A model generated the notes under the pieces. The model made no database searches. It had not been told where the DNA came from and was given only the letters and a program-made list of their open reading frames with translations. A DNA stretch of 64,000 nucleotides from Weissella thailandensis. GTDB lineage: Bacteria > Bacillota > Bacilli > Lactobacillales > Lactobacillaceae. The stretch's first letter is position 1; every line of letters starts with the position of its first letter. The stretch lies in contig NZ_BJEC01000003.1 in NCBI RefSeq assembly GCF_005405465.1, positions 1 through 64,000 of the forward strand. The letters are read 5' to 3'. The position numbers were made by a program, and so were the translations under genes. Shown here one piece after another: positions 1 through 64,000 of this stretch.

Positions 1-47
1 TGTAGGTACATCGTGACTGCTTCAATTTGTACTTCTTTTGAAAACAT
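1..47 (-). CDS. N-terminal fragment of an HTH/transposase-like ORF (partial)
   Basis: Reading leftwards from an ATG at 47-45 gives 15 codons (MFSKEVQIEAVTMYL) that run off the window edge. The pattern of basic and hydrophobic residues resembles the start of IS3-type OrfA or other helix-turn-helix proteins, but 15 residues cannot prove it. A strong hairpin (53-92) lies immediately upstream and leaves little room for a ribosome site. It could equally be the start of an ordinary regulator. Confidence 0.3.
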   Translation of the reverse strand, partial: MFSKEVQIEAVTMYL

Positions 48-52
48 AGTAA

Positions 53-92
53 AACCCCGTAAGTTTTGGAAATTACTCCAACTTACGGGGTT
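53..92 (-). terminator. Intrinsic terminator after ltaS
   Basis: A 13-bp perfect stem (AACCCCGTAAGTT, 53-65, with 80-92) with a 14-nt loop, followed on the minus strand by TTTTAC. It lies 55 bp past the ltaS stop codon. It also sits directly in front of the ATG at 47. Confidence 0.7.
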
Positions 93-146
93 CAGTTCAG
101 AGACATGTTTTTGTCCCAACCTTTTATAAATACGGTGCAATACCTA

Positions 147-2318
147 TTATGGATTTGGTGTATCGTCACCACCATCAGTATCATCACCACCATCAGGGTT
201 AACTTGTTGAATACGCGATGTATCCGACTTTGGTTTATCCTTTTCTGGTGCATCTGTTTCGTACAATGATTGTGATTTCTCATCACCACGTTCATGCCAC
301 AAAGATGTTGAACCAGTACCTAGCTGTTCATCAAGCTTTTTTAGTTTAGCCATACCATTTGAGTAGTTGTAATTAGATGCATCTGCCGCCTTGTAACCTT
401 TTGGCGTGTAAAAGCGCAACAAGTCTTTCTGATTCAAATTATCTGAAACCTTTAATTGTTTACGAACAGCCTTTTTATACTTATCCAGCTCAGCTTGCAC
501 CTTCTTGGAAGGCGATTCAATTGCTTCACCGGTCTTATTATCATATAGGACATGGTTCGTATAAGTGTACTTTGGCGTGACAAAATCTTTATCACGGAAA
601 GCAACGACCTGCTTGCGATTATTACTCAACAAGTCTTGTCCTAATTGTACATACTTCTTAGAATCAACACCTAGAAGATGTAACAACGTTGGCATAACAT
701 CAATCTCACCACCATACGTATGGTTAATACCACCACCATGCCAGCCAGGAATGTGGACCATAAATGGTACACGTTGTAACTGGGCATTATCAAAATCATT
801 CCAGTCGTTAGCGTCTTTTCCTAATACTGAAGCTAACTGCTTGTTTTCGGAATTTGAAATACCATAATGATCACCATACAGTACAAAGATTGACTTATCA
901 TATAAGCCGGACTTCTTTAGATAATTAAAGAATTCTCCAATCGACTGATCCAAATAATGGTTTGTTTCAAAATAACCGTTCACAACATCAGAGTCTGTAT
1001 CCGTTGTCGTAAAGTTTGGATCCTTATCTTCATTATCGAGGCTATAAGGGAAATGATTAGTTACCGTAATATATTTTGCATAGAACGGTTGCTGCATCTT
1101 TTCCAAATAAGGAATTGAATCATAGAACAATAATTTATCCTTCAATCCATATCCCATCGCTTTATCACCAGAGGTATCGTAATAACTGGCATCAAAGAAA
1201 TTTTGATAACCCATATTTTTGTATACATTACTACGATTCCAGAAACTAGCATTGTTACCATGGAATACCCCTGATGAATAACCACCATTTTGTTTCAAAA
1301 TATTGGGCATCGCCTGAAAGGTTTGATCATTCCCTTGGGTAGCGAATAGTGATCCTTGTGGCAAACCAAATGTTGAGGTCTCTAACATATTCTCAGCATC
1401 TGAAGTTTTACCTTGTCCAACCTGATGGAAGAAATTATCAAAGCCAATCGTTGAATCCGAATGGTAGATATTATTTAGATTTGGTGTAACTGCCTGGTTA
1501 TTGATCTTTAAATCAAGTGAGAACTGCTGGAACGATTCCAGATGAATCACAAACACATTCTTACCCTTAGCCACACCAGCATACTTTGCATTGGCATCGG
1601 TATAATTTTTGTTAACATATGACAAAACATTATCAATATCAGACTTTTTCGCTGATTTGCGCATTTCCGTCACGCCATGGGTCTTAATACCATCTAACAC
1701 CGTATATGTATCAATCCCCAGATATTTAACTAACATCTTACTGTCAAATTGACGCGTAATTAGTTGTGGTCGATCCGCCTCACCTAATACGAGGACCGTC
1801 ATCGCTCCGAAAATAGAAAAAGTTGAAAATGCAAAGCCCATGAACTTTGTCGTTGCTTTCTTATCAAAACGCATCTTTTTTAGGAAGAATAAGATGATAA
1901 AGATAGGTATATCAATCCAGTACAGCAAGTCATGAATGTTTGTTAACGCAAAACCAGATGCGCTTAACCCCTGATTAACCTTGTTGTATCCTAGCATCGT
2001 AGCCACAGACATAAAATCTGTAAACTCACGATAATAAACAACATTTAAGTGCACCATCAGAACATTAATGATGTACATAACAATTGCTATTGGGTAAAAT
2101 AACTTAGATTTCCGAAAATAAAAAGCTATCCCGATTAGTAATGCAGCAATCGGTATTGGATTGAGCAACAAGGTGATTACTTGAATAATGGATGCCCCCG
2201 AATAAAGGTGAAAATCCATTACATTTGCTAGTTGTGTTTTTGCCCAAACTAATACAATCAATAAGATAACAAAACCAAATCGTGTATTAATCCAAGAAAA
2301 ACGACCCTTATGCGTCAT
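147..2318 (-). CDS. ltaS: Lipoteichoic acid synthase (LtaS family)
   Basis: The 723-residue protein polymerises glycerol-phosphate from phosphatidylglycerol to build lipoteichoic acid outside the membrane. It has about five N-terminal membrane segments (residues about 10-190) followed by an extracellular sulfatase-fold domain. The motif VGQGKTSDAENMLETSTFGL carries the expected catalytic threonine (T305), and FVLYGDHYG matches the metal-binding D/H site. The C-terminal tail is acidic and Gly/Asp/Pro-rich (GGDDTDGGDDTPNP). I chose the ATG at 2318, preceded by AGAAGAG; an in-frame GTG at 2408 has no ribosome site. It is a single gene, transcribed divergently from the acetyltransferase at 2481. 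Confidence 0.93.
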   Translation of the reverse strand: MTHKGRFSWINTRFGFVILLIVLVWAKTQLANVMDFHLYSGASIIQVITLLLNPIPIAALLIGIAFYFRKSKLFYPIAIVMYIINVLMVHLNVVYYREFTDFMSVATMLGYNKVNQGLSASGFALTNIHDLLYWIDIPIFIILFFLKKMRFDKKATTKFMGFAFSTFSIFGAMTVLVLGEADRPQLITRQFDSKMLVKYLGIDTYTVLDGIKTHGVTEMRKSAKKSDIDNVLSYVNKNYTDANAKYAGVAKGKNVFVIHLESFQQFSLDLKINNQAVTPNLNNIYHSDSTIGFDNFFHQVGQGKTSDAENMLETSTFGLPQGSLFATQGNDQTFQAMPNILKQNGGYSSGVFHGNNASFWNRSNVYKNMGYQNFFDASYYDTSGDKAMGYGLKDKLLFYDSIPYLEKMQQPFYAKYITVTNHFPYSLDNEDKDPNFTTTDTDSDVVNGYFETNHYLDQSIGEFFNYLKKSGLYDKSIFVLYGDHYGISNSENKQLASVLGKDANDWNDFDNAQLQRVPFMVHIPGWHGGGINHTYGGEIDVMPTLLHLLGVDSKKYVQLGQDLLSNNRKQVVAFRDKDFVTPKYTYTNHVLYDNKTGEAIESPSKKVQAELDKYKKAVRKQLKVSDNLNQKDLLRFYTPKGYKAADASNYNYSNGMAKLKKLDEQLGTGSTSLWHERGDEKSQSLYETDAPEKDKPKSDTSRIQQVNPDGGDDTDGGDDTPNP

Positions 2319-2480
2319 AGTTGTCTGTTCTCTTCTTTCTAAATCTTGTGCCATTACTTTTAAAAAATAATAATCTTTTCCATTATAGCGTAATTTTGTT
2401 GAATACACCTTAGACTTTTACTATTTATAAATCAAAAGAGATGCGCTAAAATGATAAAAACTTTATTCAGCGAGGATTAG

Positions 2481-2933
2481 ATGATGCCAGAAAAATATTT
2501 AGAAGTTAATCACGCACAAGGACTTGGTGTCATCAATGATGCCGCCCTAACGATTCGTAAGCAAGTATTCATTGCCGAGCAAGGCGTACCAGCGACAATT
2601 GAAATCGATGGCCTCGATAATCAGACGGAACATTATGTTGGCTTTTTAGCTGATAAACCGGTAACTACTGCACGTGTCGCTAAAGATGCAGCGACCCAAA
2701 ATTGGCACATTCAACGAGTTGCGACATTACGTGATGCTCGTGGCAACGGTTATGCAGCGACACTACTCAAACAAATTATTACCGATGCCCGCAACGCGCA
2801 TGCACAAACACTTGACTTAGGTGCCCAAGTCCCAGCAATTGGCTTTTACGAAAAACTTGGTTTCGTTGCTGAAGGACCTGTTTTCCAAGAAGCTAATATC
2901 GATCATCGTCATATGATTTTTACAGTAGAATAG
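2481..2933 (+). CDS. GNAT family N-acetyltransferase (ElaA/YjcF-like)
   Basis: The 150-residue protein has the N-terminal signature IRKQVFIAEQGVP typical of ElaA/YjcF-type GNAT proteins, then the acetyl-CoA loop region (VATLRDARGNGYAATLL, residues about 80-97) and the C-terminal IGFYEKLGF motif. It should transfer an acetyl group from acetyl-CoA to an unknown amine in the cytosol. GCGAGGA precedes two consecutive ATGs (2481 and 2484), so the start is uncertain by one codon. It is monocistronic: a bidirectional terminator follows. Confidence 0.85.
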   Translation: MMPEKYLEVNHAQGLGVINDAALTIRKQVFIAEQGVPATIEIDGLDNQTEHYVGFLADKPVTTARVAKDAATQNWHIQRVATLRDARGNGYAATLLKQIITDARNAHAQTLDLGAQVPAIGFYEKLGFVAEGPVFQEANIDHRHMIFTVE

Positions 2934-2940
2934 TCCTGAT

Positions 2941-2976
2941 AAAAAGCCCCTCGCAAAGGCATGCGGGGGGCTTTTT
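2941..2976. terminator. Bidirectional intrinsic terminator
   Basis: Stem AAAAAGCCCCTCGCA with its complement ending GGGGGCTTTTTT. The A-run on one side and the T-run on the other let it serve both the acetyltransferase (plus) and the regulator (minus), which converge here. Confidence 0.85.
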
Positions 2977-3000
2977 TATCATTATTACTGTCTTAAAGCA

Positions 3001-3969
3001 TTATCGTGCATCAATGATGCTACGATAATCAACAACCGGTTTGATAAATTCACGATACGATTGTTGTGACAAATAGGTAAAGCTTGGCCATAAACGATCA
3101 TCAACCATAAACTTCAAGGCATTGACTGTTGAATTCCAAAGCTCCTCAGCTTGTTCTTGCTGATCATCCAGTGTCAATCTAACTACCTCTGCTAATTTCT
3201 TAACGAATGTAAAGTAACTACCAAAGTCTGGCAACTCACATTCCTTAATAAATGTCAGCGTTCCTTCAACTGTCTCTTCATCGCCATTTTCCAACGCTAG
3301 CAATAACATATTGAAATTTAAAAGGCCGACATTCCAAACAGCTGCTGGCAAAAAGTTGTCCATCTCCACAAGACCATAGCCCTCTAAAGTGGCAATTTTT
3401 TGTACTTGATCAGACATTTTCTTAACCATTGTCTTAACGGTTTCGTATGGTTCATGACGAATAATATTGGCAAATAACAACATATCCGTTGAAGAATATG
3501 AATCACGATGATCCAACAATTTCACAATTGCTGGCCGTGCGATTTCAACCAAACGATACCGTTGTCCAGAATCAACCACTTGTGCATTGATTGCACGTAC
3601 TACATATAATAATAACCGAGTATCTTGCGTTTCTTCAAATAACGCCAAGACCCGATAAACCATATCCTCATTTGGAGTTTGTGTGTATGAACTAGGATCT
3701 AATCCTAATTCTTTAACTGTTGAATCAACCAATTCAGGTTGTTCCAAATAAATATGTAGCAAAACTTCATCGTAAGATACACCAATTGTACTCAATAAGT
3801 TCACAAATGTTGTTGCGCTAACTCGACCATTGCCCTTTAAATAATCGTACAAGCGCGATCTAGAAATATCGACAGATTTCAAAATAATCGGAATAGAAAT
3901 ATTACGCTTCTTTATAAAATGTATTAACGCATTCCGGACCGCCTCAGCAGGCACGCGATTTTTTCCCAT
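3001..3969 (-). CDS. Rgg/MutR-like XRE-family transcriptional regulator
   Basis: The 322-residue protein has an N-terminal helix-turn-helix (residues about 20-65; SVDISRSRLYDYLKGNGRVS is the recognition segment) and a long all-helical C-terminal part resembling the TPR-like peptide-binding domain of Rgg/MutR/GadR regulators. Such proteins often sense short peptides, but I see no convincing pheromone gene beside it. The ATG at 3969 is preceded by GTGGAGGAAAG; the GTG inside that ribosome site is not the start. It lies 125 bp downstream of a secreted deacetylase on the same strand, which it may control; that is inference. Confidence 0.65.
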   Translation of the reverse strand: MGKNRVPAEAVRNALIHFIKKRNISIPIILKSVDISRSRLYDYLKGNGRVSATTFVNLLSTIGVSYDEVLLHIYLEQPELVDSTVKELGLDPSSYTQTPNEDMVYRVLALFEETQDTRLLLYVVRAINAQVVDSGQRYRLVEIARPAIVKLLDHRDSYSSTDMLLFANIIRHEPYETVKTMVKKMSDQVQKIATLEGYGLVEMDNFLPAAVWNVGLLNFNMLLLALENGDEETVEGTLTFIKECELPDFGSYFTFVKKLAEVVRLTLDDQQEQAEELWNSTVNALKFMVDDRLWPSFTYLSQQSYREFIKPVVDYRSIIDAR

Positions 3970-4093
3970 GGTAAATCTTTCCTCCACTACATATTACTCT
4001 TACTTATCATTATACCGCTAATTTGTATACCAATAGTAAATCTTAATTAATTTTCTACTAATTCAAAGAAACGACAGACAAATCATCATAAAA

Positions 4094-5326
4094 TTAATTA
4101 TCACGATGATAGAAATTTTTGGCATTAAAGAAATCATTTAAGACGGTATTTTGTCCCGTTACCGTTTCATGCAAACGAATACCATCAACATTTATCCGTG
4201 CATTACGATAATAGTTATCCGTTAATTGACCCCATGATGTTTGCGAGGCATCGACATTATCGAAAATACTAAAGCCTTTATTTTTGAGATAAGTATACTT
4301 TTCATTATCATCCGTATAATTGGTAAATGAACCAATATCTGCTCCGAATGGGAAAATCAATACTGGTGTCTTGCCAACAATTGGCTGCACTTCCTTTTGC
4401 CAAAGCGCTGTATCCTTTTTAATATCATCAATACCTGACTCGGTCATATTGATGTGGCCCCATGAATGTGAAGCAAACTGCCAACCATCTTTTTTCATGG
4501 CATTCGCCACCTTGGTCGCCTTCTGACCTTCACGATGTGTCTTCTTCGTATCACCGTATTGACTCTTTGATGAACGATAACCAAGTGTACCGTTATACCC
4601 CGTTTCAGCAATCACACCTTTTGAACCACCATAAGAGAAATCCGGATGCTTTTTGATAAAAGTATCAATAATTGGCACCATATCATAATCACCAATTTTC
4701 TTCTGACCCTTATTGGTATACTGATTTTTAACATCACCTTGCTTATTAAGCACTAATTTATCTGCAAATCCTGACTTTTTCATATACTCATAATAATTAA
4801 CATCATCTTGTGAAATAATTAAAGGCTTTTTGCCTTCTGGTAGTTTAATTGGTTTGAACGTTACCTGACCTTGCTTATCAACCGAGATAATATCTTTAAA
4901 GTTAATTAGCACATAGCCATTATCATATAGTTGATTCAACATCGGCATAAACTCATCAATGGTCACCATGTAATCTTTGTATCCTTGTGCTTGCTCAGAA
5001 GCAAAGGCTTTTTTAGGATCAGCAATTAATGAATGGTAAAAAAGATGTGGAATCTTTGCTGGATCATCCCAAGCCACCAACTTTGCTTGTTGGTTATTGA
5101 TGCGTTTTTTCAGTGCGTTAACTGATGATCCTTTATATTGGGATAATACTGTTTTAGCTTCTTTGTATTGGTACTGCTCACTTAAATCTGTGGCCTGCTT
5201 CACTGCTTTGGTTTTCTGACTATCAGTTTTTGCCGCCATGACATCATTACTAGCATCCCCATAGATGCCTAAACTGACACCCAAAATTAATCCAACGAGC
5301 AGGTTAACTTTTTTACTCTTTATCAC
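4094..5326 (-). CDS. Secreted polysaccharide deacetylase (NodB domain, PgaB/IcaB-like)
   Basis: The 410-residue protein starts with a signal sequence or membrane anchor (residues 1-31, ending VMAA). A NodB homology domain begins near residue 90 with HLFYHSLI. The metal-site motifs are visible: SQDDVNYYE supplies the paired aspartates and FASHSWGHIN supplies the HSxxH motif. This arrangement, with the YHSL segment ahead of the NodB core, is that of deacetylases acting on poly-N-acetylglucosamine; activity on peptidoglycan is the alternative. Translation starts at GTG 5326 behind GGGGGAA, with no better ATG. A regulator gene follows on the same strand. Confidence 0.82.
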   Translation of the reverse strand: MIKSKKVNLLVGLILGVSLGIYGDASNDVMAAKTDSQKTKAVKQATDLSEQYQYKEAKTVLSQYKGSSVNALKKRINNQQAKLVAWDDPAKIPHLFYHSLIADPKKAFASEQAQGYKDYMVTIDEFMPMLNQLYDNGYVLINFKDIISVDKQGQVTFKPIKLPEGKKPLIISQDDVNYYEYMKKSGFADKLVLNKQGDVKNQYTNKGQKKIGDYDMVPIIDTFIKKHPDFSYGGSKGVIAETGYNGTLGYRSSKSQYGDTKKTHREGQKATKVANAMKKDGWQFASHSWGHINMTESGIDDIKKDTALWQKEVQPIVGKTPVLIFPFGADIGSFTNYTDDNEKYTYLKNKGFSIFDNVDASQTSWGQLTDNYYRNARINVDGIRLHETVTGQNTVLNDFFNAKNFYHRDN

Positions 5327-5420
5327 AGTTATTCCCCCATAACTTATGCGAATATTAAATAATAAGTTAGCGCCATTTTATATCTTATAACCATAAAAAT
5401 ACAGCGTTTTGTATTAAAGA

Positions 5421-5552
5421 AGAGCGTGGAAAAAGTCGCTTTGAAGCTGGTGTGTAACGTAGTTTTCGTCATTTTTGGCCGTAGCAAAGCGAAGGACAGG
5501 AATGTCGTAAATTGCGTTACATTGAAGCTTCAGACTTTTGGAACGCGTTTAT
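5421..5552 (-). repeat. Dispersed imperfect-palindrome repeat, copy A (full length)
   Basis: About 130 bp whose two ends are diverged inverted arms: AAAAGTCGCTTTGAAGCTGG near the left end and CTTCAGACTTTTGGAACGCG at the right end, with GTAACG/CGTTAC inside them and a core containing TTTTTGGCCGTAGC. The same sequence recurs, in the opposite orientation, at 47881-48015 and 62930-63065. A partial extra arm (TGACAAAAAATGCCTTGAAG) follows at 5560-5580, and a GGTTGGGAC terminator at 5609. No coding potential was seen. Confidence 0.8.
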
Positions 5553-5608
5553 GAAGAGCATGACAAAAAATGCCTTGAAGCTGGTATAAAATGCATGCTA
5601 AATAAAAA

Positions 5609-5639
5609 ATGGTTGGGACGTTTATTTTGTCCCAACCAT
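5609..5639 (-). terminator. Intrinsic terminator after the MMPL gene (GGTTGGGAC type)
   Basis: Perfect stem ATGGTTGGGAC (5609-5619) with GTCCCAACCAT (5629-5639), followed on the minus strand by TTTTTTATTT. It ends the MMPL transporter transcript and belongs to the recurrent terminator family of this window. Confidence 0.88.
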
Positions 5640-5673
5640 CTAATTATTTTATTTTTAAACGCAAGACGTCTAC

Positions 5674-8049
5674 TTATTCAGCATCATCTTTAAATTTATT
5701 ATAGTAGTTTGCGCCTGGGAATACCCAATTAGCTCTACCAAAAATTTTGATAGTTGCTGGAATAATAATCAAACGTACCAAGAAGGCATCAAATAGCACA
5801 CCACTGGCTAATGAAATACCAATTGACTTGATTGTTGGATCATCGACTAATGCGAAACTACCGAAGACAGCAATCATAATCAAAGCAGCGGTAATGATGA
5901 CAGGACCACTTTCTTGTAATCCTGCTTTCACAGCCCGGTTTGTATCCCCAGTAGCAATAAATGTTTCTCTGATTCGAGAAACCATGAATACTTCGTAATC
6001 CATTGCTAATCCAAAGACAATTCCAATCATAATCACTGGTAAGAAGGCAATAATTGGCGAACCTTCACTAATATGGAAGGCACCGTCTTGCATAATCAAC
6101 GTTGTCAATCCTAGTGAAGCAACTAATGACAAACCAAATCCAATAATTGCCATCAATGGAATAATAAATGACTTAAACATAAACATCAACAATACGAATG
6201 CTAGTAGCATAACAATACCCATAAACATAGGAATTGCATTATTCAACTTTTCAGTAATATCAATGTTAATCGCGTTAGTTCCCGTCAATGTAATCTTCGT
6301 ATCATCACTCTTTTGCAGAGAATCAGAATAATCATTGATCTTCTTTGCTAAGTTTTCAGTCTTAGCTGATGCGGAATTTGTTTTAGGCATGACAACAATC
6401 ATGGCATACTTCTTATCTTTACTAATTTTTGCTGGTATGTCTGATATGGCCGCCTTTTGCATATCTGCCTTTACCTTAGCTTGATAATCATTTGTATACT
6501 TTTGTGTGATACTTTGTTGTTCGGCTTGACTTGCTGTTGGGTTAGCCTTCATATAGTCCATAACCTTAGCCTGAACATATTTTTGACCTTCTGCCTTCAG
6601 CTTTTGTTGCATGGCCGGTGTCTTAAACTTGGCAACAGCTTCTTCATCAACTACCGGTGTCAACATCTTAACATTGTCCATGTTTTTGATGTGATTCGTA
6701 GTTTTCTTCAAAATTTGTTTATTTTGCGCATCAGTGTTCGTCGTATCCAACTTAACGACCCCGACCAAAGTTGCATTATAACCATCCCCAAATTTATCAG
6801 CAGTCATATCATAAGCTTGGCGCTGTGTATTTTCCTTTGGTAAGACACCATCAAATGGCATCCCCAGTCGCATATGACCTGCTGGAATCATAAAGGCAAC
6901 TAGGACAACAACAGTCAAAAGGCTCACGATAATCGGATGATTGATAATTGATTTTGTAAACCAGCCGTCCTTTTTATGCTTGGCGGCTTTCACTGACTTT
7001 TCTGACGGTTTAACAAATTTATGCAGTAATGCAATCAAAGCTGGTAATAAAGTCATCGCAGATAGTACAGCGAATACAACACCAACCGCTGCTGCGATTC
7101 CCATTTGCGTTAAGAAATCAATACGTACTAATGACAATCCGACTAAAGCAATAATAACTGTGATACCAGCAAATAGCACTGAACTTCCAGCACTGGCTAA
7201 AGTCACACCCATCGCTTCATCCGGCGCAATCACTTTACCTGATTGATCTATTTCATGCTGGCGACTTTGACGCAATTCACCAATAAATCGATGAATAATA
7301 AATAGCGCATAATCAATACCAACAGCCAAACTAATCATAATTGATAGTGTTTGTGCCACACTAGCAATCGAGAAGAAGTTTGTACCGACCATAATCAGTA
7401 CTAGACCACTTACCAGACCAACAAGTGCTGAGATAATTGGCAAACCAGCTGTTACAAAAGAACGGAACAAAACTAATAACAAGACAAAGGCAATCGCAAT
7501 ACCAATAACCTCAGAAGTACCACCAATATCAAAACTAGCAATTGTACTTCCTGAATAAGCAACCTTCAGATTCTGTGACTTAATTTTATCGTTACCAATT
7601 TTTTCAATATCGTTCACGATACTTTTTGAAACATTATTAGTTTCCTTTTTAAAAGTCACACTGATAATACCAGTTGTATTATCTTCACTAACCATCTGAG
7701 AATCATAAGGACTTGTAATGGTTTTGATATCATCCTTATAATCCGACTTTATTTTCGAGACCGCTGCGTTAATTCGTTTCTTGTCAGCCGTTGATTTAAT
7801 ACTGTCATCATCTTTATTCTGGACCACAATATTCATAGTTCCAGCATCAACAGATTGATTAAACTCTTTCTTTAAAACGTTTTGGATATCTGTTGATGGC
7901 ACACCTGAAATCTTCAGGTTATCATTAAAGTTCGACCCCAATGTGACGACACTACCAACAAAAACAATTAATATGACAACCCAAGAAAGGAGGACTTTAA
8001 ACTTATTGTTATAAGCCCATTGTCCAAACCTGGCTAAACCATTTTTCAT
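5674..8049 (-). CDS. MMPL/RND-family membrane transporter
   Basis: The 791-residue protein has the MMPL layout: an N-terminal membrane helix (residues about 15-35), an extracellular domain, a block of about five helices (about 175-350), a second extracellular domain and a final block (about 610-780). Motifs SLAVGIDYALFIIHRF and GLAMDYEVFMVSRI carry the paired Asp-Tyr residues used in proton coupling by this family. It probably exports lipids, dyes or drugs. ATG 8049 follows AGGAGGA. It is divergent from a TetR gene 122 bp away, which very likely represses it. Confidence 0.9.
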   Translation of the reverse strand: MKNGLARFGQWAYNNKFKVLLSWVVILIVFVGSVVTLGSNFNDNLKISGVPSTDIQNVLKKEFNQSVDAGTMNIVVQNKDDDSIKSTADKKRINAAVSKIKSDYKDDIKTITSPYDSQMVSEDNTTGIISVTFKKETNNVSKSIVNDIEKIGNDKIKSQNLKVAYSGSTIASFDIGGTSEVIGIAIAFVLLLVLFRSFVTAGLPIISALVGLVSGLVLIMVGTNFFSIASVAQTLSIMISLAVGIDYALFIIHRFIGELRQSRQHEIDQSGKVIAPDEAMGVTLASAGSSVLFAGITVIIALVGLSLVRIDFLTQMGIAAAVGVVFAVLSAMTLLPALIALLHKFVKPSEKSVKAAKHKKDGWFTKSIINHPIIVSLLTVVVLVAFMIPAGHMRLGMPFDGVLPKENTQRQAYDMTADKFGDGYNATLVGVVKLDTTNTDAQNKQILKKTTNHIKNMDNVKMLTPVVDEEAVAKFKTPAMQQKLKAEGQKYVQAKVMDYMKANPTASQAEQQSITQKYTNDYQAKVKADMQKAAISDIPAKISKDKKYAMIVVMPKTNSASAKTENLAKKINDYSDSLQKSDDTKITLTGTNAINIDITEKLNNAIPMFMGIVMLLAFVLLMFMFKSFIIPLMAIIGFGLSLVASLGLTTLIMQDGAFHISEGSPIIAFLPVIMIGIVFGLAMDYEVFMVSRIRETFIATGDTNRAVKAGLQESGPVIITAALIMIAVFGSFALVDDPTIKSIGISLASGVLFDAFLVRLIIIPATIKIFGRANWVFPGANYYNKFKDDAE

Positions 8050-8130
8050 ACGCGCTCTCCTCCTACAATCCAACATTAATTAACAATTATTTAATTTAGT
8101 TGATTTGATAAATAGTGTCCATGTACAATA

Positions 8131-8147
8131 TATGTGAAGTGCACATA
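8131..8147. promoter_or_regulatory. Candidate TetR operator
   Basis: Inverted repeat TATGTG-AAGTG-CACATA in the gap between the divergent MMPL and TetR genes, preceded by a second, less regular palindrome (TGTCCATGTACA) at 8117-8128. Position and symmetry suit autoregulation by the TetR protein; this is inference. Confidence 0.45.
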
Positions 8148-8171
8148 AAATGAGCAATGGAGGAAAATTGT

Positions 8172-8678
8172 ATGGGAGAACGTAGTCAAATAAGAATGCA
8201 AAAGCTGATTTTTGATTCTTTTAGAGAATTAATGGAGAACAATGATTTTTCCGATATCACCATAACAGATATTGCTGATAAAGCACTCGTTCATCGCAAT
8301 ACCGTTTATCACCACTTCACAGACAAATATGATTTGTTAGATAAATTTATTAACTATGAATTTAAAAATCGAGAGTTTAATTTTAGAAACTTTAAAGATC
8401 AACCCTTCAAGTTTTTTCATGACTTGTATTATTCATCCATTGAAAAAGTCATTAACCAACAAAAGGACGACCATACTTTTGAAACGATTGCCCAAAATAG
8501 TTTTTTAAAACTCATCATCAACACCCAAAATGATGAACATGTTTTCTGGCAGATTGGTAAAATAGCGGGAATTTTACTTTGGAATGATCTGAATGAAAAT
8601 AAATATGATATGTTTCGTGATTATCAACTATTAGATGAAATTTATCGTACCGAAAAGTTTCCAAAAAATAACGAATGA
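8172..8678 (+). CDS. TetR family transcriptional regulator
   Basis: The 168-residue protein has a TetR helix-turn-helix at residues about 8-55, with ITDIADKALVHRNTVYHHF as the recognition part and the usual YDLLDKF linker. The C-terminal ligand domain is short and not informative. The ATG at 8172 follows GGAGGA; the upstream ATG at 8157 is part of that ribosome site. It is divergent from the MMPL transporter and is probably its local repressor. Confidence 0.85.
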   Translation: MGERSQIRMQKLIFDSFRELMENNDFSDITITDIADKALVHRNTVYHHFTDKYDLLDKFINYEFKNREFNFRNFKDQPFKFFHDLYYSSIEKVINQQKDDHTFETIAQNSFLKLIINTQNDEHVFWQIGKIAGILLWNDLNENKYDMFRDYQLLDEIYRTEKFPKNNE

Positions 8679-8683
8679 ATTTT

Positions 8684-8724
8684 AAAAGGGAGTTCGAACA
8701 AAATAAATGTTCCAACTCCCTTTT
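8684..8724. terminator. Bidirectional intrinsic terminator
   Basis: Stem AAAAGGGAGTT with AACTCCCTTTT around a further paired segment (CGAACA/TGTTC). It separates the convergent tetR (plus) and metQ (minus) genes. Confidence 0.85.
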
Positions 8725-8742
8725 GATTAACATGCAATATGA

Positions 8743-9606
8743 CTACTTCAAATAAGAAATCGGCTTTTGCACGTCAATCTTTGTTCCTTGATACTTATCT
8801 TTCACATACTTTTGAATTGCTGGATCATGATAAAGCTTAACTAATTTCTTATAGACCTTTTTATCTTTATCAGAGATATCATCAGCGGCGGCTAAAATAT
8901 TAACATTTTGCCGAGTGCTTTGATTAATTTTTTCATGATAAAGCGAGTCCTTCAGCACATTCAGATTGCCTTCTAAGGCAACCGTATTTGAAATCAACGC
9001 CGCTCCTACACTGTTTAAGACACGTGGACCAGTCGTATCATCAATTTTCTTGAACTTTAGATGACGGGGGTTCGAAACAACATCCCCGACATTACCCAAA
9101 GAATCAAACCCAGGCTTTAACTCAATAAGCCCTGCATCCTGCAATAACATTAATCCTCGCGAGGTATTTGCTGGATTGTCTGCAATCGCAATCGTTGCAC
9201 CAGTCGGAATATCTTTGATTGACTGATACTTATCTGAATATATTCCCATTGGTTCCAAATAAGTTGTGCCTAACATCGTTAACTTATTTTTCGGATTCTC
9301 ATGATTATAAGAATCATAATATGAATAAGATTGAAAAGCATTAACGTTCACATTATGTTCTGATGTTGCATTGTTCATTTGTACACCATCATTAATTTGT
9401 TTCACACGAATTTTCAAGTTTAGTGCTTTGGCTTCTTTACTTTTCGCGATATGTTGCCAAATGTCGTAGTCACTACCCATGGATCCGACTGTGATTTGTT
9501 TTGGTGCGTGGGCAATTTTATAGGTGTTAAACGTGTGCAATCCGACTGAAACGACACCTAGAATCACGAGGCTACCAATTAATATCAACCAATTTTTTAT
9601 TTTCAC
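8743..9606 (-). CDS. metQ: Methionine ABC transporter substrate-binding protein (NlpA family)
   Basis: The 287-residue extracellular binding protein of the MetNIQ importer captures methionine and hands it to the MetI channel. Family features are the early ITVGSMGSDYDIWQHI strand, YLEPMGIYSDKY and IADNPANTSRGLMLLQ. The N-terminus is a single hydrophobic helix (residues 7-24) without the lipobox cysteine normally found here: SVGLHTF has Leu where Cys is expected, so it seems to be anchored by an uncleaved helix. GTG start at 9606 behind AGGAGGGG. It is the last gene of the T-box-controlled SDR-metN-metI-metQ operon. Confidence 0.92.
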   Translation of the reverse strand: MKIKNWLILIGSLVILGVVSVGLHTFNTYKIAHAPKQITVGSMGSDYDIWQHIAKSKEAKALNLKIRVKQINDGVQMNNATSEHNVNVNAFQSYSYYDSYNHENPKNKLTMLGTTYLEPMGIYSDKYQSIKDIPTGATIAIADNPANTSRGLMLLQDAGLIELKPGFDSLGNVGDVVSNPRHLKFKKIDDTTGPRVLNSVGAALISNTVALEGNLNVLKDSLYHEKINQSTRQNVNILAAADDISDKDKKVYKKLVKLYHDPAIQKYVKDKYQGTKIDVQKPISYLK

Positions 9607-9650
9607 TGCCTGCCCCTCCTTACACGATGTTACATATTAATTGTTTGATA

Positions 9651-10325
9651 TTATAAATGTTCCACTTTACGAGCAATCCAATCACCAATAATTTGGGTAA
9701 TGAATACCAAAACTAAAATAACCAATAAGGCAGCAATCGTAACGTCATTTTCAAAACGCGCATAGCCAACACTAATGGCAATGTCACCAAGACCACCTGA
9801 CCCAATAGCACCAGCCATCGTTGTCAGGCCAATCAAACTAATAATCGTAACAACTGAGACACGAATAATATCAGGTAAACACTCTCGTAAATAAATCCGG
9901 AAAATAATTTCAGTTGCACTTGAACCCATCGCTTGTGCCGCCTCAATAACTGATGGTTCAATACTTAGCAAGGCGTTTTGGACTTGGCGTGCGTAAAATG
10001 GAAAAATACCAACAATTAATGGGACTAGGGCAGCCGGCGTCCCAACTGTGGTCCCCACGATATACTTTGTGACCGGCGCCATAACTGCTAATAAGATAAT
10101 AAATGGTACTGATCGTAATAGGTTAACCACTTTATCTAAAAAGCTGTAAAATGGTGGATCAGCATTAATGCCACCCGGTTGTGTGACAACCAAAAAAATA
10201 CCTGTTCCCAACCCTAGTACACCAGCGATTAAGGCTGACCAAAATGTCATATACAGTGTTTCCCAAGTGGACTGTACAAATTGTGGCCAAATACTAGCCA
10301 CATTTGGAAACCAATTAGCTAACAT
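9651..10325 (-). CDS. metI: Methionine ABC transporter permease
   Basis: The 224-residue integral membrane protein has about five membrane helices and the typical EAA loop EAAQAMGSSATEIIFRIYL (residues about 118-136), where the ATPase docks. It forms the membrane channel for methionine import. The first 11 bases overlap the 3' end of metN, showing translational coupling, and the ATG at 10325 is preceded by AAGGAGA. Confidence 0.93.
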   Translation of the reverse strand: MLANWFPNVASIWPQFVQSTWETLYMTFWSALIAGVLGLGTGIFLVVTQPGGINADPPFYSFLDKVVNLLRSVPFIILLAVMAPVTKYIVGTTVGTPAALVPLIVGIFPFYARQVQNALLSIEPSVIEAAQAMGSSATEIIFRIYLRECLPDIIRVSVVTIISLIGLTTMAGAIGSGGLGDIAISVGYARFENDVTIAALLVILVLVFITQIIGDWIARKVEHL

Positions 10326-11397
10326 CTATTTCTCCTTTCGCTTGTGGTGCCTCAGAAAAATCATTCACTTTAACACCCGCCGTTTGCAAGTAGTGAAATG
10401 TTTGATCAAATTGGCCATCGATAGTAGATAAAACAACTAACATATAGCCCAGTGATAATTGCGCAATTTTTTGTACATTCGCAAAAATAATATTGGCTTT
10501 GACACCATATTGAATGGCTAATTCAGAAATCACCGACTCACTGGTCTCATCACTTGAGAACCGCAAATATAACAAACGTTCATTTGGCTGTAGTTTTTCT
10601 ACTAATTGATCAGATACGATTTGTTGGCGCATTTCAGTCACATTAGCCGCAGACTCAACAAACTTTTTCGTCAATGGTTGCTGTGGATCAGTAAAGAGAT
10701 CACCAACAAGACCCTGTTCAATAACTGCACCATCGGCCATTACCGCAACTTCCTGACAAATTGATTTGATGACCTGCATCTCATGTGTAATCAAAACAAT
10801 GGTTAGACCCAATTCATCATTCAATTTTTTTAGTAATTCTAGAATCGATGCCGTTGTTTGTGGGTCCAAAGCACTGGTTGCCTCATCACTGATCAATATG
10901 TCAGGATCACTCGCCAACGCACGTGCAATCGCAACTCGTTGTTTTTGACCACCTGAAAGCTCTTCAGGATATGATTGTGCATATTCCGCTAAGCCCACTA
11001 ATTTTAGTAATTCAAGGGCTTTGGCTTCACGATCCTTGCGTGATATTTTTTTGCCGAGCAGTGGATATTCAACATTGTTCAACACCGTTCGTGAACGTAA
11101 TAAATTAAAGTGTTGAAAAATCATCCCCACTTTTTGGCGAACACCCCGTAGTTTTTTATCAGTTAATTGTTGTAAATCCTGACCAGACACACTGACTTTA
11201 CCGCTACTTGGTCGTTGTAATAAATTAATTACCCGGACCAAAGTACTTTTACCAGCTCCTGAGTAGCCAATAATGCCATAAATGCTACCTTTTTTTACTT
11301 GTAACGAAACATTATTCACGGCGGTCACTGTTTCACCTTTGCGCTCAAACGTCACATTAATGTCTTGCAAATCAATCGCAACATCTGCCACACTCAT
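10315..11397 (-). CDS. metN: Methionine ABC transporter ATP-binding protein
   Basis: The 360-residue ATPase of the methionine importer has Walker A GYSGAGKST, Q-loop IFQHFNLL, signature ELSGGQKQR and Walker B ILISDEAT followed by SALDP. The C-terminal part (residues about 265-345) fits the NIL domain, where methionine binds to inhibit the transporter from the inside. The ATG at 11397 lies behind AGGGGGA; the longer reading from 11433 includes the ribosome site. It lies 53 bp downstream of the SDR gene. Confidence 0.94.
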   Translation of the reverse strand: MSVADVAIDLQDINVTFERKGETVTAVNNVSLQVKKGSIYGIIGYSGAGKSTLVRVINLLQRPSSGKVSVSGQDLQQLTDKKLRGVRQKVGMIFQHFNLLRSRTVLNNVEYPLLGKKISRKDREAKALELLKLVGLAEYAQSYPEELSGGQKQRVAIARALASDPDILISDEATSALDPQTTASILELLKKLNDELGLTIVLITHEMQVIKSICQEVAVMADGAVIEQGLVGDLFTDPQQPLTKKFVESAANVTEMRQQIVSDQLVEKLQPNERLLYLRFSSDETSESVISELAIQYGVKANIIFANVQKIAQLSLGYMLVVLSTIDGQFDQTFHYLQTAGVKVNDFSEAPQAKGEIDVS

Positions 11398-11450
11398 CGC
11401 ATGTTCCCCCTTTATTTTATTTAACGTCAACAATAAAAGTAATTGTGCGA

Positions 11451-12221
11451 TTAACTAAGATGCATACCACCATCTACCAACAGTGATTGACCAGTAATAT
11501 AAGCTGCACTTGGTGATGCAAACCAAGCAATAATTTCAGCAACATCTTCTGGGGTCGCTTCACGACCTAAACGAATTTCAGTCAAAGAATTAGCACGTTG
11601 TTGTGAAACTGGCAGTCCCTTAATTTGGGCAGTTCTATCATCAATCCCATCACGCAACGGTGTCCGTACAATGCCGGGGCAGTAAGCATTCACTGTAATC
11701 TGATCAGCAGCTAATTCCTTGGCAGCAGATTGTGTCAAACCACGAATACCAAATTTTGATGCTGAATAGGCACTTTGTAAGGCTGATGCTTCAATCCCAG
11801 CAAGTGATGCTGCATTAATAATGTGGCCTCCGTGACCTTGTTGCTTAAACTTTTCTGCAGCTGCTTGGATTCCCCAATAAGTCCCTTTCAAATTAACATC
11901 AAACAACCGCGAAATCTTTTCTGGGTCTGAATCAATAATCGAATCAATAAAGGCAACCCCTGCATTATTTATAAAGACACCTAATTCACCTAAATCGTTA
12001 ACAGCCTCCTCAACTAAATTAAAGACGGCTTGTCGGTCAGCCACGTCCAAGACATATGCTTGTGCCTGAAATCCTTGATCACGCAAATTTTGTGCAACTT
12101 GTGTCACGGTCTCTTCATTAATATCGGCAACGGCAATATTAAAACCATCATTTGCTAAGCGGTATGCAGCAGCCTCCCCAATTCCTTGACCGGCACCTGT
12201 AATAATTGCTGTTTGTCCCAT
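11451..12221 (-). CDS. SDR-family oxidoreductase, acetoin/diacetyl reductase-like
   Basis: The 256-residue protein is a classical short-chain dehydrogenase: TGAGQGIG cofactor motif at residues 8-15, NNAG at about 89, catalytic Ser-Tyr-Lys as AASLAG...YSASK (about 140-160), and the C-terminal SPSAAYITGQSLLVDGG. Overall pattern and length match (S)-acetoin-forming diacetyl reductases (BudC/ButA), which use NAD(H); the substrate is inferred. It is the first gene after two Met T-box leaders and lies on the metNIQ transcript, an unexpected place for such an enzyme. AGGGGA ribosome site at start ATG 12221. Confidence 0.82.
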   Translation of the reverse strand: MGQTAIITGAGQGIGEAAAYRLANDGFNIAVADINEETVTQVAQNLRDQGFQAQAYVLDVADRQAVFNLVEEAVNDLGELGVFINNAGVAFIDSIIDSDPEKISRLFDVNLKGTYWGIQAAAEKFKQQGHGGHIINAASLAGIEASALQSAYSASKFGIRGLTQSAAKELAADQITVNAYCPGIVRTPLRDGIDDRTAQIKGLPVSQQRANSLTEIRLGREATPEDVAEIIAWFASPSAAYITGQSLLVDGGMHLS

Positions 12222-12257
12222 GTTTAAATCCCCTTTTCAATAACATATTTTTACTAA

Positions 12258-12535
12258 ACTAAAAGCCCTCACTTCTGTTGGTAATAACAGAAGTGAGGGC
12301 ATCACGTTACCATTCTGATTTGTTTGCCGATTACTCAGACAAACCTCATTGACCGCAAGATGACTATTTTTGTCTATCTTGTGGTTTGTCCGATAACGGA
12401 GACAACCCGAACAGTGCTCACTTGATTGCTCACACTGCTTAATCATCGGCCATTTTTCGTTTACAATCCAAATCACGACTCTCAACAGTTGTCGTTTTTC
12501 TGTAAATTTGTTTTGTAACTACTTTCCGAATCACA
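12258..12535 (-). promoter_or_regulatory. Proximal T-box leader, methionine specifier (divergent sequence)
   Basis: Read on the minus strand, a hairpin CCCTCACTTCTG... (12265-12300) ending in TTTTAG is a terminator. Its 5' arm can instead pair as CAGAA/TTCTG and GTGA/TCAC around a 7-base bulge TGGTAAC (12306-12312), exactly the geometry of a T-box antiterminator (consensus bulge TGGNACC). Upstream, AGTAGTTAC and TTGTAAACGAAA can form the lower stem I with the loop-E pair AGTA/GAA, and the ATG at 12453-12451 sits in the specifier position. An 82-codon open frame here is accidental. Confidence 0.6.
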
Positions 12536-12554
12536 TTATTTAACTTCATTATTA

Positions 12555-12805
12555 AAATAAAAAACACCCTTAGGAAATAACTTCCTAAGGGCGTTTTACA
12601 CGCGGTACCACCTTAATTCCTGGTAAAAAACCAGCTTATCATGTTGCCATAATTAACTTGATATTGGTAGTCAACCATCGACAGCTTACCAACGCTCACT
12701 GCTCTTTCGCTCAAAGACCATCTTCAGTCCGCTTAGTTACTTGTTCACACCAACCACAAGTTCTCTGAATACGCCACGATCTTACTCATCTCATCATTGC
12801 TTTTT
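12555..12805 (-). promoter_or_regulatory. Distal T-box leader, methionine specifier
   Basis: Minus-strand T-box with the canonical AAGGTGGTACCGCG (12614-12601), terminator CGCCCTTAGGAAG paired with TTCCTAAGGGTGT then TTTTTT (12593-12559), and stem I with AGAGAACTTGTGGTTGG. The specifier region reads CTGAAG-ATG-GTC, with ATG at 12721-12719. Uncharged tRNA-Met should stabilise the antiterminator and turn on the SDR-metNIQ operon when methionine is scarce. Confidence 0.88.
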
Positions 12806-12936
12806 AACCTTATTTTAATCTGATATGAATTTTAAACTCATTAATATGTCATGTCAAGGTTTAATATATTTGAAGCAGACACTTTCGTTATGTTAATTTG
12901 AGATTATACATCGATATGACAATGAGGGTTAGTTTT

Positions 12937-13281
12937 ATGAGTAAACAACGTCGACAAGATTTAATATTATTTGTTGCATTATTAATTTTCTTATTTCTAT
13001 ATGTTTTAACTAATTCATTCTGGTGGCCATTTATTACTATATTTGCCAGCGCTTTTATTTTTAATAGTATTTTAGATAGAGCGTATCCCTTGAAAAAAGG
13101 TTCTAAAATGATTTGGTGGAAAGAACTAGTCTATACCATGACCTTGTTTATCATTTGTCTATTCATTATAAAATGGCAAATGGATGAACCCCTTATTTCT
13201 CAATCATCTCTTATTCAACTCATTGGATTTACATTTGGTTGTAGTCTTGGTATATTAACTCGTCATATTAATCAAGATTAA
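12937..13281 (+). CDS. Small membrane protein of unknown function
   Basis: I do not recognise this 114-residue protein. It has a basic N-terminus (MSKQRRQD) and four predicted membrane helices (residues about 9-26, 30-48, 63-80, 89-107) and ends in polar residues. The chosen ATG at 12937 follows GAGGG; upstream in-frame starts at 12898 (TTG), 12916 and 12922 are possible but less well placed. It is a single gene, divergent from the T-box operon, with its own terminator. Confidence 0.6.
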   Translation: MSKQRRQDLILFVALLIFLFLYVLTNSFWWPFITIFASAFIFNSILDRAYPLKKGSKMIWWKELVYTMTLFIICLFIIKWQMDEPLISQSSLIQLIGFTFGCSLGILTRHINQD

Positions 13282-13312
13282 AAAGCCAGCACAAAATTTG
13301 TGCTGACTTTTT
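13281..13312. terminator. Bidirectional intrinsic terminator
   Basis: AAAAGCCAGCACAAA (13281-13295) pairs with TTTGTGCTGACTTTT (13298-13312). It ends the small membrane gene and the convergent dipeptidase gene. Confidence 0.85.
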
Positions 13313-13332
13313 ATTATGTTTCCAATTAATTT

Positions 13333-14748
13333 TTAGTCGTCCACTGAAAAACGTAATTGCATTTTTTTCGTCCCCAATTTAGTCATTTTACCCAATAATG
13401 TATTGGCAGCCAGCATATAATTATCTGCCATTTTTTGGTTAACTGATTCTAAATCAACAGTTTGGCCTGCTTGAATGGCTTGATCTGTCTGTTGTTGTAA
13501 ATTGACATTATCGGCGACAATTTGTTGTTCAAATCTTGCTTGCATATCTTGGTAAGTAGCAAAATCCTTGTCTGCAATGACCGCAATAACTCGAGTTAAC
13601 CAATAACTCGTTGATACATCAAAGGTTGGCGTGGTTTTTTCAAAACTTGCTGGTGTCGTTGTGACACTGACATAAAATGGCACAAAAGCATTAAAGGTAT
13701 TTGGTCCGTAACCTAACCAGTGCACGCCAGCAATATCAGTCGGCATATTGGGTCGAATCTGTAAAATATGTGACTCTTGATTACGATTGATACCAATTGG
13801 GCGGTACTTTAATGATGCTTGCTCATGTTCATATGGATCAAACGCAGTCCCTTGATAATGTGAGCTCAAGGCAAATTTGACATCATCCACTGATAATTTC
13901 TTTTTTGGATAAACAATAAATGGCAAATCTTGATCTTCAGGCTGTTCATTCGTAGCATCCTTAGCAAATAAGCGATGCACATACCAAGCGCGTGGATTGT
14001 TATAAACACGGTCCTTATCACTTGCACTACCAAAGATATGCCGAAGATTAGGTGTCGTCGTGTCAATATCTGGATTTAAATGATGATCTGTAATAAATTG
14101 TTCCAAATCAGCTGATGACATGGTATCTTCTGAATTAAAATCAAAATAATCAATATTAAAACGATTTGGTGCGACCACAAAGGCATCATCAGGAATCCGA
14201 ATTGCTGCCCAATGGTGACCACCAATTGATTCAAAATACCACACTTCTTCTTGGTCAGAAAAAGCAATCCCGTTAGATTCATAAGTGCCGTACGTCTTTA
14301 ATAACTGGCCCAAACGAGTTACACCTTCACGGGCAGATTTAATATAAGGCAATACAAGTGTTGTTATATCAGCTTCGCCAATGCCAACATCAACTAAGGG
14401 ATCAGCAGCTAATACACGGGTATTCGTTGTGCTAGTTTCAGTTGCGGTCATTGCCACGTTTTGGCTATTGATACCCGCTCCTGCCCAGACACCAAATGAA
14501 TCGTCAGCATCTGGCTTTGCCGTATAACGGAAACTATTTTCAGGTAATGGTATTTTCACATGATTAGCTCCAGATTCATAAACTGTGCCGGCAGTATTTG
14601 CTGGATAGACCACAAATTTTTGTGGATTTGGCTCATCACCACCATCCTCATTACGAGCAATCATGGTTGATCCGTCAATGGTTGCACGCTTACCGACCAA
14701 AATAGTTGTACATGTTTTTTGATGTGCTTGATAACCCAGTTGATTCAT
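13333..14748 (-). CDS. C69-family dipeptidase (PepD type)
   Basis: The 471-residue protein has the N-terminal nucleophile signature CTTILVGKRATIDGSTMIAR, with Cys13 as the likely catalytic residue exposed after loss of a short propeptide, and the ARNEDGG stretch typical of lactobacillal PepD dipeptidases. These enzymes cut a broad range of dipeptides in the cytosol and supply amino acids to auxotrophic lactic acid bacteria. No signal peptide is seen. ATG 14748 follows GGGGGAAAA. It is monocistronic between terminators. Confidence 0.9.
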   Translation of the reverse strand: MNQLGYQAHQKTCTTILVGKRATIDGSTMIARNEDGGDEPNPQKFVVYPANTAGTVYESGANHVKIPLPENSFRYTAKPDADDSFGVWAGAGINSQNVAMTATETSTTNTRVLAADPLVDVGIGEADITTLVLPYIKSAREGVTRLGQLLKTYGTYESNGIAFSDQEEVWYFESIGGHHWAAIRIPDDAFVVAPNRFNIDYFDFNSEDTMSSADLEQFITDHHLNPDIDTTTPNLRHIFGSASDKDRVYNNPRAWYVHRLFAKDATNEQPEDQDLPFIVYPKKKLSVDDVKFALSSHYQGTAFDPYEHEQASLKYRPIGINRNQESHILQIRPNMPTDIAGVHWLGYGPNTFNAFVPFYVSVTTTPASFEKTTPTFDVSTSYWLTRVIAVIADKDFATYQDMQARFEQQIVADNVNLQQQTDQAIQAGQTVDLESVNQKMADNYMLAANTLLGKMTKLGTKKMQLRFSVDD

Positions 14749-14784
14749 TATTTTCCCCCAAACAATTTAAATAGTTTTGCAAAA

Positions 14785-14814
14785 AGGCTGGGACATTAAT
14801 AACTGCCCCAGCCT
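14785..14814 (-). terminator. Terminator of the gyrB-gyrA transcript
   Basis: AGGCTGGG (14785-14792) pairs with CCCAGCCT (14807-14814) and is followed on the minus strand by TTTTTGC. It lies 86 bp past gyrA and belongs to the GGTTGGGAC-like terminator family. Confidence 0.8.
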
Positions 14815-14832
14815 GTGTTGTTAAAAATAAAT

Positions 14833-14884
14833 TAATTATAAGCTTATAAATTTAACAGCTTAAACGCGTTCCAAAAGTCATGAA
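14833..14884. repeat. Dispersed repeat, truncated copy B
   Basis: AATTATAAGCTTATAAATTT and TTAAACGCGTTCCAAAAGTC match the left flank and left arm of the full repeat at 47855-47900, then the similarity stops. As in the other copies it lies beside a GGCTGGGAC terminator. Confidence 0.6.
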
Positions 14885-14899
14885 TGATATCAGATAAAA

Positions 14900-17494
14900 C
14901 TACTCCTGATCATCATCTTCAGCACGATGTAATAATTCAGTGACTTCTGCTGGTTGCTCACCATCAGCAGGTGCCGTTGGTAACTCACCAGTCGTTTCAG
15001 CAGCAACTGTTTCTTCACTCACTACTGTTTCAACTTCTTCATCCTCTTCTGGCACAACATGTTCCACTTTAGCAAAAGTAGCTACAGCTGAGTCATCATC
15101 CAAGCGAATGACACGAACACCTTGTGTGGCACGACCAGTTTCAGAAATAGAATCGACTGTGAAACGAATCATAACACCCTTATTAGTGGTCAACATGATA
15201 TCTTCACTACCATCAACGACCTTTAAGCCAGCCAATGGACCATTCTTCTCGGTCACTTGGGCAGTTTTAATACCTTTACCACCACGACCCTTAATTGGAT
15301 ACTGATTAACTGCTGTTTGCTTACCATAACCCTTTTCAGTAATGATAAGAACATGACCATTTTCAATCAGTACTTGGGCACCGACAACATAGTCATCCGG
15401 ACGTAGGGTAATGCCACGAACACCGGCGGCAGAACGTCCCATTGAACGAACTGCTCCACTGTTAAATGAAACGGCATAACCACCATGTGTACCAATAATG
15501 ATATTTTGATCACCATCAGTCACAAGCACGTTAATCAATTCATCCCCATCGTGCAAATTAATAGCTTTCAAACCATGGGTACGAATATTACCGAATTCAT
15601 TAACTGGTGTACGCTTTACGACACCTTGGCGTGTAGTAAAGAACAAATAGTCTTCGCTTTCGCTTGCATCACCACGGACATTAATTACCGCTTGGATACT
15701 CTCGCCGGCTTCAACACCCAGCAAATTAACCACTGGAATACCCTTGGCTGTGCGACCATATTCTGGTATCTCATAACCCTTCATCTTGTAAACTTTACCT
15801 GAATTTGTAAAGAATAACAGTGTGTCATGAGTTGATGTACCAATCAATTCATCGATAAAGTCATCATCATTGACGCCCATCCCTTGAATACCACGACCAC
15901 CACGGTTTTGCGCGCGGAATTCAGATTGTAGCATTCGCTTGATATAACCAGCATGAGTCAATGTGACAATGATGTCTTCTTCTTCAATCAAATCTTCATC
16001 TTCAATGCTTGTCACATCACCGATTTGCAATTCAGTACGACGATCATCACCATACTTAGATTGCACCTCAAGTAATTCAGTGTAGATAATTTCATCAATT
16101 CGCTCAGGCTTTGCCAAAATATCTTGGAAATCAGCAATTGATGTTAACAATCCTTGATATTCCTTCTCAATCTTGTCACGTTCCAAACCAGTTAAACGAA
16201 CCAAACGCATATCCAAAATAGCTTGTGATTGCTTATCAGATAAGGCGTAATCAGACATTAACTTTTGCTTAGCAATTTCTGATGTTTCTGACTGACGAAT
16301 AATATTAATAATGGCATCAATATGATCCAAAGCTATACGCAAACCTTCAAGGATATGTGCACGTGCTTGCGCTTTACGCAATTCAAATTCTGTTCGACGA
16401 CGAACAACCTTTTGCTGATGGTCTAGATAAGCAACTAGCATGTCTTTTAAGCTAAGTAACTTTGGACGACCATCTTGCACGGCAAGCATATTGAAACTAA
16501 AGCCAGTCTGCATCAATGTATTCTTGTATAAATTATTTAATACAACCGAGGCTGACACATCACGACGGATTTCGATTGCAATTCGATTACCTTCTTGGTC
16601 AGACTCATCATTGACACCAGTAATTCCCTCAATACGCTTATCACGACCCAATTCAGCAATACGCTCAATCAACTTGGCCTTGTTAACCATATATGGCAAC
16701 TCAGTCACAATAATGTGCTCTTTACCTGATTTTTCAGTTTCGATTTCCGTCTTAGCACGAACAGTCACAACACCTTTTCCGGTTTCATAAGCTTTACGAA
16801 TACCAGATTTTCCCATCACAATCGCACCAGTTGGGAAATCAGGCCCTGGAATAGCCTCCATTAAATCAGCTGTTGTCGCGTCTGGATTCTTCATTAACAT
16901 ATGAAGACCTGAAATGACCTCTCCCAAGTTGTGCGGTGGAATATTAGTGGCCATTCCAACAGCGATACCATTTGCCCCATTAACTATTAAATTAGGGAAA
17001 CGAGCTGGTAAGACAACGGGCTCACGATCAGTACCATCATAGTTTTCTTGGAAATCAATCGTATCTTTATTGATGTCGCGCAACATTTCGGTCGAAATTT
17101 TGCTCAAACGAGCCTCAGTATAACGCATGGCGGCAGCAGGATCACCATCAACTGATCCAAAGTTACCGTGTCCATCAACTAGCATGTAACGATATGAAAA
17201 GTCCTGAGCCATACGGACCATTGATTCATAAATAGCTGAATCTCCGTGTGGGTGGTACTTTCCCATAACATCCCCAACAATACGCGCTGACTTCTTGTGT
17301 TGCTTATCAGGCGTCACACCCAATTCATTCATACCATATAGAATACGACGATGAACTGGCTTTAACCCATCTCGTACATCTGGTAGTGCACGTGCCACAA
17401 TAACTGACATGGCATAATCCAAGAAAGATGTTCGCATTTGCTCGCCAAGTTTGGCGGGTTTAATGCGGCTGTTTGTTTGTTCTTCTTCAGCCAT
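14900..17494 (-). CDS. gyrA: DNA gyrase subunit A
   Basis: The 864-residue subunit cuts and rejoins DNA in the gyrase A2B2 complex, which introduces negative supercoils. The catalytic tyrosine lies in [12 protein letters not shown]. The quinolone-resistance region reads [17 protein letters not shown], with Ser and Glu at the two key positions, the unmutated state. The C-terminal beta-pinwheel contains a GyrA box variant ([11 protein letters not shown]), and an acidic, Glu-rich tail follows (about residues 805-864). The gene is 21 bp downstream of gyrB and co-transcribed with it. Confidence 0.98.
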
Positions 17495-17515
17495 TTGACT
17501 TCCTTTCTCTTACTG

Positions 17516-20636
<3,121 letters not shown>

Positions 20637-20637
<1 letters not shown>

Positions 20638-20879
20638 TAGTTTGCACTAGCACCTGTTCCATTAATGACAAAACGTTCACCAGATGGGACGGCAATGATG
20701 TCTCCTGGATATAGTTTACGACCACGTCGATCGTCAGGCTCCTCATTAACTAAGACAGTGTTCTCACGTAAGAACCACTTTGCCTGACCACCAGTTGCAA
20801 TGATACTTTCCTCTTTTAACAATTGCCCTAATGTAATAAAGGGTGCTTGAATTTGCACTTCTGTTGCCAATTTTTCCAT
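20637..20879 (-). CDS. yaaA: S4-domain RNA-binding protein YaaA (YlmH/RlbA type)
   Basis: The 80-residue protein has an S4-type RNA-binding fold ([18 protein letters not shown], then [23 protein letters not shown]). It is the conserved small gene between dnaN and recF in Firmicutes; its exact role is not established, and ribosome-related functions have been proposed for the family. It is separated from dnaN by a strong terminator, so it probably starts its own yaaA-recF-gyrB-gyrA transcript. Confidence 0.9.
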
Positions 20880-21009
20880 CCTTTCTACCGTTTGTTAAAA
20901 CGGCATTTACACGGTTCCATATTGACTATATTATACGCCTTTTTTTTGCATTTCACAATCTAATTACGGCTTCATAGCGTCTCTCAGGTTGTTTAATGAT
21001 ATTTAAATA

Positions 21010-21060
21010 AAAAAGCCGAAAATTGCTTTTTTGTCGTGAAATAGCAATTTTCGGCTTTTT
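21010..21060 (-). terminator. Terminator after dnaN
   Basis: A 17-bp stem, AAAAGCCGAAAATTGCT with AGCAATTTTCGGCTTTT, followed on the minus strand by TTTTTTATTT. It cuts dnaA-dnaN off from yaaA-recF-gyrBA. Confidence 0.9.
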
Positions 21061-21068
21061 AACTGTTT

Positions 21069-22199
21069 TTAATAAGTTCTAACTGGCGTAATCAGTTGAA
21101 TAAAGTTTGTTTCATTATTTGTTGGCACTAATGTGAATGGATCCAAAGCTGTTTTAAAGCCAATTTGAATTTGTTCATCCCCAAATGAACGTAATGCTTC
21201 ACGCATGTAATCTGGGTTAAATGAAATCGTCAAATCATCACCAGCTGTTTCAGCAGCAAAAATTTGCTCTTCAACGCGACCAACTTCTGGTGAATTTGAT
21301 GAAATCAAAGACTTTTCACTAGCAATTGCAAATTGAATAACATTTGAACGACCTTCGTGACTCAGCAAAGCAGCACGTTCAATTGTTTGTAGTAAATCAC
21401 GTGCATTGATCGTCAAAGTTGTACGCTTTTCAGTTGGAATCAACCGTGATGCATCAGGGTAATTTCCTTCTAACAAGCGTGAATAAAAGGTTGTATTTTC
21501 TCCTAATTGGAAAATAACTTGATTTTCGGCAACGCGAACGTCAACTTTTTCAACTTCATCCAGCATTGCTTGTAGTTGTGTTAATGAAGTTCCTGGCACG
21601 ATGATGTCTGCATTGACATCTGAGTCATCAAAGGCAACTGAACGTTGTGCTAAACGATGACGATCAGTTGCAACGGCTGTTAGATTACCGCCTGCAAGAA
21701 TAAAGTGAACACCCGTTAATATGGGTTGACTTAATTGCTTTGAAACCGCAATTACGGTTTGACGGATAATTTCATCTAATGTATCAGCAGATAACGTCAA
21801 ATCATTACGAACCTCAATTTCAGGGAGGTGTGGATAATTATTGGCGTCTTGCCCATTAATATTAAATTCAGCATTTTCAGATGCAATTTTTGTTTGTAAA
21901 CCAGAAGTGTTAGTCAACTTAAATGTTTCACCAGGTAGTCGCTTAACAATATTTGAAAAGAAAGTGGCTGGTAAAACAATGGCACCTGATTCGACAATTT
22001 GTAATTTGGCTTCATCATCATTAACTGGAATCAAGATTTCAATTGAAATATCCGTGTTTGATCCAGTTAATGTCAATCCTGTTTCATCAAGAACTAATTT
22101 GATCCCTTTTAAGATCGTCATTGATGTTCGTGAAGAAATAGCACGATTAACATTATTCATTGCTTTTATAAAAGCTGCTCGATTAATTGTAAATTCCAT
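21069..22199 (-). CDS. dnaN: DNA polymerase III beta sliding clamp
   Basis: The 376-residue clamp encircles DNA and tethers the replicative polymerase. It reads as three tandem clamp folds (about 1-125, 126-245, 246-376) with FTINRAAFIKAMNNVNRAIS at the start and the family ending FTLVPTNNETNFIQLITPVRTY. It lies downstream of dnaA with a 202-bp gap that carries DnaA boxes. Confidence 0.98.
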   Translation of the reverse strand: MEFTINRAAFIKAMNNVNRAISSRTSMTILKGIKLVLDETGLTLTGSNTDISIEILIPVNDDEAKLQIVESGAIVLPATFFSNIVKRLPGETFKLTNTSGLQTKIASENAEFNINGQDANNYPHLPEIEVRNDLTLSADTLDEIIRQTVIAVSKQLSQPILTGVHFILAGGNLTAVATDRHRLAQRSVAFDDSDVNADIIVPGTSLTQLQAMLDEVEKVDVRVAENQVIFQLGENTTFYSRLLEGNYPDASRLIPTEKRTTLTINARDLLQTIERAALLSHEGRSNVIQFAIASEKSLISSNSPEVGRVEEQIFAAETAGDDLTISFNPDYMREALRSFGDEQIQIGFKTALDPFTLVPTNNETNFIQLITPVRTY

Positions 22200-22289
22200 A
22201 AGATCTCCTCAATGCACAAAAACATAATTATGAAGTGCGTAATGCCTTACTTAATTATAAATAAAAAAGATAATAATAGTAATAAGGGG

Positions 22290-22391
22290 TGTGGAAATTG
22301 TGGATAACCATAATCTATACCATTACACCACGGATTGGTCTATGTATAGAAACCTGTGGATAACTTTTGGATAGTTAGTGAATTATTCACA
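22290..22391. promoter_or_regulatory. DnaA boxes between dnaA and dnaN
   Basis: Two perfect TGTGGATAA boxes (22299-22307, 22355-22363) and TTATTCACA at 22383-22391, plus a weaker TGTGGAAAT at 22290. They form the dnaA-downstream part of a bipartite origin as known in Bacillus and lactic acid bacteria, and probably contribute to control of dnaN. Confidence 0.8.
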
Positions 22392-22401
22392 ACGTCATTT
22401 C

Positions 22402-23814
22402 TTACCCATTGTTCAATTCTTCACGAATGTTTTGTACTTGTTCAGCTAAAATACTATCATTTTCGATGGCATTTTCAATTTTTTCAGTAGAATGCATGAC
22501 TGTTGTATGGTCCTTGCCACCAAATGAACGACCGATTTGAGGTAAGGAATCCTGTGTTAGTTCGCGGGCAATATACATTGCAATTTGGCGTGGGACAACA
22601 ATTTCCTTATTACGCTTTTTACCATTTAGATCTTGAACAGTGACGTTAAAGAACTTAGCGACTGCTTCTTGAATGATTGGAATGGTAATCGCACGTTGTC
22701 GTTTGAAGTTCATGGCTTCTAATATTGTACGGGCAGTTTCAACTGTAATCGGTACATTTGAAAAACGCATTTTTCCAACAACTTGGTTGAACACACCTTC
22801 TAGATCACGAACGTTGGTATCTACGGCAGCCGCGATTTCATCGATAACATCATTTGGAATGCTGAGATTTTCGAGATCAGACTTGTTTCTCAAAATAGCA
22901 ACACGTGTTGGTAAGTCAGGCTTGGTAATATTTGCTGAGTATCCTTGACCGAAACGAGTAACTAGTCGCATTTCTAGTCCAGGAATTTCTTTTGGTAATT
23001 TATCAGATGTGAGGACAATTTGGTGGTTTTCACGAGTTATTGCATTAAATGTATTGAAAAACTCTTCTTGTATTTTTTCTTTACCAGCCAAGAACTGCAC
23101 ATCATCGACCATAAGTAAATCGGTTGATCGGTATTCGCGTTTAAAAGCTTCGGTTTCTTTTTGGCCACGACGTAGTGCTTCAGTAAAGTCATTGATGAAA
23201 TCTTCGGTTGTAATAAATTTGACGTTTGCATCAGGCGTACGTTCTAATACTTTGTTACCAATTGCTTGCATCAAGTGGGTTTTACCCAAACCAACGCCAC
23301 CATATATAAGAAGTGGATTCCATTGTGTACCTGGTTTATCGGCTACTGCTTGTGCAACAGCATAGGCTTCCCGGTTTTCATCAGAAGAAACAAATGTTTC
23401 GAAGCGGAATTCTGGATTGAGAATTGATTGGGTTACAAATTCAGATGCCAAACTGTCTTTGCTTTGTTGTTGCTCTTTTTCTTCATCTTTATCTTCTGGT
23501 AAGTCAAATAATGTTGTTGGTGTTGGCGAAACATATGTTACTGAAGGAATGATGAATGTTGGTTGTCCCGTTAACTTTAGCGTCGCAGTCATGGCGGCTT
23601 GCATGAAAGCTTGGTAATACGAACTACTTGCGTTCAACCATTCTGATGCAACTTGTTCGTATGCGGTGGTTAACTGTAAGGTTACCGTATTATTTTCGTT
23701 TTCAACCAGTTGCAATGGTTTGAGCGTATCAACGTAATTTGTATATGAAAAGCCTTGCGAGATTGTTTGACGTAGCTCTTCTTTAATGGCGTTCCAAAGT
23801 TGGATAGGATCCAT
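22402..23814 (-). CDS. dnaA: Chromosomal replication initiator DnaA
   Basis: The 470-residue AAA+ initiator binds the boxes on both sides of its gene and opens oriC. It shows domain I (WNAIKEELRQ, residues about 5-85), a short Glu/Gln-rich linker, Walker A GGVGLGKTHLMQA, Walker B LLMVDDVQFLAGKE, and the C-terminal DNA-binding signature GGKDHTTVMHSTEKI. The ATG at 23814 follows AAAGGAGGTTACC; a longer in-frame extension to 23895 is spurious. It is divergent from rpmH across the origin, and DnaA boxes in its leader imply autoregulation. Confidence 0.98.
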   Translation of the reverse strand: MDPIQLWNAIKEELRQTISQGFSYTNYVDTLKPLQLVENENNTVTLQLTTAYEQVASEWLNASSSYYQAFMQAAMTATLKLTGQPTFIIPSVTYVSPTPTTLFDLPEDKDEEKEQQQSKDSLASEFVTQSILNPEFRFETFVSSDENREAYAVAQAVADKPGTQWNPLLIYGGVGLGKTHLMQAIGNKVLERTPDANVKFITTEDFINDFTEALRRGQKETEAFKREYRSTDLLMVDDVQFLAGKEKIQEEFFNTFNAITRENHQIVLTSDKLPKEIPGLEMRLVTRFGQGYSANITKPDLPTRVAILRNKSDLENLSIPNDVIDEIAAAVDTNVRDLEGVFNQVVGKMRFSNVPITVETARTILEAMNFKRQRAITIPIIQEAVAKFFNVTVQDLNGKKRNKEIVVPRQIAMYIARELTQDSLPQIGRSFGGKDHTTVMHSTEKIENAIENDSILAEQVQNIREELNNG

Positions 23815-23819
23815 TTGGT

Positions 23820-24410
23820 AACCTCCTTTAAAATTTTTATATATTTTGTGGGTTTTCCACAGGACGTTTGCTGAATTTATTTTCATAAATAGCACAATTC
23901 GACAAATTTCATTTTATCAGTATGTGGATAAGTTTTCCACAAGGAATATGCTTGTTATATTAATGATTTACACCACTTTAGGTAACAATTCGGTAGATTC
24001 ACAGGCTGTGGAAATCTAAATATGAGTTATCAACTGGATGTGAAACAAATTTTTAGGCCAATTCTGGAAATTTTGGATAACTTAGGGGAAAATAGAGAAA
24101 TATACAAGCAGTTGTTAACAACCAAAGCTTGTCATAATAGTTTATAAATTAGTTATGCACATATCCACAGGGTAATCAGTGGTTGGTTTTCCCGATATGT
24201 GGAACATGTGGATAAACTGTGGATTATGGGGAAAACTCATGTAACGCTCCGTTATGTTAATTATTTTTATTAACATAACTCTCTGTTAGATTTTGGAAAA
24301 CTTTTGGAAAAAGATAATTATATAAAATATAAAATTTTTTTAAAGGCAGTTGGTGATCATGCTATTTTTTCAGTTTAAAAGTACTTAAGAAAGCATAAAA
24401 TGCTTAATAT
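23820..24410. other. Chromosomal replication origin (oriC) between dnaA and rpmH
   Basis: This non-coding stretch holds perfect DnaA boxes at 23923-23931 and 24207-24215 (TGTGGATAA), near-perfect ones at 23853-23861 and 23933-23941 (TTTTCCACA), 24153-24161 (TTATGCACA), 24161-24169 (ATATCCACA) and 24218-24226 (TGTGGATTA), and several weaker matches. An AT-rich run at 24241-24350 is a good unwinding element. Gene order (dnaA on one side, rpmH-rnpA-yidC on the other) and the change of main coding strand support origin function. Confidence 0.92.
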
Positions 24411-24412
24411 TC

Positions 24413-24441
24413 TTGATTTGGTTAATTTGTGATGGTACAAT
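24413..24441 (+). promoter_or_regulatory. Promoter of rpmH
   Basis: TTGATT (24413-24418), a 17-bp spacer, and TACAAT (24436-24441) with an extended TGG just before it. A hairpin of GGTTTGGCCTTG with its near-complement follows in the leader (about 24455-24485). Confidence 0.7.
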
Positions 24442-24511
24442 TGAATACGAATTGTGGTTTGGCCTTGCCAACCGCAGGCCAAATCTAACTACGAATGGGA
24501 GGTGTATTCAT

Positions 24512-24646
24512 ATGAAGCGTACATACCAACCTAAGAAGCGTCACCGCGAACGCGTACATGGTTTCCGCAAGCGCATGAACACTAGTAACGGTCGCAAGGT
24601 GCTAGCACGTCGCCGCCAAAAGGGCCGCAAGGTATTGTCAGCCTAA
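24512..24646 (+). CDS. rpmH: 50S ribosomal protein L34
   Basis: The 44-residue, very basic protein of the large ribosomal subunit starts [20 protein letters not shown] and ends GRKVLSA, matching bacterial L34 over its whole length. The ATG at 24512 follows GGGAGGTG. It leads the rpmH-rnpA-yidC cluster that flanks oriC in most bacteria. Confidence 0.98.
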
Positions 24647-24754
24647 TTAGGTCAGGCCTTCTATTAGGATTACTGATAATGATCGCGCATGAGTCGGCTT
24701 TTTGGCTGATTCGTGCGTTTTCTTTTGTCGTGAAAAAGTTTGGAGCAAAAACAA

Positions 24755-25111
24755 ATGCGTAAGAGTTACCGTGTAAAAAAAGAAGCTGATTTTCAATTAG
24801 TTTTTGAACAGCATCACTCGGTCGCAAATAAAATGTTTATTGTTTACACAATGACGCGTGAACAACCGACCCACTTTCGTCTAGGAATTTCTATTTCTAA
24901 AAAAGTGGGTCTACGTGGTCATGAGCGTGTGTGGGTAAAACGTCGTATTCGTCAAAGTGTTTTGGAATTTAAGCCAAAAATGCGTTCGGATATTGATATT
25001 TTAGTTATTGCACGTCCATCGGCACATGATCAAGACATGGCGATCATCAAAAAGAATTTAGAACACGTTTTTAAGTTAGCAAATGTTTTTGTTGATGAGG
25101 AAACGAAATAA
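24755..25111 (+). CDS. rnpA: Ribonuclease P protein component
   Basis: The 118-residue basic protein helps the RNase P RNA bind precursor tRNA and trim its 5' end. Family features are the start MRKSYRVKKEADFQLVFE, the FRLGISISKKVG strand and the RNR-type helix (VWVKRRIRQSVLEF). The ATG at 24755 follows TTGGAGC; a TTG at 24740 is an unlikely alternative. It sits between rpmH and yidC in the same operon. Confidence 0.96.
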   Translation: MRKSYRVKKEADFQLVFEQHHSVANKMFIVYTMTREQPTHFRLGISISKKVGLRGHERVWVKRRIRQSVLEFKPKMRSDIDILVIARPSAHDQDMAIIKKNLEHVFKLANVFVDEETK

Positions 25112-25138
25112 AAAACTACTATAATATGGAGAGAACGA

Positions 25139-25972
25139 ATGCAGACTCTTAGAAAAATGTTTACAATGCGTTCGGCAATTACAGCACTTGTTGCATTATT
25201 GATTATGGTTATTGCAGCAGTGATGTATGATGGACATGTCGCAGGCGACAGTTTCTGGCGTGGTATCATTATTGCTAACTTCTCACGTTCAATTTTAGGT
25301 GTATCAGCTTGGTTTGGTGATAACTATGGTTTTGGAATCATTATTTTCACCGTACTGATTCGTTTATTGATCCTACCTTTGATGGTTTATCAAACGGGAT
25401 CAATGCGCAAAATGCAAGAAATTGGACCTGAGTTAAAGAAGTTACAACAAAAGTACTCAAGTCGTGATCCTGAAACAATGCAGGCAATGCAAGCAGAACA
25501 AAAGAAACTGTATAAAGATGCAGGTGTCAATCCTTTTGCTAGCTTTATTCCGCTACTTGTTCAAATGCCAATTTTGATTGCCTTGTATACGGCTATTCGT
25601 ACGACAAAAGTGTTGGAGACGGGAACTTTCTTCTGGGTACAACTTGGAGAACGTGATCCTTACTTCATCCTGCCAATCTTGGCAGCTTTGTTTACGTTTG
25701 CTTCATCATACTTAGTGATGATGGGACAGCCCGAAAAGAATGGTATGACAACATCAATGACATATGTTATGCCAATTATGATTTTCATCTTTGCCATTTC
25801 AGTGCCTTCTGCCCTATCACTTTACTGGGTGATTTCAAATGCGTTCCAAGTTGCCCAAACTTGGACAATTCAAAACCCATTTGAAATACGTCGTGAACGT
25901 GAAGCAAAGAAAGAAGCTGAACGTGCTAAGCAACGTGCAATACGTAAAGCAGTACGGCGTCATAAGCGTTAA
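25139..25972 (+). CDS. yidC: Membrane protein insertase YidC/OxaA
   Basis: The 277-residue insertase helps membrane proteins fold into the lipid bilayer, alone or with Sec. It has an N-terminal helix (about 12-30) and about four core helices, with MRKMQEIGPELKKLQQKY as the cytosolic coiled hairpin and a basic C-terminal tail (REREAKKEAERAKQRAIRK) that contacts ribosomes. Gram-positive YidC proteins usually begin with a lipobox; none is visible here, in line with other proteins of this window. It is 27 bp after rnpA. Confidence 0.95.
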   Translation: MQTLRKMFTMRSAITALVALLIMVIAAVMYDGHVAGDSFWRGIIIANFSRSILGVSAWFGDNYGFGIIIFTVLIRLLILPLMVYQTGSMRKMQEIGPELKKLQQKYSSRDPETMQAMQAEQKKLYKDAGVNPFASFIPLLVQMPILIALYTAIRTTKVLETGTFFWVQLGERDPYFILPILAALFTFASSYLVMMGQPEKNGMTTSMTYVMPIMIFIFAISVPSALSLYWVISNAFQVAQTWTIQNPFEIRREREAKKEAERAKQRAIRKAVRRHKR

Positions 25973-25984
25973 TTATCAATAATA

Positions 25985-26026
25985 AATAGTCAGAATGAAG
26001 GTACAATACTTTGTTCTGGCTATTTT
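25985..26026 (+). terminator. Terminator of rpmH-rnpA-yidC
   Basis: AATAGTCAGAA (25985-25995) pairs, with one G-U, with TTCTGGCTATT (26014-26024), followed by TTTATT. Confidence 0.75.
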
Positions 26027-26128
26027 TATTTACGATTGATGGATTAATCTATTTTTAATTTAAAACCCTTATAGTATTAATTATGGTAAAATTAAGCATT
26101 GATAATAATATTTATAAGGAGCGTACCC

Positions 26129-26758
26129 ATGAAAGCATTTCGTGAAATAATGTCTTGGGTTATTCCAATTTTGGTCGGATTACTTATCGCTTTTGGGGTA
26201 AGGTCTGTTTGGTTTACCATGGTTAAAGTTGATGGCTCATCAATGGATCCAAATCTAACCAATAGCGAACGAGTTTTTGTTTTTAGGACGGATAAAATAA
26301 AAACAGAAACGATTCATCGTGGTAGCGTTGTTGTTTTTGACGCTTACGGTGAAGATCCAACCGCAACTGAAAGTAAGGATTATGTGAAGCGTGTCATTGG
26401 ATTACCTGGTGATACGGTTAGTGCCGTTGACGGTGTTCTTAAAGTAAATGGCAAAGTTGTTGATCAGGATTACATTTCTGAATCAGAACAAGCAGCTACC
26501 AACAACGTCAACCAAGTTGGTAATTGGTCATCACTTAAGCAATTGGGTGATCGACAAGGTTGGACCGGCAAAAAGACGGTTAAAGTACCAGCTGGTAAGT
26601 ACTTTGTACTAGGTGATCACCGAACGGTTTCTAATGATTCTCGTTATTGGGGATTTGTAGATAACGATAAAGTACTCGGTGTTGTTAAGGTACCATTCTG
26701 GGGTAACGATACTAAGAAACAAAATATTAATACGGCTTGGAAGTCGTATTTTGAATAA
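26129..26758 (+). CDS. lepB: Signal peptidase I
   Basis: The 209-residue membrane protease removes signal peptides from secreted proteins. One N-terminal anchor (residues about 9-28) leads into the catalytic domain: Ser38 in VDGSSMDP, Lys87 in DYVKRVIGLPGD, and the later boxes GKYFVLGDHRTVSNDSRYWG. Size and boxes match Gram-positive S26 enzymes. The ATG at 26129 follows AAGGAGCG. It is a single gene with a terminator behind it. Confidence 0.95.
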   Translation: MKAFREIMSWVIPILVGLLIAFGVRSVWFTMVKVDGSSMDPNLTNSERVFVFRTDKIKTETIHRGSVVVFDAYGEDPTATESKDYVKRVIGLPGDTVSAVDGVLKVNGKVVDQDYISESEQAATNNVNQVGNWSSLKQLGDRQGWTGKKTVKVPAGKYFVLGDHRTVSNDSRYWGFVDNDKVLGVVKVPFWGNDTKKQNINTAWKSYFE

Positions 26759-26770
26759 AAGTAGTTAGAC

Positions 26771-26813
26771 AAATAAGCCTCACGACATGGATCCATGTCC
26801 TGAGGCTTATTTT
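26771..26813. terminator. Bidirectional intrinsic terminator
   Basis: AAATAAGCCTCA pairs with TGAGGCTTATTTT around an inner perfect palindrome ACATGGATCCATGT. It ends lepB and the convergent thioredoxin-like gene, whose stop codon overlaps its edge. Confidence 0.85.
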
Positions 26814-27226
26814 ATGAAATAACGTTTGTCATGATGTATTTGAATTAAGCAAGTGTTCTTTTCGAAATGATTTGTATCACAGATAAACCGTTGTAAGTCT
26901 GAGTCCAATGAGTATCTATCAGTGTTGAAATAGTAGACAGTTTGTTGCCGTGACAATTGTTTAATAACTGGTGATAATTTTCGAGAATAAAGATTTGTCG
27001 GACAACCAATAAAAATATAGTAGGCTTGAGAAAACTGCCCTTTCATGAGGGCCTTTAATTGGACATTATTAATTGGATATGTCTGTTGTAAGTTTATGCG
27101 ATATTCATTTGGTTGTATTGTTGTTATTTTATATTCTGCTTGCTGTCTATAGTAATTAATGGAAATTATTATTCCGAATACTAATATGAAGATAAAATTT
27201 ATAGGTATTAACAGTTTATTTTTCAT
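26807..27226 (-). CDS. Membrane-anchored thioredoxin-like protein (bacteriocin-accessory-like)
   Basis: The 139-residue protein has one N-terminal membrane helix (about 5-24) and an extracellular thioredoxin-like domain with YYIFIGCPTNLYSRKLSP, which resembles the active-site strand of bacteriocin transport-accessory proteins (PedC/BrcD type). The usual CxxC is altered: a Cys lies ahead of the site and a Ser (YS) is found where the second Cys is expected, so redox activity is doubtful. Start is ATG 27226 or GTG 27235; the ribosome site is weak. A 56-codon membrane gene lies just upstream on the same strand. Confidence 0.6.
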   Translation of the reverse strand: MKNKLLIPINFIFILVFGIIISINYYRQQAEYKITTIQPNEYRINLQQTYPINNVQLKALMKGQFSQAYYIFIGCPTNLYSRKLSPVIKQLSRQQTVYYFNTDRYSLDSDLQRFICDTNHFEKNTCLIQIHHDKRYFIK

Positions 27227-27274
27227 ATCTACCACTTAAAAAGTATGTTTTTTAAAAAATTGAGAACGACACCT

Positions 27275-27445
27275 TTATGATAGAAGAATGTTTAACAGGG
27301 CTAAATTAATTGCTCCCCAAGCTATGTTAATCCCGGGTCCATAGAGATTAATATATAATGTCCATAGATATTCAGCCGTAGAAATTAGAAATAAAAGAAG
27401 TAACCAAATTCGTTTTTTATGAAATAACTTGGGGATGCTTTGCAT
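27275..27445 (-). CDS. Small membrane protein, 56 residues, unknown function
   Basis: An ATG at 27445 behind AGAGGT (8-base spacing) opens a 56-codon frame ending at TAA 27277-27275. The product starts MQSIPKLFHKKRIWLLLLFL and contains two hydrophobic segments (about 13-34 and 40-55) with GPGINIAWGAINLALLN. It lies 48 bp upstream of the thioredoxin-like gene, so the two probably form one unit. It might be a bacteriocin immunity or bacteriocin-like peptide, but I cannot assign it. Confidence 0.5.
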   Translation of the reverse strand: MQSIPKLFHKKRIWLLLLFLISTAEYLWTLYINLYGPGINIAWGAINLALLNILLS

Positions 27446-27573
27446 GTAAAGTACCTCTGTTCATAGTCGTTTATTTTTAAAAAGCTTAACATGTATAGCC
27501 AAATAACTGGACACAAATTAATAATCGTCCATTTTTAAACAGTGTATACTATAAAATGAACGGAGGTACTGTC

Positions 27574-28380
27574 ATGCAGTTAGGATTAAAGGCTAGCACT
27601 AATAAGAATCAAATTGATGATCGATTAAAGTATCATCCTGATGTATTTGAATTTCATTTAACAGATCAAGACTTTACAAGAGATGGTTGGCAACATTTAT
27701 TAAAAATGGTGGCTTATGTTAGTGATCAAGTCCCCCACATCGTTTTTCATCATCCCATGAAATGGCATGATCAACGTTGCGAGTTATATACTAATCCAGC
27801 AATCAATCCAGAATTGTATCGATTTGTTATCCAAAGTGCTGAGCGTTTAATCAAGTTGGCGGCACAAACTAATAGTTATGCATTAGTCCATGGGGCTTAT
27901 AAATCTGCGACAAGTGATATTATGACCCAATGGCCAACAATTGCGACAGCACAAGATGCAGTGTTTGATGCCATGTCACGGTTAAGAGAGATTGCGCCCG
28001 AAAATGTTGTTTTTGAGAATGGGATTTCACCAGTTTACTGGTATGGTGATCCAACATTTGAAGACAGGATTATTCAAGCCGACCTCCCCTTGGCATTTGA
28101 TGTTAGCCATGCCTTTATTTCGGTCCAGGCTGATAATGACGCACTAATTGCGAGCCTAAAACATCTCAACCCACAAGTGAAACATTATCATTTAGTTGAT
28201 TCGATGGGTAAAGACCATGATAGTCTGCCATTAGGGACTGGATTGGTAGACTGGCAGCGCGTGATTGGTGAATTAAATCCAGCAGCTAGTCGAATTTATG
28301 AAATTAATTTGGCTGATCAAGGAAATTGCCAAGAAATGATGGCGAGTCACCAATATTTAACACAAATTGCTGACGAATGA
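27574..28380 (+). CDS. TIM-barrel protein, xylose isomerase/AP endonuclease-2-like
   Basis: The 268-residue protein reads as a TIM barrel of the sugar-phosphate isomerase/epimerase (AP endonuclease family 2) superfamily. Candidate metal ligands are in IVFHHPMKWHD, ALVHGAYKS, VVFENGIS (Glu), LAFDVSHAF (Asp and His) and KHYHLVDS. No closer family is recognised, so isomerase, epimerase or nuclease activity are all open. The ATG at 27574 follows CGGAGG. It is monocistronic with a strong terminator. Confidence 0.7.
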   Translation: MQLGLKASTNKNQIDDRLKYHPDVFEFHLTDQDFTRDGWQHLLKMVAYVSDQVPHIVFHHPMKWHDQRCELYTNPAINPELYRFVIQSAERLIKLAAQTNSYALVHGAYKSATSDIMTQWPTIATAQDAVFDAMSRLREIAPENVVFENGISPVYWYGDPTFEDRIIQADLPLAFDVSHAFISVQADNDALIASLKHLNPQVKHYHLVDSMGKDHDSLPLGTGLVDWQRVIGELNPAASRIYEINLADQGNCQEMMASHQYLTQIADE

Positions 28381-28400
28381 TTAAATATCTGAATGATATA

Positions 28401-28444
28401 AAAAGCTCAAATCTTACCTAAAATTGTAGGATTTGAGCTTTTTT
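28401..28444 (+). terminator. Terminator of the TIM-barrel gene
   Basis: AAAAGCTCAAATC (28401-28413) pairs with GATTTGAGCTTTT (ending at 28443), followed by more T. Confidence 0.85.
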
Positions 28445-28486
28445 ATATATGGTTTTGTGACTTAAAAAGATAACTTTTTTATTTTC

Positions 28487-28535
28487 TTGAAAAAGCAAGA
28501 TATGCCCTCTATACTGATAAATGAAAGCGTTTCCA
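28487..28535 (+). promoter_or_regulatory. Promoter with overlapping CcpA (cre) site
   Basis: TTGAAA (28487-28492), a 17-bp spacer, TATACT (28510-28515), and just downstream TGAAAGCGTTTCCA (28522-28535), which fits 13 of 14 positions of the cre consensus WGWAARCGYTWWCW. A cre at the transcript start predicts repression of the amino-acid transporter genes by CcpA during growth on rich sugar. Confidence 0.75.
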
Positions 28536-28551
28536 AAAAGGAGTAAGGCAT

Positions 28552-29403
28552 ATGGTTAAGAAAAAAGTTAGTTTGGTAGTGGGAGTCGCAACAATAGCTG
28601 CTGCGGGGTTATTAACAGTGGGATATAGCCAAAAAGTGAGCAGTAATTCAGCGGATAAGGCGACACTGAAAGTCGCGACGTCGGGGACACTGTATCCGAC
28701 TTCATATCATGACTCAAAGTCGAAAAAGTTAACGGGTTATGATATCGAAGTAGTTCGTGCTGTGGCCAAAAAAATGGGACGCAAAGTTGAATTTAAGCAG
28801 TTGAATGTCGACGGTCAACTAACGGCTGTCAAAACGGGCAAGGTTGATATGGCAGCTAATGATATTGGTATTTCGCCACAACGTAAGAAATCATATCGGC
28901 TCTCAACCCCATACAAGCACTCGTTTAACAGTATTATTGTTCGTAAAAGTGATAGCTCGGGAATCAATTCTTGGGATGATATCAAGGGTAAAAAAGCTGC
29001 TGGTGAAGCGGGTACAAGTTACCAGCGTTTAGCCAAACAACTTGATGCGAAGACGGTTAACTACAATAATGTTTCAAATGATGTCTACCTCCGTGATGTT
29101 AAAAATGGGCGTACTGATTTCATTATGAACGATTATTATCTACAAAAACTTGCCTTAAAAGCGGTTCCTAATAATGATCTAAAAATTAAGAAAAACATGT
29201 ATTTTAAAACGAAAGATGATGGCTCAGGTACTGGAATTTTGATGAAAAAGGATAATAAAAAGCTTGCCAAGCAAGTAAATAAGGCGCTGGCATCCCTCAA
29301 AAAAGATGGCACGTTAAAGGATTTGTCTGAAAAATTTTATGATGCAGATGTGACTAAGAAGCCAAATGTTCATATTTCAAAGAATTTTACGATTAAGGAC
29401 TAA
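28552..29403 (+). CDS. Amino-acid ABC transporter substrate-binding protein
   Basis: The 283-residue extracellular binding protein belongs to family 3 (SBP_bac_3): TLKVATSGTLYPTSYHD, then LTGYDIEVVRAVAKKMGRKVEF, and GRTDFIMNDYYLQ near the hinge. It probably binds a polar amino acid or cystine; ligand not assignable. The N-terminal helix ends LLTVGYSQ, with Tyr where lipoproteins have the lipobox Cys, so membrane anchoring must be by the uncleaved helix or not at all. ATG 28552 follows AAAGGAG. The permease gene follows at 11 bp. Confidence 0.88.
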   Translation: MVKKKVSLVVGVATIAAAGLLTVGYSQKVSSNSADKATLKVATSGTLYPTSYHDSKSKKLTGYDIEVVRAVAKKMGRKVEFKQLNVDGQLTAVKTGKVDMAANDIGISPQRKKSYRLSTPYKHSFNSIIVRKSDSSGINSWDDIKGKKAAGEAGTSYQRLAKQLDAKTVNYNNVSNDVYLRDVKNGRTDFIMNDYYLQKLALKAVPNNDLKIKKNMYFKTKDDGSGTGILMKKDNKKLAKQVNKALASLKKDGTLKDLSEKFYDADVTKKPNVHISKNFTIKD

Positions 29404-29414
29404 GGGAAGTGCTG

Positions 29415-30077
29415 ATGGCATTTTTACAGTATCTTTCAATTCCTAATTTCTTTGATGCACCGCTAGCTATTTCATTAATTCCATCAATTTTAGCTGGTTT
29501 TCCAATTTCATTCGGCCTAACAATCGTCAGCTTTGGCTTAGCGCTGCTCTTAGGTCTATTGCTTACTTTGGCACAACTTAGCCATTTTAAAATTTTACAT
29601 TGGGCAGCCCGTAGTTTTATTTCGTTTATGCGTGGCGTGCCAATGTTGGTGATTTTATTTGTGATCTACTTCGGGTTTGAAACAGCTGCTTTTCCGGCGG
29701 CGGTGATTGCCTTTACAGTTAGTAGTAGCGCCTTCGTCTCAGAAGTTTACCGTTCGTCATTTTTGGCTGTTGGCCAGGGTCAATGGGACGCAACGTATTC
29801 GTTAGGTTTACCCTATCGTAAAACGGTTAGAAAAGTGATTTTCCCGCAAGTTTTCCGGATTTCTATCCCGGCACTTGGGAATATTTTACTCGATTTATTT
29901 AAAGGGACCTCACTAGCTGCCATGATTACAGTTAGTGAAATGTTTATGAATGCGCAAATTATTGCTGGTGCTGACCAGGATTATATGACGATTTATATCA
30001 CGATTGCGATTTTATATTGTTTTTTCTGCTGGCTAATGACGATTGTGCAAACGATGTTAGAAAAGCGTTTGGCATAG
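29415..30077 (+). CDS. Amino-acid ABC transporter permease
   Basis: The 220-residue membrane protein of the His/Glu/Gln/Arg permease family has about five helices. RGVPMLVILFVIYFG and the EAA loop GQGQWDATYSLGLPYRKTVRKV are visible. It forms a two-gene unit with the binding protein, but no ATPase gene is present before the terminator, so the energising subunit must come from elsewhere. Start ATG 29415 follows AAGGGAAG; the GTG at 29409 is an alternative. Confidence 0.9.
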   Translation: MAFLQYLSIPNFFDAPLAISLIPSILAGFPISFGLTIVSFGLALLLGLLLTLAQLSHFKILHWAARSFISFMRGVPMLVILFVIYFGFETAAFPAAVIAFTVSSSAFVSEVYRSSFLAVGQGQWDATYSLGLPYRKTVRKVIFPQVFRISIPALGNILLDLFKGTSLAAMITVSEMFMNAQIIAGADQDYMTIYITIAILYCFFCWLMTIVQTMLEKRLA

Positions 30078-30117
30078 TTGTTGATGATTAAAATGTGTAC
30101 GAAATTGTTTAAAACGT

Positions 30118-30155
30118 AAAGAGGTTGGCGCAAAATAAAATGTGCCAACCTCTTT
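30118..30155 (+). terminator. Intrinsic terminator (GGTTGG type)
   Basis: AAAGAGGTTGGCGCA (30118-30132) pairs with TGTGCCAACCTCTTT (30141-30155). It ends the amino-acid transporter operon. Confidence 0.85.
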
Positions 30156-30180
30156 ATTCTAAAAATGTACTAAATTATTA

Positions 30181-30225
30181 GGCTTATAGCATAAAAACGC
30201 TTCAAAAAATGAAGCTTCAATGTAA
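30181..30225. repeat. Dispersed repeat, degenerate copy C
   Basis: GGCTTATAGCATAAAAACGC and ATGAAGCTTCAATGTAACAA match parts of the full repeat (left flank and left arm), with the core lost. It again follows a GGTTGG-type terminator. Confidence 0.5.
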
Positions 30226-30255
30226 CAATGATGGTGTCATTTTAACCCTTATCGT

Positions 30256-30627
30256 TTAATTCTTGTCAGGTTTTGAGTTGGTGTATTTGGTGAAGAACGC
30301 TGGTACTATCTGAGCGAGTGCGATGACAATAAGGACAGCTATGTTACTTAAATTAGGCACCGTTAGTTCAACAACTAGATAAACTACTAAAATAAATACT
30401 ATCCAAATTCCCCGTAAGTGATTAACTGTCGATATTCTGTCTTTATCTTTAAATTGGGGATGTTCACGCTCGTAAAAATAGCTGGCGACTATTACTATCA
30501 GCCCTGCTATACATAGCGCTAAGAATGACCAGCCAAAATTATTAGTGAGTCCCTTAGTGCTGATATAAGTAGCTAATAATATAATCCACCAAATTGTCAT
30601 ATATGTCCCATATTTCCAATCAATCAT
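30256..30627 (-). CDS. Small membrane protein of unknown function
   Basis: I do not recognise this 123-residue protein. It has four hydrophobic helices (about 8-24, 30-48, 70-87, 92-111), a polar loop rich in Glu, Lys and Asp (YEREHPQFKDKDR) after the second, and a basic tail. The ATG at 30627 has a very good ribosome site (AGAGGAGGGA), which supports it as a real gene. It stands alone between two terminators. Confidence 0.65.
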   Translation of the reverse strand: MIDWKYGTYMTIWWIILLATYISTKGLTNNFGWSFLALCIAGLIVIVASYFYEREHPQFKDKDRISTVNHLRGIWIVFILVVYLVVELTVPNLSNIAVLIVIALAQIVPAFFTKYTNSKPDKN

Positions 30628-30697
30628 CTAATCCCTCCTCTTTGGGGATATTGTAACATTTTTATATACTTAACTATTAATAAATTCCTAGTATAAA

Positions 30698-30746
30698 ATA
30701 AAAAACACTAATGGACGAAATAGTATCGTGTCCATTAGTGCTTTTT
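30698..30746 (-). terminator. Terminator of the haem-uptake operon
   Basis: CACTAATGGAC (30706-30716) pairs with GTCCATTAGTG (30730-30740), followed on the minus strand by a run of T. Confidence 0.85.
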
Positions 30747-30766
30747 GTGCCATACAGATAACAAAC

Positions 30767-31453
30767 CTATTTTGGTTGAATAATCGTCTGATTAGGCGTT
30801 TTTATTAATTGCAATGGCGTCTCAAAGGCTTCAGAAAGCAAATCAATTTGATTATGCATCAGTGCAGCTGATTCACTGACCAAATCAGCAGTACGGCGTA
30901 ATAACCAAATATGATGGCTGTAGCGAAATGCTTGGTTTAAATCATGCAGCACCATTAACACGGTCATTTGTCGCTTTTCTTGTAGCCGTTGCAACGTTTT
31001 TAGGAACAATTCTTGAAAATGTAGGTCTAAGAACGTTGTTGGCTCATCTAAAATTAATAGATCTGGTTGTTGTTGTAAAACAAACCCTAACCAGGCAAGC
31101 TGTTGCTGTCCACCAGATAAATCAAACATACTGCGGTCTAGTAAAGGTGTTAGCTGTAAAGCTTCAATCAATTCCTCATCCATGGTTGCTTGGCTAAGTT
31201 GTAGTAATTCACGAACAGTCAAAGGTTCATATAACTGATTGTGTTGTGATAATACGGCAACATGCTTTGCCTGACTAATTACTGAACCACTATCAGGTAA
31301 TAACTCTGCTGTTAATAGTTGAATTAAGGTTGATTTACCAACACCGTTTGGACCAATCAATGCTGTGATCTGATGTGCAGGCAGTCGCGCTGACACATTA
31401 TCTAATAATTTATGTTGACCACGGCTAAAAGATAGATGATCAATGTCGAGCAT
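30767..31453 (-). CDS. Haem/iron ABC transporter ATP-binding protein
   Basis: The 228-residue ATPase has Walker A GPNGVGKSTLI, signature DLSGGQQQL and Walker B LLILDEPTTFLD, in the pattern of FecE/HmuV-type siderophore or haem importers. It should energise the FecCD-type permease just upstream, with which it overlaps by 14 bp. Position at the end of an operon with two NEAT-domain surface proteins points to haem rather than siderophores as cargo; that is inference from context. Confidence 0.88.
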   Translation of the reverse strand: MLDIDHLSFSRGQHKLLDNVSARLPAHQITALIGPNGVGKSTLIQLLTAELLPDSGSVISQAKHVAVLSQHNQLYEPLTVRELLQLSQATMDEELIEALQLTPLLDRSMFDLSGGQQQLAWLGFVLQQQPDLLILDEPTTFLDLHFQELFLKTLQRLQEKRQMTVLMVLHDLNQAFRYSHHIWLLRRTADLVSESAALMHNQIDLLSEAFETPLQLIKTPNQTIIQPK

Positions 31454-32381
31454 GGCGACCTCCTTTGATTAACATTAAGCCAAATAATGGACCACTGATT
31501 GCTAACAAGATAGCACTAGTTGGCAATTCTTTAGGTGCCAACACTGTCCGTGCAATCGTGTCAGCATTTAGTAATAGTAAGCTTCCCCATAAGGCGGTTG
31601 GCCAGAGTAAATGCTGACTTTTTTGTTTTGGACTCATAAAGCGAGCAATTTCTGGCAAGATAGCACCTAGGAAAAAAACAATCCCGATGAGGCTGGTTAA
31701 AGCCCCGGTCCACAAGCCAATGGCTAGTAGGACGAACCAAATTGTTTTTTCTTCTGAAATTCCAAGTAGTTTTACTTGGCGAGAAGGGAGTGCAAAATAT
31801 TTCAAATTTGACCAAACAAAGATAATCAGAATCCAACCAATAATGGTTACCATAATCAGCTGCATGACTTGTGGCCAGCTGACTGTGCTTAGCGATGGCA
31901 ATGGCACACCTAAACCTTCGCTGGTAATATTTGTTAATGCTTGGAAAGTCATTGCCGTTGCAATACCCAGCAGAATCAACCGTAACGGTGGTTGCTGTTT
32001 AGGTAAGACAATGAACCAGATAGTCGTTAACACTAATCCGGCAAAGCTACCAAGTAAAACATTGCTGTTCAGCAAATTAGGTAAAAAAACCAGGAAAGCA
32101 ATGAGCAAAAATTGACTACCATTCATAATTCCTAGAATTGAAGTATCAACGAGTTGGTTTCGTAAAACGCTTTGCAGTAGTAGTCCGCTGATACCAATCA
32201 GGGAACCGCTAATCACAGTGACTAGAATTCGCGGTAAACGGTAATTAATAATTAATTGCCAAGTGTCATGATTTCCTTGCATGACTTTTACTAGCGAAAC
32301 CGGGGTGCTGCCGACAACCAATGCAATTAGGATGCTGACAATCACTAAGATGGCCAAAATAAATCGATAATATTTGGACAT
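31440..32381 (-). CDS. Haem/iron ABC transporter permease (FecCD family, IsdF-like)
   Basis: The 313-residue membrane protein has about nine helices. Family features include RLPRILVTVISGSLIGISGLLLQ near residue 50 and the region FFLGAILPEIARFM near residue 245. This family forms the channel for iron-siderophore, cobalamin and haem importers. It is 9 bp downstream of the binding-protein gene and overlaps the ATPase gene. Confidence 0.9.
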   Translation of the reverse strand: MSKYYRFILAILVIVSILIALVVGSTPVSLVKVMQGNHDTWQLIINYRLPRILVTVISGSLIGISGLLLQSVLRNQLVDTSILGIMNGSQFLLIAFLVFLPNLLNSNVLLGSFAGLVLTTIWFIVLPKQQPPLRLILLGIATAMTFQALTNITSEGLGVPLPSLSTVSWPQVMQLIMVTIIGWILIIFVWSNLKYFALPSRQVKLLGISEEKTIWFVLLAIGLWTGALTSLIGIVFFLGAILPEIARFMSPKQKSQHLLWPTALWGSLLLLNADTIARTVLAPKELPTSAILLAISGPLFGLMLIKGGRHARH

Positions 32382-32390
32382 TGTCTCCTC

Positions 32391-33254
32391 CTACTTTTTG
32401 AGCCAAGTCCGAATTTGTTGATAAGCTTCAGGTGCATTTAAATTGGCCGTCATGCTGAATTTTGACTCCTTAGCACGGTAAACATGCCCTTCTTTAACAG
32501 CCGGAACGTTTTGCCAGGTTGATTGTTTAAACAAGCTATCAAAATTCTTAAAGACACTGTCGGGCATTGCGTGAGCCATTGTAATGATAACCGTTGGTTG
32601 TGATTGCGCAACTTGTTCAGCATTCATAGAAACAAATGGACTTGAACCTGACCCAACAACGTTACCACCAGCTTGGTTAATTAAGTCACCAACATAACTA
32701 TGCTTTGTACCAACTAAGAATGAACCACCAGGCATCCCCATTAATAACAAGACATTTTGTTGTTTCTTGGGATGTTGTTGTGGCAATGACAGAGATTGAT
32801 TTAGCTTTTTAGCAGCAGCATCTTTATGGTAAGTCTTACCCAGAGAAGTCACCGCTGATTTGAGGTCTGATAGTGTATCAAACTTCAATTGTTTATGCTT
32901 AATATCATCACTGTCTAGTTTTTGTTGATAGTCTGAAGCAATAGCAGCATCCAAATAGACCAAGTCGGGTTTTAACTGACCAATTTTCTCCAAATTTGGG
33001 GCAACGTGATTACCAACTTGCGGTAAATCACGATATTGCTTAGGGAGCGATTGCTGATCACCAGGCGTTGGGACACCAACTAAAGGTATATCTAGTTGGT
33101 TAAATATTTGCGCCTGTGCATTGGTTGTCACAACGATTCGTTTTGAAGTGGTCGTTGTGTTATGAGTTGGACGCATCATTAACCAAACCCAACCAGCACT
33201 AATAATTAATAGTATGACCAACAAAATGGTTAATACTTTTTGTTGTTTTCGCAT
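32391..33254 (-). CDS. Haem/iron ABC transporter binding protein (IsdE-like)
   Basis: The 287-residue protein has the two-lobed, helix-linked fold of class III binding proteins: RIVVTTNAQAQIFNQLDIPLVG, LPQVGNHVAPNLEKIGQLKPDLVYLD, then VPAVKEGHVYRA. By context it takes haem from the NEAT proteins. The first 27 residues form one hydrophobic helix (IISAGWVWLMM) with Trp in place of a lipobox Cys, so it is probably anchored by that helix. A weak AAGAAG precedes the ATG at 33254. Confidence 0.85.
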   Translation of the reverse strand: MRKQQKVLTILLVILLIISAGWVWLMMRPTHNTTTTSKRIVVTTNAQAQIFNQLDIPLVGVPTPGDQQSLPKQYRDLPQVGNHVAPNLEKIGQLKPDLVYLDAAIASDYQQKLDSDDIKHKQLKFDTLSDLKSAVTSLGKTYHKDAAAKKLNQSLSLPQQHPKKQQNVLLLMGMPGGSFLVGTKHSYVGDLINQAGGNVVGSGSSPFVSMNAEQVAQSQPTVIITMAHAMPDSVFKNFDSLFKQSTWQNVPAVKEGHVYRAKESKFSMTANLNAPEAYQQIRTWLKK

Positions 33255-33261
33255 AGGATAA

Positions 33262-34029
33262 TTACTTCTTTTTTAGATTAATTACTAACCCAAGAATAAC
33301 ACCAATTGCTAGTCCACCACCGACGATAGCAGCGACAGGCAATTGCTTATCCTTATTTTGGTGAGTTTCTTTGGTCACTTGTTTTGTAGCTTTTTGGCTG
33401 CTCTTACTTGTAGCTGACTTGCTCGTTTCACTAGAACTAGTAGCTGGCTCAGAACTTTGGCTTGCTTCAGTTACGCTAGAACTACTTGCAATTTCAGTTG
33501 AGCTCGTGGCTTGTGAACTGGCCGATTGACTACTTGAACTTGAAGCTTGACTAGATGCAGATGAACTTGATGATACTGCAGCAGGTACTGCTGAGGCATC
33601 AAGTGATAAACCAACAACATAGTTATGATGGTAGTTAATACTATTAACATCAACCTTAATCGCTGCATTATGACGAGCTTTTAAGTCCGTTGTTGTGAAG
33701 CTATAGGTGATGGTTTGTGAATCACCTGAGTCGCTTCGTGAAACGTTAGCACCAGCGCCGTCAATATTCAAGATTTGTACAGGATAATTACCAAGGTCCT
33801 TTTGGGTTGTAACTGACGATGTGACATTATAACTACCGTTCCCAGTTGGAGTTACTGTTGCAGATTTTGCAAAGTAAGCGGCCGCATAGGATGTATTTGA
33901 TGAACCATTCTCCAGTACCTGCATCGGTACGTTATATGATTCAGCATGAACTGGTAATTGTATACCAAACATAAATAGTAGCAATGCAAAGGTACTTAAT
34001 AGATAGCGTAAATATTTTCTGTTAGTCAT
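33262..34029 (-). CDS. NEAT-domain haem-binding surface protein (IsdC-like)
   Basis: The 255-residue protein has a signal peptide (1-29, ending VHAES), one NEAT domain (about 30-148), a Ser-rich linker (about 150-215) and a C-terminal membrane helix with a KKK end (233-255). The NEAT domain keeps the haem-iron motif YHHNY (Y-x-x-x-Y) and the lip SYAAAYFAK. No LPXTG sorting signal is present, so it is tethered by the membrane helix. It lies between the giant NEAT protein and the importer genes and likely passes haem between them. Confidence 0.9.
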   Translation of the reverse strand: MTNRKYLRYLLSTFALLLFMFGIQLPVHAESYNVPMQVLENGSSNTSYAAAYFAKSATVTPTGNGSYNVTSSVTTQKDLGNYPVQILNIDGAGANVSRSDSGDSQTITYSFTTTDLKARHNAAIKVDVNSINYHHNYVVGLSLDASAVPAAVSSSSSASSQASSSSSQSASSQATSSTEIASSSSVTEASQSSEPATSSSETSKSATSKSSQKATKQVTKETHQNKDKQLPVAAIVGGGLAIGVILGLVINLKKK

Positions 34030-34033
34030 CTAC

Positions 34034-37000
34034 TTACCCCTTCTTAAAGAAGTTGGTCAATAGTGATACACCAACATATCCTAAGGCAGCAGCAATAATA
34101 CCACCAGCGATAATAAGGACATTACGTTGAGTTGAGTTATCTTTTTGATCAGCTTTGGCATTCTTGGCAACATTTGTACCAGATTTAACGGTAGCTTTTT
34201 TATCTGAATTAGCCTCTTTATTAGCCTTCTTATCAGTCATTTCATCGGCCTGTTGCTCAGCATTAGCATCATTATTTTCAAATGTGCCTGTTGCGGCTGG
34301 GTCGAATGTTCCACGTGAAACACTGTTGTTCAATGGCATCGTCATTGTGTCACCAGACATGTTTGGCAAACCAGTTGTTGGTTGGGTTGCCTCACTAGCA
34401 TTGTTCAGCGCACGACCAATAACTAAACGAATCGTGTAAGTATGGTTATAGTTCAATGGCGCTGTGAAGTGTACATGAATCTTTGTGTTGATTGGTGCTT
34501 TCACTTCGTTTGCTGATAATGAGAACTTGTAAGTTGCTTGGTAGTAGTTACCAGTTTTAATGTTACTTACGCGTTTAACTTGATGAGTACCATCCATAAA
34601 TGAGATTGGTGCTGAACCCATCATTGTTGGCGTATGAGTTGTGACATAACCGGTATATGAGCCGTTACTATTCTTAACCAATTGAATGGTTGGCAAGAAG
34701 TATTGGGCAGCAACTGAGGTGCTATTACTATTACCTTGCAAAATCGTTAGTTGATGCAAAGTTGCATTTGGAACAAGCGTTTGAGGGCTTTTTGATAAGG
34801 CAGTACCAGTATTGATTTTATTGGCAGTTGATCCTGTATGAGAAGAATCATTAGTGCCATCACCATTATCGGTGGCACCCTTCTTGATACTATTCATATC
34901 AAAGACTATGTCAGCATTTGGCTTCTCTGTGAAGTTTAAATCAGAAACATAAATCGTCATACTAGCTTTCAGTTTATTTGATAATGCAGAAACAGGGACA
35001 GTTACTGTCCAATTATTACCACTTGCCTTAGCAGTGACGCCATTCACCGAAAATGCCTTCATCATTGACATGGCATTATTCTTTGTTGCAAACGTGATGG
35101 TTGCTTTACCACTTTTAACAGTAATATTTGCTGGCGACTTCATGTAAGTCTTCATCGTTGAATCAGTTTTGGTACCAGATTTGTAAATAGCGTAGTTTAT
35201 AGAATACTTACCATCTTTGGTGATATCAGCCTTTGAATCTTTTTGGCTAGAAGAACTGGCAGAACTTGAGCTGGTCTGGCTTGAAGATGATGCGCTTGAT
35301 GAATGAGACGCACTAGAATCACTAGCTTGGCTAGCAGCAGAACTTGAACTAGAAGAACTACCACTACCAATGTCACCCGTCTTCTTAACACTACTCATAT
35401 CAAAGACAATGTCTGCACTTGGATGTTCGGTAAAGTCTATTTGAGAGACGTAAACTGTCATCTTAGACTTCATCGTTTTTGATAGGTCAGAAACGGGGAC
35501 CGTTACGACCCAATTATCACCATCAGCTTTAGCGTTTTTATCGTTAACAGAAAATGCCTTCATCATTGACATAGCATCATTCTTTGTTGCAAAGGTAATG
35601 GTTGCTTTGCCATCCTTAACAGCAACTTTAGCTGATGACTTCATGTAACGTTTCATTGCTGAATCAGTCTTGGTACCAGACTTGTAGATAGCATAGTTTA
35701 CAGAATACTTACCATCTTTGGTAATGTCAGCTTTAGTATCTTTTTGGCTAGAAGAGCTGGCAGAACTTGAGCTGGCCTGACTAGAAGATGAAACGCTTGA
35801 AGCATGAGAAGAACTAGCAGAACTTGAACTTTCCTGATTTGAAGACGAAGCACTTGATGAATGGGATGCACTAGAAGAGCTAGCTTGGCTAGAAGATGAA
35901 CTTGAACTTGAACTAGAAGCATTACCATCACCATTGTCACCCGTCTTCTTAACACTGCTCATATCAAAGACAATATCTGCACTTGGCTTTTCAGTGAAGT
36001 CCATTTGAGGAACATAAATTGTCATCTTAGACTTCATTGTCTTTGACAGGTCAGAAACAGGCACGGTTACTACCCAATTATTGCCGTCAGCTTTAGCGTT
36101 CGTACCATTAACAGAAAAGGCCTTCATCATCGACATAGCATCGTTCTTTGTTGCGAAGGTAATAGTTGCCTTACCATCCTTAACCGCGATTTTAGCCGGC
36201 GATTTCATGTAGGTCTTCATCGTCGAATCAGTTTTAGTACCAGACTTGTAGATAGCATAGTTTACAGAATACTTACCATCTTTGGTAATATCAGTTTTTG
36301 AATCTACTTGGCTAGAAGAGCTAGCAGAACTAGAGCTGGTTTGACTTGAAGATGAAACGCTCGAATCATGAGAAGAACTGGTAGAACTTGAGCTTACTTG
36401 GCTAGAAGATGAGTTAGAACGGTCCTTACTTGAAGATGAAGCACTAGAAGAACTGTTACTATCTTTGTCAGGACTGGTTTTCTTAGTACTACTCATATCA
36501 AAGACAATATCTGCGCTTGGCTTTTCAGTGAAGTCGATTGCGGCAACGTAAATCGTCATGTCGGATTTCATTGTCTTTGATAATTCAGAAATAGGAACAG
36601 TTATGACCCAATCATCACCATCAGCTTTGGCGGTGGTGCCGTTGATCGAAAACTCCTTCATCATTGACATAGCATCGTTTTGCGTTGCAAATTTGATCGT
36701 TGCTTGATCATTTTTAACGGTAATGTTTGCCGGTGACTTCATATAGGTCTTCATCGTTGAATCAGTAGTTGTACCTGACTTGTAGACATTATAATTAATA
36801 GAATAAGTGCCGTCTTGCAAGATGTCTTTGTCAGATGCTGCCGTTGATTCTGATGATGAGCTATATGAACTGTTACTATCACTTGTTGTACCAGCAAGTG
36901 CGGGGGTCATATCAAAAGTAATATTTGAGTTATAACCCTTACTTGGACTCATTGGTACACTAGTGAATGATGCCAAAGTCACTTTACCATCTTTGTCAGG

Positions 37001-38062
37001 CGTCAAATCCTTAGTTGGGATAGTGAAGTCAACGGTTGTTGCGTTATCAACAACTGAGTTTGTCTGACCATCAAAAGTGACTGATGGAATCATCTTCATC
37101 ATGTCGGGAACTTGGTAAGTCACACTAACCACACTAGTTGACTCACCAACTTTAACGTTGAATTCCTTGGCGAAGAATTTATCCATCTGGCTATCAGGGC
37201 TGACCGCAATTTTGTAGTCACCTGTCTTTAGGTTACTTTGTTTAGCAGTATCGTTAACTGTTGATCCTGTTGACGAATCACTCTTGTCTTCGGCATTAAC
37301 AGTTGATGAATTAGTGTCAGTACTTTTTGCTTTATCATCAGCCACGACACTTGATGAAGTTGTATCATTATTAGATGACTGTGAATTGCTGCTGCTTGTT
37401 TGACTTGAGCTAGAAGGTGCGACGCTCGTGGTTGTGCTTGAATCAGCAATTGAAGAACTTGAACTTACTTCAGAAGAATTTACTGAAGAGCTTTCTGAGC
37501 TAGCGGAACTAACTGAGCTTGAAGAAGAACTTGTGTTAGCGCTAGAGCTAGCAGCCGTTTCTGGCTTAAATCCTTGAATTGCTAGGCGAATATCGTATTT
37601 ATGATCATAATCCATCGCATCAAGCTTAACGTGAACCTTCGTTTTGATAGGTTGACCACTAGCCAATTCATCGGCTGTCAAAGTTAGACGATAAACTGTC
37701 TGGTTATGCCCATTTTTTTCGGTGGTGCCCATTTCAACAACTTGGTGCTGGGTATCCTCACTCGAAATAGGCTTATCACCTAGATTAACTGGTGTATTTG
37801 AAGTTAAGTAGGCATAGTAATTACCATTAGCCTGCTTCTCCAATGAAATAGTGTCTAGATAAAACTGTGATGCAGTCGAAGTTGCATCTTTGTCCCCCTG
37901 CAAAATTTTCAAAGCGTAATTCTTTTTGGTGGTAGCAGCTTGCGTCGTCTCTGTTTCGGAAGCGTTAACAACGGTGTTAACACTTGAAACAGTTGTCGTT
38001 GCTAGCATACTTCCAAGAACAACTGTTGAAAACAATGTTGCAGTTCGTGAAAAAGTACTCAT
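34034..38062 (-). CDS. Giant multi-NEAT haem-acquisition surface protein
   Basis: The 1342-residue protein has a signal peptide (1-35), a first NEAT domain (about 48-168, YDHKY motif), a divergent domain (about 278-390), four closely alike NEAT-type repeats (about 412-527, 588-707, 779-892, 945-1060), a last NEAT domain (about 1097-1219, YNHTY motif), a charged stalk and a membrane helix (about 1312-1338). Long Ser-rich linkers, often glycosylated in this group, separate the domains. The four central repeats have FTEKPSADI in place of the haem tyrosine motif and are Met-rich. No LPXTG is seen. It is the first gene of the operon. Confidence 0.9.
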   Translation of the reverse strand: MSTFSRTATLFSTVVLGSMLATTTVSSVNTVVNASETETTQAATTKKNYALKILQGDKDATSTASQFYLDTISLEKQANGNYYAYLTSNTPVNLGDKPISSEDTQHQVVEMGTTEKNGHNQTVYRLTLTADELASGQPIKTKVHVKLDAMDYDHKYDIRLAIQGFKPETAASSSANTSSSSSSVSSASSESSSVNSSEVSSSSSIADSSTTTSVAPSSSSQTSSSNSQSSNNDTTSSSVVADDKAKSTDTNSSTVNAEDKSDSSTGSTVNDTAKQSNLKTGDYKIAVSPDSQMDKFFAKEFNVKVGESTSVVSVTYQVPDMMKMIPSVTFDGQTNSVVDNATTVDFTIPTKDLTPDKDGKVTLASFTSVPMSPSKGYNSNITFDMTPALAGTTSDSNSSYSSSSESTAASDKDILQDGTYSINYNVYKSGTTTDSTMKTYMKSPANITVKNDQATIKFATQNDAMSMMKEFSINGTTAKADGDDWVITVPISELSKTMKSDMTIYVAAIDFTEKPSADIVFDMSSTKKTSPDKDSNSSSSASSSSKDRSNSSSSQVSSSSTSSSHDSSVSSSSQTSSSSASSSSQVDSKTDITKDGKYSVNYAIYKSGTKTDSTMKTYMKSPAKIAVKDGKATITFATKNDAMSMMKAFSVNGTNAKADGNNWVVTVPVSDLSKTMKSKMTIYVPQMDFTEKPSADIVFDMSSVKKTGDNGDGNASSSSSSSSSSQASSSSASHSSSASSSNQESSSSASSSHASSVSSSSQASSSSASSSSQKDTKADITKDGKYSVNYAIYKSGTKTDSAMKRYMKSSAKVAVKDGKATITFATKNDAMSMMKAFSVNDKNAKADGDNWVVTVPVSDLSKTMKSKMTVYVSQIDFTEHPSADIVFDMSSVKKTGDIGSGSSSSSSSAASQASDSSASHSSSASSSSQTSSSSASSSSQKDSKADITKDGKYSINYAIYKSGTKTDSTMKTYMKSPANITVKSGKATITFATKNNAMSMMKAFSVNGVTAKASGNNWTVTVPVSALSNKLKASMTIYVSDLNFTEKPNADIVFDMNSIKKGATDNGDGTNDSSHTGSTANKINTGTALSKSPQTLVPNATLHQLTILQGNSNSTSVAAQYFLPTIQLVKNSNGSYTGYVTTHTPTMMGSAPISFMDGTHQVKRVSNIKTGNYYQATYKFSLSANEVKAPINTKIHVHFTAPLNYNHTYTIRLVIGRALNNASEATQPTTGLPNMSGDTMTMPLNNSVSRGTFDPAATGTFENNDANAEQQADEMTDKKANKEANSDKKATVKSGTNVAKNAKADQKDNSTQRNVLIIAGGIIAAALGYVGVSLLTNFFKKG
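34880..36826 (-). repeat. Four coding repeats of about 350 bp within the NEAT gene
   Basis: Segments at about 36826-36480, 36297-35940, 35735-35385 and 35235-34880 encode nearly the same NEAT-type domain, separated by Ser-rich linkers of variable length. The inner copies share long stretches at the DNA level, so this is a likely site of copy-number change by recombination and of assembly error. Confidence 0.85.
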
Positions 38063-38124
38063 AACTGTCCTAAAACTCCCTATATAATATTAAATTTTGT
38101 CCTATATATAAGACTTCACACAAA

Positions 38125-38150
38125 GTTCATGAAAAGTTCATAATTGAACA
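38125..38150. promoter_or_regulatory. Candidate operator of the NEAT/haem operon
   Basis: GTTCA-TAAT-TGAAC (38136-38149) is a perfect inverted repeat, with a further GTTCAT 11 bases to the left (38125). It lies 63-88 bp upstream of the giant NEAT gene, just behind TATATA at 38102-38110. The binding regulator is unknown; it does not resemble a Fur box. Confidence 0.4.
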
Positions 38151-38256
38151 TAGCTAATTTTAAAGCTTATTTTTAGGTTAATCAAGCTATTTAAATTTAT
38201 AGTCTCGATACCATTAGTGATAGAATAAATTAAAGAAAAATTGAGAGGTTACCGAT

Positions 38257-38925
38257 ATGAAACAGACATATGCGATTATTGGTTTGGGCCGTTTTGGGAG
38301 CTCATTACTAGAATCGCTAATAGACGCTGATCAAGAGGTTTTAGCAATTGATAAAGACCCAACGTTGGTTGAAAGTTATATGGATATTGCAACTCATGCG
38401 GTCATTGCGGATGCTCAGGATGAGGATGCTTTGCGTGATTTAGATTTGGCCAGTTTCGACCATGTTGTGGTAGCGATTGGTCATAATCAACAAGCTTCAA
38501 TTTTGACAACCATTCTATTGAAGGACAATGGTGTTCGTCATGTGATTGCTAAAGCTGAAACTAATTTGCATGCACGCGTACTGGATAAGGTTGGTGCTGA
38601 CCAGGTTGTCAGACCTGAAAATGAAATGGCCCACCGTTTGGCTGAACAATTGATGACCCCTAACCTACTTAATTTTATTGATCTAGGGGATAAATATTCA
38701 TTGGGAGAAATCAAAATTGTTAGTTTGCGCTTTGCTAATAAAACAATAGAAGACATTGATATTAGGAAAACTTATGGTTTAAATATCATAGCTATCCGTT
38801 CAGAAGACCGTGTTATTATCACGCCAGAACCTGATGAGCTGATTCAAGTGGGTGATGTGTTAACTGTTGCGGGTGAAACAAAAGATGTGAAGCGTTTCGA
38901 ATCATTAGTGGCGAAAATTAGGTAG
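38257..38925 (+). CDS. ktrA: Potassium uptake regulatory protein KtrA (RCK/TrkA-N)
   Basis: The 222-residue cytosolic protein forms the nucleotide-binding ring that gates the KtrB channel. The RCK_N domain starts with the Rossmann motif GLGRFGSSLLESL and DKDPTLVE, and the RCK_C domain (about 137-220) ends with VGDVLTVAGETKDV; this second domain binds c-di-AMP in related proteins. The KtrB partner gene is 19 kb away (57756). GAGAGG precedes the ATG. Confidence 0.93.
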   Translation: MKQTYAIIGLGRFGSSLLESLIDADQEVLAIDKDPTLVESYMDIATHAVIADAQDEDALRDLDLASFDHVVVAIGHNQQASILTTILLKDNGVRHVIAKAETNLHARVLDKVGADQVVRPENEMAHRLAEQLMTPNLLNFIDLGDKYSLGEIKIVSLRFANKTIEDIDIRKTYGLNIIAIRSEDRVIITPEPDELIQVGDVLTVAGETKDVKRFESLVAKIR

Positions 38926-38989
38926 TCATTGCTATTGACTATTAAGGTCAAACGGCATATAGTTAGTCATACTAATTTGTGTCTTGAGG

Positions 38990-39190
38990 AAAAAAGAAGT
39001 TATTGGTTATTGATAATATCTAGAGAGATTTGTGTTTGGTGAAAACAAATTATTATCGGCTAGTAAAGGAGCTTTTGGAGAGACGAAAATTACCTGTAAT
39101 TAAGTGGCTTAGTCAGCGACTAAGAATTAGGGTGGAACCGCGTTATTAAACGTCCCTATGTCAAATTTAATTTGGCATGGGGACTTTTTT
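38990..39190 (+). promoter_or_regulatory. T-box leader of the amino-acid permease
   Basis: The T-box AGGGTGGAACCGCG lies at 39129-39142, followed by the terminator GTCCC...GGGGAC with TTTTTT (39152-39190). Stem I top AGAGAGATTTGTGTTTGGTG is visible at 39022-39041. By alignment with the other T-boxes the specifier lies in GTAAAGGAGC (39063-39072) and could be GAG (Glu) or GGA (Gly). The loop-E strand is not canonical, so I leave the amino acid open. Confidence 0.8.
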
Positions 39191-39216
39191 GTATCCTCAT
39201 GCAGTGAGGTATATTT

Positions 39217-40575
39217 ATGGATAATCAGTCGGAACGTGAATTATCACGTGGTCTTAAAGCACGTCATGTGCAGATGATTGCTATTGGTGGCGCGATTGGA
39301 ACGGGACTATTTTTAGGATCAGGATCGGCAATCAAAGCGGCAGGGCCAGCGCTCATTTTGGCGTATGCAATAACAGGTTTATTTGCATACTTAATGATGC
39401 GCGCAGTTGGTGAATTGCTACTATCAAATACAAAGATACGGTCATTTATTGATTTCGTTCGGATTTATTTGGGTGACAAATGGGAATTCGCGATTGGTTG
39501 GGCATACTGGTTAAGTTGGGCAAGTTTGGCGATGGCAGATTTAACTGCCAGTGGTATTTATTTGCGTTATTGGTTCCCTTCCTTACCACAATGGGTAACA
39601 CCATTAATTGTTATTATTGTCTTGGTCACTTTCAATTTGATTAATGTCCGTTGGTTTGGTGAGTTGGAGTCATGGTTTGCTTCTATTAAGGTATTTGCGA
39701 TACTTGCCTTAATCGTGGTTGGAATTGGTTTGGTCCTTTCTGGATTCCATACTGGTGGTAATACTGCCAGTTTTGGTAATTTGGTTTCACATGGTGGTTT
39801 CTTTGCCACTGGGTTTAAGGGCTTTATCATGGCCTTTCCAATGGTAATCTTTGCCTTTACCGGAATTGAGATGGTTGGTTTAACTGCTGGTGAAACAGAA
39901 AATCCGGAACGTGATTTACCTAAAGCTATTAATTCGGTGCCATTAAGAATTGGTTTGTTCTACGTTGGTGCAATTGCTGTTATCATGTCAGTTTATCCTT
40001 GGAACCAAATTGATACGTCACAATCACCATTCGTTCAAGTATTTTCAGGGATGGGAATTAACTTTGCCGCAACCTTAGTAAACTTTGTGGTATTAACGGC
40101 TGCCCTGTCGGCTGCTAACTCAGCAATTTTCTCAACTTCACGTACGTTATATGTGTTGGCTAAAAATAAACAAGCACCAAAGTCATTGGCGCGAGTTTCG
40201 AAAAATATGGTGCCAGTTACCGGGATGTTAGCATCAGCAATTGTCTTTTTAGCAGTCGTATTGCTAAACTATTTCTACCCATCAAAGATTTTCGAAATGA
40301 TCACAAGTGTTGCCACGATGAGTTTTATTTTTGTTTGGATATTGATTTTGGTTGCTCATATTAAATATAAGCAAACGGAGAAATCTGCTCATAATCCATA
40401 CAAGATGCCTTGGTTCCCAGCAACCAGCTACTTAACGATTGGTTTCTTTGTCGTTGTGCTAATTATTTTGGCATTCGACCCATCAACAAGACTATCAGTC
40501 TTCTTAACCATCATCTTCTTTGGATTGATGTTAATTGGTTATAGTTCATGGTCAAAACATTTAAATAAAGTATAA
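39217..40575 (+). CDS. APC-family amino-acid permease
   Basis: The 452-residue transporter has about twelve membrane helices and the AAT-family start RHVQMIAIGGAIGTGLFLGSG, with FTGIEMVGLTAGE in helix 6. This is the pattern of CycA/GabP/LysP-type amino-acid:proton symporters; CycA-like Gly/Ala/Ser uptake is the closest impression, without proof. It is controlled by the T-box just upstream, so it responds to shortage of one amino acid. GTGAGGT precedes the ATG. Confidence 0.9.
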   Translation: MDNQSERELSRGLKARHVQMIAIGGAIGTGLFLGSGSAIKAAGPALILAYAITGLFAYLMMRAVGELLLSNTKIRSFIDFVRIYLGDKWEFAIGWAYWLSWASLAMADLTASGIYLRYWFPSLPQWVTPLIVIIVLVTFNLINVRWFGELESWFASIKVFAILALIVVGIGLVLSGFHTGGNTASFGNLVSHGGFFATGFKGFIMAFPMVIFAFTGIEMVGLTAGETENPERDLPKAINSVPLRIGLFYVGAIAVIMSVYPWNQIDTSQSPFVQVFSGMGINFAATLVNFVVLTAALSAANSAIFSTSRTLYVLAKNKQAPKSLARVSKNMVPVTGMLASAIVFLAVVLLNYFYPSKIFEMITSVATMSFIFVWILILVAHIKYKQTEKSAHNPYKMPWFPATSYLTIGFFVVVLIILAFDPSTRLSVFLTIIFFGLMLIGYSSWSKHLNKV

Positions 40576-40721
40576 ATTATTGATTGGTTGGAAAGTATCT
40601 TAAAGATTTCCAACCAATTTTTATTTGCTTTAAATCCTATCACAACGGGGATGCAACTATTAGGTGCTTGGTAATTATGCCAAAATTCGATAGGTTATTA
40701 GTATTAGGAGGAATGAGAGTT

Positions 40722-41252
40722 ATGGATTTAGGGTCACAGATTAGAAAACAGCGTGAAGCAGAAAAATGGTCACAACAGGTTCTAGCTGATAAGTTACATA
40801 TTTCGCGTCAATCAATTTCTAAGTGGGAACAAAATACAGCATTACCCAGTTTCACTAACATTGTGACCATGAGTGAATTATTTGGTATTTCTTTAGATGA
40901 ATTTATTAAATCTGATACGCAGTTGGTTGAAAAAATCGATGCCAAAATGAAAATGTCAAAGATACTTAAAGCAATTATTATTAGCGCTATAATTGCGTTT
41001 ATCATGTTTATTGGTCTGAAAATATCTAGTATTGATGTTTATAATATTAGTTCGTATTTTACGGACTTAGGTGCTGTTTTTTTGATTATCATTATGTTTA
41101 AACTAGATTGGCATAAATTAGATAAAATTGTTCCCAGACATATCATTATACTAATAGCCATTACAGTCATTTTATTTTTAGTTCCAGCAATCAACGACTT
41201 TATATTGAGTCTTATTGACGGATTTCAAGATGGACTTAACGGCAAATCATAG
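40722..41252 (+). CDS. XRE-family HTH protein with C-terminal membrane helices
   Basis: The 176-residue protein has a Cro/CI helix-turn-helix at residues about 4-60 (QIRKQREAEKWSQQVLADKL, then ISRQSISKWEQ) followed by a linker and three or four membrane helices (about 84-103, 112-128, 139-155). Membrane-tied XRE regulators of this kind are common in Lactobacillales, with mostly unknown targets. The ATG at 40722 lies 9 bases after AGGAGGA; a longer reading from 40584 has no support. Confidence 0.8.
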   Translation: MDLGSQIRKQREAEKWSQQVLADKLHISRQSISKWEQNTALPSFTNIVTMSELFGISLDEFIKSDTQLVEKIDAKMKMSKILKAIIISAIIAFIMFIGLKISSIDVYNISSYFTDLGAVFLIIIMFKLDWHKLDKIVPRHIIILIAITVILFLVPAINDFILSLIDGFQDGLNGKS

Positions 41253-41262
41253 GATATTAAAG

Positions 41263-41300
41263 AAAGTGGTTGAGACAAAGTAAATGTCTCAACCACTTTT
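41263..41300. terminator. Bidirectional terminator (GGTTGAGAC type)
   Basis: AAAGTGGTTGAGAC (41263-41276) pairs with GTCTCAACCACTTTT (41286-41300). It serves the HTH gene and the convergent acetyltransferase. Confidence 0.87.
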
Positions 41301-41327
41301 TGTTCTAAGCGTAGTTTGTTTTGCTCG

Positions 41328-41852
41328 CTAATCCGTTAATAACAATTGAAAGGCCAGTCGATCTCCGTTTGGCACGGGCATCTGAACATGACCACGATAA
41401 TCGAAATCAGCTTTTTTAATAGTCTTTTGCATGCCTTTATTCATTTCATGCGTATCAATGCGGATGTCACGATACCCATGGTCCAAAGATAACATCACTA
41501 AATCATGAATAAGTTGATGAGCCAGTCCTTGACCACGAACTTCAGCATCGATTGCGATACGATGTAAGGTCATGTACTGTGCATCGTTACCTAACCAAGA
41601 ACCATCAATTTCTTCGTAGGCTTTTTCTGGACCAGACACTAGTTTTCCAACCCCAGCAACTTTGTGATTATGAATTAAGACATACATAACACCCTGACGG
41701 ATATCTTCTTCAAATTCTTCGCGACGTGGTTCGGCTGATCCTTGCCATTGTGGTGAATTTTGACTACCGAGATATGCGACAGCTTGTTGAATGATACGGT
41801 AGATAGCATCAATATCTGAGGACCTCGCTTGACGAGTATAAGTTAATGGCAT
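41328..41852 (-). CDS. GNAT family N-acetyltransferase
   Basis: The 174-residue protein shows the GNAT core: ARSSDIDAIYRIIQQAV at the start, VAGVGKL as strand 4, and the acetyl-CoA loop LHRIAIDAEVRGQGLAHQLI (residues about 96-115), then DIRIDTHEMNKGMQKTI. The acceptor substrate is not predictable. It stands alone; no clear functional link to its neighbours. Confidence 0.85.
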   Translation of the reverse strand: MPLTYTRQARSSDIDAIYRIIQQAVAYLGSQNSPQWQGSAEPRREEFEEDIRQGVMYVLIHNHKVAGVGKLVSGPEKAYEEIDGSWLGNDAQYMTLHRIAIDAEVRGQGLAHQLIHDLVMLSLDHGYRDIRIDTHEMNKGMQKTIKKADFDYRGHVQMPVPNGDRLAFQLLLTD

Positions 41853-42048
41853 AGGATTTATCCCCTTACATGTTTAAATTTTGTATTTAATTATATCAAA
41901 TAATGTCCATGACAGTAGTTAAAAAATAAGCTAATAAAACCTGATTTTTTAACTTATTATAAGGAAAGTTTAGTTATACTTAACAGTAAGGGCTTTTTGC
42001 TCGTAATGACTAATACACGATGAATTAAATGAAATGAGGAAATAATCA

Positions 42049-42885
42049 ATGCAAAAACGACCAGGAGATAGTATCTTCCGTGCTGTTAAAGGTGCATTAA
42101 TTGGATCAGGATTTATTTTACCAGGCATTAGTGGTGGTGCTTTAGCTGCCGTATTTGGATTATATGAACGATTAATTTTGTTTATGGCTAATCCATTGAA
42201 AAATTTTAAAGCAAATGTGCGTTTCTTTATGCCCGTGGGTATTGGCGCAGTGATTGGGATTTTTTTACTATCATTTTTGATTAGCTTTATGCTTGGAGAA
42301 ATTGAGAGTGTGGCCCGATGGTTCTTTATCGGCGCAATTTTAGGAACCGTGCCAACATTATGGTATGAAGCAGGAAAAATGGGTCGTTCAAAATGGGACA
42401 TTAGCTTAGTCGTGATTGCGGGTAGTTTAATGTTAGTATTTTTATGGTTTGGTCGGCCGTTATTCTCAACGATTGAGCCAAGTATGCATGCTTGGTTCTT
42501 AGCGGGTGGTTTGATTGGATTAGGATTACTTGTTCCGGGATTAAGCCCATCTAATTTTTTGATTTATTTGGGGTTGTATAAAGGGATGAGCGATGGTATT
42601 AAGACCGGTGATTTGACGGTTTTGGTACCGCTAATATTAGGACTACTAGTGATTGTCCTTGTGTTAGCTAAGGTTATGGCCTATATTTTCAAAGTTGCCT
42701 ACGCGAAATTATTCCATATGATTTTTGGTATTGTCATGGCTTCAACGGTCATGATCGTCCCCGTAGATTATACTGGTTTCACCATTTGGCATTATTTGTT
42801 CTCGATTGCCCTACTAGCCTTGGGAACATGGTTAGGTTGGTGGATGGGCCGTTTAGAACAGACAGTTAAGCCTGCAACGATGTAG
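42049..42885 (+). CDS. DUF368 membrane protein (PopT-type undecaprenyl-phosphate translocase family)
   Basis: The 278-residue protein has about eight or nine membrane helices and the two DUF368 signature repeats: GFILPGISGGALAAVFGLYE (residues about 23-42) and GLLVPGLSPSNFLIYLGLY (about 164-182). DUF368 proteins (PopT) have been shown in other bacteria to recycle undecaprenyl phosphate across the membrane for cell-wall synthesis; the role here is inferred from family. ATGAGGAAA precedes the ATG. Monocistronic. Confidence 0.88.
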   Translation: MQKRPGDSIFRAVKGALIGSGFILPGISGGALAAVFGLYERLILFMANPLKNFKANVRFFMPVGIGAVIGIFLLSFLISFMLGEIESVARWFFIGAILGTVPTLWYEAGKMGRSKWDISLVVIAGSLMLVFLWFGRPLFSTIEPSMHAWFLAGGLIGLGLLVPGLSPSNFLIYLGLYKGMSDGIKTGDLTVLVPLILGLLVIVLVLAKVMAYIFKVAYAKLFHMIFGIVMASTVMIVPVDYTGFTIWHYLFSIALLALGTWLGWWMGRLEQTVKPATM

Positions 42886-42933
42886 TTGAGGGATTGTTAT
42901 ACGTAAAAATCGCCAACTATAGTTGAGTCATGT

Positions 42934-43055
42934 TATAATATGAATAGAAAAAGAGCCCTGTGGCAACAGGACTCCTTGTAGAACCGTTAGACGGTAGCAA
43001 AATCTAAGTTGAAATAACCGTTAGCTCTGCTAAGCTAAGACGGTTATTTTTTTTT
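42934..43055 (+). ncRNA. Candidate antisense antitoxin RNA of a type I toxin system
   Basis: An extended -10 box (TG-T-TATAAT, 42934-42939) predicts a transcript from about 42946 to a terminator at 43012-43055 (AAATAACCG...CGGTTATT then a run of T), about 110 nt, with no open frame of note. It contains hairpins such as AACCGTTAGACGGT. It converges on the toxin mRNA and overlaps its last codons and 3' UTR, as in TxpA/RatA and BsrG/SR4 systems. Expression is inferred. Confidence 0.65.
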
Positions 43056-43148
43056 GCTAATTTTAATTAGCTCAACAACTAATGTGATTAAGGACACAAT
43101 AAAAGTGCCAAACATCAGCATCAGTTGTAGGGCATCTGAAATCGACAC
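43044..43148 (-). CDS. Type I toxin, holin-like (TxpA/BsrG family), 34 residues
   Basis: A GTG at 43148, seven bases after AAAGGGG, starts a 34-codon frame: MSISDALQLMLMFGTFIVSL, then ITLVVELIKISKKK. This is the typical pattern of the small holin-like toxins of Firmicutes (Hol_Tox): a short amphipathic start with LMLMFG, one hydrophobic helix, and a Lys-rich end. Overproduction of such peptides damages the membrane. The mRNA has a long leader with a very strong but diverted ribosome site (see findings), and its 3' end is antisense to the RNA at 42946-43055. Confidence 0.78.
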   Translation of the reverse strand: MSISDALQLMLMFGTFIVSLITLVVELIKISKKK

Positions 43149-43329
43149 CCAACTACCCCTTTCTTTAGAATCTGGTTTCAATATGGTTATTACACCATAA
43201 GCACCACCTCCTCTTTAGTATAGGAATAGCTACCATCTTAACTTTTCTACTTGTCGTATTATACAGAATAAAACATTGATTGATTATCTAATTTTTGAAC
43301 GTTGATAAAGGCAATATATTAACATTTTT

Positions 43330-43343
43330 TGAAAGCGGTTTCT
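43330..43343. promoter_or_regulatory. Possible cre (CcpA) site upstream of the thiamin operon
   Basis: TGAAAGCGGTTTCT fits the cre consensus at 13 of 14 positions (G in place of the central Y). It lies about 60 bp before the first TPP riboswitch, near where its promoter should be. Weak evidence without expression data. Confidence 0.4.
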
Positions 43344-43401
43344 AAAATTAGTTGTATTCTACAGATAAACATGCTATGGTTATCTTGTTAAGTTAATTAA
43401 C

Positions 43402-43474
43402 GTATCTGGGGTGCTGAAAAGCTGAGAACATACCCACTGAACCTGATTTGGTTAAAACCTGCGCAGGAAGATAC
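43402..43474 (+). promoter_or_regulatory. TPP riboswitch 1 (THI element)
   Basis: P1 pairs GTATCT (43402-43407) with AGATAC (43469-43474). Conserved blocks follow in order: GGGGTGC, GCTGAGA, ACCC, and ACCTGATTTGGTTAAAACC with GCGCAGGAAG. A terminator at 43498-43533 follows, so TPP binding should stop transcription. Confidence 0.92.
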
Positions 43475-43497
43475 AGTCCGTATATAGATTTTGATGG

Positions 43498-43533
43498 GCA
43501 GTCTTTTTGTGAAAACAAAGAGACTGCTTTTTT
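43498..43533 (+). terminator. Terminator controlled by TPP riboswitch 1
   Basis: GCAGTCTTTTTGT (43498-43510) pairs with ACAAAGAGACTGC (43515-43527), then TTTTTT. Confidence 0.85.
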
Positions 43534-43583
43534 ATTTTATAAGGATTGAATAGAGCAATTGGCAAAACTAAATCTAAACAACC

Positions 43584-43658
43584 ATCGTCTGGGGTGCCGA
43601 AAGGCTGAGAACATACCCATGAACCTGATGTCGTTAATACGATCGAAGGAAGTGCGAT
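43584..43658 (+). promoter_or_regulatory. TPP riboswitch 2 (THI element)
   Basis: A second complete THI element: GGGGTGCC, GGCTGAGA, ACCC, GAACCTGATGTCGTTAATAC and GAAGGA, closed by ATCG (43584-43587) with CGAT (43655-43658). It lies 110 bp after the first one and directly before the terminator that contains the thiS ribosome site. Confidence 0.9.
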
Positions 43659-43672
43659 ATTTGACTGTGTGC

Positions 43673-43711
43673 AAATGCCCTTCTTTCAAGATCAGAAAGG
43701 AGGGCATTTTT
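43673..43711 (+). terminator. Terminator that also masks the thiS ribosome site
   Basis: AAATGCCCTTCTTTC (43673-43687) pairs with GAAAGGAGGGCATTT (43695-43709), then T. The right arm contains AAGGAGGG, the ribosome site of thiS, whose TTG start follows at 43712. The hairpin can therefore stop transcription or block translation. Confidence 0.85.
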
Positions 43712-43909
43712 TTGATTATTTTAAATGGTGAAGAAACAGCCAACATGGCTGGTAAAACATTAGCTGATTTATTACAAGAAAAAACAGATATGATGCAAAA
43801 CGTTGTGGTGGAATTAAACGGCAAGATTATGCATCGTGAGGAATTAGCAAATCAAACATTGTCAGAAAATGACCATGTTGAACTAATTTCTTTTGTTGGT
43901 GGTGGTTAG
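43712..43909 (+). CDS. thiS: Sulfur carrier protein ThiS
   Basis: The 65-residue ubiquitin-like protein carries sulfur as a C-terminal thiocarboxylate for thiazole synthesis. The start MIILNGEE is standard, and the end ISFVGGG provides the essential Gly-Gly terminus. It begins with TTG at 43712, nine bases after GGAGGG; earlier starts in the same frame run through the riboswitch and are rejected. It heads the TPP-controlled operon. Confidence 0.93.
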   Translation: MIILNGEETANMAGKTLADLLQEKTDMMQNVVVELNGKIMHREELANQTLSENDHVELISFVGGG

Positions 43910-43927
43910 AAAAGAGGAAAAAATAAA

Positions 43928-44578
43928 ATGACGCCAAAGTTTCAAGGAGTTGCGGTTAATGATTTCTTTATGGGAATGAAGGAACGTAACGTGGCTGGTA
44001 CGACTGAGCCTTTACAGAATGCACGTGTCACGATTGCAGGTGCTGGTGGTTTGGGCTCAAATATTGCGATTGCACTAGCGCGTAGTGGCGTTGGTCATCT
44101 AACAATTATTGATTTTGATATCATCGAAATGAGTAATTTGAATCGACAACAATATAAAGTTAGCCAAGTTGGTATGCCGAAGGTCGTGGCATTAAAGCAG
44201 AATTTGTTAGAATTCAATCCATTTATTGATATTGAAATCTATCAAGTTGAAATTACACCTGACAATATTGAAACGTTATTTGCTGATTGTGATATCGTTT
44301 GTGAAGCCTTCGATAACCCGATGGCAAAAGCGATGTTGTTAGATGGTGTAACCAATTATTATCCTGACAAGCCACTTGTAATGGGTAACGGGATGGCTGG
44401 ATTGCATATAACGAATGAGATGCAGACGAAACAGCAATTATCAAATGTATATATTTGCGGGGATGGTTACAGTAAAGGCCCTGAAGGATTGATGGCACCT
44501 CGTGTGATGGTGTGTGCTGGTCATGAAGCCAATGCCATTTTACGTTTACTGACTGAGCAACCCGTTCTAGCAGAATAG
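43928..44578 (+). CDS. thiF: Sulfur carrier protein adenylyltransferase ThiF (family 2)
   Basis: The 216-residue E1-like enzyme adenylates the ThiS C-terminus. The ATP site is VTIAGAGGLGSNIAIALARS with IDFDIIEMSNLNRQQY, and the short length fits the clostridial ThiF family 2 rather than MoeB. It lies 18 bp after thiS and 13 bp before thiG. Sulfur transfer would need a cysteine desulfurase from elsewhere. Confidence 0.92.
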   Translation: MTPKFQGVAVNDFFMGMKERNVAGTTEPLQNARVTIAGAGGLGSNIAIALARSGVGHLTIIDFDIIEMSNLNRQQYKVSQVGMPKVVALKQNLLEFNPFIDIEIYQVEITPDNIETLFADCDIVCEAFDNPMAKAMLLDGVTNYYPDKPLVMGNGMAGLHITNEMQTKQQLSNVYICGDGYSKGPEGLMAPRVMVCAGHEANAILRLLTEQPVLAE

Positions 44579-44591
44579 GAGATAAATAATC

Positions 44592-45362
44592 ATGGTCGAA
44601 AGTAATGATGATTTAATTATTGGTGGTCACTACTTTTCTTCACGTTTTATTTTGGGATCAGGTAAGTATTCATATGAATTAATTGATTCTGCCATTCACC
44701 ATGCCGGTGCCCAAATTATTACGATGGCATTGCGTCGTACTTCTACGAGTGAAGAGAACATTTTGAATTATATTCCAGATGATGTGACTATTTTGCCAAA
44801 TACATCTGGTAGTAAGAATGCTGAGGAAGCTATTCGTATGGCACGCATTGCCCGTGAGTTAAGTGGTAGTGACTTTATTAAGCTTGAGGTCGTGCCAGAT
44901 CCAACTTATTTGTTACCTGACAATGAGGAAACCATTAAGGCAACGAAGGTGTTGGCTGATGAAGGGTTCATTGTGATGCCATATATGCTACCCGATTTAA
45001 ATGCCGCCCGTAAGTTGGTCGAAGCAGGTGCTGCAGCGGTGATGCCATTAGGTGCCCCTATTGGAACTAACAAAGGTTTGGCAACTAAAGAATTGATTCA
45101 GATCTTAATTAACGAGATTGATGCGCCAATAATCGTTGATGCTGGTATTGGCCGTCCAAGCCAAGCTGCCGAAGCGATGGAAATGGGTGCTGCAGCGGTC
45201 ATGGCTAATACAGCTATGGCAACAGCTGGTGACATTCCACTAATGTCAGAAGCCTTTAAATTGGCTGTTGAAGCTGGTCGTAAGGGTTATCTGGCTCATC
45301 CAGGACGTGTCTTGGATAAGAAGGCAGCGGCATCATCACCGGTTAGTGGTATTAGTAAATAA
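44592..45362 (+). CDS. thiG: Thiazole synthase ThiG
   Basis: The 256-residue TIM-barrel enzyme joins deoxyxylulose phosphate, dehydroglycine and ThiS-thiocarboxylate into the thiazole phosphate of thiamin. Motifs include [12 protein letters not shown], the LPNTSG strand, [16 protein letters not shown], and [21 protein letters not shown]. The Lys of KLEV is the likely Schiff-base residue. No thiO or thiH, the sources of dehydroglycine, is found in this operon. Confidence 0.95.
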
Positions 45363-45364
45363 TT

Positions 45365-46573
45365 ATGTTTAGTGAAGAGCACCAACTAGCTGATTTGTTA
45401 AATCAATTTAATACGACAGCTGATACTGGTCAAAATCGCTTAGTTTATAGTGAGCAGTGGCTACATAATCAAAAAACATTGATTTTATTGGGCCAAAAGT
45501 ATGGTGCCAAAGCAATAGTTGATGATTATGGGAACGTCTCATTGGATTTTCCTGGGCAAGAAGCGACATTACCTATTGCGACTGGTTCACATATGGATAC
45601 AGTGCGACAAGGTGGTCGCTATGACGGTTTGTATGGTGTCCTTGGTGGTTTTTGTGCCATTCAAAAAGTGTACCAACAAGGTAGTTTGCCTAAAAAGCCG
45701 CTACGGTTAATTTCTTTTAGTGAAGAAGAAGGTAGTCGTTTTCCAGCGGCTTTTACCGGTTCAAAGCATTATACAGGCCAACAGCAACAAGTCGCTGCCT
45801 TGGTTGATGAAACTGGCATAACATTTGCACAAGCGCGAGAAAATGCAATCAAGCAATTGCAGGCTATGCCTGATGTTAGGCGACAGCGAGCGCCCTTGCC
45901 AGCCAATTTTACTGAATTGCATATTGAGCAAGGACCACGTTTGTCCCAAGCTCACCAATCAATCGGGTTAGTAACCGGCATTGTTGCACAAAATCGTTAC
46001 AATGTGACGGTACATGGACAAGCAAATCATGCTGGTACAACGCCGAGGGCACAACGCCAAGATGCTATTGCCACTGCCAGTCATCTAATGGCAAGGTTAT
46101 ATGATTTAGTTGATCGGTCCTCGAATAGTTTGACGTTTACGATTGGTGAAATTCGCGTGTCACCTAATGTTAGCAACGTCATTGCTGAAAGTTGTACATT
46201 TACGATTGATTGTCGCGAGGAATCCGATGAACGATTAGCCACCTTTTTGTCAGCTATGAACACAGTCGTCAAGCAATTTGATAATGTCACAATCGAACAG
46301 ACATTACATGTTCCTGCTACCCTTTTATCACAGGCATTAAGAAAACAAAATGCTGAGATAGCCACTCAAATGAAGTTCCCCTTCCGAGAGTTATTTTCGG
46401 GTGCAGGTCATGATAGTCAAATTATGAATACAGTCGTGCCAACAACCATGATTTTTGTGCCAAGTAAGGCTGGAATTAGTCATGCGCCGGCTGAATATAC
46501 AAAAATGTCAGATTTGTTGATTGGTGTGGCATTGTTAACTGCTAGTTTATCTGCTCAAGCAAATGAGGCATAA
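45365..46573 (+). CDS. M20-family amidohydrolase (N-carbamoyl-L-amino-acid hydrolase type)
   Basis: The 402-residue metallo-amidase shows the HyuC/AmaB pattern: TGSHMDTVRQGGRYDGLYG (first metal His and Asp), ISFSEEEGSRFPAAFTGSKH (Glu pair), ELHIEQGP, the dimerisation domain with HAGTTPRAQRQDA, and GAGHDSQIM with a final SHAPAEY. Relatives cut carbamoyl or related amide groups from amino acids, ureidoglycolate or allantoate. It starts 3 bp after thiG and is followed at 4 bp by a symporter, so it is under TPP-riboswitch control. A role in salvage of a thiamin-related amide is inference. Confidence 0.88.
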   Translation: MFSEEHQLADLLNQFNTTADTGQNRLVYSEQWLHNQKTLILLGQKYGAKAIVDDYGNVSLDFPGQEATLPIATGSHMDTVRQGGRYDGLYGVLGGFCAIQKVYQQGSLPKKPLRLISFSEEEGSRFPAAFTGSKHYTGQQQQVAALVDETGITFAQARENAIKQLQAMPDVRRQRAPLPANFTELHIEQGPRLSQAHQSIGLVTGIVAQNRYNVTVHGQANHAGTTPRAQRQDAIATASHLMARLYDLVDRSSNSLTFTIGEIRVSPNVSNVIAESCTFTIDCREESDERLATFLSAMNTVVKQFDNVTIEQTLHVPATLLSQALRKQNAEIATQMKFPFRELFSGAGHDSQIMNTVVPTTMIFVPSKAGISHAPAEYTKMSDLLIGVALLTASLSAQANEA

Positions 46574-46576
46574 AAA

Positions 46577-47803
46577 ATGCGAGGAAAAATCCAACTAACA
46601 ACGCAAATTATTATTGGTATGGTCATTGGGGTGATCTTGGGTGCCGTTTTCGGTACCAAAATTGCCGGTGTTAAAATTATTGGTGATATTTTTTTAAGAC
46701 TCATTCAAATGGCCGTCATTCCCTTAGTTTTTTGTACGGTAATTGCAGCCATTGGTAAATTACCGACCAAACGATTAGGGCGATTGGGGGTCAAAACAGC
46801 TGCCTGGTTTATGGGCACGACCTTTATAGCGGCTTTAGTAGGTCTTGTATTAGGTTGGTGGTTCAAGCCAGGTGTTGGGATTGATCTAAAACTAAATCCT
46901 GAGTTAGTCGAAAAATTAACCGGCCATCCAGTTTCTACTTCAGATATGATTTTGGGCTTTTTCCCTACTAATATTTTTGATGCACTTGCCAAAGGTAATA
47001 CAATTCAAGTTATTATCTTTGCGCTATGCTTTGGGGTTGTTTTGAGTAAGGCAAATAACCAGCAAAAGTATCAAGGGTTGGTTAATGGCTTAGAAAAGCT
47101 TAATCAATTACTGGTTGATTTGATTCAATGGGTATTACGACTAGCACCGCTTGGTATTGGTGCTCTGATTGCTTCAGTAATCGCTGAGAATGGTTTAACA
47201 GTCTTGATTCCGCTGTTTAAATTTTTAGCATTATTCGGTATTGGTACATTAGTATTTTTAGCGGCCTTGTTTGGCATGATCATGCTGCGTGCACACATGT
47301 CTTTACGGACGGTTATGCACGGCTTTTCTAACATCTTACTTATTGCGATGACGACAACATCTTCAGCAGCCTCCCTACCTGTTGAAATGCATGATGCCGA
47401 AAAGCGATTAGGTATTAAGAAGGAAATTAGTGAATTAGTGTTACCTTTGGGGATGGCACTGAATAGTAACGGCCTTGCGATGTACTTAGCCTTATCTTGT
47501 GTGACCATGACACAATTTTATGGTTTGTCCTTATCATTTATCATGATGTTTAAAATCGTGATGTTGGCCATTGTGGCTTGTTTAGGGACAGTTGCGGTAC
47601 CTGGCGGTGGTTTAGTTGCCCTTACGATTATCGTACCAACGCTTGGCTTACCGTTAGAAAGTATAGCTTTGTTGGCAGGTATTGATTGGTTTGCCGTTAT
47701 TTTCCGAACGGTGCTCAATGTTGTTGGTGATACAACAACTGCCATTATGATTGCTGCTGATGAAAAGCAGTTAAAACAAGTTGGTTTACCAGCGAAAAAT
47801 TAA
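46577..47803 (+). CDS. DAACS-family dicarboxylate/amino-acid:cation symporter
   Basis: The 408-residue transporter has the GltP/DctA fold: eight helices and two re-entrant hairpins, the first with TTTSSAASLPV. The helix-7 motif, NMDGT in characterised glutamate transporters, reads NSNGL here (GMALNSNGLAMYLA), so cation binding or substrate choice may differ. The start ATG (46577) is three bases after the hydrolase stop codon. It ends the TPP-controlled operon before a strong terminator. Confidence 0.88.
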   Translation: MRGKIQLTTQIIIGMVIGVILGAVFGTKIAGVKIIGDIFLRLIQMAVIPLVFCTVIAAIGKLPTKRLGRLGVKTAAWFMGTTFIAALVGLVLGWWFKPGVGIDLKLNPELVEKLTGHPVSTSDMILGFFPTNIFDALAKGNTIQVIIFALCFGVVLSKANNQQKYQGLVNGLEKLNQLLVDLIQWVLRLAPLGIGALIASVIAENGLTVLIPLFKFLALFGIGTLVFLAALFGMIMLRAHMSLRTVMHGFSNILLIAMTTTSSAASLPVEMHDAEKRLGIKKEISELVLPLGMALNSNGLAMYLALSCVTMTQFYGLSLSFIMMFKIVMLAIVACLGTVAVPGGGLVALTIIVPTLGLPLESIALLAGIDWFAVIFRTVLNVVGDTTTAIMIAADEKQLKQVGLPAKN

Positions 47804-47806
47804 TTG

Positions 47807-47843
47807 AAAGAGGTTGGGACAAAACAACGGTCCCAACCTCTTT
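47807..47843 (+). terminator. Terminator of the thiamin operon (GGTTGGGAC type)
   Basis: AAAGAGGTTGGGAC (47807-47820) pairs perfectly with GTCCCAACCTCTTT (47830-47843). Confidence 0.9.
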
Positions 47844-47880
47844 GTGCTAAAAATGCATTAATTATAAGGTTATAAATTTA

Positions 47881-48015
47881 GCATAAACGCGTTCCAAAAG
47901 TCTGAAGCCCCAATATAACGTTATTTACGACATTCTTGTCCTTCGCTTTGCTACGGCCAAAAATGACGCAAATAACGTTACAAACCGGCTTCAAAGCGAC
48001 TTTTGTCTCGTTCTC
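47881..48015 (+). repeat. Dispersed imperfect-palindrome repeat, copy D (full length)
   Basis: GCATAAACGCGTTCCAAAAG, TCTGAAGC, AACGTT, then the core CCTTCGCTTTGCTACGGCCA, and the right arm CGGCTTCAAAGCGACTTTTG. It is the same element as at 5421-5552 in reverse orientation, and lies between a terminator and the marR promoter. Confidence 0.82.
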
Positions 48016-48067
48016 TTTTTGTATCATTTAGGTTATTTACAAAGTAAATGGAAGTGATAGAATTTAG

Positions 48068-48081
48068 TGTAGCAAGCAACA
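48068..48081 (+). promoter_or_regulatory. Imperfect MarR-operator copy upstream of marR
   Basis: TGTAGCAAGCAACA is a near copy of the perfect palindrome at 48572-48585. It lies 19 bp ahead of the marR-family start codon, suggesting autorepression. Confidence 0.55.
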
Positions 48082-48099
48082 TATTTTTGGAGAGAAATT

Positions 48100-48552
48100 A
48101 TGCAACAAACATTCTTGGATGAAATTGGACCACAGATAAAAATTGCGAATACGTTAATTGAAAAGGAATTAAATAGCCGGGTCGCAAGTTTAATTAGCGA
48201 GTACCCTTTGACGGGACCACAAATTACGTTAATGGTTTATTTATATGAATCAAAAGGTAGAACAATCACGCAAAAAGAAGTTGCTGATAAATTTGTTTTA
48301 AGCCACCCAACGATTCGTAGTATTGTCAAACGGCTAGCTAACCATGGCTTGGTTGATGTTGGTTATTTAGAAACGGATCATCGCCAAGTTACGCTTTCCT
48401 TATCAAATAAGGGTTTTCAATTACTTGAAAAGCATATTGATGATATTCGGCAAACGATGACAGATGTTAATAAGCAAATTGTCAGTCAGTTAAGTGATGC
48501 AGATATTCAACAATTACAACAGTATCTAAGTACGATTATTCATCATTTTTAA
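48100..48552 (+). CDS. MarR family transcriptional regulator
   Basis: The 150-residue protein has the winged helix-turn-helix of MarR proteins (residues about 35-100: LTGPQITLMVYLYESKGR, KEVADKFVLSHPTIRSIVKR, then GLVDVGYLETDHRQVTLSLS) with dimer helices on both sides. It precedes a multidrug exporter by 50 bp, with matching palindromic sites in front of both genes, so it is very likely the exporter's repressor released by a toxic ligand. Confidence 0.9.
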   Translation: MQQTFLDEIGPQIKIANTLIEKELNSRVASLISEYPLTGPQITLMVYLYESKGRTITQKEVADKFVLSHPTIRSIVKRLANHGLVDVGYLETDHRQVTLSLSNKGFQLLEKHIDDIRQTMTDVNKQIVSQLSDADIQQLQQYLSTIIHHF

Positions 48553-48571
48553 TGGTGTTTTTTGTATAAAG

Positions 48572-48585
48572 TGTAGCATGCTACA
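48572..48585 (+). promoter_or_regulatory. Operator in front of the MFS exporter
   Basis: TGTAGCATGCTACA is a perfect 14-bp palindrome 17 bp before the exporter start codon. Together with the copy at 48068 it defines a probable site for the MarR protein encoded between them. Confidence 0.7.
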
Positions 48586-48602
48586 TATTATAAGGAGGAA
48601 GT

Positions 48603-50006
48603 ATGACGTCTCAAGCAATTAGTACAAAGAAGAGAACCGTCATGATGATTGTATTGTTAGCCGGTGCGTTTGTCGCCCTGTTGGCGGAAACGTTTTTAAA
48701 TAATGCAATACCTACCATCATGTCGGCTTTTCAAGTGACACAGTCTTCAGCTCAATGGTTAACGACAGCCTATTTATTAGTTGTCGGTTTAATGATTCCC
48801 CTGTCTGCTTGGATTTTTGAGTCATTTAATCTACGGCAAAATTATTTAACCATGATTGGTATCTTTTTTATCGGTTCGTTGATTTGTGTTTTCGCACCTA
48901 ATTTCGGTATCTTGTTGACCGGTAGAATAATTGAAGCAGTCGCAGCCGGTGGCTTAATGCCGTTTATTCAAAATGTTATTTTGATGATGTTTCCACCAGA
49001 AAAACGTGGGATGGCGATGGGAATTACAGGGCTAGTTATCGGTTTTGGTCCTGCAATTGGTCCAACGATATCAGGAGTGATCTTACAGTATAGTCACTGG
49101 CAAATGTTATTTATTATTTTAAGTGCGCTTAGTGCATTAATTGGCGTTGTGGCTATATTTACGATTGGTAATTTACACGTGCCTAATAAACAGACAACAG
49201 ATATGTTATCGTTCTTAGAATCAATTATTGGTTTTGGCTTACTGTTATATGCGTTGTCAGAAGTTGGTAATACCGGTAAAGTCACGCCGTTGTTAGCAGT
49301 TTTGTTTATCATCGGGCTTGTAACGATTTATCTTTTCGGTCGCCGTCAATTACAGCTCCCCCAACCATTATTAGATATTCGCGTGTTTAAAAATATTCAA
49401 TTTGATATCTGCACATTATTAAGTATGATCAGTAATATTGCGATGGTCAGTGTTGAGTTGGTATTGCCACTATATATACAAACTACCAGAGACGAAACAG
49501 CATTGACTTCAGGTTTGATTATGATGCCAGGTGCAATCGTTATGATGATTTGTAACCCGGTATCTGGTATCCTGTATGATAAATTGGGTATCAAGAAATT
49601 ATCATTATTTGGTTTTGGCATGCTGATACTAGGGACATTGCCAATGTTGATGTTTGATACAACAACGAGTTTGTTAGTTATTGGTATCAGTTACGCTGTA
49701 CGAATGGTCGGTATTTCTTTCACGATGATGACAACGTTTACGGCAGCTATTAATGCGGTGCAGTCTGATTTAACAGCGCATGCGAATGCAGCGTCATCAA
49801 CTCTTAGACAAGTTGGTGGTTCATTTGGAACAGCAATTTCGATGTTAATTGTTACGTTAACGATTACTTTGCAGTCACACATGCCTCATCAAATTGCGCT
49901 TGAGCACGGCTTTTATTGGGCCTTTATTCTGATGATAGGATTTGCATTGATTGGTTTATTGGCATCATTATTTTTGCCTGCGAAGAAAGTCGTGCGTTCA
50001 AACTGA
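48603..50006 (+). CDS. MFS multidrug exporter (DHA2 / EmrB-QacA family)
   Basis: The 467-residue protein has about fourteen membrane helices, as expected for DHA2 drug:proton antiporters. Motifs: LAETFLNNAIPTIMSAF in helix 1, WLTTAYLLVVGLMIPLSAW in helix 2, and motif C GLVIGFGPAIGPTISG in helix 5. It should expel toxic organic compounds across the membrane. The start ATG follows AAGGAGGAAG. The upstream MarR gene and operator indicate ligand-induced expression. Confidence 0.92.
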   Translation: MTSQAISTKKRTVMMIVLLAGAFVALLAETFLNNAIPTIMSAFQVTQSSAQWLTTAYLLVVGLMIPLSAWIFESFNLRQNYLTMIGIFFIGSLICVFAPNFGILLTGRIIEAVAAGGLMPFIQNVILMMFPPEKRGMAMGITGLVIGFGPAIGPTISGVILQYSHWQMLFIILSALSALIGVVAIFTIGNLHVPNKQTTDMLSFLESIIGFGLLLYALSEVGNTGKVTPLLAVLFIIGLVTIYLFGRRQLQLPQPLLDIRVFKNIQFDICTLLSMISNIAMVSVELVLPLYIQTTRDETALTSGLIMMPGAIVMMICNPVSGILYDKLGIKKLSLFGFGMLILGTLPMLMFDTTTSLLVIGISYAVRMVGISFTMMTTFTAAINAVQSDLTAHANAASSTLRQVGGSFGTAISMLIVTLTITLQSHMPHQIALEHGFYWAFILMIGFALIGLLASLFLPAKKVVRSN

Positions 50007-50009
50007 ACA

Positions 50010-50065
50010 ATGTAAGAGTTGTTTTGAAGCTGGTGGTTCATGCTATAACATTTACAGACTTATAA
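50010..50065. repeat. Dispersed repeat, degenerate copy E
   Basis: GAGTTGTTTTGAAGCTGGTG followed by TTCATGCTATAAC and TTATAATTAAT matches the right arm and flank of the repeat, read in reverse; the core is lost. It lies beside the terminator at 50087. Confidence 0.45.
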
Positions 50066-50086
50066 TTAATATATTTTTATTATAAA

Positions 50087-50120
50087 AAGTGGTTGGGATA
50101 TTTGTGTATCCCAACCACTT
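50087..50120. terminator. Bidirectional terminator (GGTTGGGAT type)
   Basis: AAGTGGTTGGGATA (50087-50100) pairs with TATCCCAACCACTT (50107-50120). It separates the convergent exporter and transsulfuration genes. Confidence 0.88.
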
Positions 50121-50162
50121 GTTTTTGTATTTAAAGGCATGTTAATTTTTAGCAGCAACTTA

Positions 50163-51323
50163 CTAATCTGTTAAATAAGCCAATGCTTGGGCAAAATCTT
50201 GCTTTAAATCGTCAAAATCTTCGAGACCTACTGATAGGCGTAGTAATCCTGGTGTCACCCCACTAGCTTGTTGTTCTTCGGGACTAAGTTCGGCATGGGA
50301 CATCGTACAAGGATATGACAGAATCGTCTCAACTGCTCCCAGAGAGACTAAAAAAATAGGCAACTGTAGGTGTTGCACTAGGGTCTGGACATTGTCTTCA
50401 CTGCCAATATTAAACGATAAGACCGCCCCACCTGATAATGCTTGTTTAGATTGAATGGCATAATTTGAATCGTCTTTTAATCCGGGGTAATTAACAGCTT
50501 TGACAGCTGGCTGTTGTTGTAGCCACTGCGCAATCTTGGTCGTGCTCTCTGTTTCTGTTTGTAAACAAACTTTGAGTGTTTTCAGGCCACGTAATAGCAA
50601 CCAACAGTCACCGATACTAAGCGTTGCGCCCATGGCATTTTGAATGAAATAAACGGCATCTCCCAAAGCATCATCTTTGGTTACAACCAGGCCGGCCAAA
50701 ATGTCGGAATGACCAGACAAAAACTTTGTGGCACTGTGAATAACCAAATCAGCACCAAGCGATAGTGGCTTTTGATAAAGTGGTGTCATGAAAGTGTTGT
50801 CGGCAAATAGCAAGGCACCATGGGCATGAGTTGACTTAGCTGTTGCTGCTAAGTCAACGACGGTAAGGGTCGGATTAGATGGCGTTTCTGCATAAACGAC
50901 CTTTGTGTTTTCTTGATAAGCTGCTTCTAGCGCCTCTTGGTCATTTAAATCAACAAATGTATGGCTGATACCGTAATTAGGCAACAGTTCAGTAACCAAA
51001 CGGAACGTACCCCCATAAACATCTTTTGTGATAATAATGTGGTCACCTTGATGGAGGGTCAAAAAAGCTGCTGTAATTGCAGCCATACCAGTCGAGAAAG
51101 CAAAGCCACGTGAACCACCTTCCAAATTAGCGATGCTCTCTTCTACTTGATCACGAGTAGGATTGCCACTTCTTGCGTAGTCATACTTTCCCAGATTCCA
51201 AGGGTCCTTCTGTGCAAAAGTTGAAGAAAAATATACGGGTGTGTTAACAGCGCCAGTCAATGGATCTGGACGTACAGTATCGTGAATGATTTTGGTTGCA
51301 TCGTTATAGTTAGTTTCGCTCAT
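50163..51323 (-). CDS. Transsulfuration PLP enzyme (cystathionine beta-lyase / gamma-synthase family)
   Basis: The 386-residue PLP enzyme shows YDYARSGNPTRDQVE near the N-terminus, SNPTLTVVDL, the active-site lysine in VIHSATKFLSGHSD, and the C-terminal LSVGLED. Family members make or cleave cystathionine; MetB, MetC and CGL cannot be told apart with certainty here, though the methionine T-box upstream favours a role in methionine formation. The start ATG lies behind AGGGAG. Monocistronic. Confidence 0.9.
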   Translation of the reverse strand: MSETNYNDATKIIHDTVRPDPLTGAVNTPVYFSSTFAQKDPWNLGKYDYARSGNPTRDQVEESIANLEGGSRGFAFSTGMAAITAAFLTLHQGDHIIITKDVYGGTFRLVTELLPNYGISHTFVDLNDQEALEAAYQENTKVVYAETPSNPTLTVVDLAATAKSTHAHGALLFADNTFMTPLYQKPLSLGADLVIHSATKFLSGHSDILAGLVVTKDDALGDAVYFIQNAMGATLSIGDCWLLLRGLKTLKVCLQTETESTTKIAQWLQQQPAVKAVNYPGLKDDSNYAIQSKQALSGGAVLSFNIGSEDNVQTLVQHLQLPIFLVSLGAVETILSYPCTMSHAELSPEEQQASGVTPGLLRLSVGLEDFDDLKQDFAQALAYLTD

Positions 51324-51411
51324 GTGTTAAACTCCCTCTTTGTTAGTCGTTAGTGTCGTAGTAGTTGCTTTTTTAATTGTTTTGCCTTTCTAATCGTTTT
51401 ATGTACGCCAA

Positions 51412-51685
51412 ATAAAAAAGCTTTCGCCTATGCAATAAATGCACAGGGCGAAAGCTTCGTGGTACCACCTGAATTTCCTATTAGTTCACACTAAATAGGC
51501 TTAATAAGTTCACTTTTCAGTAAACCTGGTGAAAATAACGGGCACCACACCGAGAATACTAGCCAAATGATCAATATCTAGACTCTAAGTTCATCTTCAT
51601 TATTCGCACGAATTACCCTTTTTACCAAACGGGTTTCTCTGTCTACTAGTTTGAATAACTACTCTTCTTTTCAATGTCTAATTAT
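51412..51685 (-). promoter_or_regulatory. T-box leader with methionine specifier
   Basis: Minus-strand AGGTGGTACCACGAAG (51470-51455), terminator GCTTTCGCC/GGCGAAAGC followed by TTTTTTATT (51455-51412), and stem I with AGTAGTTATTC and ACAGAGAAACCCGTTTGG. The specifier loop reads AATGAAG-ATG-AAC with ATG at 51594-51592, the same context as in the metNIQ leader. It predicts induction of the PLP enzyme when tRNA-Met is uncharged. Confidence 0.87.
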
Positions 51686-51762
51686 TTTTTAAATTTTCTC
51701 ATATTATCATTAAGGATTTTATTTGTCAAACTTCAAACCAGTTATGGTCAGCTTGTTGTATT

Positions 51763-51825
51763 AAAAAAGACAGCTATTATGTCATCTGAAATGAACTTTC
51801 AGTAAACTACATAGCTGTCCTTTTT
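51763..51825 (-). terminator. Terminator of the CrtC-like gene
   Basis: AAAAAAGACAGCTAT (51763-51777) pairs with ATAGCTGTCCTTTTT (51811-51825) with a long loop; T-run on the minus strand. Confidence 0.65.
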
Positions 51826-51843
51826 AGTTTTTAAATTGTGGAA

Positions 51844-52941
51844 TTAAACGTGTGCTTCAGGGTCTTCTTTACCACCGTAATTATACTCGTAAATCATATC
51901 TCCTGATTCAGTTACTTGCTGGCCATCCTCTTCAAATGACAAGGTTCCCTTTGCAAAGTAACGCATATAACCGGGTTGAATGCCCATCTTATCATATTGT
52001 GCGCGAACTTCATCCGTTGCACCCCAGTACATGTTACGAACCTCAAGTTCTTGGTGCCATTCTGTTGTGAACGTAACAGTCTCACCATCTGCATTTGCGA
52101 AGGTATACTTTGAAGTCTTTGGGAAATGCTTCTTGATTTCTGGTTGTAAGGTCAATTCAGTTTCGTGTGTGAAGTTACCATCCGTTTGGAAGATGACTTC
52201 ACCAGTTTTGTTGTCCATTACACCAAAGAATGGAATTTGCTGGTAATCGAATTGCTTAGCAGCAACGAAATCATAAATTAATACAGTGTAGTTCTCAGTA
52301 TACAAGTGTCCCCAAAGCCAGTGATGCCAAGCCACGATTGGTGAAATATTTACCCATTGGTGATCGTGGTAACCTGAGCCAGTGACTTCATGAGTTTCAC
52401 CGTTATAAGTTAATGTTCCAGTGACTTGGTTCTTCACAACACTTAAGTCAGTATAATGATATTCATCATTATCTCCTAAGGTGATGATACCAGTATTTCC
52501 TTGCCGGAATGGCTTAACAAGCGCATGGAAGTGCAAGTCAGCAGCCACATCAGCTACTGGATCAATATGAATTTCGTAATCTTTGAAGTCACCAACAACA
52601 CTGTGTGGTCCAACCTTTACATCACACTTCTCTTTACCGAAATATGACTCCTCGGCTGGATAATCAATGATTTGTTGACCATAGGTTTCTCCCTCTGGTG
52701 AAGTAATAAAAATACCGATATCAGGATGATCACCGGCTTCTTGAAGCTTATATGGTGACTTTGGATGGAAGTAGAAAACGGCTTTACTACCATCATCTAA
52801 AATAGCATCAAAATACCAAACTTCTGATGTACCAGGTATGTCAGTATCGCGACGATCGTCTTCCCAAGTTTGAACTTTGTTAGGATCAATGCCTAATTTT
52901 TCAAAATCTGCAGGTTGGTCCATTAAACGTGCTTTTGCCAT
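51844..52941 (-). CDS. CrtC/AttH-like lipocalin-fold protein (carotenoid 1,2-hydratase family)
   Basis: The 365-residue protein fits the CrtC/AttH family, built of two lipocalin-like barrels: TSEVWYFDAILDDGSKAVFYF at residues about 37-57, then the conserved GSGYHDHQWVNI near residue 188 and WLWGHLYTENYTVLIYDF. CrtC proteins add water to carotenoid ends; other members handle unknown lipids. No signal peptide is seen. It is divergent from a CruF-like membrane protein, so the two probably act together; the substrate here is unknown. Confidence 0.8.
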   Translation of the reverse strand: MAKARLMDQPADFEKLGIDPNKVQTWEDDRRDTDIPGTSEVWYFDAILDDGSKAVFYFHPKSPYKLQEAGDHPDIGIFITSPEGETYGQQIIDYPAEESYFGKEKCDVKVGPHSVVGDFKDYEIHIDPVADVAADLHFHALVKPFRQGNTGIITLGDNDEYHYTDLSVVKNQVTGTLTYNGETHEVTGSGYHDHQWVNISPIVAWHHWLWGHLYTENYTVLIYDFVAAKQFDYQQIPFFGVMDNKTGEVIFQTDGNFTHETELTLQPEIKKHFPKTSKYTFANADGETVTFTTEWHQELEVRNMYWGATDEVRAQYDKMGIQPGYMRYFAKGTLSFEEDGQQVTESGDMIYEYNYGGKEDPEAHV

Positions 52942-53234
52942 GTGAAATTCCCTCTTTTATATCTTCGTTATTAATCTTACATATGCATTATAGTGTCATA
53001 GTGTATAGTTACTCAACCAATAAAACTGCCTAAAAAGTTTGGTATTGTGTTGTCGGCTTTACTGTTAAGCGAACACAAAGAAGTTATTTTTTCGATAGAT
53101 TCTTGCCTGAAAAATTGCAAAAGTTAAAAACTTGACACGTGTAAAGGTTGGCCTTAAAATCACAGCAATTAGTTAATTATGATTTAATTGATTATGGTGC
53201 TATTATTCTCATTTCTACTAGGAGGTTTAATGTT

Positions 53235-54167
53235 GTGACTAATATGGTATTAGCACGAACAATTGAAGTGGTTTTCTATTTTGTTTATCTTTCGGCAGCC
53301 GTGGTGCTGGTCAAAAATAAACGACTTGAGCAATTATTTCAGTTGATTACGTGTTCATTATTGGGTGTTTCTTTAGAGTTATTTAGTGTATATATCTTTA
53401 AAACGTACCACTATTATTCTCATTTTCTGATTAATATTGGTGACGCTGGTGCTTTGAAGAGTGTGCCTTTATGGGTTGGTCTTGGCTGGGGATTGCTCAT
53501 GCCATTGGCTATCTCAGCAGCTAAGAAAATCGTGAAGACGCCCTTTGCCGCTGGGTTAATTGCGTATGTGATTGTGATTGGTTGGGATTTGATCTGGGAC
53601 ATCATTGCCATTCGTACAAGCGGTGGTATGTGGGTTTGGCACGGTTACCCAACGGATTTGAAGATTACGATTGACGCATTATATGGTATTCCTTGGATGA
53701 ATTATTTGGGATATTCGGGTGCTATTGTACCGCTGTCAATGATTATGGCGTTCAACAAGCGCAAGTTCCACGTACAAGACAGTAATGCACGTAGTTTTTG
53801 GTTCTCAATTATTAACTATCTAGAAGGATTAGCTGCGTTTATTGTGGTTGTTGCTATCTTTGCATTAATCAATAATTTCGTTGCTTCATTTGCTATCGTG
53901 GCATTCCTAGTTTTGTTCATTGGTATTCTGTTGTATATGCTTTACGCAGTATTTATGAAACAACAAGTTGATTTCTTTAAAAATGTTGACTGGGCGTTCA
54001 TCTTGCAATTTGGATTAAGTTATATTGTTTCTATGTATATGGGATTCTATATTGGAGTATTCCAGGATAAGCCTTGGTTAGTCGTTGTTCATTTGATTTT
54101 GATGGTGGTAACCCTTCTATTTGGGGTTATTTCACCTAAGAAGCGTCAAACAGTAGGTGAATATTAA
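53235..54167 (+). CDS. Polytopic membrane protein resembling carotenoid hydratase CruF (DUF422)
   Basis: The 310-residue protein has about nine membrane helices. The segment GWDLIWDIIAIRTSGGMWVW followed by YGIPWMNYLGYSGA matches the WD...G.W.W...YG.P..N.LG pattern of the CruF/DUF422 family, whose known members hydrate or cyclise carotenoid ends. Identification is by motif only. The start is GTG 53235 behind AGGAGG (ATG 53244 possible). It is divergent from the CrtC-like gene; no carotenoid backbone genes are in the window. Confidence 0.65.
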   Translation: MTNMVLARTIEVVFYFVYLSAAVVLVKNKRLEQLFQLITCSLLGVSLELFSVYIFKTYHYYSHFLINIGDAGALKSVPLWVGLGWGLLMPLAISAAKKIVKTPFAAGLIAYVIVIGWDLIWDIIAIRTSGGMWVWHGYPTDLKITIDALYGIPWMNYLGYSGAIVPLSMIMAFNKRKFHVQDSNARSFWFSIINYLEGLAAFIVVVAIFALINNFVASFAIVAFLVLFIGILLYMLYAVFMKQQVDFFKNVDWAFILQFGLSYIVSMYMGFYIGVFQDKPWLVVVHLILMVVTLLFGVISPKKRQTVGEY

Positions 54168-54171
54168 GTAT

Positions 54172-54210
54172 AAAAACCATAGTCACCAACATAATGTGAC
54201 TATGGTTTTT
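54172..54210 (+). terminator. Terminator of the CruF-like gene
   Basis: AAAAACCATAGTCAC (54172-54186) pairs with GTGACTATGGTTTTT (54196-54210). Confidence 0.9.
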
Positions 54211-54254
54211 ATTGTCTAATAAACTCTTTTTAGAAGAATAATTCAATAACACAA

Positions 54255-54290
54255 AAAAAGCATTGCAACTCACTGATTGCAATGCTTTTT
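54255..54290 (-). terminator. Terminator of the lactate oxidase-FNT operon
   Basis: AAAAAGCATTGCAA (54255-54268) pairs with TTGCAATGCTTTTT (54277-54290); 15 bp past the FNT stop codon. Confidence 0.9.
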
Positions 54291-54304
54291 ATAGTTAATT
54301 TGTA

Positions 54305-55165
54305 TTAGTCAACATATGATGTCTTGGTACGGTTCAACCAAGCATATGTCATTCCAATAATCAATGCACCACCGACATAGTTACCGATCAGGGCAAAGAA
54401 TAGATTGTGTAGTATACTTCCAAGCGTCATACCAGCAATTGCACCGTTTGAAGCAAAGAAAGCTAATGAGAATGCTGGGAAGTTGGCGATAACGTGTTCG
54501 TATCCTAAGAAAGCAAAGATAAAGATAACGAAAATAATAGCCATAACTTTACCACCATCATCCTTCATACGTAAGTTGATCGTGAAGGCCGTGTTAACGA
54601 TAACGTTAGCGAAAATAGCTTCGACGAAAATTTGAAGTGATGACTTACCCAACTTACTAGCAATACCAGTAAATAGGTAATTACCAGCTGGCAAATCCTG
54701 GAATGGTCCGGTTAGGGAAACCATATAAGCAAATAGAATTCCCCCGATTAAGTTAAATAGTAACGTGGTACCAAGAATCTTAGCTGCCTTAGAGACTTTC
54801 AACTTTTTACGATAAACACCAACGGTCATAAATAACATATTTGAGGTTCCAAGTTCAGCTCCCATGAAGATGATCATCACAAGTGACCAACTAAACATGA
54901 AAGCGAAAGTGAACTTTCCTGAACCAGGTGCTATTTTTTCAGCTTCTAGCGCTGTTCCGAATGCAGCAGCGGTTCCTAGTGTTAGGAATAAGGTTGCGAG
55001 CATTGCTCGTGCAGCATAGCGTGCATAACTATTGTTAAATAGCGCAACTTTATTCATTAAAGCTTCATCAATTTTTTGGAATAAAGGTGATTTCTCAGCA
55101 GGCGCTTCTTTGGCCTCTACGCTAGGAACATCAGCTTCATAACTTCTATCTTGTGGAATATCCAT
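54305..55165 (-). CDS. Formate/nitrite transporter (FNT) family channel
   Basis: The 286-residue protein has an acidic N-terminal tail (about 1-45) and six membrane helices of the FNT fold; GAELGTSNMLFMTVGVYRKK and FAFLGYEHVIANFPAFSLAF are the two helix-breaking signature regions. FNT proteins pass formate, nitrite, acetate or lactate as a pentamer. It starts 38 bp after the lactate-oxidase gene on the same strand, which suggests lactate or acetate rather than nitrite as its cargo; that is inference. Confidence 0.88.
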   Translation of the reverse strand: MDIPQDRSYEADVPSVEAKEAPAEKSPLFQKIDEALMNKVALFNNSYARYAARAMLATLFLTLGTAAAFGTALEAEKIAPGSGKFTFAFMFSWSLVMIIFMGAELGTSNMLFMTVGVYRKKLKVSKAAKILGTTLLFNLIGGILFAYMVSLTGPFQDLPAGNYLFTGIASKLGKSSLQIFVEAIFANVIVNTAFTINLRMKDDGGKVMAIIFVIFIFAFLGYEHVIANFPAFSLAFFASNGAIAGMTLGSILHNLFFALIGNYVGGALIIGMTYAWLNRTKTSYVD

Positions 55166-55203
55166 GTCTTCTCCTAAAGTGTTAATTTATTTTTTATTTT
55201 TAA

Positions 55204-56298
55204 TTACCATGTGTCTCGCAAAGTGAATTTTCTAACGTCATCAATTGTTTGTGTACCTGCCAATTGCATAACGAGTGCTAGTTCATCCTTAAAGAAGTTG
55301 AAGACTTGTTCAACACCAGTAGCACCACCAAGTGCTAGACCGTAAATAGCAGGACGACCAATGGCAACCAAGTCAGCACCAGAAGCCAATGCCTTAAAGG
55401 CGTGTTGACCACGACGAATACCACTGTCAAAGACAACGGGTGCGCGACCATTAACGGCTTCGGCAACTGTTTCAAGTGATTCGAATGCTGCAGGACCACC
55501 GTCTAATTGACGACCACCATGGTTAGTAACCCAGATTCCACGAGCACCAGATTCTAGTGATCGGTAAGCATCCTCAGCACTTTGCACACCCTTAACATAA
55601 ACAGGAATATCAGTATGGCTAGCAATATATTCCACATCACGTGGAGCTAACTTTTGCTTAGCAGACTTATACACAGCATCCATTGTTTGGCCAACCCCTG
55701 ATTGATAGGCAGCTACAATTGGCATTGGTAGTGGGAACGTAAAGTGATTACGCTTGTCGGCTTCACGATTACCACCTAGTGTTGCATCAGCAGTCAAAAC
55801 GATTGCTTTTGAACCATTGCGTTCTGCAGTTTCGATGATTTGATCGTTAATACCGTTATCCTTACTCATATAGAATTGGAACCATTGGTTAGCATCTTGA
55901 CCACCAGCTTCACGAATGTCTTCTAATGTTGTTGATGCGAATGAAGAAGCAGTGAAGATTGAACCAAAGTTAGAAACCCCTTTTGCTGAGTACTTCTCAC
56001 CTTCAACGTGAGCTAAACCGTGGGCGGCAACAGGTGCCATAATAATTGGTGCTGTTAAGTGCATGTCTTGGAAATCAACGGATGTATCGGGATCTTCAAC
56101 ATCTCGTAAGACACCAGGAACAATAACCTTCTTATCGAATGCCTTAACATTGTTCTTATATGTAATTAAATCGCCAGCACCACTCTGGATATAACCATAA
56201 CCACCCTTTGGAATGACTTTTGCAGCGCCCTCTTCCAAATCGGTTGTATTAACAAAATCAATTTTTTGTTCACGTTCACTAGTAATGTACTCTGTCAT
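55204..56298 (-). CDS. lctO: L-lactate oxidase (FMN-dependent alpha-hydroxy-acid oxidase)
   Basis: The 364-residue FMN enzyme oxidises L-lactate with oxygen to pyruvate and hydrogen peroxide. It matches the Aerococcus-type oxidase: VNTTDLEEGAAKVIPKGGYGY at the start, IIMAPVAAHGLAH, FQFYMSKD, VLTADATLGGNR, and the active-site VTNHGGRQLDGGPAAFE with catalytic His and Arg. The pattern with PVAAHGLAH favours lactate oxidase over glycolate oxidase. AGGAGA precedes two ATGs; I use 56298, with 56304 possible. FNT gene follows. Confidence 0.9.
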   Translation of the reverse strand: MTEYITSEREQKIDFVNTTDLEEGAAKVIPKGGYGYIQSGAGDLITYKNNVKAFDKKVIVPGVLRDVEDPDTSVDFQDMHLTAPIIMAPVAAHGLAHVEGEKYSAKGVSNFGSIFTASSFASTTLEDIREAGGQDANQWFQFYMSKDNGINDQIIETAERNGSKAIVLTADATLGGNREADKRNHFTFPLPMPIVAAYQSGVGQTMDAVYKSAKQKLAPRDVEYIASHTDIPVYVKGVQSAEDAYRSLESGARGIWVTNHGGRQLDGGPAAFESLETVAEAVNGRAPVVFDSGIRRGQHAFKALASGADLVAIGRPAIYGLALGGATGVEQVFNFFKDELALVMQLAGTQTIDDVRKFTLRDTW

Positions 56299-56542
56299 AT
56301 GCATAAATCTCCTAATAATTAAATAAAATATCAATAGGTGCAACCGCTTACACCAAACCTACAAGGAGTACATTACACTATTTAATTCCGAAATACAAGA
56401 TTTAATATTAAATTTAATACCATTTATCATGCAAATACATTGTTTATTAAATCACATATGGGACATTTAATAAAAATTAGTACATATCTTTCATTATGTT
56501 TATATATACAAAAATGAGGAGAGCATCCCTAATTTATATGAC

Positions 56543-57022
56543 CTATTTATGATATGGCGTATGTGCATTAATCATAAAGCTACGATAAATCTGTTCAGTT
56601 AATACAAGACGCATTAATTGATGAGGTAATGTGAAGCGCCCAAAACTGATTTGTGTATTGGCTCGTTTTAGTACTTCGGGTGATAATCCTAAGGAACTAC
56701 CGATCACAAAAGTTAAATCTGACTTGCCTGTGGTCGTTAAATGATCAATTTCAGCAGCCATTTCTTCACTAGAACGTTCGGTTCCTTTAATGGCTAATGC
56801 AAAAACGTATTCTTTATCTTTAATTTTATTAAGGATACGTTCACCTTCCTTAGACATTACTTGATCCATTTGTGCTTGAGATAATTGTTCGGGTGCTTTT
56901 TCATCAGGCACTTCAATAATTTCTACCTTAGCGAATTTATGCAAACGTTTTGTGTATTCTGCAATACCATCTTTCAGGTATTTTTCCTTTAATTTGCCAA
57001 CGCCGATGATTTTTATATTCAT
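56543..57022 (-). CDS. rlmH: 23S rRNA pseudouridine-1915 N3-methyltransferase
   Basis: The 159-residue SPOUT methyltransferase uses S-adenosylmethionine to methylate pseudouridine 1915 of 23S rRNA on assembled ribosomes. Start [20 protein letters not shown] and the knot region [20 protein letters not shown] with [20 protein letters not shown] are unmistakable. AAAGGTAG precedes the ATG. In Firmicutes this gene (orfX) is typically near the origin, as here, 33 kb from dnaA; a DnaA-box cluster starts just upstream. Confidence 0.97.
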
Positions 57023-57076
57023 TGTTCGTCTACCTTTCTAAAATAGTTCGTTATTTTTATCAATTGCTTTGTAAGA

Positions 57077-57691
57077 TGTGGATAAATACTAAAATATATC
57101 GTAAAACACATGTTATCCACAAGTTAACCACAACCTTAAAAAAGCCCGCGAGCACTATTATATCAAAGTATACGGCGGTCTTTGTGAAGATTTTAAGTCA
57201 CTTATCCACTGTTGTGAATACTGGTTGTGCATAAGTTATAAAAAGTGATGACAACGGCATTTGTAAACGCTAAATTAGTGAAATTATACTCATTATAAAT
57301 AAGTACAAAAAAAGTTATACACAATACAAGAAGTTGATGTTTAATTATTTTACAAAATATATGAGGAAAAAGCTAAGTTAACATTCGATATTTTCACCCT
57401 TATTAGGAATAATAAACGACATATCTATAGATAAAACGTTTTAAAAGCGTATAATTTTTAAAAAACAACTGAAAGTTAGGTAGAAATCCATTATTTTTGC
57501 AAGGTTTAACCTAATTTTAAGATAAAATCCCGATTTAACGGACTTTTGCTTATTACAATTTGTTTTAACAGGTTATCCACATTTGCATATGTATTGATTT
57601 AATGGGGTTTCTCAACAATAAATCAGGAGTTATTAACAAGTTATCCACAGAAAGCGGTGGAATACGTGGACTTTTCCCCTAGTTGTCCACA
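57077..57691. other. Second cluster of DnaA boxes between rlmH and ktrB
   Basis: This 730-bp AT-rich gap has four perfect boxes: TGTGGATAA at 57077-57085 and TTATCCACA at 57113-57121, 57573-57581 and 57641-57649. It also has TGTGCATAA (57226-57234), TTATACACA (57315-57323), and one-mismatch boxes at 57124, 57202, 57213 and 57683. That is as dense as the origin beside dnaA. Between about 57340 and 57540 lies a long AT-rich box-free run. No believable gene is present. Confidence 0.8.
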
Positions 57692-57755
57692 AAAATCTGT
57701 GAAAAACTTTTGCGCTGCTCCTGTATAATATAAAGAAGTTGGGAGATACTTAATT

Positions 57756-59099
57756 ATGAAAAAATTATTTAACAAATTAACGCCGCCTCAGGTATTAACG
57801 TTTGGATTTTTGGCGATTATATTTGTTGGGGCTTTTATATTAAGGTTGCCTATTTCACAGCAAACTGGTGTACATGTTAATTTCCTTGATGCATTGTTTA
57901 CTTCCGTGTCCGCTACGGCAATTACGGGACTGACTGTTGTGAATACGGCAGCAACGTGGTCAACCTTTGGCCAAGTTATCTTATTGATTATGATCGAGAT
58001 TGGTGCGCTTGGGTTTATGACGTTTGCGGTCTTGCTATTTGCGATAACCGGGCAACGATTAGACTTAAGAGCGCGGTTGATGGCGCAGCAAGCGCTAAAT
58101 TTACGTAATTTAGCGGATGTTAAAAGTGTGTTATCGTACGTCTTCTCGCTATCAGCCATTATTCAGCTTGTTGGTGCGGTACTGATGCTACCTGACTTTG
58201 TACCCCGTTTTGGAATGACGAAAGGTATTTATCTGAGTGTTGCCTCGTCTATTTCGGCATTTGGAAATGCGGGATTTACATTCTTTGATCAACCAGTGAC
58301 GTTTTTACAAAATGATCCGTATGTGTTGATTATTTGGATGTTATTAATTACTGCAGGTTCATTAGGTTTCCTAGTTTGGCGAGATTTATTGCTCTTTTAT
58401 AAGCAGCGACGCGTTAGTCTACATACTAAGGTAGCTTTGCATGTATCTAGTTGGCTAATTGGGTTGAGTTTTGTCATGTTCTTATTCACGGAGAAATTCT
58501 TGGCGCCTTTAGCAGATACCTCATCGATTGGACACCGTATTATTGATAGTCTGTTTTTGGCCGTTGCACCTCGTACGGCGGGACTAGATGTTGTGCCGTT
58601 GACCAACGTTTCAACGGCCGGTATTATGATAATTACCCTATTAATGTTCGTCGGTGGAACGCCAGGCTCGACTTCTGGTGGTATTAAAACAACCACATTG
58701 GGTATTTTATGGATGCAAACATTGGCCGCATTACGTGGTCAAGAACAGGTAAACTTTGGTGGTCGGCGTTTTAGCCCAAAAGTTGTTATTAAAGCAATGA
58801 TGTTAGTCGTTATTTCGATTGTTTTCGTCGCAATGGCTTCGCTTTTGCTGACAATCACTGAGACGATTCCAAAAGGTCAAGGTATGGAATATGTTGTCTT
58901 TGAAGTTATTTCTGCTTTCTCAACAACAGGATTGTCGTTGGGATTGACCCCTCACTTGACGAGTTTCGGTAAATTTGTCATTATGATCGTCATGTTTATC
59001 GGTCGTGTTGGTCTGTATACCGTGATGTTTTCAGTCATGAATATCCGTGATAAGCCAAAAAGTTATCAATATCCGACTGAGGAAGTAATTATTGGCTAA
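57756..59099 (+). CDS. ktrB: Potassium uptake channel subunit KtrB (TrkH family)
   Basis: The 447-residue membrane protein has the four-fold M1-P-M2 layout of the TrkH/KtrB family. Selectivity-filter glycines are visible in SATAITGLTVVN, SISAFGNAGFTFF, VAPRTAGLDVVP and ISAFSTTGLSLG. It takes up potassium with sodium and needs the KtrA ring, encoded at 38257. GGGAGATAC precedes the ATG; TATAAT at 57724-57729 is a plausible -10 box, directly behind the DnaA-box cluster. Confidence 0.95.
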   Translation: MKKLFNKLTPPQVLTFGFLAIIFVGAFILRLPISQQTGVHVNFLDALFTSVSATAITGLTVVNTAATWSTFGQVILLIMIEIGALGFMTFAVLLFAITGQRLDLRARLMAQQALNLRNLADVKSVLSYVFSLSAIIQLVGAVLMLPDFVPRFGMTKGIYLSVASSISAFGNAGFTFFDQPVTFLQNDPYVLIIWMLLITAGSLGFLVWRDLLLFYKQRRVSLHTKVALHVSSWLIGLSFVMFLFTEKFLAPLADTSSIGHRIIDSLFLAVAPRTAGLDVVPLTNVSTAGIMIITLLMFVGGTPGSTSGGIKTTTLGILWMQTLAALRGQEQVNFGGRRFSPKVVIKAMMLVVISIVFVAMASLLLTITETIPKGQGMEYVVFEVISAFSTTGLSLGLTPHLTSFGKFVIMIVMFIGRVGLYTVMFSVMNIRDKPKSYQYPTEEVIIG

Positions 59100-59151
59100 A
59101 AGACATTAGATTGCGTAAACTATATAGGTAGAAAATGATAGGAGTTTAAGC

Positions 59152-59973
59152 ATGTCAGAAATCAAGATGATTGCTTCGGATTTGGATAGCACCTTCTTTA
59201 ATGATAAAAAACAGTATCATAAAACCCATTTTGCAGAAGTTTTGGATAAGCTAACCATACAAGGTGGTCATTTCATCATTGCGTCTGGTCGTGATGTTGA
59301 TTCTGTTGACCCCCTTTTTAAGTCGTTTGCCGGCCGCTATGATTTGGTGGCCGATAACGGTGCTGTTGTTAGAACTGCAGATGGTGAACTACTACAAATG
59401 GTTGGTTTGCATGTGGCGGATGTGACGGATATCATGGCGGTTGTCAATGAAATGCCATTTGAACCATTGCATGGTGCCGTCTTTACCGGTGCTGAAACAA
59501 CATTTATGTTACAATCACAAGCAAGTTTGAATCTATTGCATAAGGCAACAATGAAAAAAGTGCATGAAAATTTGCAGTTCATTGATTTTGTGGATCAAAT
59601 TCACGAACCTATTTTGAAAGTAACAATTACCTTTGAGACTGAGAAAACACAAGAGTTTATTGACTTAGCAAGATTACGTTTAGGTAGTCGTGCGCATGTC
59701 ACCACATCCGGTTATGGATCGGTAGATATCGTGGCGCCAAATATTAATAAGGCAAATGGCCTACAAGTGCTAGCTAGTCATTATGGATTGAAATTAGATG
59801 AGAATTTGGTAGCTTTTGGTGATGGATTAAATGATGCTGAAATGTTGAAAGCAGCCGCCTATCCCTTTGCTATGATTAATGGTGATGAATCACTAAAGGC
59901 CTTCTATCCGTTAGCTGTCGATGATAATAATCATGACGGTGTCTTAAAAACGGTAGATACGCTAATCAAATAA
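59152..59973 (+). CDS. Cof-type HAD-superfamily phosphatase
   Basis: The 273-residue cytosolic hydrolase has the HAD motifs: IASDLDSTFFND (nucleophile Asp; the Thr of the usual DxDGT is replaced by DLDSTF), FIIASGRD (motif II), Lys in NINKANGLQVL and GDGLNDAEML (motif IV Asp pair). The cap between motifs II and III marks the Cof/type IIB group, which dephosphorylates sugar phosphates, flavin or pyridoxal phosphate. TAGGAGTTT precedes the ATG. Substrate is open. Confidence 0.9.
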   Translation: MSEIKMIASDLDSTFFNDKKQYHKTHFAEVLDKLTIQGGHFIIASGRDVDSVDPLFKSFAGRYDLVADNGAVVRTADGELLQMVGLHVADVTDIMAVVNEMPFEPLHGAVFTGAETTFMLQSQASLNLLHKATMKKVHENLQFIDFVDQIHEPILKVTITFETEKTQEFIDLARLRLGSRAHVTTSGYGSVDIVAPNINKANGLQVLASHYGLKLDENLVAFGDGLNDAEMLKAAAYPFAMINGDESLKAFYPLAVDDNNHDGVLKTVDTLIK

Positions 59974-59980
59974 CAATAAT

Positions 59981-60020
59981 AAAAAACCAGCCTAGATAAT
60001 TTATATCAGGCTGGTTTTTT
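59981..60020 (+). terminator. Terminator of the HAD phosphatase gene
   Basis: AAAAAACCAGCCT (59981-59993) pairs with AGGCTGGTTTTTT (60008-60020). Confidence 0.9.
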
Positions 60021-60184
60021 ATTATGTATAAATATGCATTTAGAGAATTGGCGAACATAGTCACAACAAACAACTTTATTAACCTTGTTAATAATTTGTT
60101 CCCCTATAACGGAACGCTTGTGAAAATAATGATGCAATAATTAACCAAACCATTGTGAAAAATGGTACAATGGGCAGAAAATAA

Positions 60185-60209
60185 AAAGACTCGTTTGGCA
60201 CGAATCTTT
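60185..60209 (-). terminator. Terminator of the RNase HI gene
   Basis: AAAGACTCG (60185-60193) pairs with CGAATCTTT (60201-60209) with one mismatch; on the minus strand it ends in TTTTTATTTT. It lies just beyond the RNase HI stop codon. Confidence 0.65.
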
Positions 60210-60217
60210 AAGTTGAA

Positions 60218-60916
60218 TTATGATAATTGGTCCATTGCATCATTTAATAACTGGTCAACCGTGATATTACCATGACTGGTAGCGTGACCTTTAACCCAAA
60301 TAAATGATAGACGCGGTGCAATTGGCTGAATGAGCGTGTAGATTTGTTGCCAGGCTTTAAGATTAGCAATCTCACCAGAGCTTTTGCGCCAGCCATTAGC
60401 TACCCAGTTGTACATCCAATTGGTAACAGTATCTAGCACATATTTAGAATCACTAACAATTGTGATTGGTGCTGACACTTTAGCAGCTTGTAGTAGGGCG
60501 TTGATCAGTGCGAGCATCTCCATCTCATTGTTGGTGCGACCCCAATCCGCGCCGCTATCAGTGAATACAGGCTCATTGAGGTTAGAACCACGATAGATTG
60601 CAATAGCCCAGCCAGCTTTATCGGTTGCTTTGACGTGACCACCAGCAACATTGCCAGTATTGCGGCTACCGCCATCGGTAAAGATGTAATACTGATTAGG
60701 ATCAGCATGAAATGTACCATTGTAAGCAGTGGTGTATTGACGTGATGTATCATTTTTCGCTGAAACTTGGCTATCAAACCATGCCTGAGCCGCAGATTTG
60801 GTAGTAAATCCTTTAAATTTTGGGGCTGGTTTTGTTTGTGTATAAGCTTTGACCTCTGACCAAGGCTTGGTATAGAGACCTTCGTATTGATTACCAACAA
60901 TAGCATATGTTTTCAT
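60218..60916 (-). CDS. rnhA: Ribonuclease HI with N-terminal viroplasmin-type domain
   Basis: The 232-residue protein has an N-terminal hybrid-binding (caulimovirus viroplasmin) domain at residues 1-48 (KTYAIVGNQYEGLYTKPWSE, then FKGFTTKSAAQAWF) and a C-terminal RNase H fold. The four acidic catalytic residues are visible: FTDGGS, NNEMEM, VSDSKYV and VDQLLNDAMD. It cuts RNA in RNA-DNA hybrids, for example at primers and R-loops. Monocistronic. Confidence 0.93.
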   Translation of the reverse strand: MKTYAIVGNQYEGLYTKPWSEVKAYTQTKPAPKFKGFTTKSAAQAWFDSQVSAKNDTSRQYTTAYNGTFHADPNQYYIFTDGGSRNTGNVAGGHVKATDKAGWAIAIYRGSNLNEPVFTDSGADWGRTNNEMEMLALINALLQAAKVSAPITIVSDSKYVLDTVTNWMYNWVANGWRKSSGEIANLKAWQQIYTLIQPIAPRLSFIWVKGHATSHGNITVDQLLNDAMDQLS

Positions 60917-60983
60917 TATAAATCGTCCTTAATCATGAAGTTATTGTCTCTAATAATAACGTATTTTTCCTTTGTTTGCCAAG

Positions 60984-61028
60984 TTGACAGGGTTCTTTGT
61001 TACAGTGTAGTATAACAGTGCAACACTG
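60984..61028 (+). promoter_or_regulatory. Promoter and candidate GntR operator
   Basis: TTGACA (60984-60989), an 18-bp spacer and TAGTAT (61008-61013). The inverted repeat CAGTG-CAA-CACTG (61016-61028), with a further CAGTGT at 61003-61008, overlaps the -10 region and transcript start. This suits autorepression by the GntR protein encoded 13 bp downstream. Confidence 0.6.
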
Positions 61029-61040
61029 AAAGGAGCCAAT

Positions 61041-61433
61041 ATGGAATTTAGTTCAAATCAACCCATATATTTACAGGTAGCAACTTGGTTGGAACAACAG
61101 ATTCTTGAAGAAAAATACCCGATTGGTCATAAGATTCCAGGTGTCCGTGATTTAGCGGTTCATTTGATTGTCAGTACACGTACGGTGCAAAATGCCGTTA
61201 ATCAGTTAGTGACGAGTGGTTTAATCATCACAAAGCGCGGGCAAGGCAATTTTGTAACGGAAGATGCCGCCAAGATCGATGATATTAAACTGGACAAGAA
61301 AATGCGCATCACACAAGAATATATTAATGAAATCATGCATGTTGCGCAGGCGCAAGAAATACCAGACTTAGTCGCAAATGCAATGAAAGAGTATGAAGAT
61401 ACACGGACTAGGAGGGACCATGTTACAGGTTAA
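61041..61433 (+). CDS. GntR family regulator (YtrA subfamily)
   Basis: The 130-residue protein has the GntR winged helix (residues about 8-72: QPIYLQVATWLEQQILEEKY, then LIVSTRTVQNAVNQLVTSGL, ITKRGQGNFVT) and only a short helical tail, typical of the YtrA subgroup, which usually controls the ABC transporter it is coupled to. AAAGGAGCC precedes the ATG. The last 14 bases overlap the following ATPase gene. Confidence 0.9.
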   Translation: MEFSSNQPIYLQVATWLEQQILEEKYPIGHKIPGVRDLAVHLIVSTRTVQNAVNQLVTSGLIITKRGQGNFVTEDAAKIDDIKLDKKMRITQEYINEIMHVAQAQEIPDLVANAMKEYEDTRTRRDHVTG

Positions 61434-62127
61434 CAATTTGCATTATACAAAAAGTCGCCACGTTATTCTGCGTGGTTTGAGCTTTAAGATACCAACGCAT
61501 CGTACGGTGGCGTTGTTGGGAGAAAATGGTGTTGGTAAGACAACTTTAATGAGTCTGATTTCAGGCCTTATTGAACCCAATCCACATTCAGATATCATGA
61601 TTGACGGTATCATGGGGGCAAAAATAAAAGCACATCTGTCATATGTTTCAACACTAGACTGGGCAAATAACTATGATCGTGTCAGTGATATTGTGGACTA
61701 TTTTAAGATGGGATATCCTGATTTCAATGAGCAACGGATGAATGAATTGATTAAATTCATGCGTATCGACCGGACACGTCGCATTGCTAAACTATCAACG
61801 GGAACGATTGAAAAATTATTGATTGCCTTAACGATTTCTCGGGATACATCGGTCTATTTATTAGATGAGCCTTTTGGTGGTGTTGACGTGATTGCACGTA
61901 AAAAAATTATGCAGTCATTGTTACACTGGTTACCTGAGGAAGCTACAGTGCTTATTTCAACGCATTATATTCAGGAAATCGAAAATTTGGTAGATGATGC
62001 GATTATTTTGAAGGACGGTCGTTTGCTAGCTTATGAATCTGTAGAAAAGATTCGTAAAGAAGAAGGGCTATCATTAGAAAAATACTATACACAGTTGTAT
62101 ATCGAAGATAATGGAGGGTGTGAATAA
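61420..62127 (+). CDS. ABC transporter ATP-binding protein
   Basis: The 235-residue ATPase has Walker A LLGENGVGKTTLM, a signature variant KLSTGTIEKLL (LSTG for LSGG), Walker B VYLLDEPFGGVD and the switch His in LISTHYIQE. It pairs with the membrane protein that follows and is controlled by the GntR protein before it; such YtrA-linked exporters often answer cell-envelope stress. ATG 61420 follows AGGAGGGACC, inside the end of the gntR gene. Confidence 0.9.
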   Translation: MLQVNNLHYTKSRHVILRGLSFKIPTHRTVALLGENGVGKTTLMSLISGLIEPNPHSDIMIDGIMGAKIKAHLSYVSTLDWANNYDRVSDIVDYFKMGYPDFNEQRMNELIKFMRIDRTRRIAKLSTGTIEKLLIALTISRDTSVYLLDEPFGGVDVIARKKIMQSLLHWLPEEATVLISTHYIQEIENLVDDAIILKDGRLLAYESVEKIRKEEGLSLEKYYTQLYIEDNGGCE

Positions 62128-62837
62128 TGTTAACCAACACACGACTCTTTAAAATTTTTGCGAAAGATTCTTTAAATCATAACCTTTTTATCATCGGGGT
62201 TGGTGCCATTGTCAGTATTTTTATTTTTATTTGGCAATTATTACCTTTTGTACCGCATGCAGAAATTACCGGCACAATTACACCAACATCGTTTACCGAT
62301 CGGTTAGTTATTTATGTGGGGACGTTAGTTATTGGTATTAATTTGATGCTTGGCGCGCGCATGTTTATTTCGGCTGCCAAGTCGTGGAATAAATCAAAAT
62401 ACATTTTGTTACCTGCACAAGTTTGGCAAGTAGTTGTTTGGAATTTAATTGCGCGCTTTGTAGTCGGCTTTTTTTCGATGTTTATGACAACCATTGCTTT
62501 CTTAGGCCTCGAATGGTTCTTGAATTCCTCATATCATGCGGATATCGTGGACGTTTTGACGTCGATTCCGATGTCCGAAATTGGTATGGCGTTTGATGCG
62601 ACGATTGCCCTTTATTTGTTTGTTAATTTAGCAGTGGTTACAAATAATTGGTTAATGGGATTCGTTAGTGATAAGTGGCAGCAACGAGTCAAAGTATTAG
62701 GATTGATTACGATGATTTTTATCATGGGCTATGCAATTTCCTGGGTACCAGATAATGGGGTTGCTGATATAATTGTTGATATTATCATGTTTGGACTAAT
62801 TTGGTATTTGCTCAGATATCATAATGAAGCAAAATAA
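62127..62837 (+). CDS. ABC-2-type transporter membrane protein
   Basis: The 236-residue protein has six predicted membrane helices and no recognised enzyme motif; it is the likely membrane partner of the ATPase whose stop codon overlaps its ATG by one base (TAATG). Substrate unknown. GGAGGGTG precedes the start. It ends the gntR-ABC operon before a strong terminator. Confidence 0.8.
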   Translation: MLTNTRLFKIFAKDSLNHNLFIIGVGAIVSIFIFIWQLLPFVPHAEITGTITPTSFTDRLVIYVGTLVIGINLMLGARMFISAAKSWNKSKYILLPAQVWQVVVWNLIARFVVGFFSMFMTTIAFLGLEWFLNSSYHADIVDVLTSIPMSEIGMAFDATIALYLFVNLAVVTNNWLMGFVSDKWQQRVKVLGLITMIFIMGYAISWVPDNGVADIIVDIIMFGLIWYLLRYHNEAK

Positions 62838-62844
62838 TAAAAAT

Positions 62845-62873
62845 AAAGGTCGGGACATTTTGTCCCGACCTTT
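62845..62873 (+). terminator. Terminator of the GntR-ABC operon (GGTCGGGAC type)
   Basis: AAAGGTCGGGACA (62845-62857) pairs with TGTCCCGACCTTT (from 62861), then T. Confidence 0.88.
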
Positions 62874-62896
62874 TAAATTGCACAAGTTCTTGTTAT

Positions 62897-63065
62897 AACC
62901 AGCTTCAAAGCGATTTTTGTCACGCTCTGTATAAACGCGTTCCAAAAATCTGAAGCTTCAATGTAACGAAATTTGTGCCATTCCTGTCCTACGCTGCGCT
63001 ACGGCCAAAAATGCCACAAACCACGTTACACACCAGCTTCAAACCAATTTTTGTCACGCTCTCTG
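62897..63065 (+). repeat. Dispersed imperfect-palindrome repeat, copy F (full length plus extra arm)
   Basis: An isolated right arm (CCAGCTTCAAAGCGATTTTT, about 62899) is followed by a full copy at 62930-63065: ATAAACGCGTTCCAAAAATC, GAAGCTTCAATGTAACG, core CCTACGCTGCGCTACGGCCA and right arm ACACCAGCTTCAAACCAATT. The copy abuts the stop codon of the membrane gene at 63066. Orientation equals copy D. Confidence 0.82.
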
Positions 63066-63749
63066 TTAATGGCTGATTTTAATATTATTAAGTTTATGGT
63101 CGAGGTGGCTGAAGACGTGGTGGTCAGCGTAACCGACGAACATACCTTGTAAGAAAAATGAAAATAGGGTACCGATGTTGATGGCAGTTATCTTGCCTGA
63201 AAATGCCCAAGCAAGTAATGAAATCAACATTGGGAATGAGAAGTTGATGATTTGAGAAATTGCCGCATTGCCTTTAAAGAACATAAATCGCGTTAGATTT
63301 GTCAAATCATCAATTGGATGAAGAATGAATTGCAATCGTTGGGTAATTGATACCCCAAAACCAATACTGATAATCCCAAGGAAATCAATAACGATTCGCC
63401 AAGCAAGGGGGAAAGTTTCAAGAACAGCTAGACGCGTTGAAACAATTCCGATAATCCCGCTGAAAGCAACCACGAAGATAATATTACCAATGACGTGTGG
63501 CCAGTCGATACTGCGTTGCAAGATGCAGACCAACGTTGCGGCTAAAACACCATAAAAGAATAAAAATGTACTAATTGATGTGCCCGTAACATTGGCAAGA
63601 TTGGCTGCAGATGCGGTCCAAGGGGCTGAACCCATGTTAGTCGCAACTGTAATACCATTGCCAAATGTATTAAAAAGTAGTCCTGCTAGAAAATAGATGA
63701 CGATTTCATGTGAAGATAGTCGCCGAAGATGCCCGTGTTCGTTATACAT
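63066..63749 (-). CDS. YczE/YitT-like integral membrane protein
   Basis: The 227-residue protein has five or six hydrophobic helices. The segment GLLFNTFGNGITVATNMGSAPW at residues about 18-39 is characteristic of the YczE/YitT-related membrane proteins of Firmicutes, whose transport or regulatory function is not established. It begins with ATG 63749 without a very strong ribosome site. A full repeat copy lies directly behind its stop codon, taking the place of a usual terminator. Confidence 0.75.
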   Translation of the reverse strand: MYNEHGHLRRLSSHEIVIYFLAGLLFNTFGNGITVATNMGSAPWTASAANLANVTGTSISTFLFFYGVLAATLVCILQRSIDWPHVIGNIIFVVAFSGIIGIVSTRLAVLETFPLAWRIVIDFLGIISIGFGVSITQRLQFILHPIDDLTNLTRFMFFKGNAAISQIINFSFPMLISLLAWAFSGKITAINIGTLFSFFLQGMFVGYADHHVFSHLDHKLNNIKISH

Positions 63750-64000
63750 AAAATACCTCTAGAATAAATAACCTTAGTTTTCATTCTAACAAACTTTTGG
63801 TGAAGTGATTGATGAGTTTTGAAGGAATACTGTTGTTCAGCGAGTGCCCGACAACATATCTAGTCGTTTCTTATTGTCAGGTGGTTTTTGTATTGTTCGG
63901 GAAAAATCTATTAAAGTTCGCTTTTTGCTTGTTTAAATAACCGTTTTACGAAAAAAATCGGATTTTCTTTGATTTTTTACGGTTATCTATAATACAATAA
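63750..64000. other. Intergenic end of window
   Basis: I see no gene in these 251 bases. A weak hairpin, CCGACAA (63848-63854) with TTGTCAGG further on, is followed by TTTTTG and might be a terminator of a gene beyond the window or a remnant. Confidence 0.4.

What the first reader, a model, noticed from the sequence alone, without database searches (positions are those of the whole stretch)
57077..57691. A second origin-like DnaA-box cluster 33 kb from dnaA
The gap between rlmH and ktrB holds four perfect DnaA boxes and about six near matches in some 600 bp, comparable to the classic oriC at 23.8-24.4 kb, plus an AT-rich 200-bp run. Boxes of this quality are not expected by chance in one intergenic gap. 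It could be a DnaA-titration or reactivation site (datA/DARS-like), an accessory or ancestral origin, or a control point for rlmH and ktrB. Function is inference.
Basis: partly seen in the sequence, partly recalled or inferred. Interest (0 to 1): 0.78.

Follow-up and report, generated by a model that had tools for sequence, protein, structure and literature searches.

The report
Conserved DnaA-binding cluster near the origin
A gap about 33 kb from the replication origin carries a dense group of likely binding sites for the replication starter protein DnaA; it does not look like a second origin but like a long-conserved side site, matching one known in Bacillus subtilis, that probably soaks up DnaA and may also adjust neighbouring genes.

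Summary
The cluster is real. The 733-bp rlmH–ktrB gap holds four perfect and five one-mismatch DnaA boxes, against 26 perfect boxes in the whole 1.97-Mb genome. In the window genus, box bases are 80% identical and the rest of the gap 48%. Of 242 rlmH loci read, 199 have at least 3 boxes in the 1 kb upstream and 4 in the 1 kb downstream.

It does not look like an origin: the main GC-skew switch is at dnaA, and the only DnaA-trio array beside a box in the window lies in the dnaA–dnaN spacer.

The orthologous B. subtilis site, upstream of yydA (= rlmH), is one of eight prominent DnaA-bound regions in vitro (PMC4447404).

In 11 of 12 genomes followed up after rlmH and htrA had separated, the cluster stayed behind htrA, beside varied genes; in the window genus it stayed with rlmH. 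Three other box-poor genomes showed no cluster nearby. This favours a maintained oriC-proximal site over a simple rlmH switch.

Best reading: a new member of the known extra-oriC DnaA-box clusters; titration plus transcriptional effect is inferred.

The parts
57023..57755 (.). rlmH-ktrB intergenic gap that holds the DnaA-box cluster
   Evidence: ORF ends; sequence; box bases 0.80 identical versus 0.48 elsewhere in the gap among 26 other genus loci
57077..57085 (-). DnaA box, perfect
   Evidence: kept (<=1 mismatch) in 19 of 26 genus loci, perfect in 18
57113..57121 (+). DnaA box, perfect; 11 bp start-to-start from the weak box at 57124
   Evidence: kept in 21 of 26, perfect in 12
57124..57132 (+). 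DnaA box, one mismatch; poorly conserved
   Evidence: kept in 3 of 26
57157..57162 (-). conserved TATAAT (TGATATAAT), likely -10 of the rlmH promoter
   Evidence: among the best conserved 9-mers of the gap; role inferred; not among the 8 two-hexamer hits
57202..57210 (+). DnaA box, one mismatch; half of an inverted pair 24 bp apart
   Evidence: kept in 25 of 26; +/- pairs 23-24 bp apart occur 27 times over 27 genus loci
57226..57234 (-). DnaA box, one mismatch; other half of the inverted pair
   Evidence: kept in 25 of 26
57273..57522 (.). AT-rich middle stretch, weakly conserved
   Evidence: AT 0.72-0.81 in 100-bp windows; identity 0.32-0.6 in 20-bp steps; no trio array
57315..57323 (+). DnaA box, one mismatch
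   Evidence: kept in 12 of 26
57573..57581 (+). DnaA box, perfect
   Evidence: kept in 21 of 26, perfect in 15
57641..57649 (+). DnaA box, perfect; best conserved box of the gap
   Evidence: kept in 25 of 26, perfect in 13; column identity 0.94
57683..57691 (+). DnaA box, one mismatch, just upstream of the likely ktrB promoter
   Evidence: kept in 16 of 26
57724..57729 (+). conserved TATAAT, likely -10 of the ktrB promoter
   Evidence: conserved 9-mer; sequence; role inferred; not among the hits
56543..57022 (-). rlmH, 23S rRNA pseudouridine-1915 methyltransferase (homologue of B. subtilis YydA)
   Evidence: NCBIfam equivalog above cut-off; PDB YydA 1to0 E 2e-58, SAV0024 protein 1vh0 E 1.4e-48
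57756..59099 (+). ktrB/trkH-type potassium uptake membrane protein
   Evidence: NCBIfam TIGR00933 294 bits, below its curated cut-off of 331
22200..22401 (-). dnaA-dnaN spacer of oriC, for comparison: boxes plus trio array TTATTACTATTATTA
23896..24420 (.). box cluster upstream of dnaA (other part of oriC), for comparison

Best explanation
It is an extra-oriC DnaA-box cluster near the origin, the counterpart of the DnaA-bound site upstream of yydA (rlmH) in B. subtilis. DnaA probably binds the spaced boxes cooperatively. Because the site lies about 33 kb from oriC it doubles almost at once after initiation and would then hold DnaA away from oriC, damping re-initiation. DnaA bound there probably also modulates the flanking rlmH and ktrB promoters. 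Shown here: the boxes, their conservation, their position, the absence of a trio array beside a box, and the survival of the cluster when neighbouring genes change. Inferred: DnaA binding in this organism, titration, and transcriptional control.
For: Density: 4 of the genome's 26 perfect boxes lie in 573 bp. Conservation: 27 of 27 analysed genus loci, 60 of 66 other family loci, 42 of 69 other class loci and 70 of 80 named loci have >=3 boxes in the 1 kb upstream of rlmH; downstream control 0, 0, 0 and 4. Footprint: 0.80 versus 0.48 identity, reached by none of 734 shifts of the box mask. Position: rlmH lies <=100 kb from dnaA in 46 of 53 complete or nearly closed genomes, median 41 kb. Independence from rlmH: in 5 of 5 genomes of genus g12 and 6 of 7 named genomes followed up (Terribacillus, Thalassobacillus, Oceanobacillus, Ornithinibacillus, two Halobacillus) the cluster sits 3' of htrA, away from rlmH and next to varied genes. 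Biochemistry at the orthologous site: seven sites, Kd 0.16 uM for ATP-DnaA in B. subtilis (PMC4447404 passages); deleting all six extra-oriC clusters gives early initiation (PMC5295017 and PMC13220808 passages).
Against: No binding or replication data exist here for this organism. In B. [quoted passage not shown] The cluster is dispensable in some lineages: 21 of 69 class loci have no box upstream of rlmH, and 13 of these 21 still have htrA beside rlmH, so there it is gone rather than moved. Three box-poor family genomes searched over 16-20 kb (G021, G036, G040) showed no cluster nearby, and Paraliobacillus (G335) has none at either htrA or at rlmH. Conserved -10-like hexamers beside the boxes would equally suit plain promoter control.
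Confidence: 0.65

Rival explanations
1. The boxes are mainly an operator: DnaA directly represses or activates rlmH (and ktrB), with no meaningful role in titration.
For: Boxes lie on both sides of the conserved -10-like hexamer of rlmH and upstream of that of ktrB. The review PMC8203912 lists yyzF-yydABCD among eight gene sets directly regulated by DnaA in B. subtilis (passage). In 199 of 242 loci the cluster lies upstream of rlmH.
Against: The cluster sits 3' of htrA without rlmH in 11 of 12 genomes followed up, next to unlike genes (an IscA-like protein, an Hsp20-like protein, an aldolase-like enzyme, an alkyltransferase-like protein and others; names are my reading of translations). In the two g12 genomes whose rlmH upstream kilobase was read (G011, G049), rlmH has no boxes (L094, L123). 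New operator roles at those places are not excluded.
Confidence: 0.25
2. It is a second, accessory or ancestral replication origin.
For: Box density equals or exceeds that of oriC (9 versus 8 boxes per 650 bp), and an AT-rich stretch is present. Three 2-kb bins between 50 and 58 kb have slightly negative GC skew (-0.017 to -0.030).
Against: The lasting GC-skew change of sign, and the minimum of cumulative skew, are at 20-24 kb, not at 57 kb. No trio array beside a box was found in the gap or in 27 genus loci; one locus (L034) has a four-unit array without a box, while the oriC spacer has five units beside a perfect box. The AT-rich part is poorly conserved. PMC11019786 argues that the B. subtilis clusters inhibit rather than fire (passage).
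Confidence: 0.03
3. A DnaA reactivation site (DARS-like) or a DnaA-ATP hydrolysis site (datA-like), acting on the nucleotide state of DnaA.
For: Dense boxes with short tandem spacings (10-13 bp) and a recurrent inverted pair.
Against: The known E. coli sites depend on IHF or Fis and a defined box geometry (recalled); PMC13220808 says B. subtilis lacks IHF (passage); IHF genes were not searched in this genome. Geometry differs between lineages: 11-bp tandem pairs commonest in the genus, 12 bp in the family, 13 and 21 bp in the named Bacillales.
Confidence: 0.06
4. Chance or an AT-rich composition effect.
For: The gap is AT-rich and the box is AT-leaning.
Against: Shuffles of the same 1 kb give 0.27 boxes on average against 9, and conservation is concentrated on the boxes.
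Confidence: 0.01

Closest known systems
B. subtilis DnaA-bound region upstream of yydA (rlmH), among the DnaA-box clusters outside oriC
   Same: Same flanking gene (YydA is the RlmH homologue), several boxes upstream of rlmH in the B. subtilis group (L166-L168); bound by DnaA in vitro (PMC4447404 passages).
   Different: Here a divergent ktrB lies on the other side; the boxes form two groups with a weakly conserved middle; box spacing differs (11 bp commonest in the genus, 13 and 21 bp in Bacillales). Binding is unproven here. That this region is one of Okumura's six clusters is my reading; that paper is not held.
E. coli datA
   Same: Dense non-coding DnaA-box site outside oriC held to lower available active DnaA.
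   Different: IHF dependence and box geometry recalled, not tested; no evidence of homology.
E. coli DARS1/DARS2
   Same: Non-coding DnaA-box sites outside oriC whose relative distance from oriC is conserved (abstract of PMC5010248 in the listing).
   Different: Defined box core and reactivation activity not tested; position here is oriC-proximal.
Bipartite oriC of B. subtilis type
   Same: Box clusters of similar density, AT-rich stretch.
   Different: No trio array beside a box, no lasting skew switch.

Membership tests
Extra-oriC DnaA-box cluster (B. subtilis type, yydA/rlmH site) | Several consensus DnaA boxes in one intergenic region outside oriC | tested here: met
Extra-oriC DnaA-box cluster (B. 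subtilis type, yydA/rlmH site) | Located upstream of the rlmH/yydA orthologue | tested here: met
Extra-oriC DnaA-box cluster (B. subtilis type, yydA/rlmH site) | Boxes conserved beyond their surroundings | tested here: met
   (0.80 versus 0.48 identity)
Extra-oriC DnaA-box cluster (B. subtilis type, yydA/rlmH site) | DnaA binds the region | not testable with these tools
   reported for B. subtilis only (PMC4447404 passages)
Extra-oriC DnaA-box cluster (B. subtilis type, yydA/rlmH site) | Its removal contributes to early initiation | not testable with these tools
   B. subtilis six-cluster deletion only, as told by reviews
Replication origin (oriC) | Lasting GC-skew sign change at the site | tested here: not met
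   change at 20-24 kb; bins at 50-58 kb are near zero, not a switch
Replication origin (oriC) | DnaA-trio array beside a DnaA box | tested here: not met
   0 of 27 genus loci; present in the dnaA-dnaN spacer
Replication origin (oriC) | AT-rich unwinding element, conserved | tested here: inconclusive
   AT-rich but poorly conserved; unwinding itself not tested
datA | IHF-dependent DnaA-ATP hydrolysis | not tested
   needs biochemistry; IHF genes not searched
DARS | Promotes ADP release from DnaA through a fixed box core | not tested
   needs biochemistry; core geometry not compared

The most novel reading that the evidence does not exclude
Much of the class keeps one oriC-proximal DnaA sink as an independent chromosomal element, ancestrally between htrA and rlmH. 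Selection holds the element itself near the origin while neighbouring genes come and go, so it acts as a replication-timing element rather than as a gene operator.
Probability: 0.4. Interest if true: 0.72.

Novelty: new member of a known kind. Interest (0 to 1): 0.5.

Why it matters
What the DnaA-box clusters outside oriC do in Gram-positive bacteria is unsettled: removing all six in B. subtilis advances initiation, yet the same review denies them a significant role (PMC5295017). A cluster present in 199 of 242 loci and kept in three lineages when its neighbouring genes were exchanged is a natural test object. In 8 of 9 family genomes with complete box listings it is the only site outside the dnaA region with three perfect boxes in 600 bp (my reading), so a single deletion could give an answer that needed six in B. 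subtilis.

Tried and rejected
Second origin: disfavoured by skew, trio scan and lack of conservation of the AT-rich part. Chance: rejected. Simple rlmH operator as the whole story: weakened by the htrA-side clusters but not excluded.

Followed up without a cluster: G021, G036 and G040, family genomes with 2, 0 and 2 boxes at rlmH, had no cluster within the 16-20 kb read; Paraliobacillus G335 had none at either htrA. Of ten named loci with no box, seven were followed up and three not (two with clostridial titles, one Brevibacillus, L239, L245, L242); of 21 class loci with no box none was followed up, and 13 of them have htrA beside rlmH.

Extent beyond the class: of 27 phylum-level loci read, L288 is same-class; 0 of the other 26 has >=3 boxes. 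Against this, one of three named records with clostridial titles (L243, a metagenome bin) has one perfect and two one-mismatch boxes and is counted among the 70 of 80. Other box consensus sequences were not tested there.

oriC distance as the cause of loss: rlmH is far from dnaA in G106 (1.1 Mb), G263 (405 kb) and G085 (316 kb). A congener of G106 (G048, L122) has no boxes and G263 has two, but the rlmH upstream regions of G106 and G085 were not read, and many oriC-proximal rlmH genes also lack boxes, so I claim no correlation. Promoter and terminator scan: 8 promoter-like sites against 5.6 +/- 2.8 in shuffles, no terminator; not informative.

Literature: searches for DnaA with rlmH (9 papers listed), with yydA (and 3 papers), DnaA box with orfX (none), DnaA titration with Lactobacillus (none), DnaA-box cluster with Bacillus subtilis (17 papers), six origin terms (28 papers), and three or more of DnaA boxes/htrA/rlmH/walR/comC/conserved (134 papers; none of the 25 listed holds 'DnaA boxes') turned up no report of this conservation in titles, abstract starts or the passages I read; I did not read the listed papers through. 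Okumura 2012 is not held, so an earlier statement there cannot be excluded. PMC12826053 passages already describe htrA-rlmH adjacency.

Rows dropped or unread: L054-L056 (rlmH of G157 in pieces) left out of all counts; G009 left out of the distance table because its rlmH place was not listed. Read: 66 of 145 family genomes outside the genus, 69 of 153 other class genomes with a match, 26 of 97 genomes outside the class with a match. The box listings were cut by the tool; only fully listed genomes were used. Stretches L247-L256, L261 and L262 were fetched and not analysed.

Full report
Observation. The rlmH-ktrB gap (57023-57755) contains four perfect TTATCCACA boxes and five with one mismatch, from 57077 to 57691. 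Outside this gap and the dnaA region no 650-bp stretch of the window holds more than two. The genome (1,974,613 bases, 43 contigs) has 26 perfect boxes; 4 lie here, 5 around dnaA/dnaN, and 17 elsewhere, none of those closer than 1.1 kb to another. Twenty-six boxes at random would put four within 573 bp somewhere with a chance of about 5e-7.

Not an origin, as far as sequence tells. GC skew changes sign for good at 20-24 kb, at dnaA; three 2-kb bins between 50 and 58 kb dip slightly below zero (-0.017 to -0.030) and then return to positive. The dnaA-dnaN spacer has a perfect box, a GC-richer stretch, then TTATTACTATTATTA, a trio array of the kind used for unwinding (motif recalled; sequence). 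Of three arrays of four or more units in the window it is the only one with a box (<=2 mismatches) within 40 nt upstream. The rlmH gap has no array; among 27 genus loci one (L034) has a four-unit array, without a box beside it. The AT-rich middle of the gap is among its least conserved parts.

Conservation. In the window genus all 27 analysed loci have at least three boxes (<=1 mismatch) within 1 kb upstream of rlmH, median 10; outside the genus but in the family 60 of 66; in other families of the class 42 of 69 (21 have none); among 80 named loci, 77 of them Bacillales by title, 70 (10 have none). The 1 kb downstream of rlmH reaches three boxes in 0, 0, 0 and 4 loci. In an alignment of 27 genus gaps, box bases are 0.80 identical to the window and the others 0.48; none of 734 shifts of the box mask does as well. 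The boxes at 57641, 57226 and 57202 are kept in 25 of 26 other loci, the weak box at 57124 in only 3. Besides boxes, the best conserved words include TATAAT hexamers where promoters of rlmH (57157-57162, minus) and ktrB (57724-57729, plus) would lie (promoter role inferred; the two-hexamer scan did not list them). Of 26 loci read outside the class none has three boxes, but a metagenome bin titled Clostridium (L243) has three.

Known counterpart. The window RlmH matches B. subtilis YydA (1to0) at E 2e-58. In B. tequilensis, whose RlmH is 99% identical to YydA, boxes lie at -354, -320, -140, -58 and -47 from rlmH. PMC4447404 (passages) lists the region upstream of yydA as number 8 of its DnaA-bound regions, with 7 sites and a Kd of 0.16 uM for ATP-DnaA. 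PMC8203912 (passage) names yyzF-yydABCD among eight gene sets directly regulated by DnaA. PMC5295017 (passages) and PMC13220808 (passages) report that removing all six clusters outside oriC causes early initiation; [quoted passage not shown] subtilis. PMC11019786 (passages) reads the clusters as inhibitory rather than as alternative origins.

Which neighbour does the cluster follow? Of 242 loci, htrA lies upstream of rlmH on the same strand in 147 and divergent in 9; a divergent ktrB in 25, all of the window genus; something else in 61. The only htrA found in the window's own genome lies on another contig (C4), with three scattered one-mismatch boxes in 4.2 kb and no cluster. So in this genus the cluster stayed with rlmH. 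The reverse happened elsewhere. In genus g12, G049 has three perfect and five one-mismatch boxes just 3' of htrA, 18 kb from rlmH, whose own upstream kilobase has none. The other four g12 genomes (G011, G080, G107, G132) also have the cluster 3' of htrA: rlmH lies 18 kb away in G132, over 200 kb away on the same contig in G080, and on another contig in G011 and G107. Seven named genomes without boxes at rlmH (Terribacillus, Thalassobacillus, Paraliobacillus, Halobacillus x2, Oceanobacillus, Ornithinibacillus) were followed up: six have 6 to 10 boxes right behind the walJ-linked htrA. Their second htrA copies have no cluster, only 1 to 5 one-mismatch boxes in about 4 kb. Paraliobacillus has no cluster at either copy. 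The gene on the far side of these clusters varies between genomes. That argues for selection on the cluster rather than on control of one gene, though operator roles may be regained each time. Against a general rule: G021, G036 and G040 showed no cluster within the 16-20 kb read, and 13 of 21 class loci without boxes still have htrA beside rlmH, so the cluster has been lost outright in some lineages.

Position. rlmH lies within 100 kb of dnaA in 46 of 53 genomes and within 200 kb in 50; the median is 41 kb; some genome sizes used are rounded. In nine genomes whose perfect boxes were fully listed (G000, G011, G013, G049, G054, G077, G080, G107, G132), every one has this cluster, at rlmH or at htrA, with at least three perfect boxes within 600 bp, and only G080 has another such group outside the dnaA region (my reading).

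Architecture. In rlmH orientation most boxes point against the gene (203 of 274 in the genus). Tandem pairs 11 bp apart and inverted pairs 23-24 bp apart recur in the genus; 12 bp is the commonest tandem spacing in the family sample (39 loci) and 13 and 21 bp in the named set. Short regular spacings suit cooperative DnaA binding (inference).

Mechanism. I think it most likely that DnaA binds here, that the site doubles soon after initiation because it is near oriC, and that it then competes with oriC for DnaA; a side effect on rlmH and ktrB transcription is likely. Binding, competition and transcriptional effect are inferred from B. subtilis.

Verdict. A real, well-conserved member of a known kind of site, not a new origin. 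What is of interest is its persistence through gene rearrangement in three lineages, which makes the role of such clusters testable.

Noticed in passing
G080:C4:359588-360120: Another group of three perfect DnaA boxes within 533 bp, away from dnaA and from the htrA-side cluster; gene context not read.
   Followed up: no
G263:C1:2395246-2395439 and 2526432-2527019: Groups of four and five perfect boxes far from rlmH in a genome of another family whose rlmH is about 400 kb from dnaA and has only two boxes.
   Followed up: no
G106 (rlmH at C1:1139021-1139485): rlmH lies almost opposite dnaA on the chromosome; a congener (G048) has no boxes at rlmH.
   Followed up: partly
L054-L056 (G157:C12:204960-205559): rlmH appears broken into pieces in one genus genome that is only 66% complete; may be an assembly fault.
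   Followed up: no
L002 and L052: The rlmH matches of G137 and G160 are each reported with one stop codon inside; L002 shows an otherwise full-length match.
   Followed up: no
window 22271-22307: oriC module in the dnaA-dnaN spacer: perfect box, GC-richer stretch and five-unit trio array.
   Followed up: yes
L243 (metagenome bin titled uncultured Clostridium): Three boxes upstream of rlmH in a record whose title lies outside the Bacillales; the bin's true affiliation was not checked.
   Followed up: no
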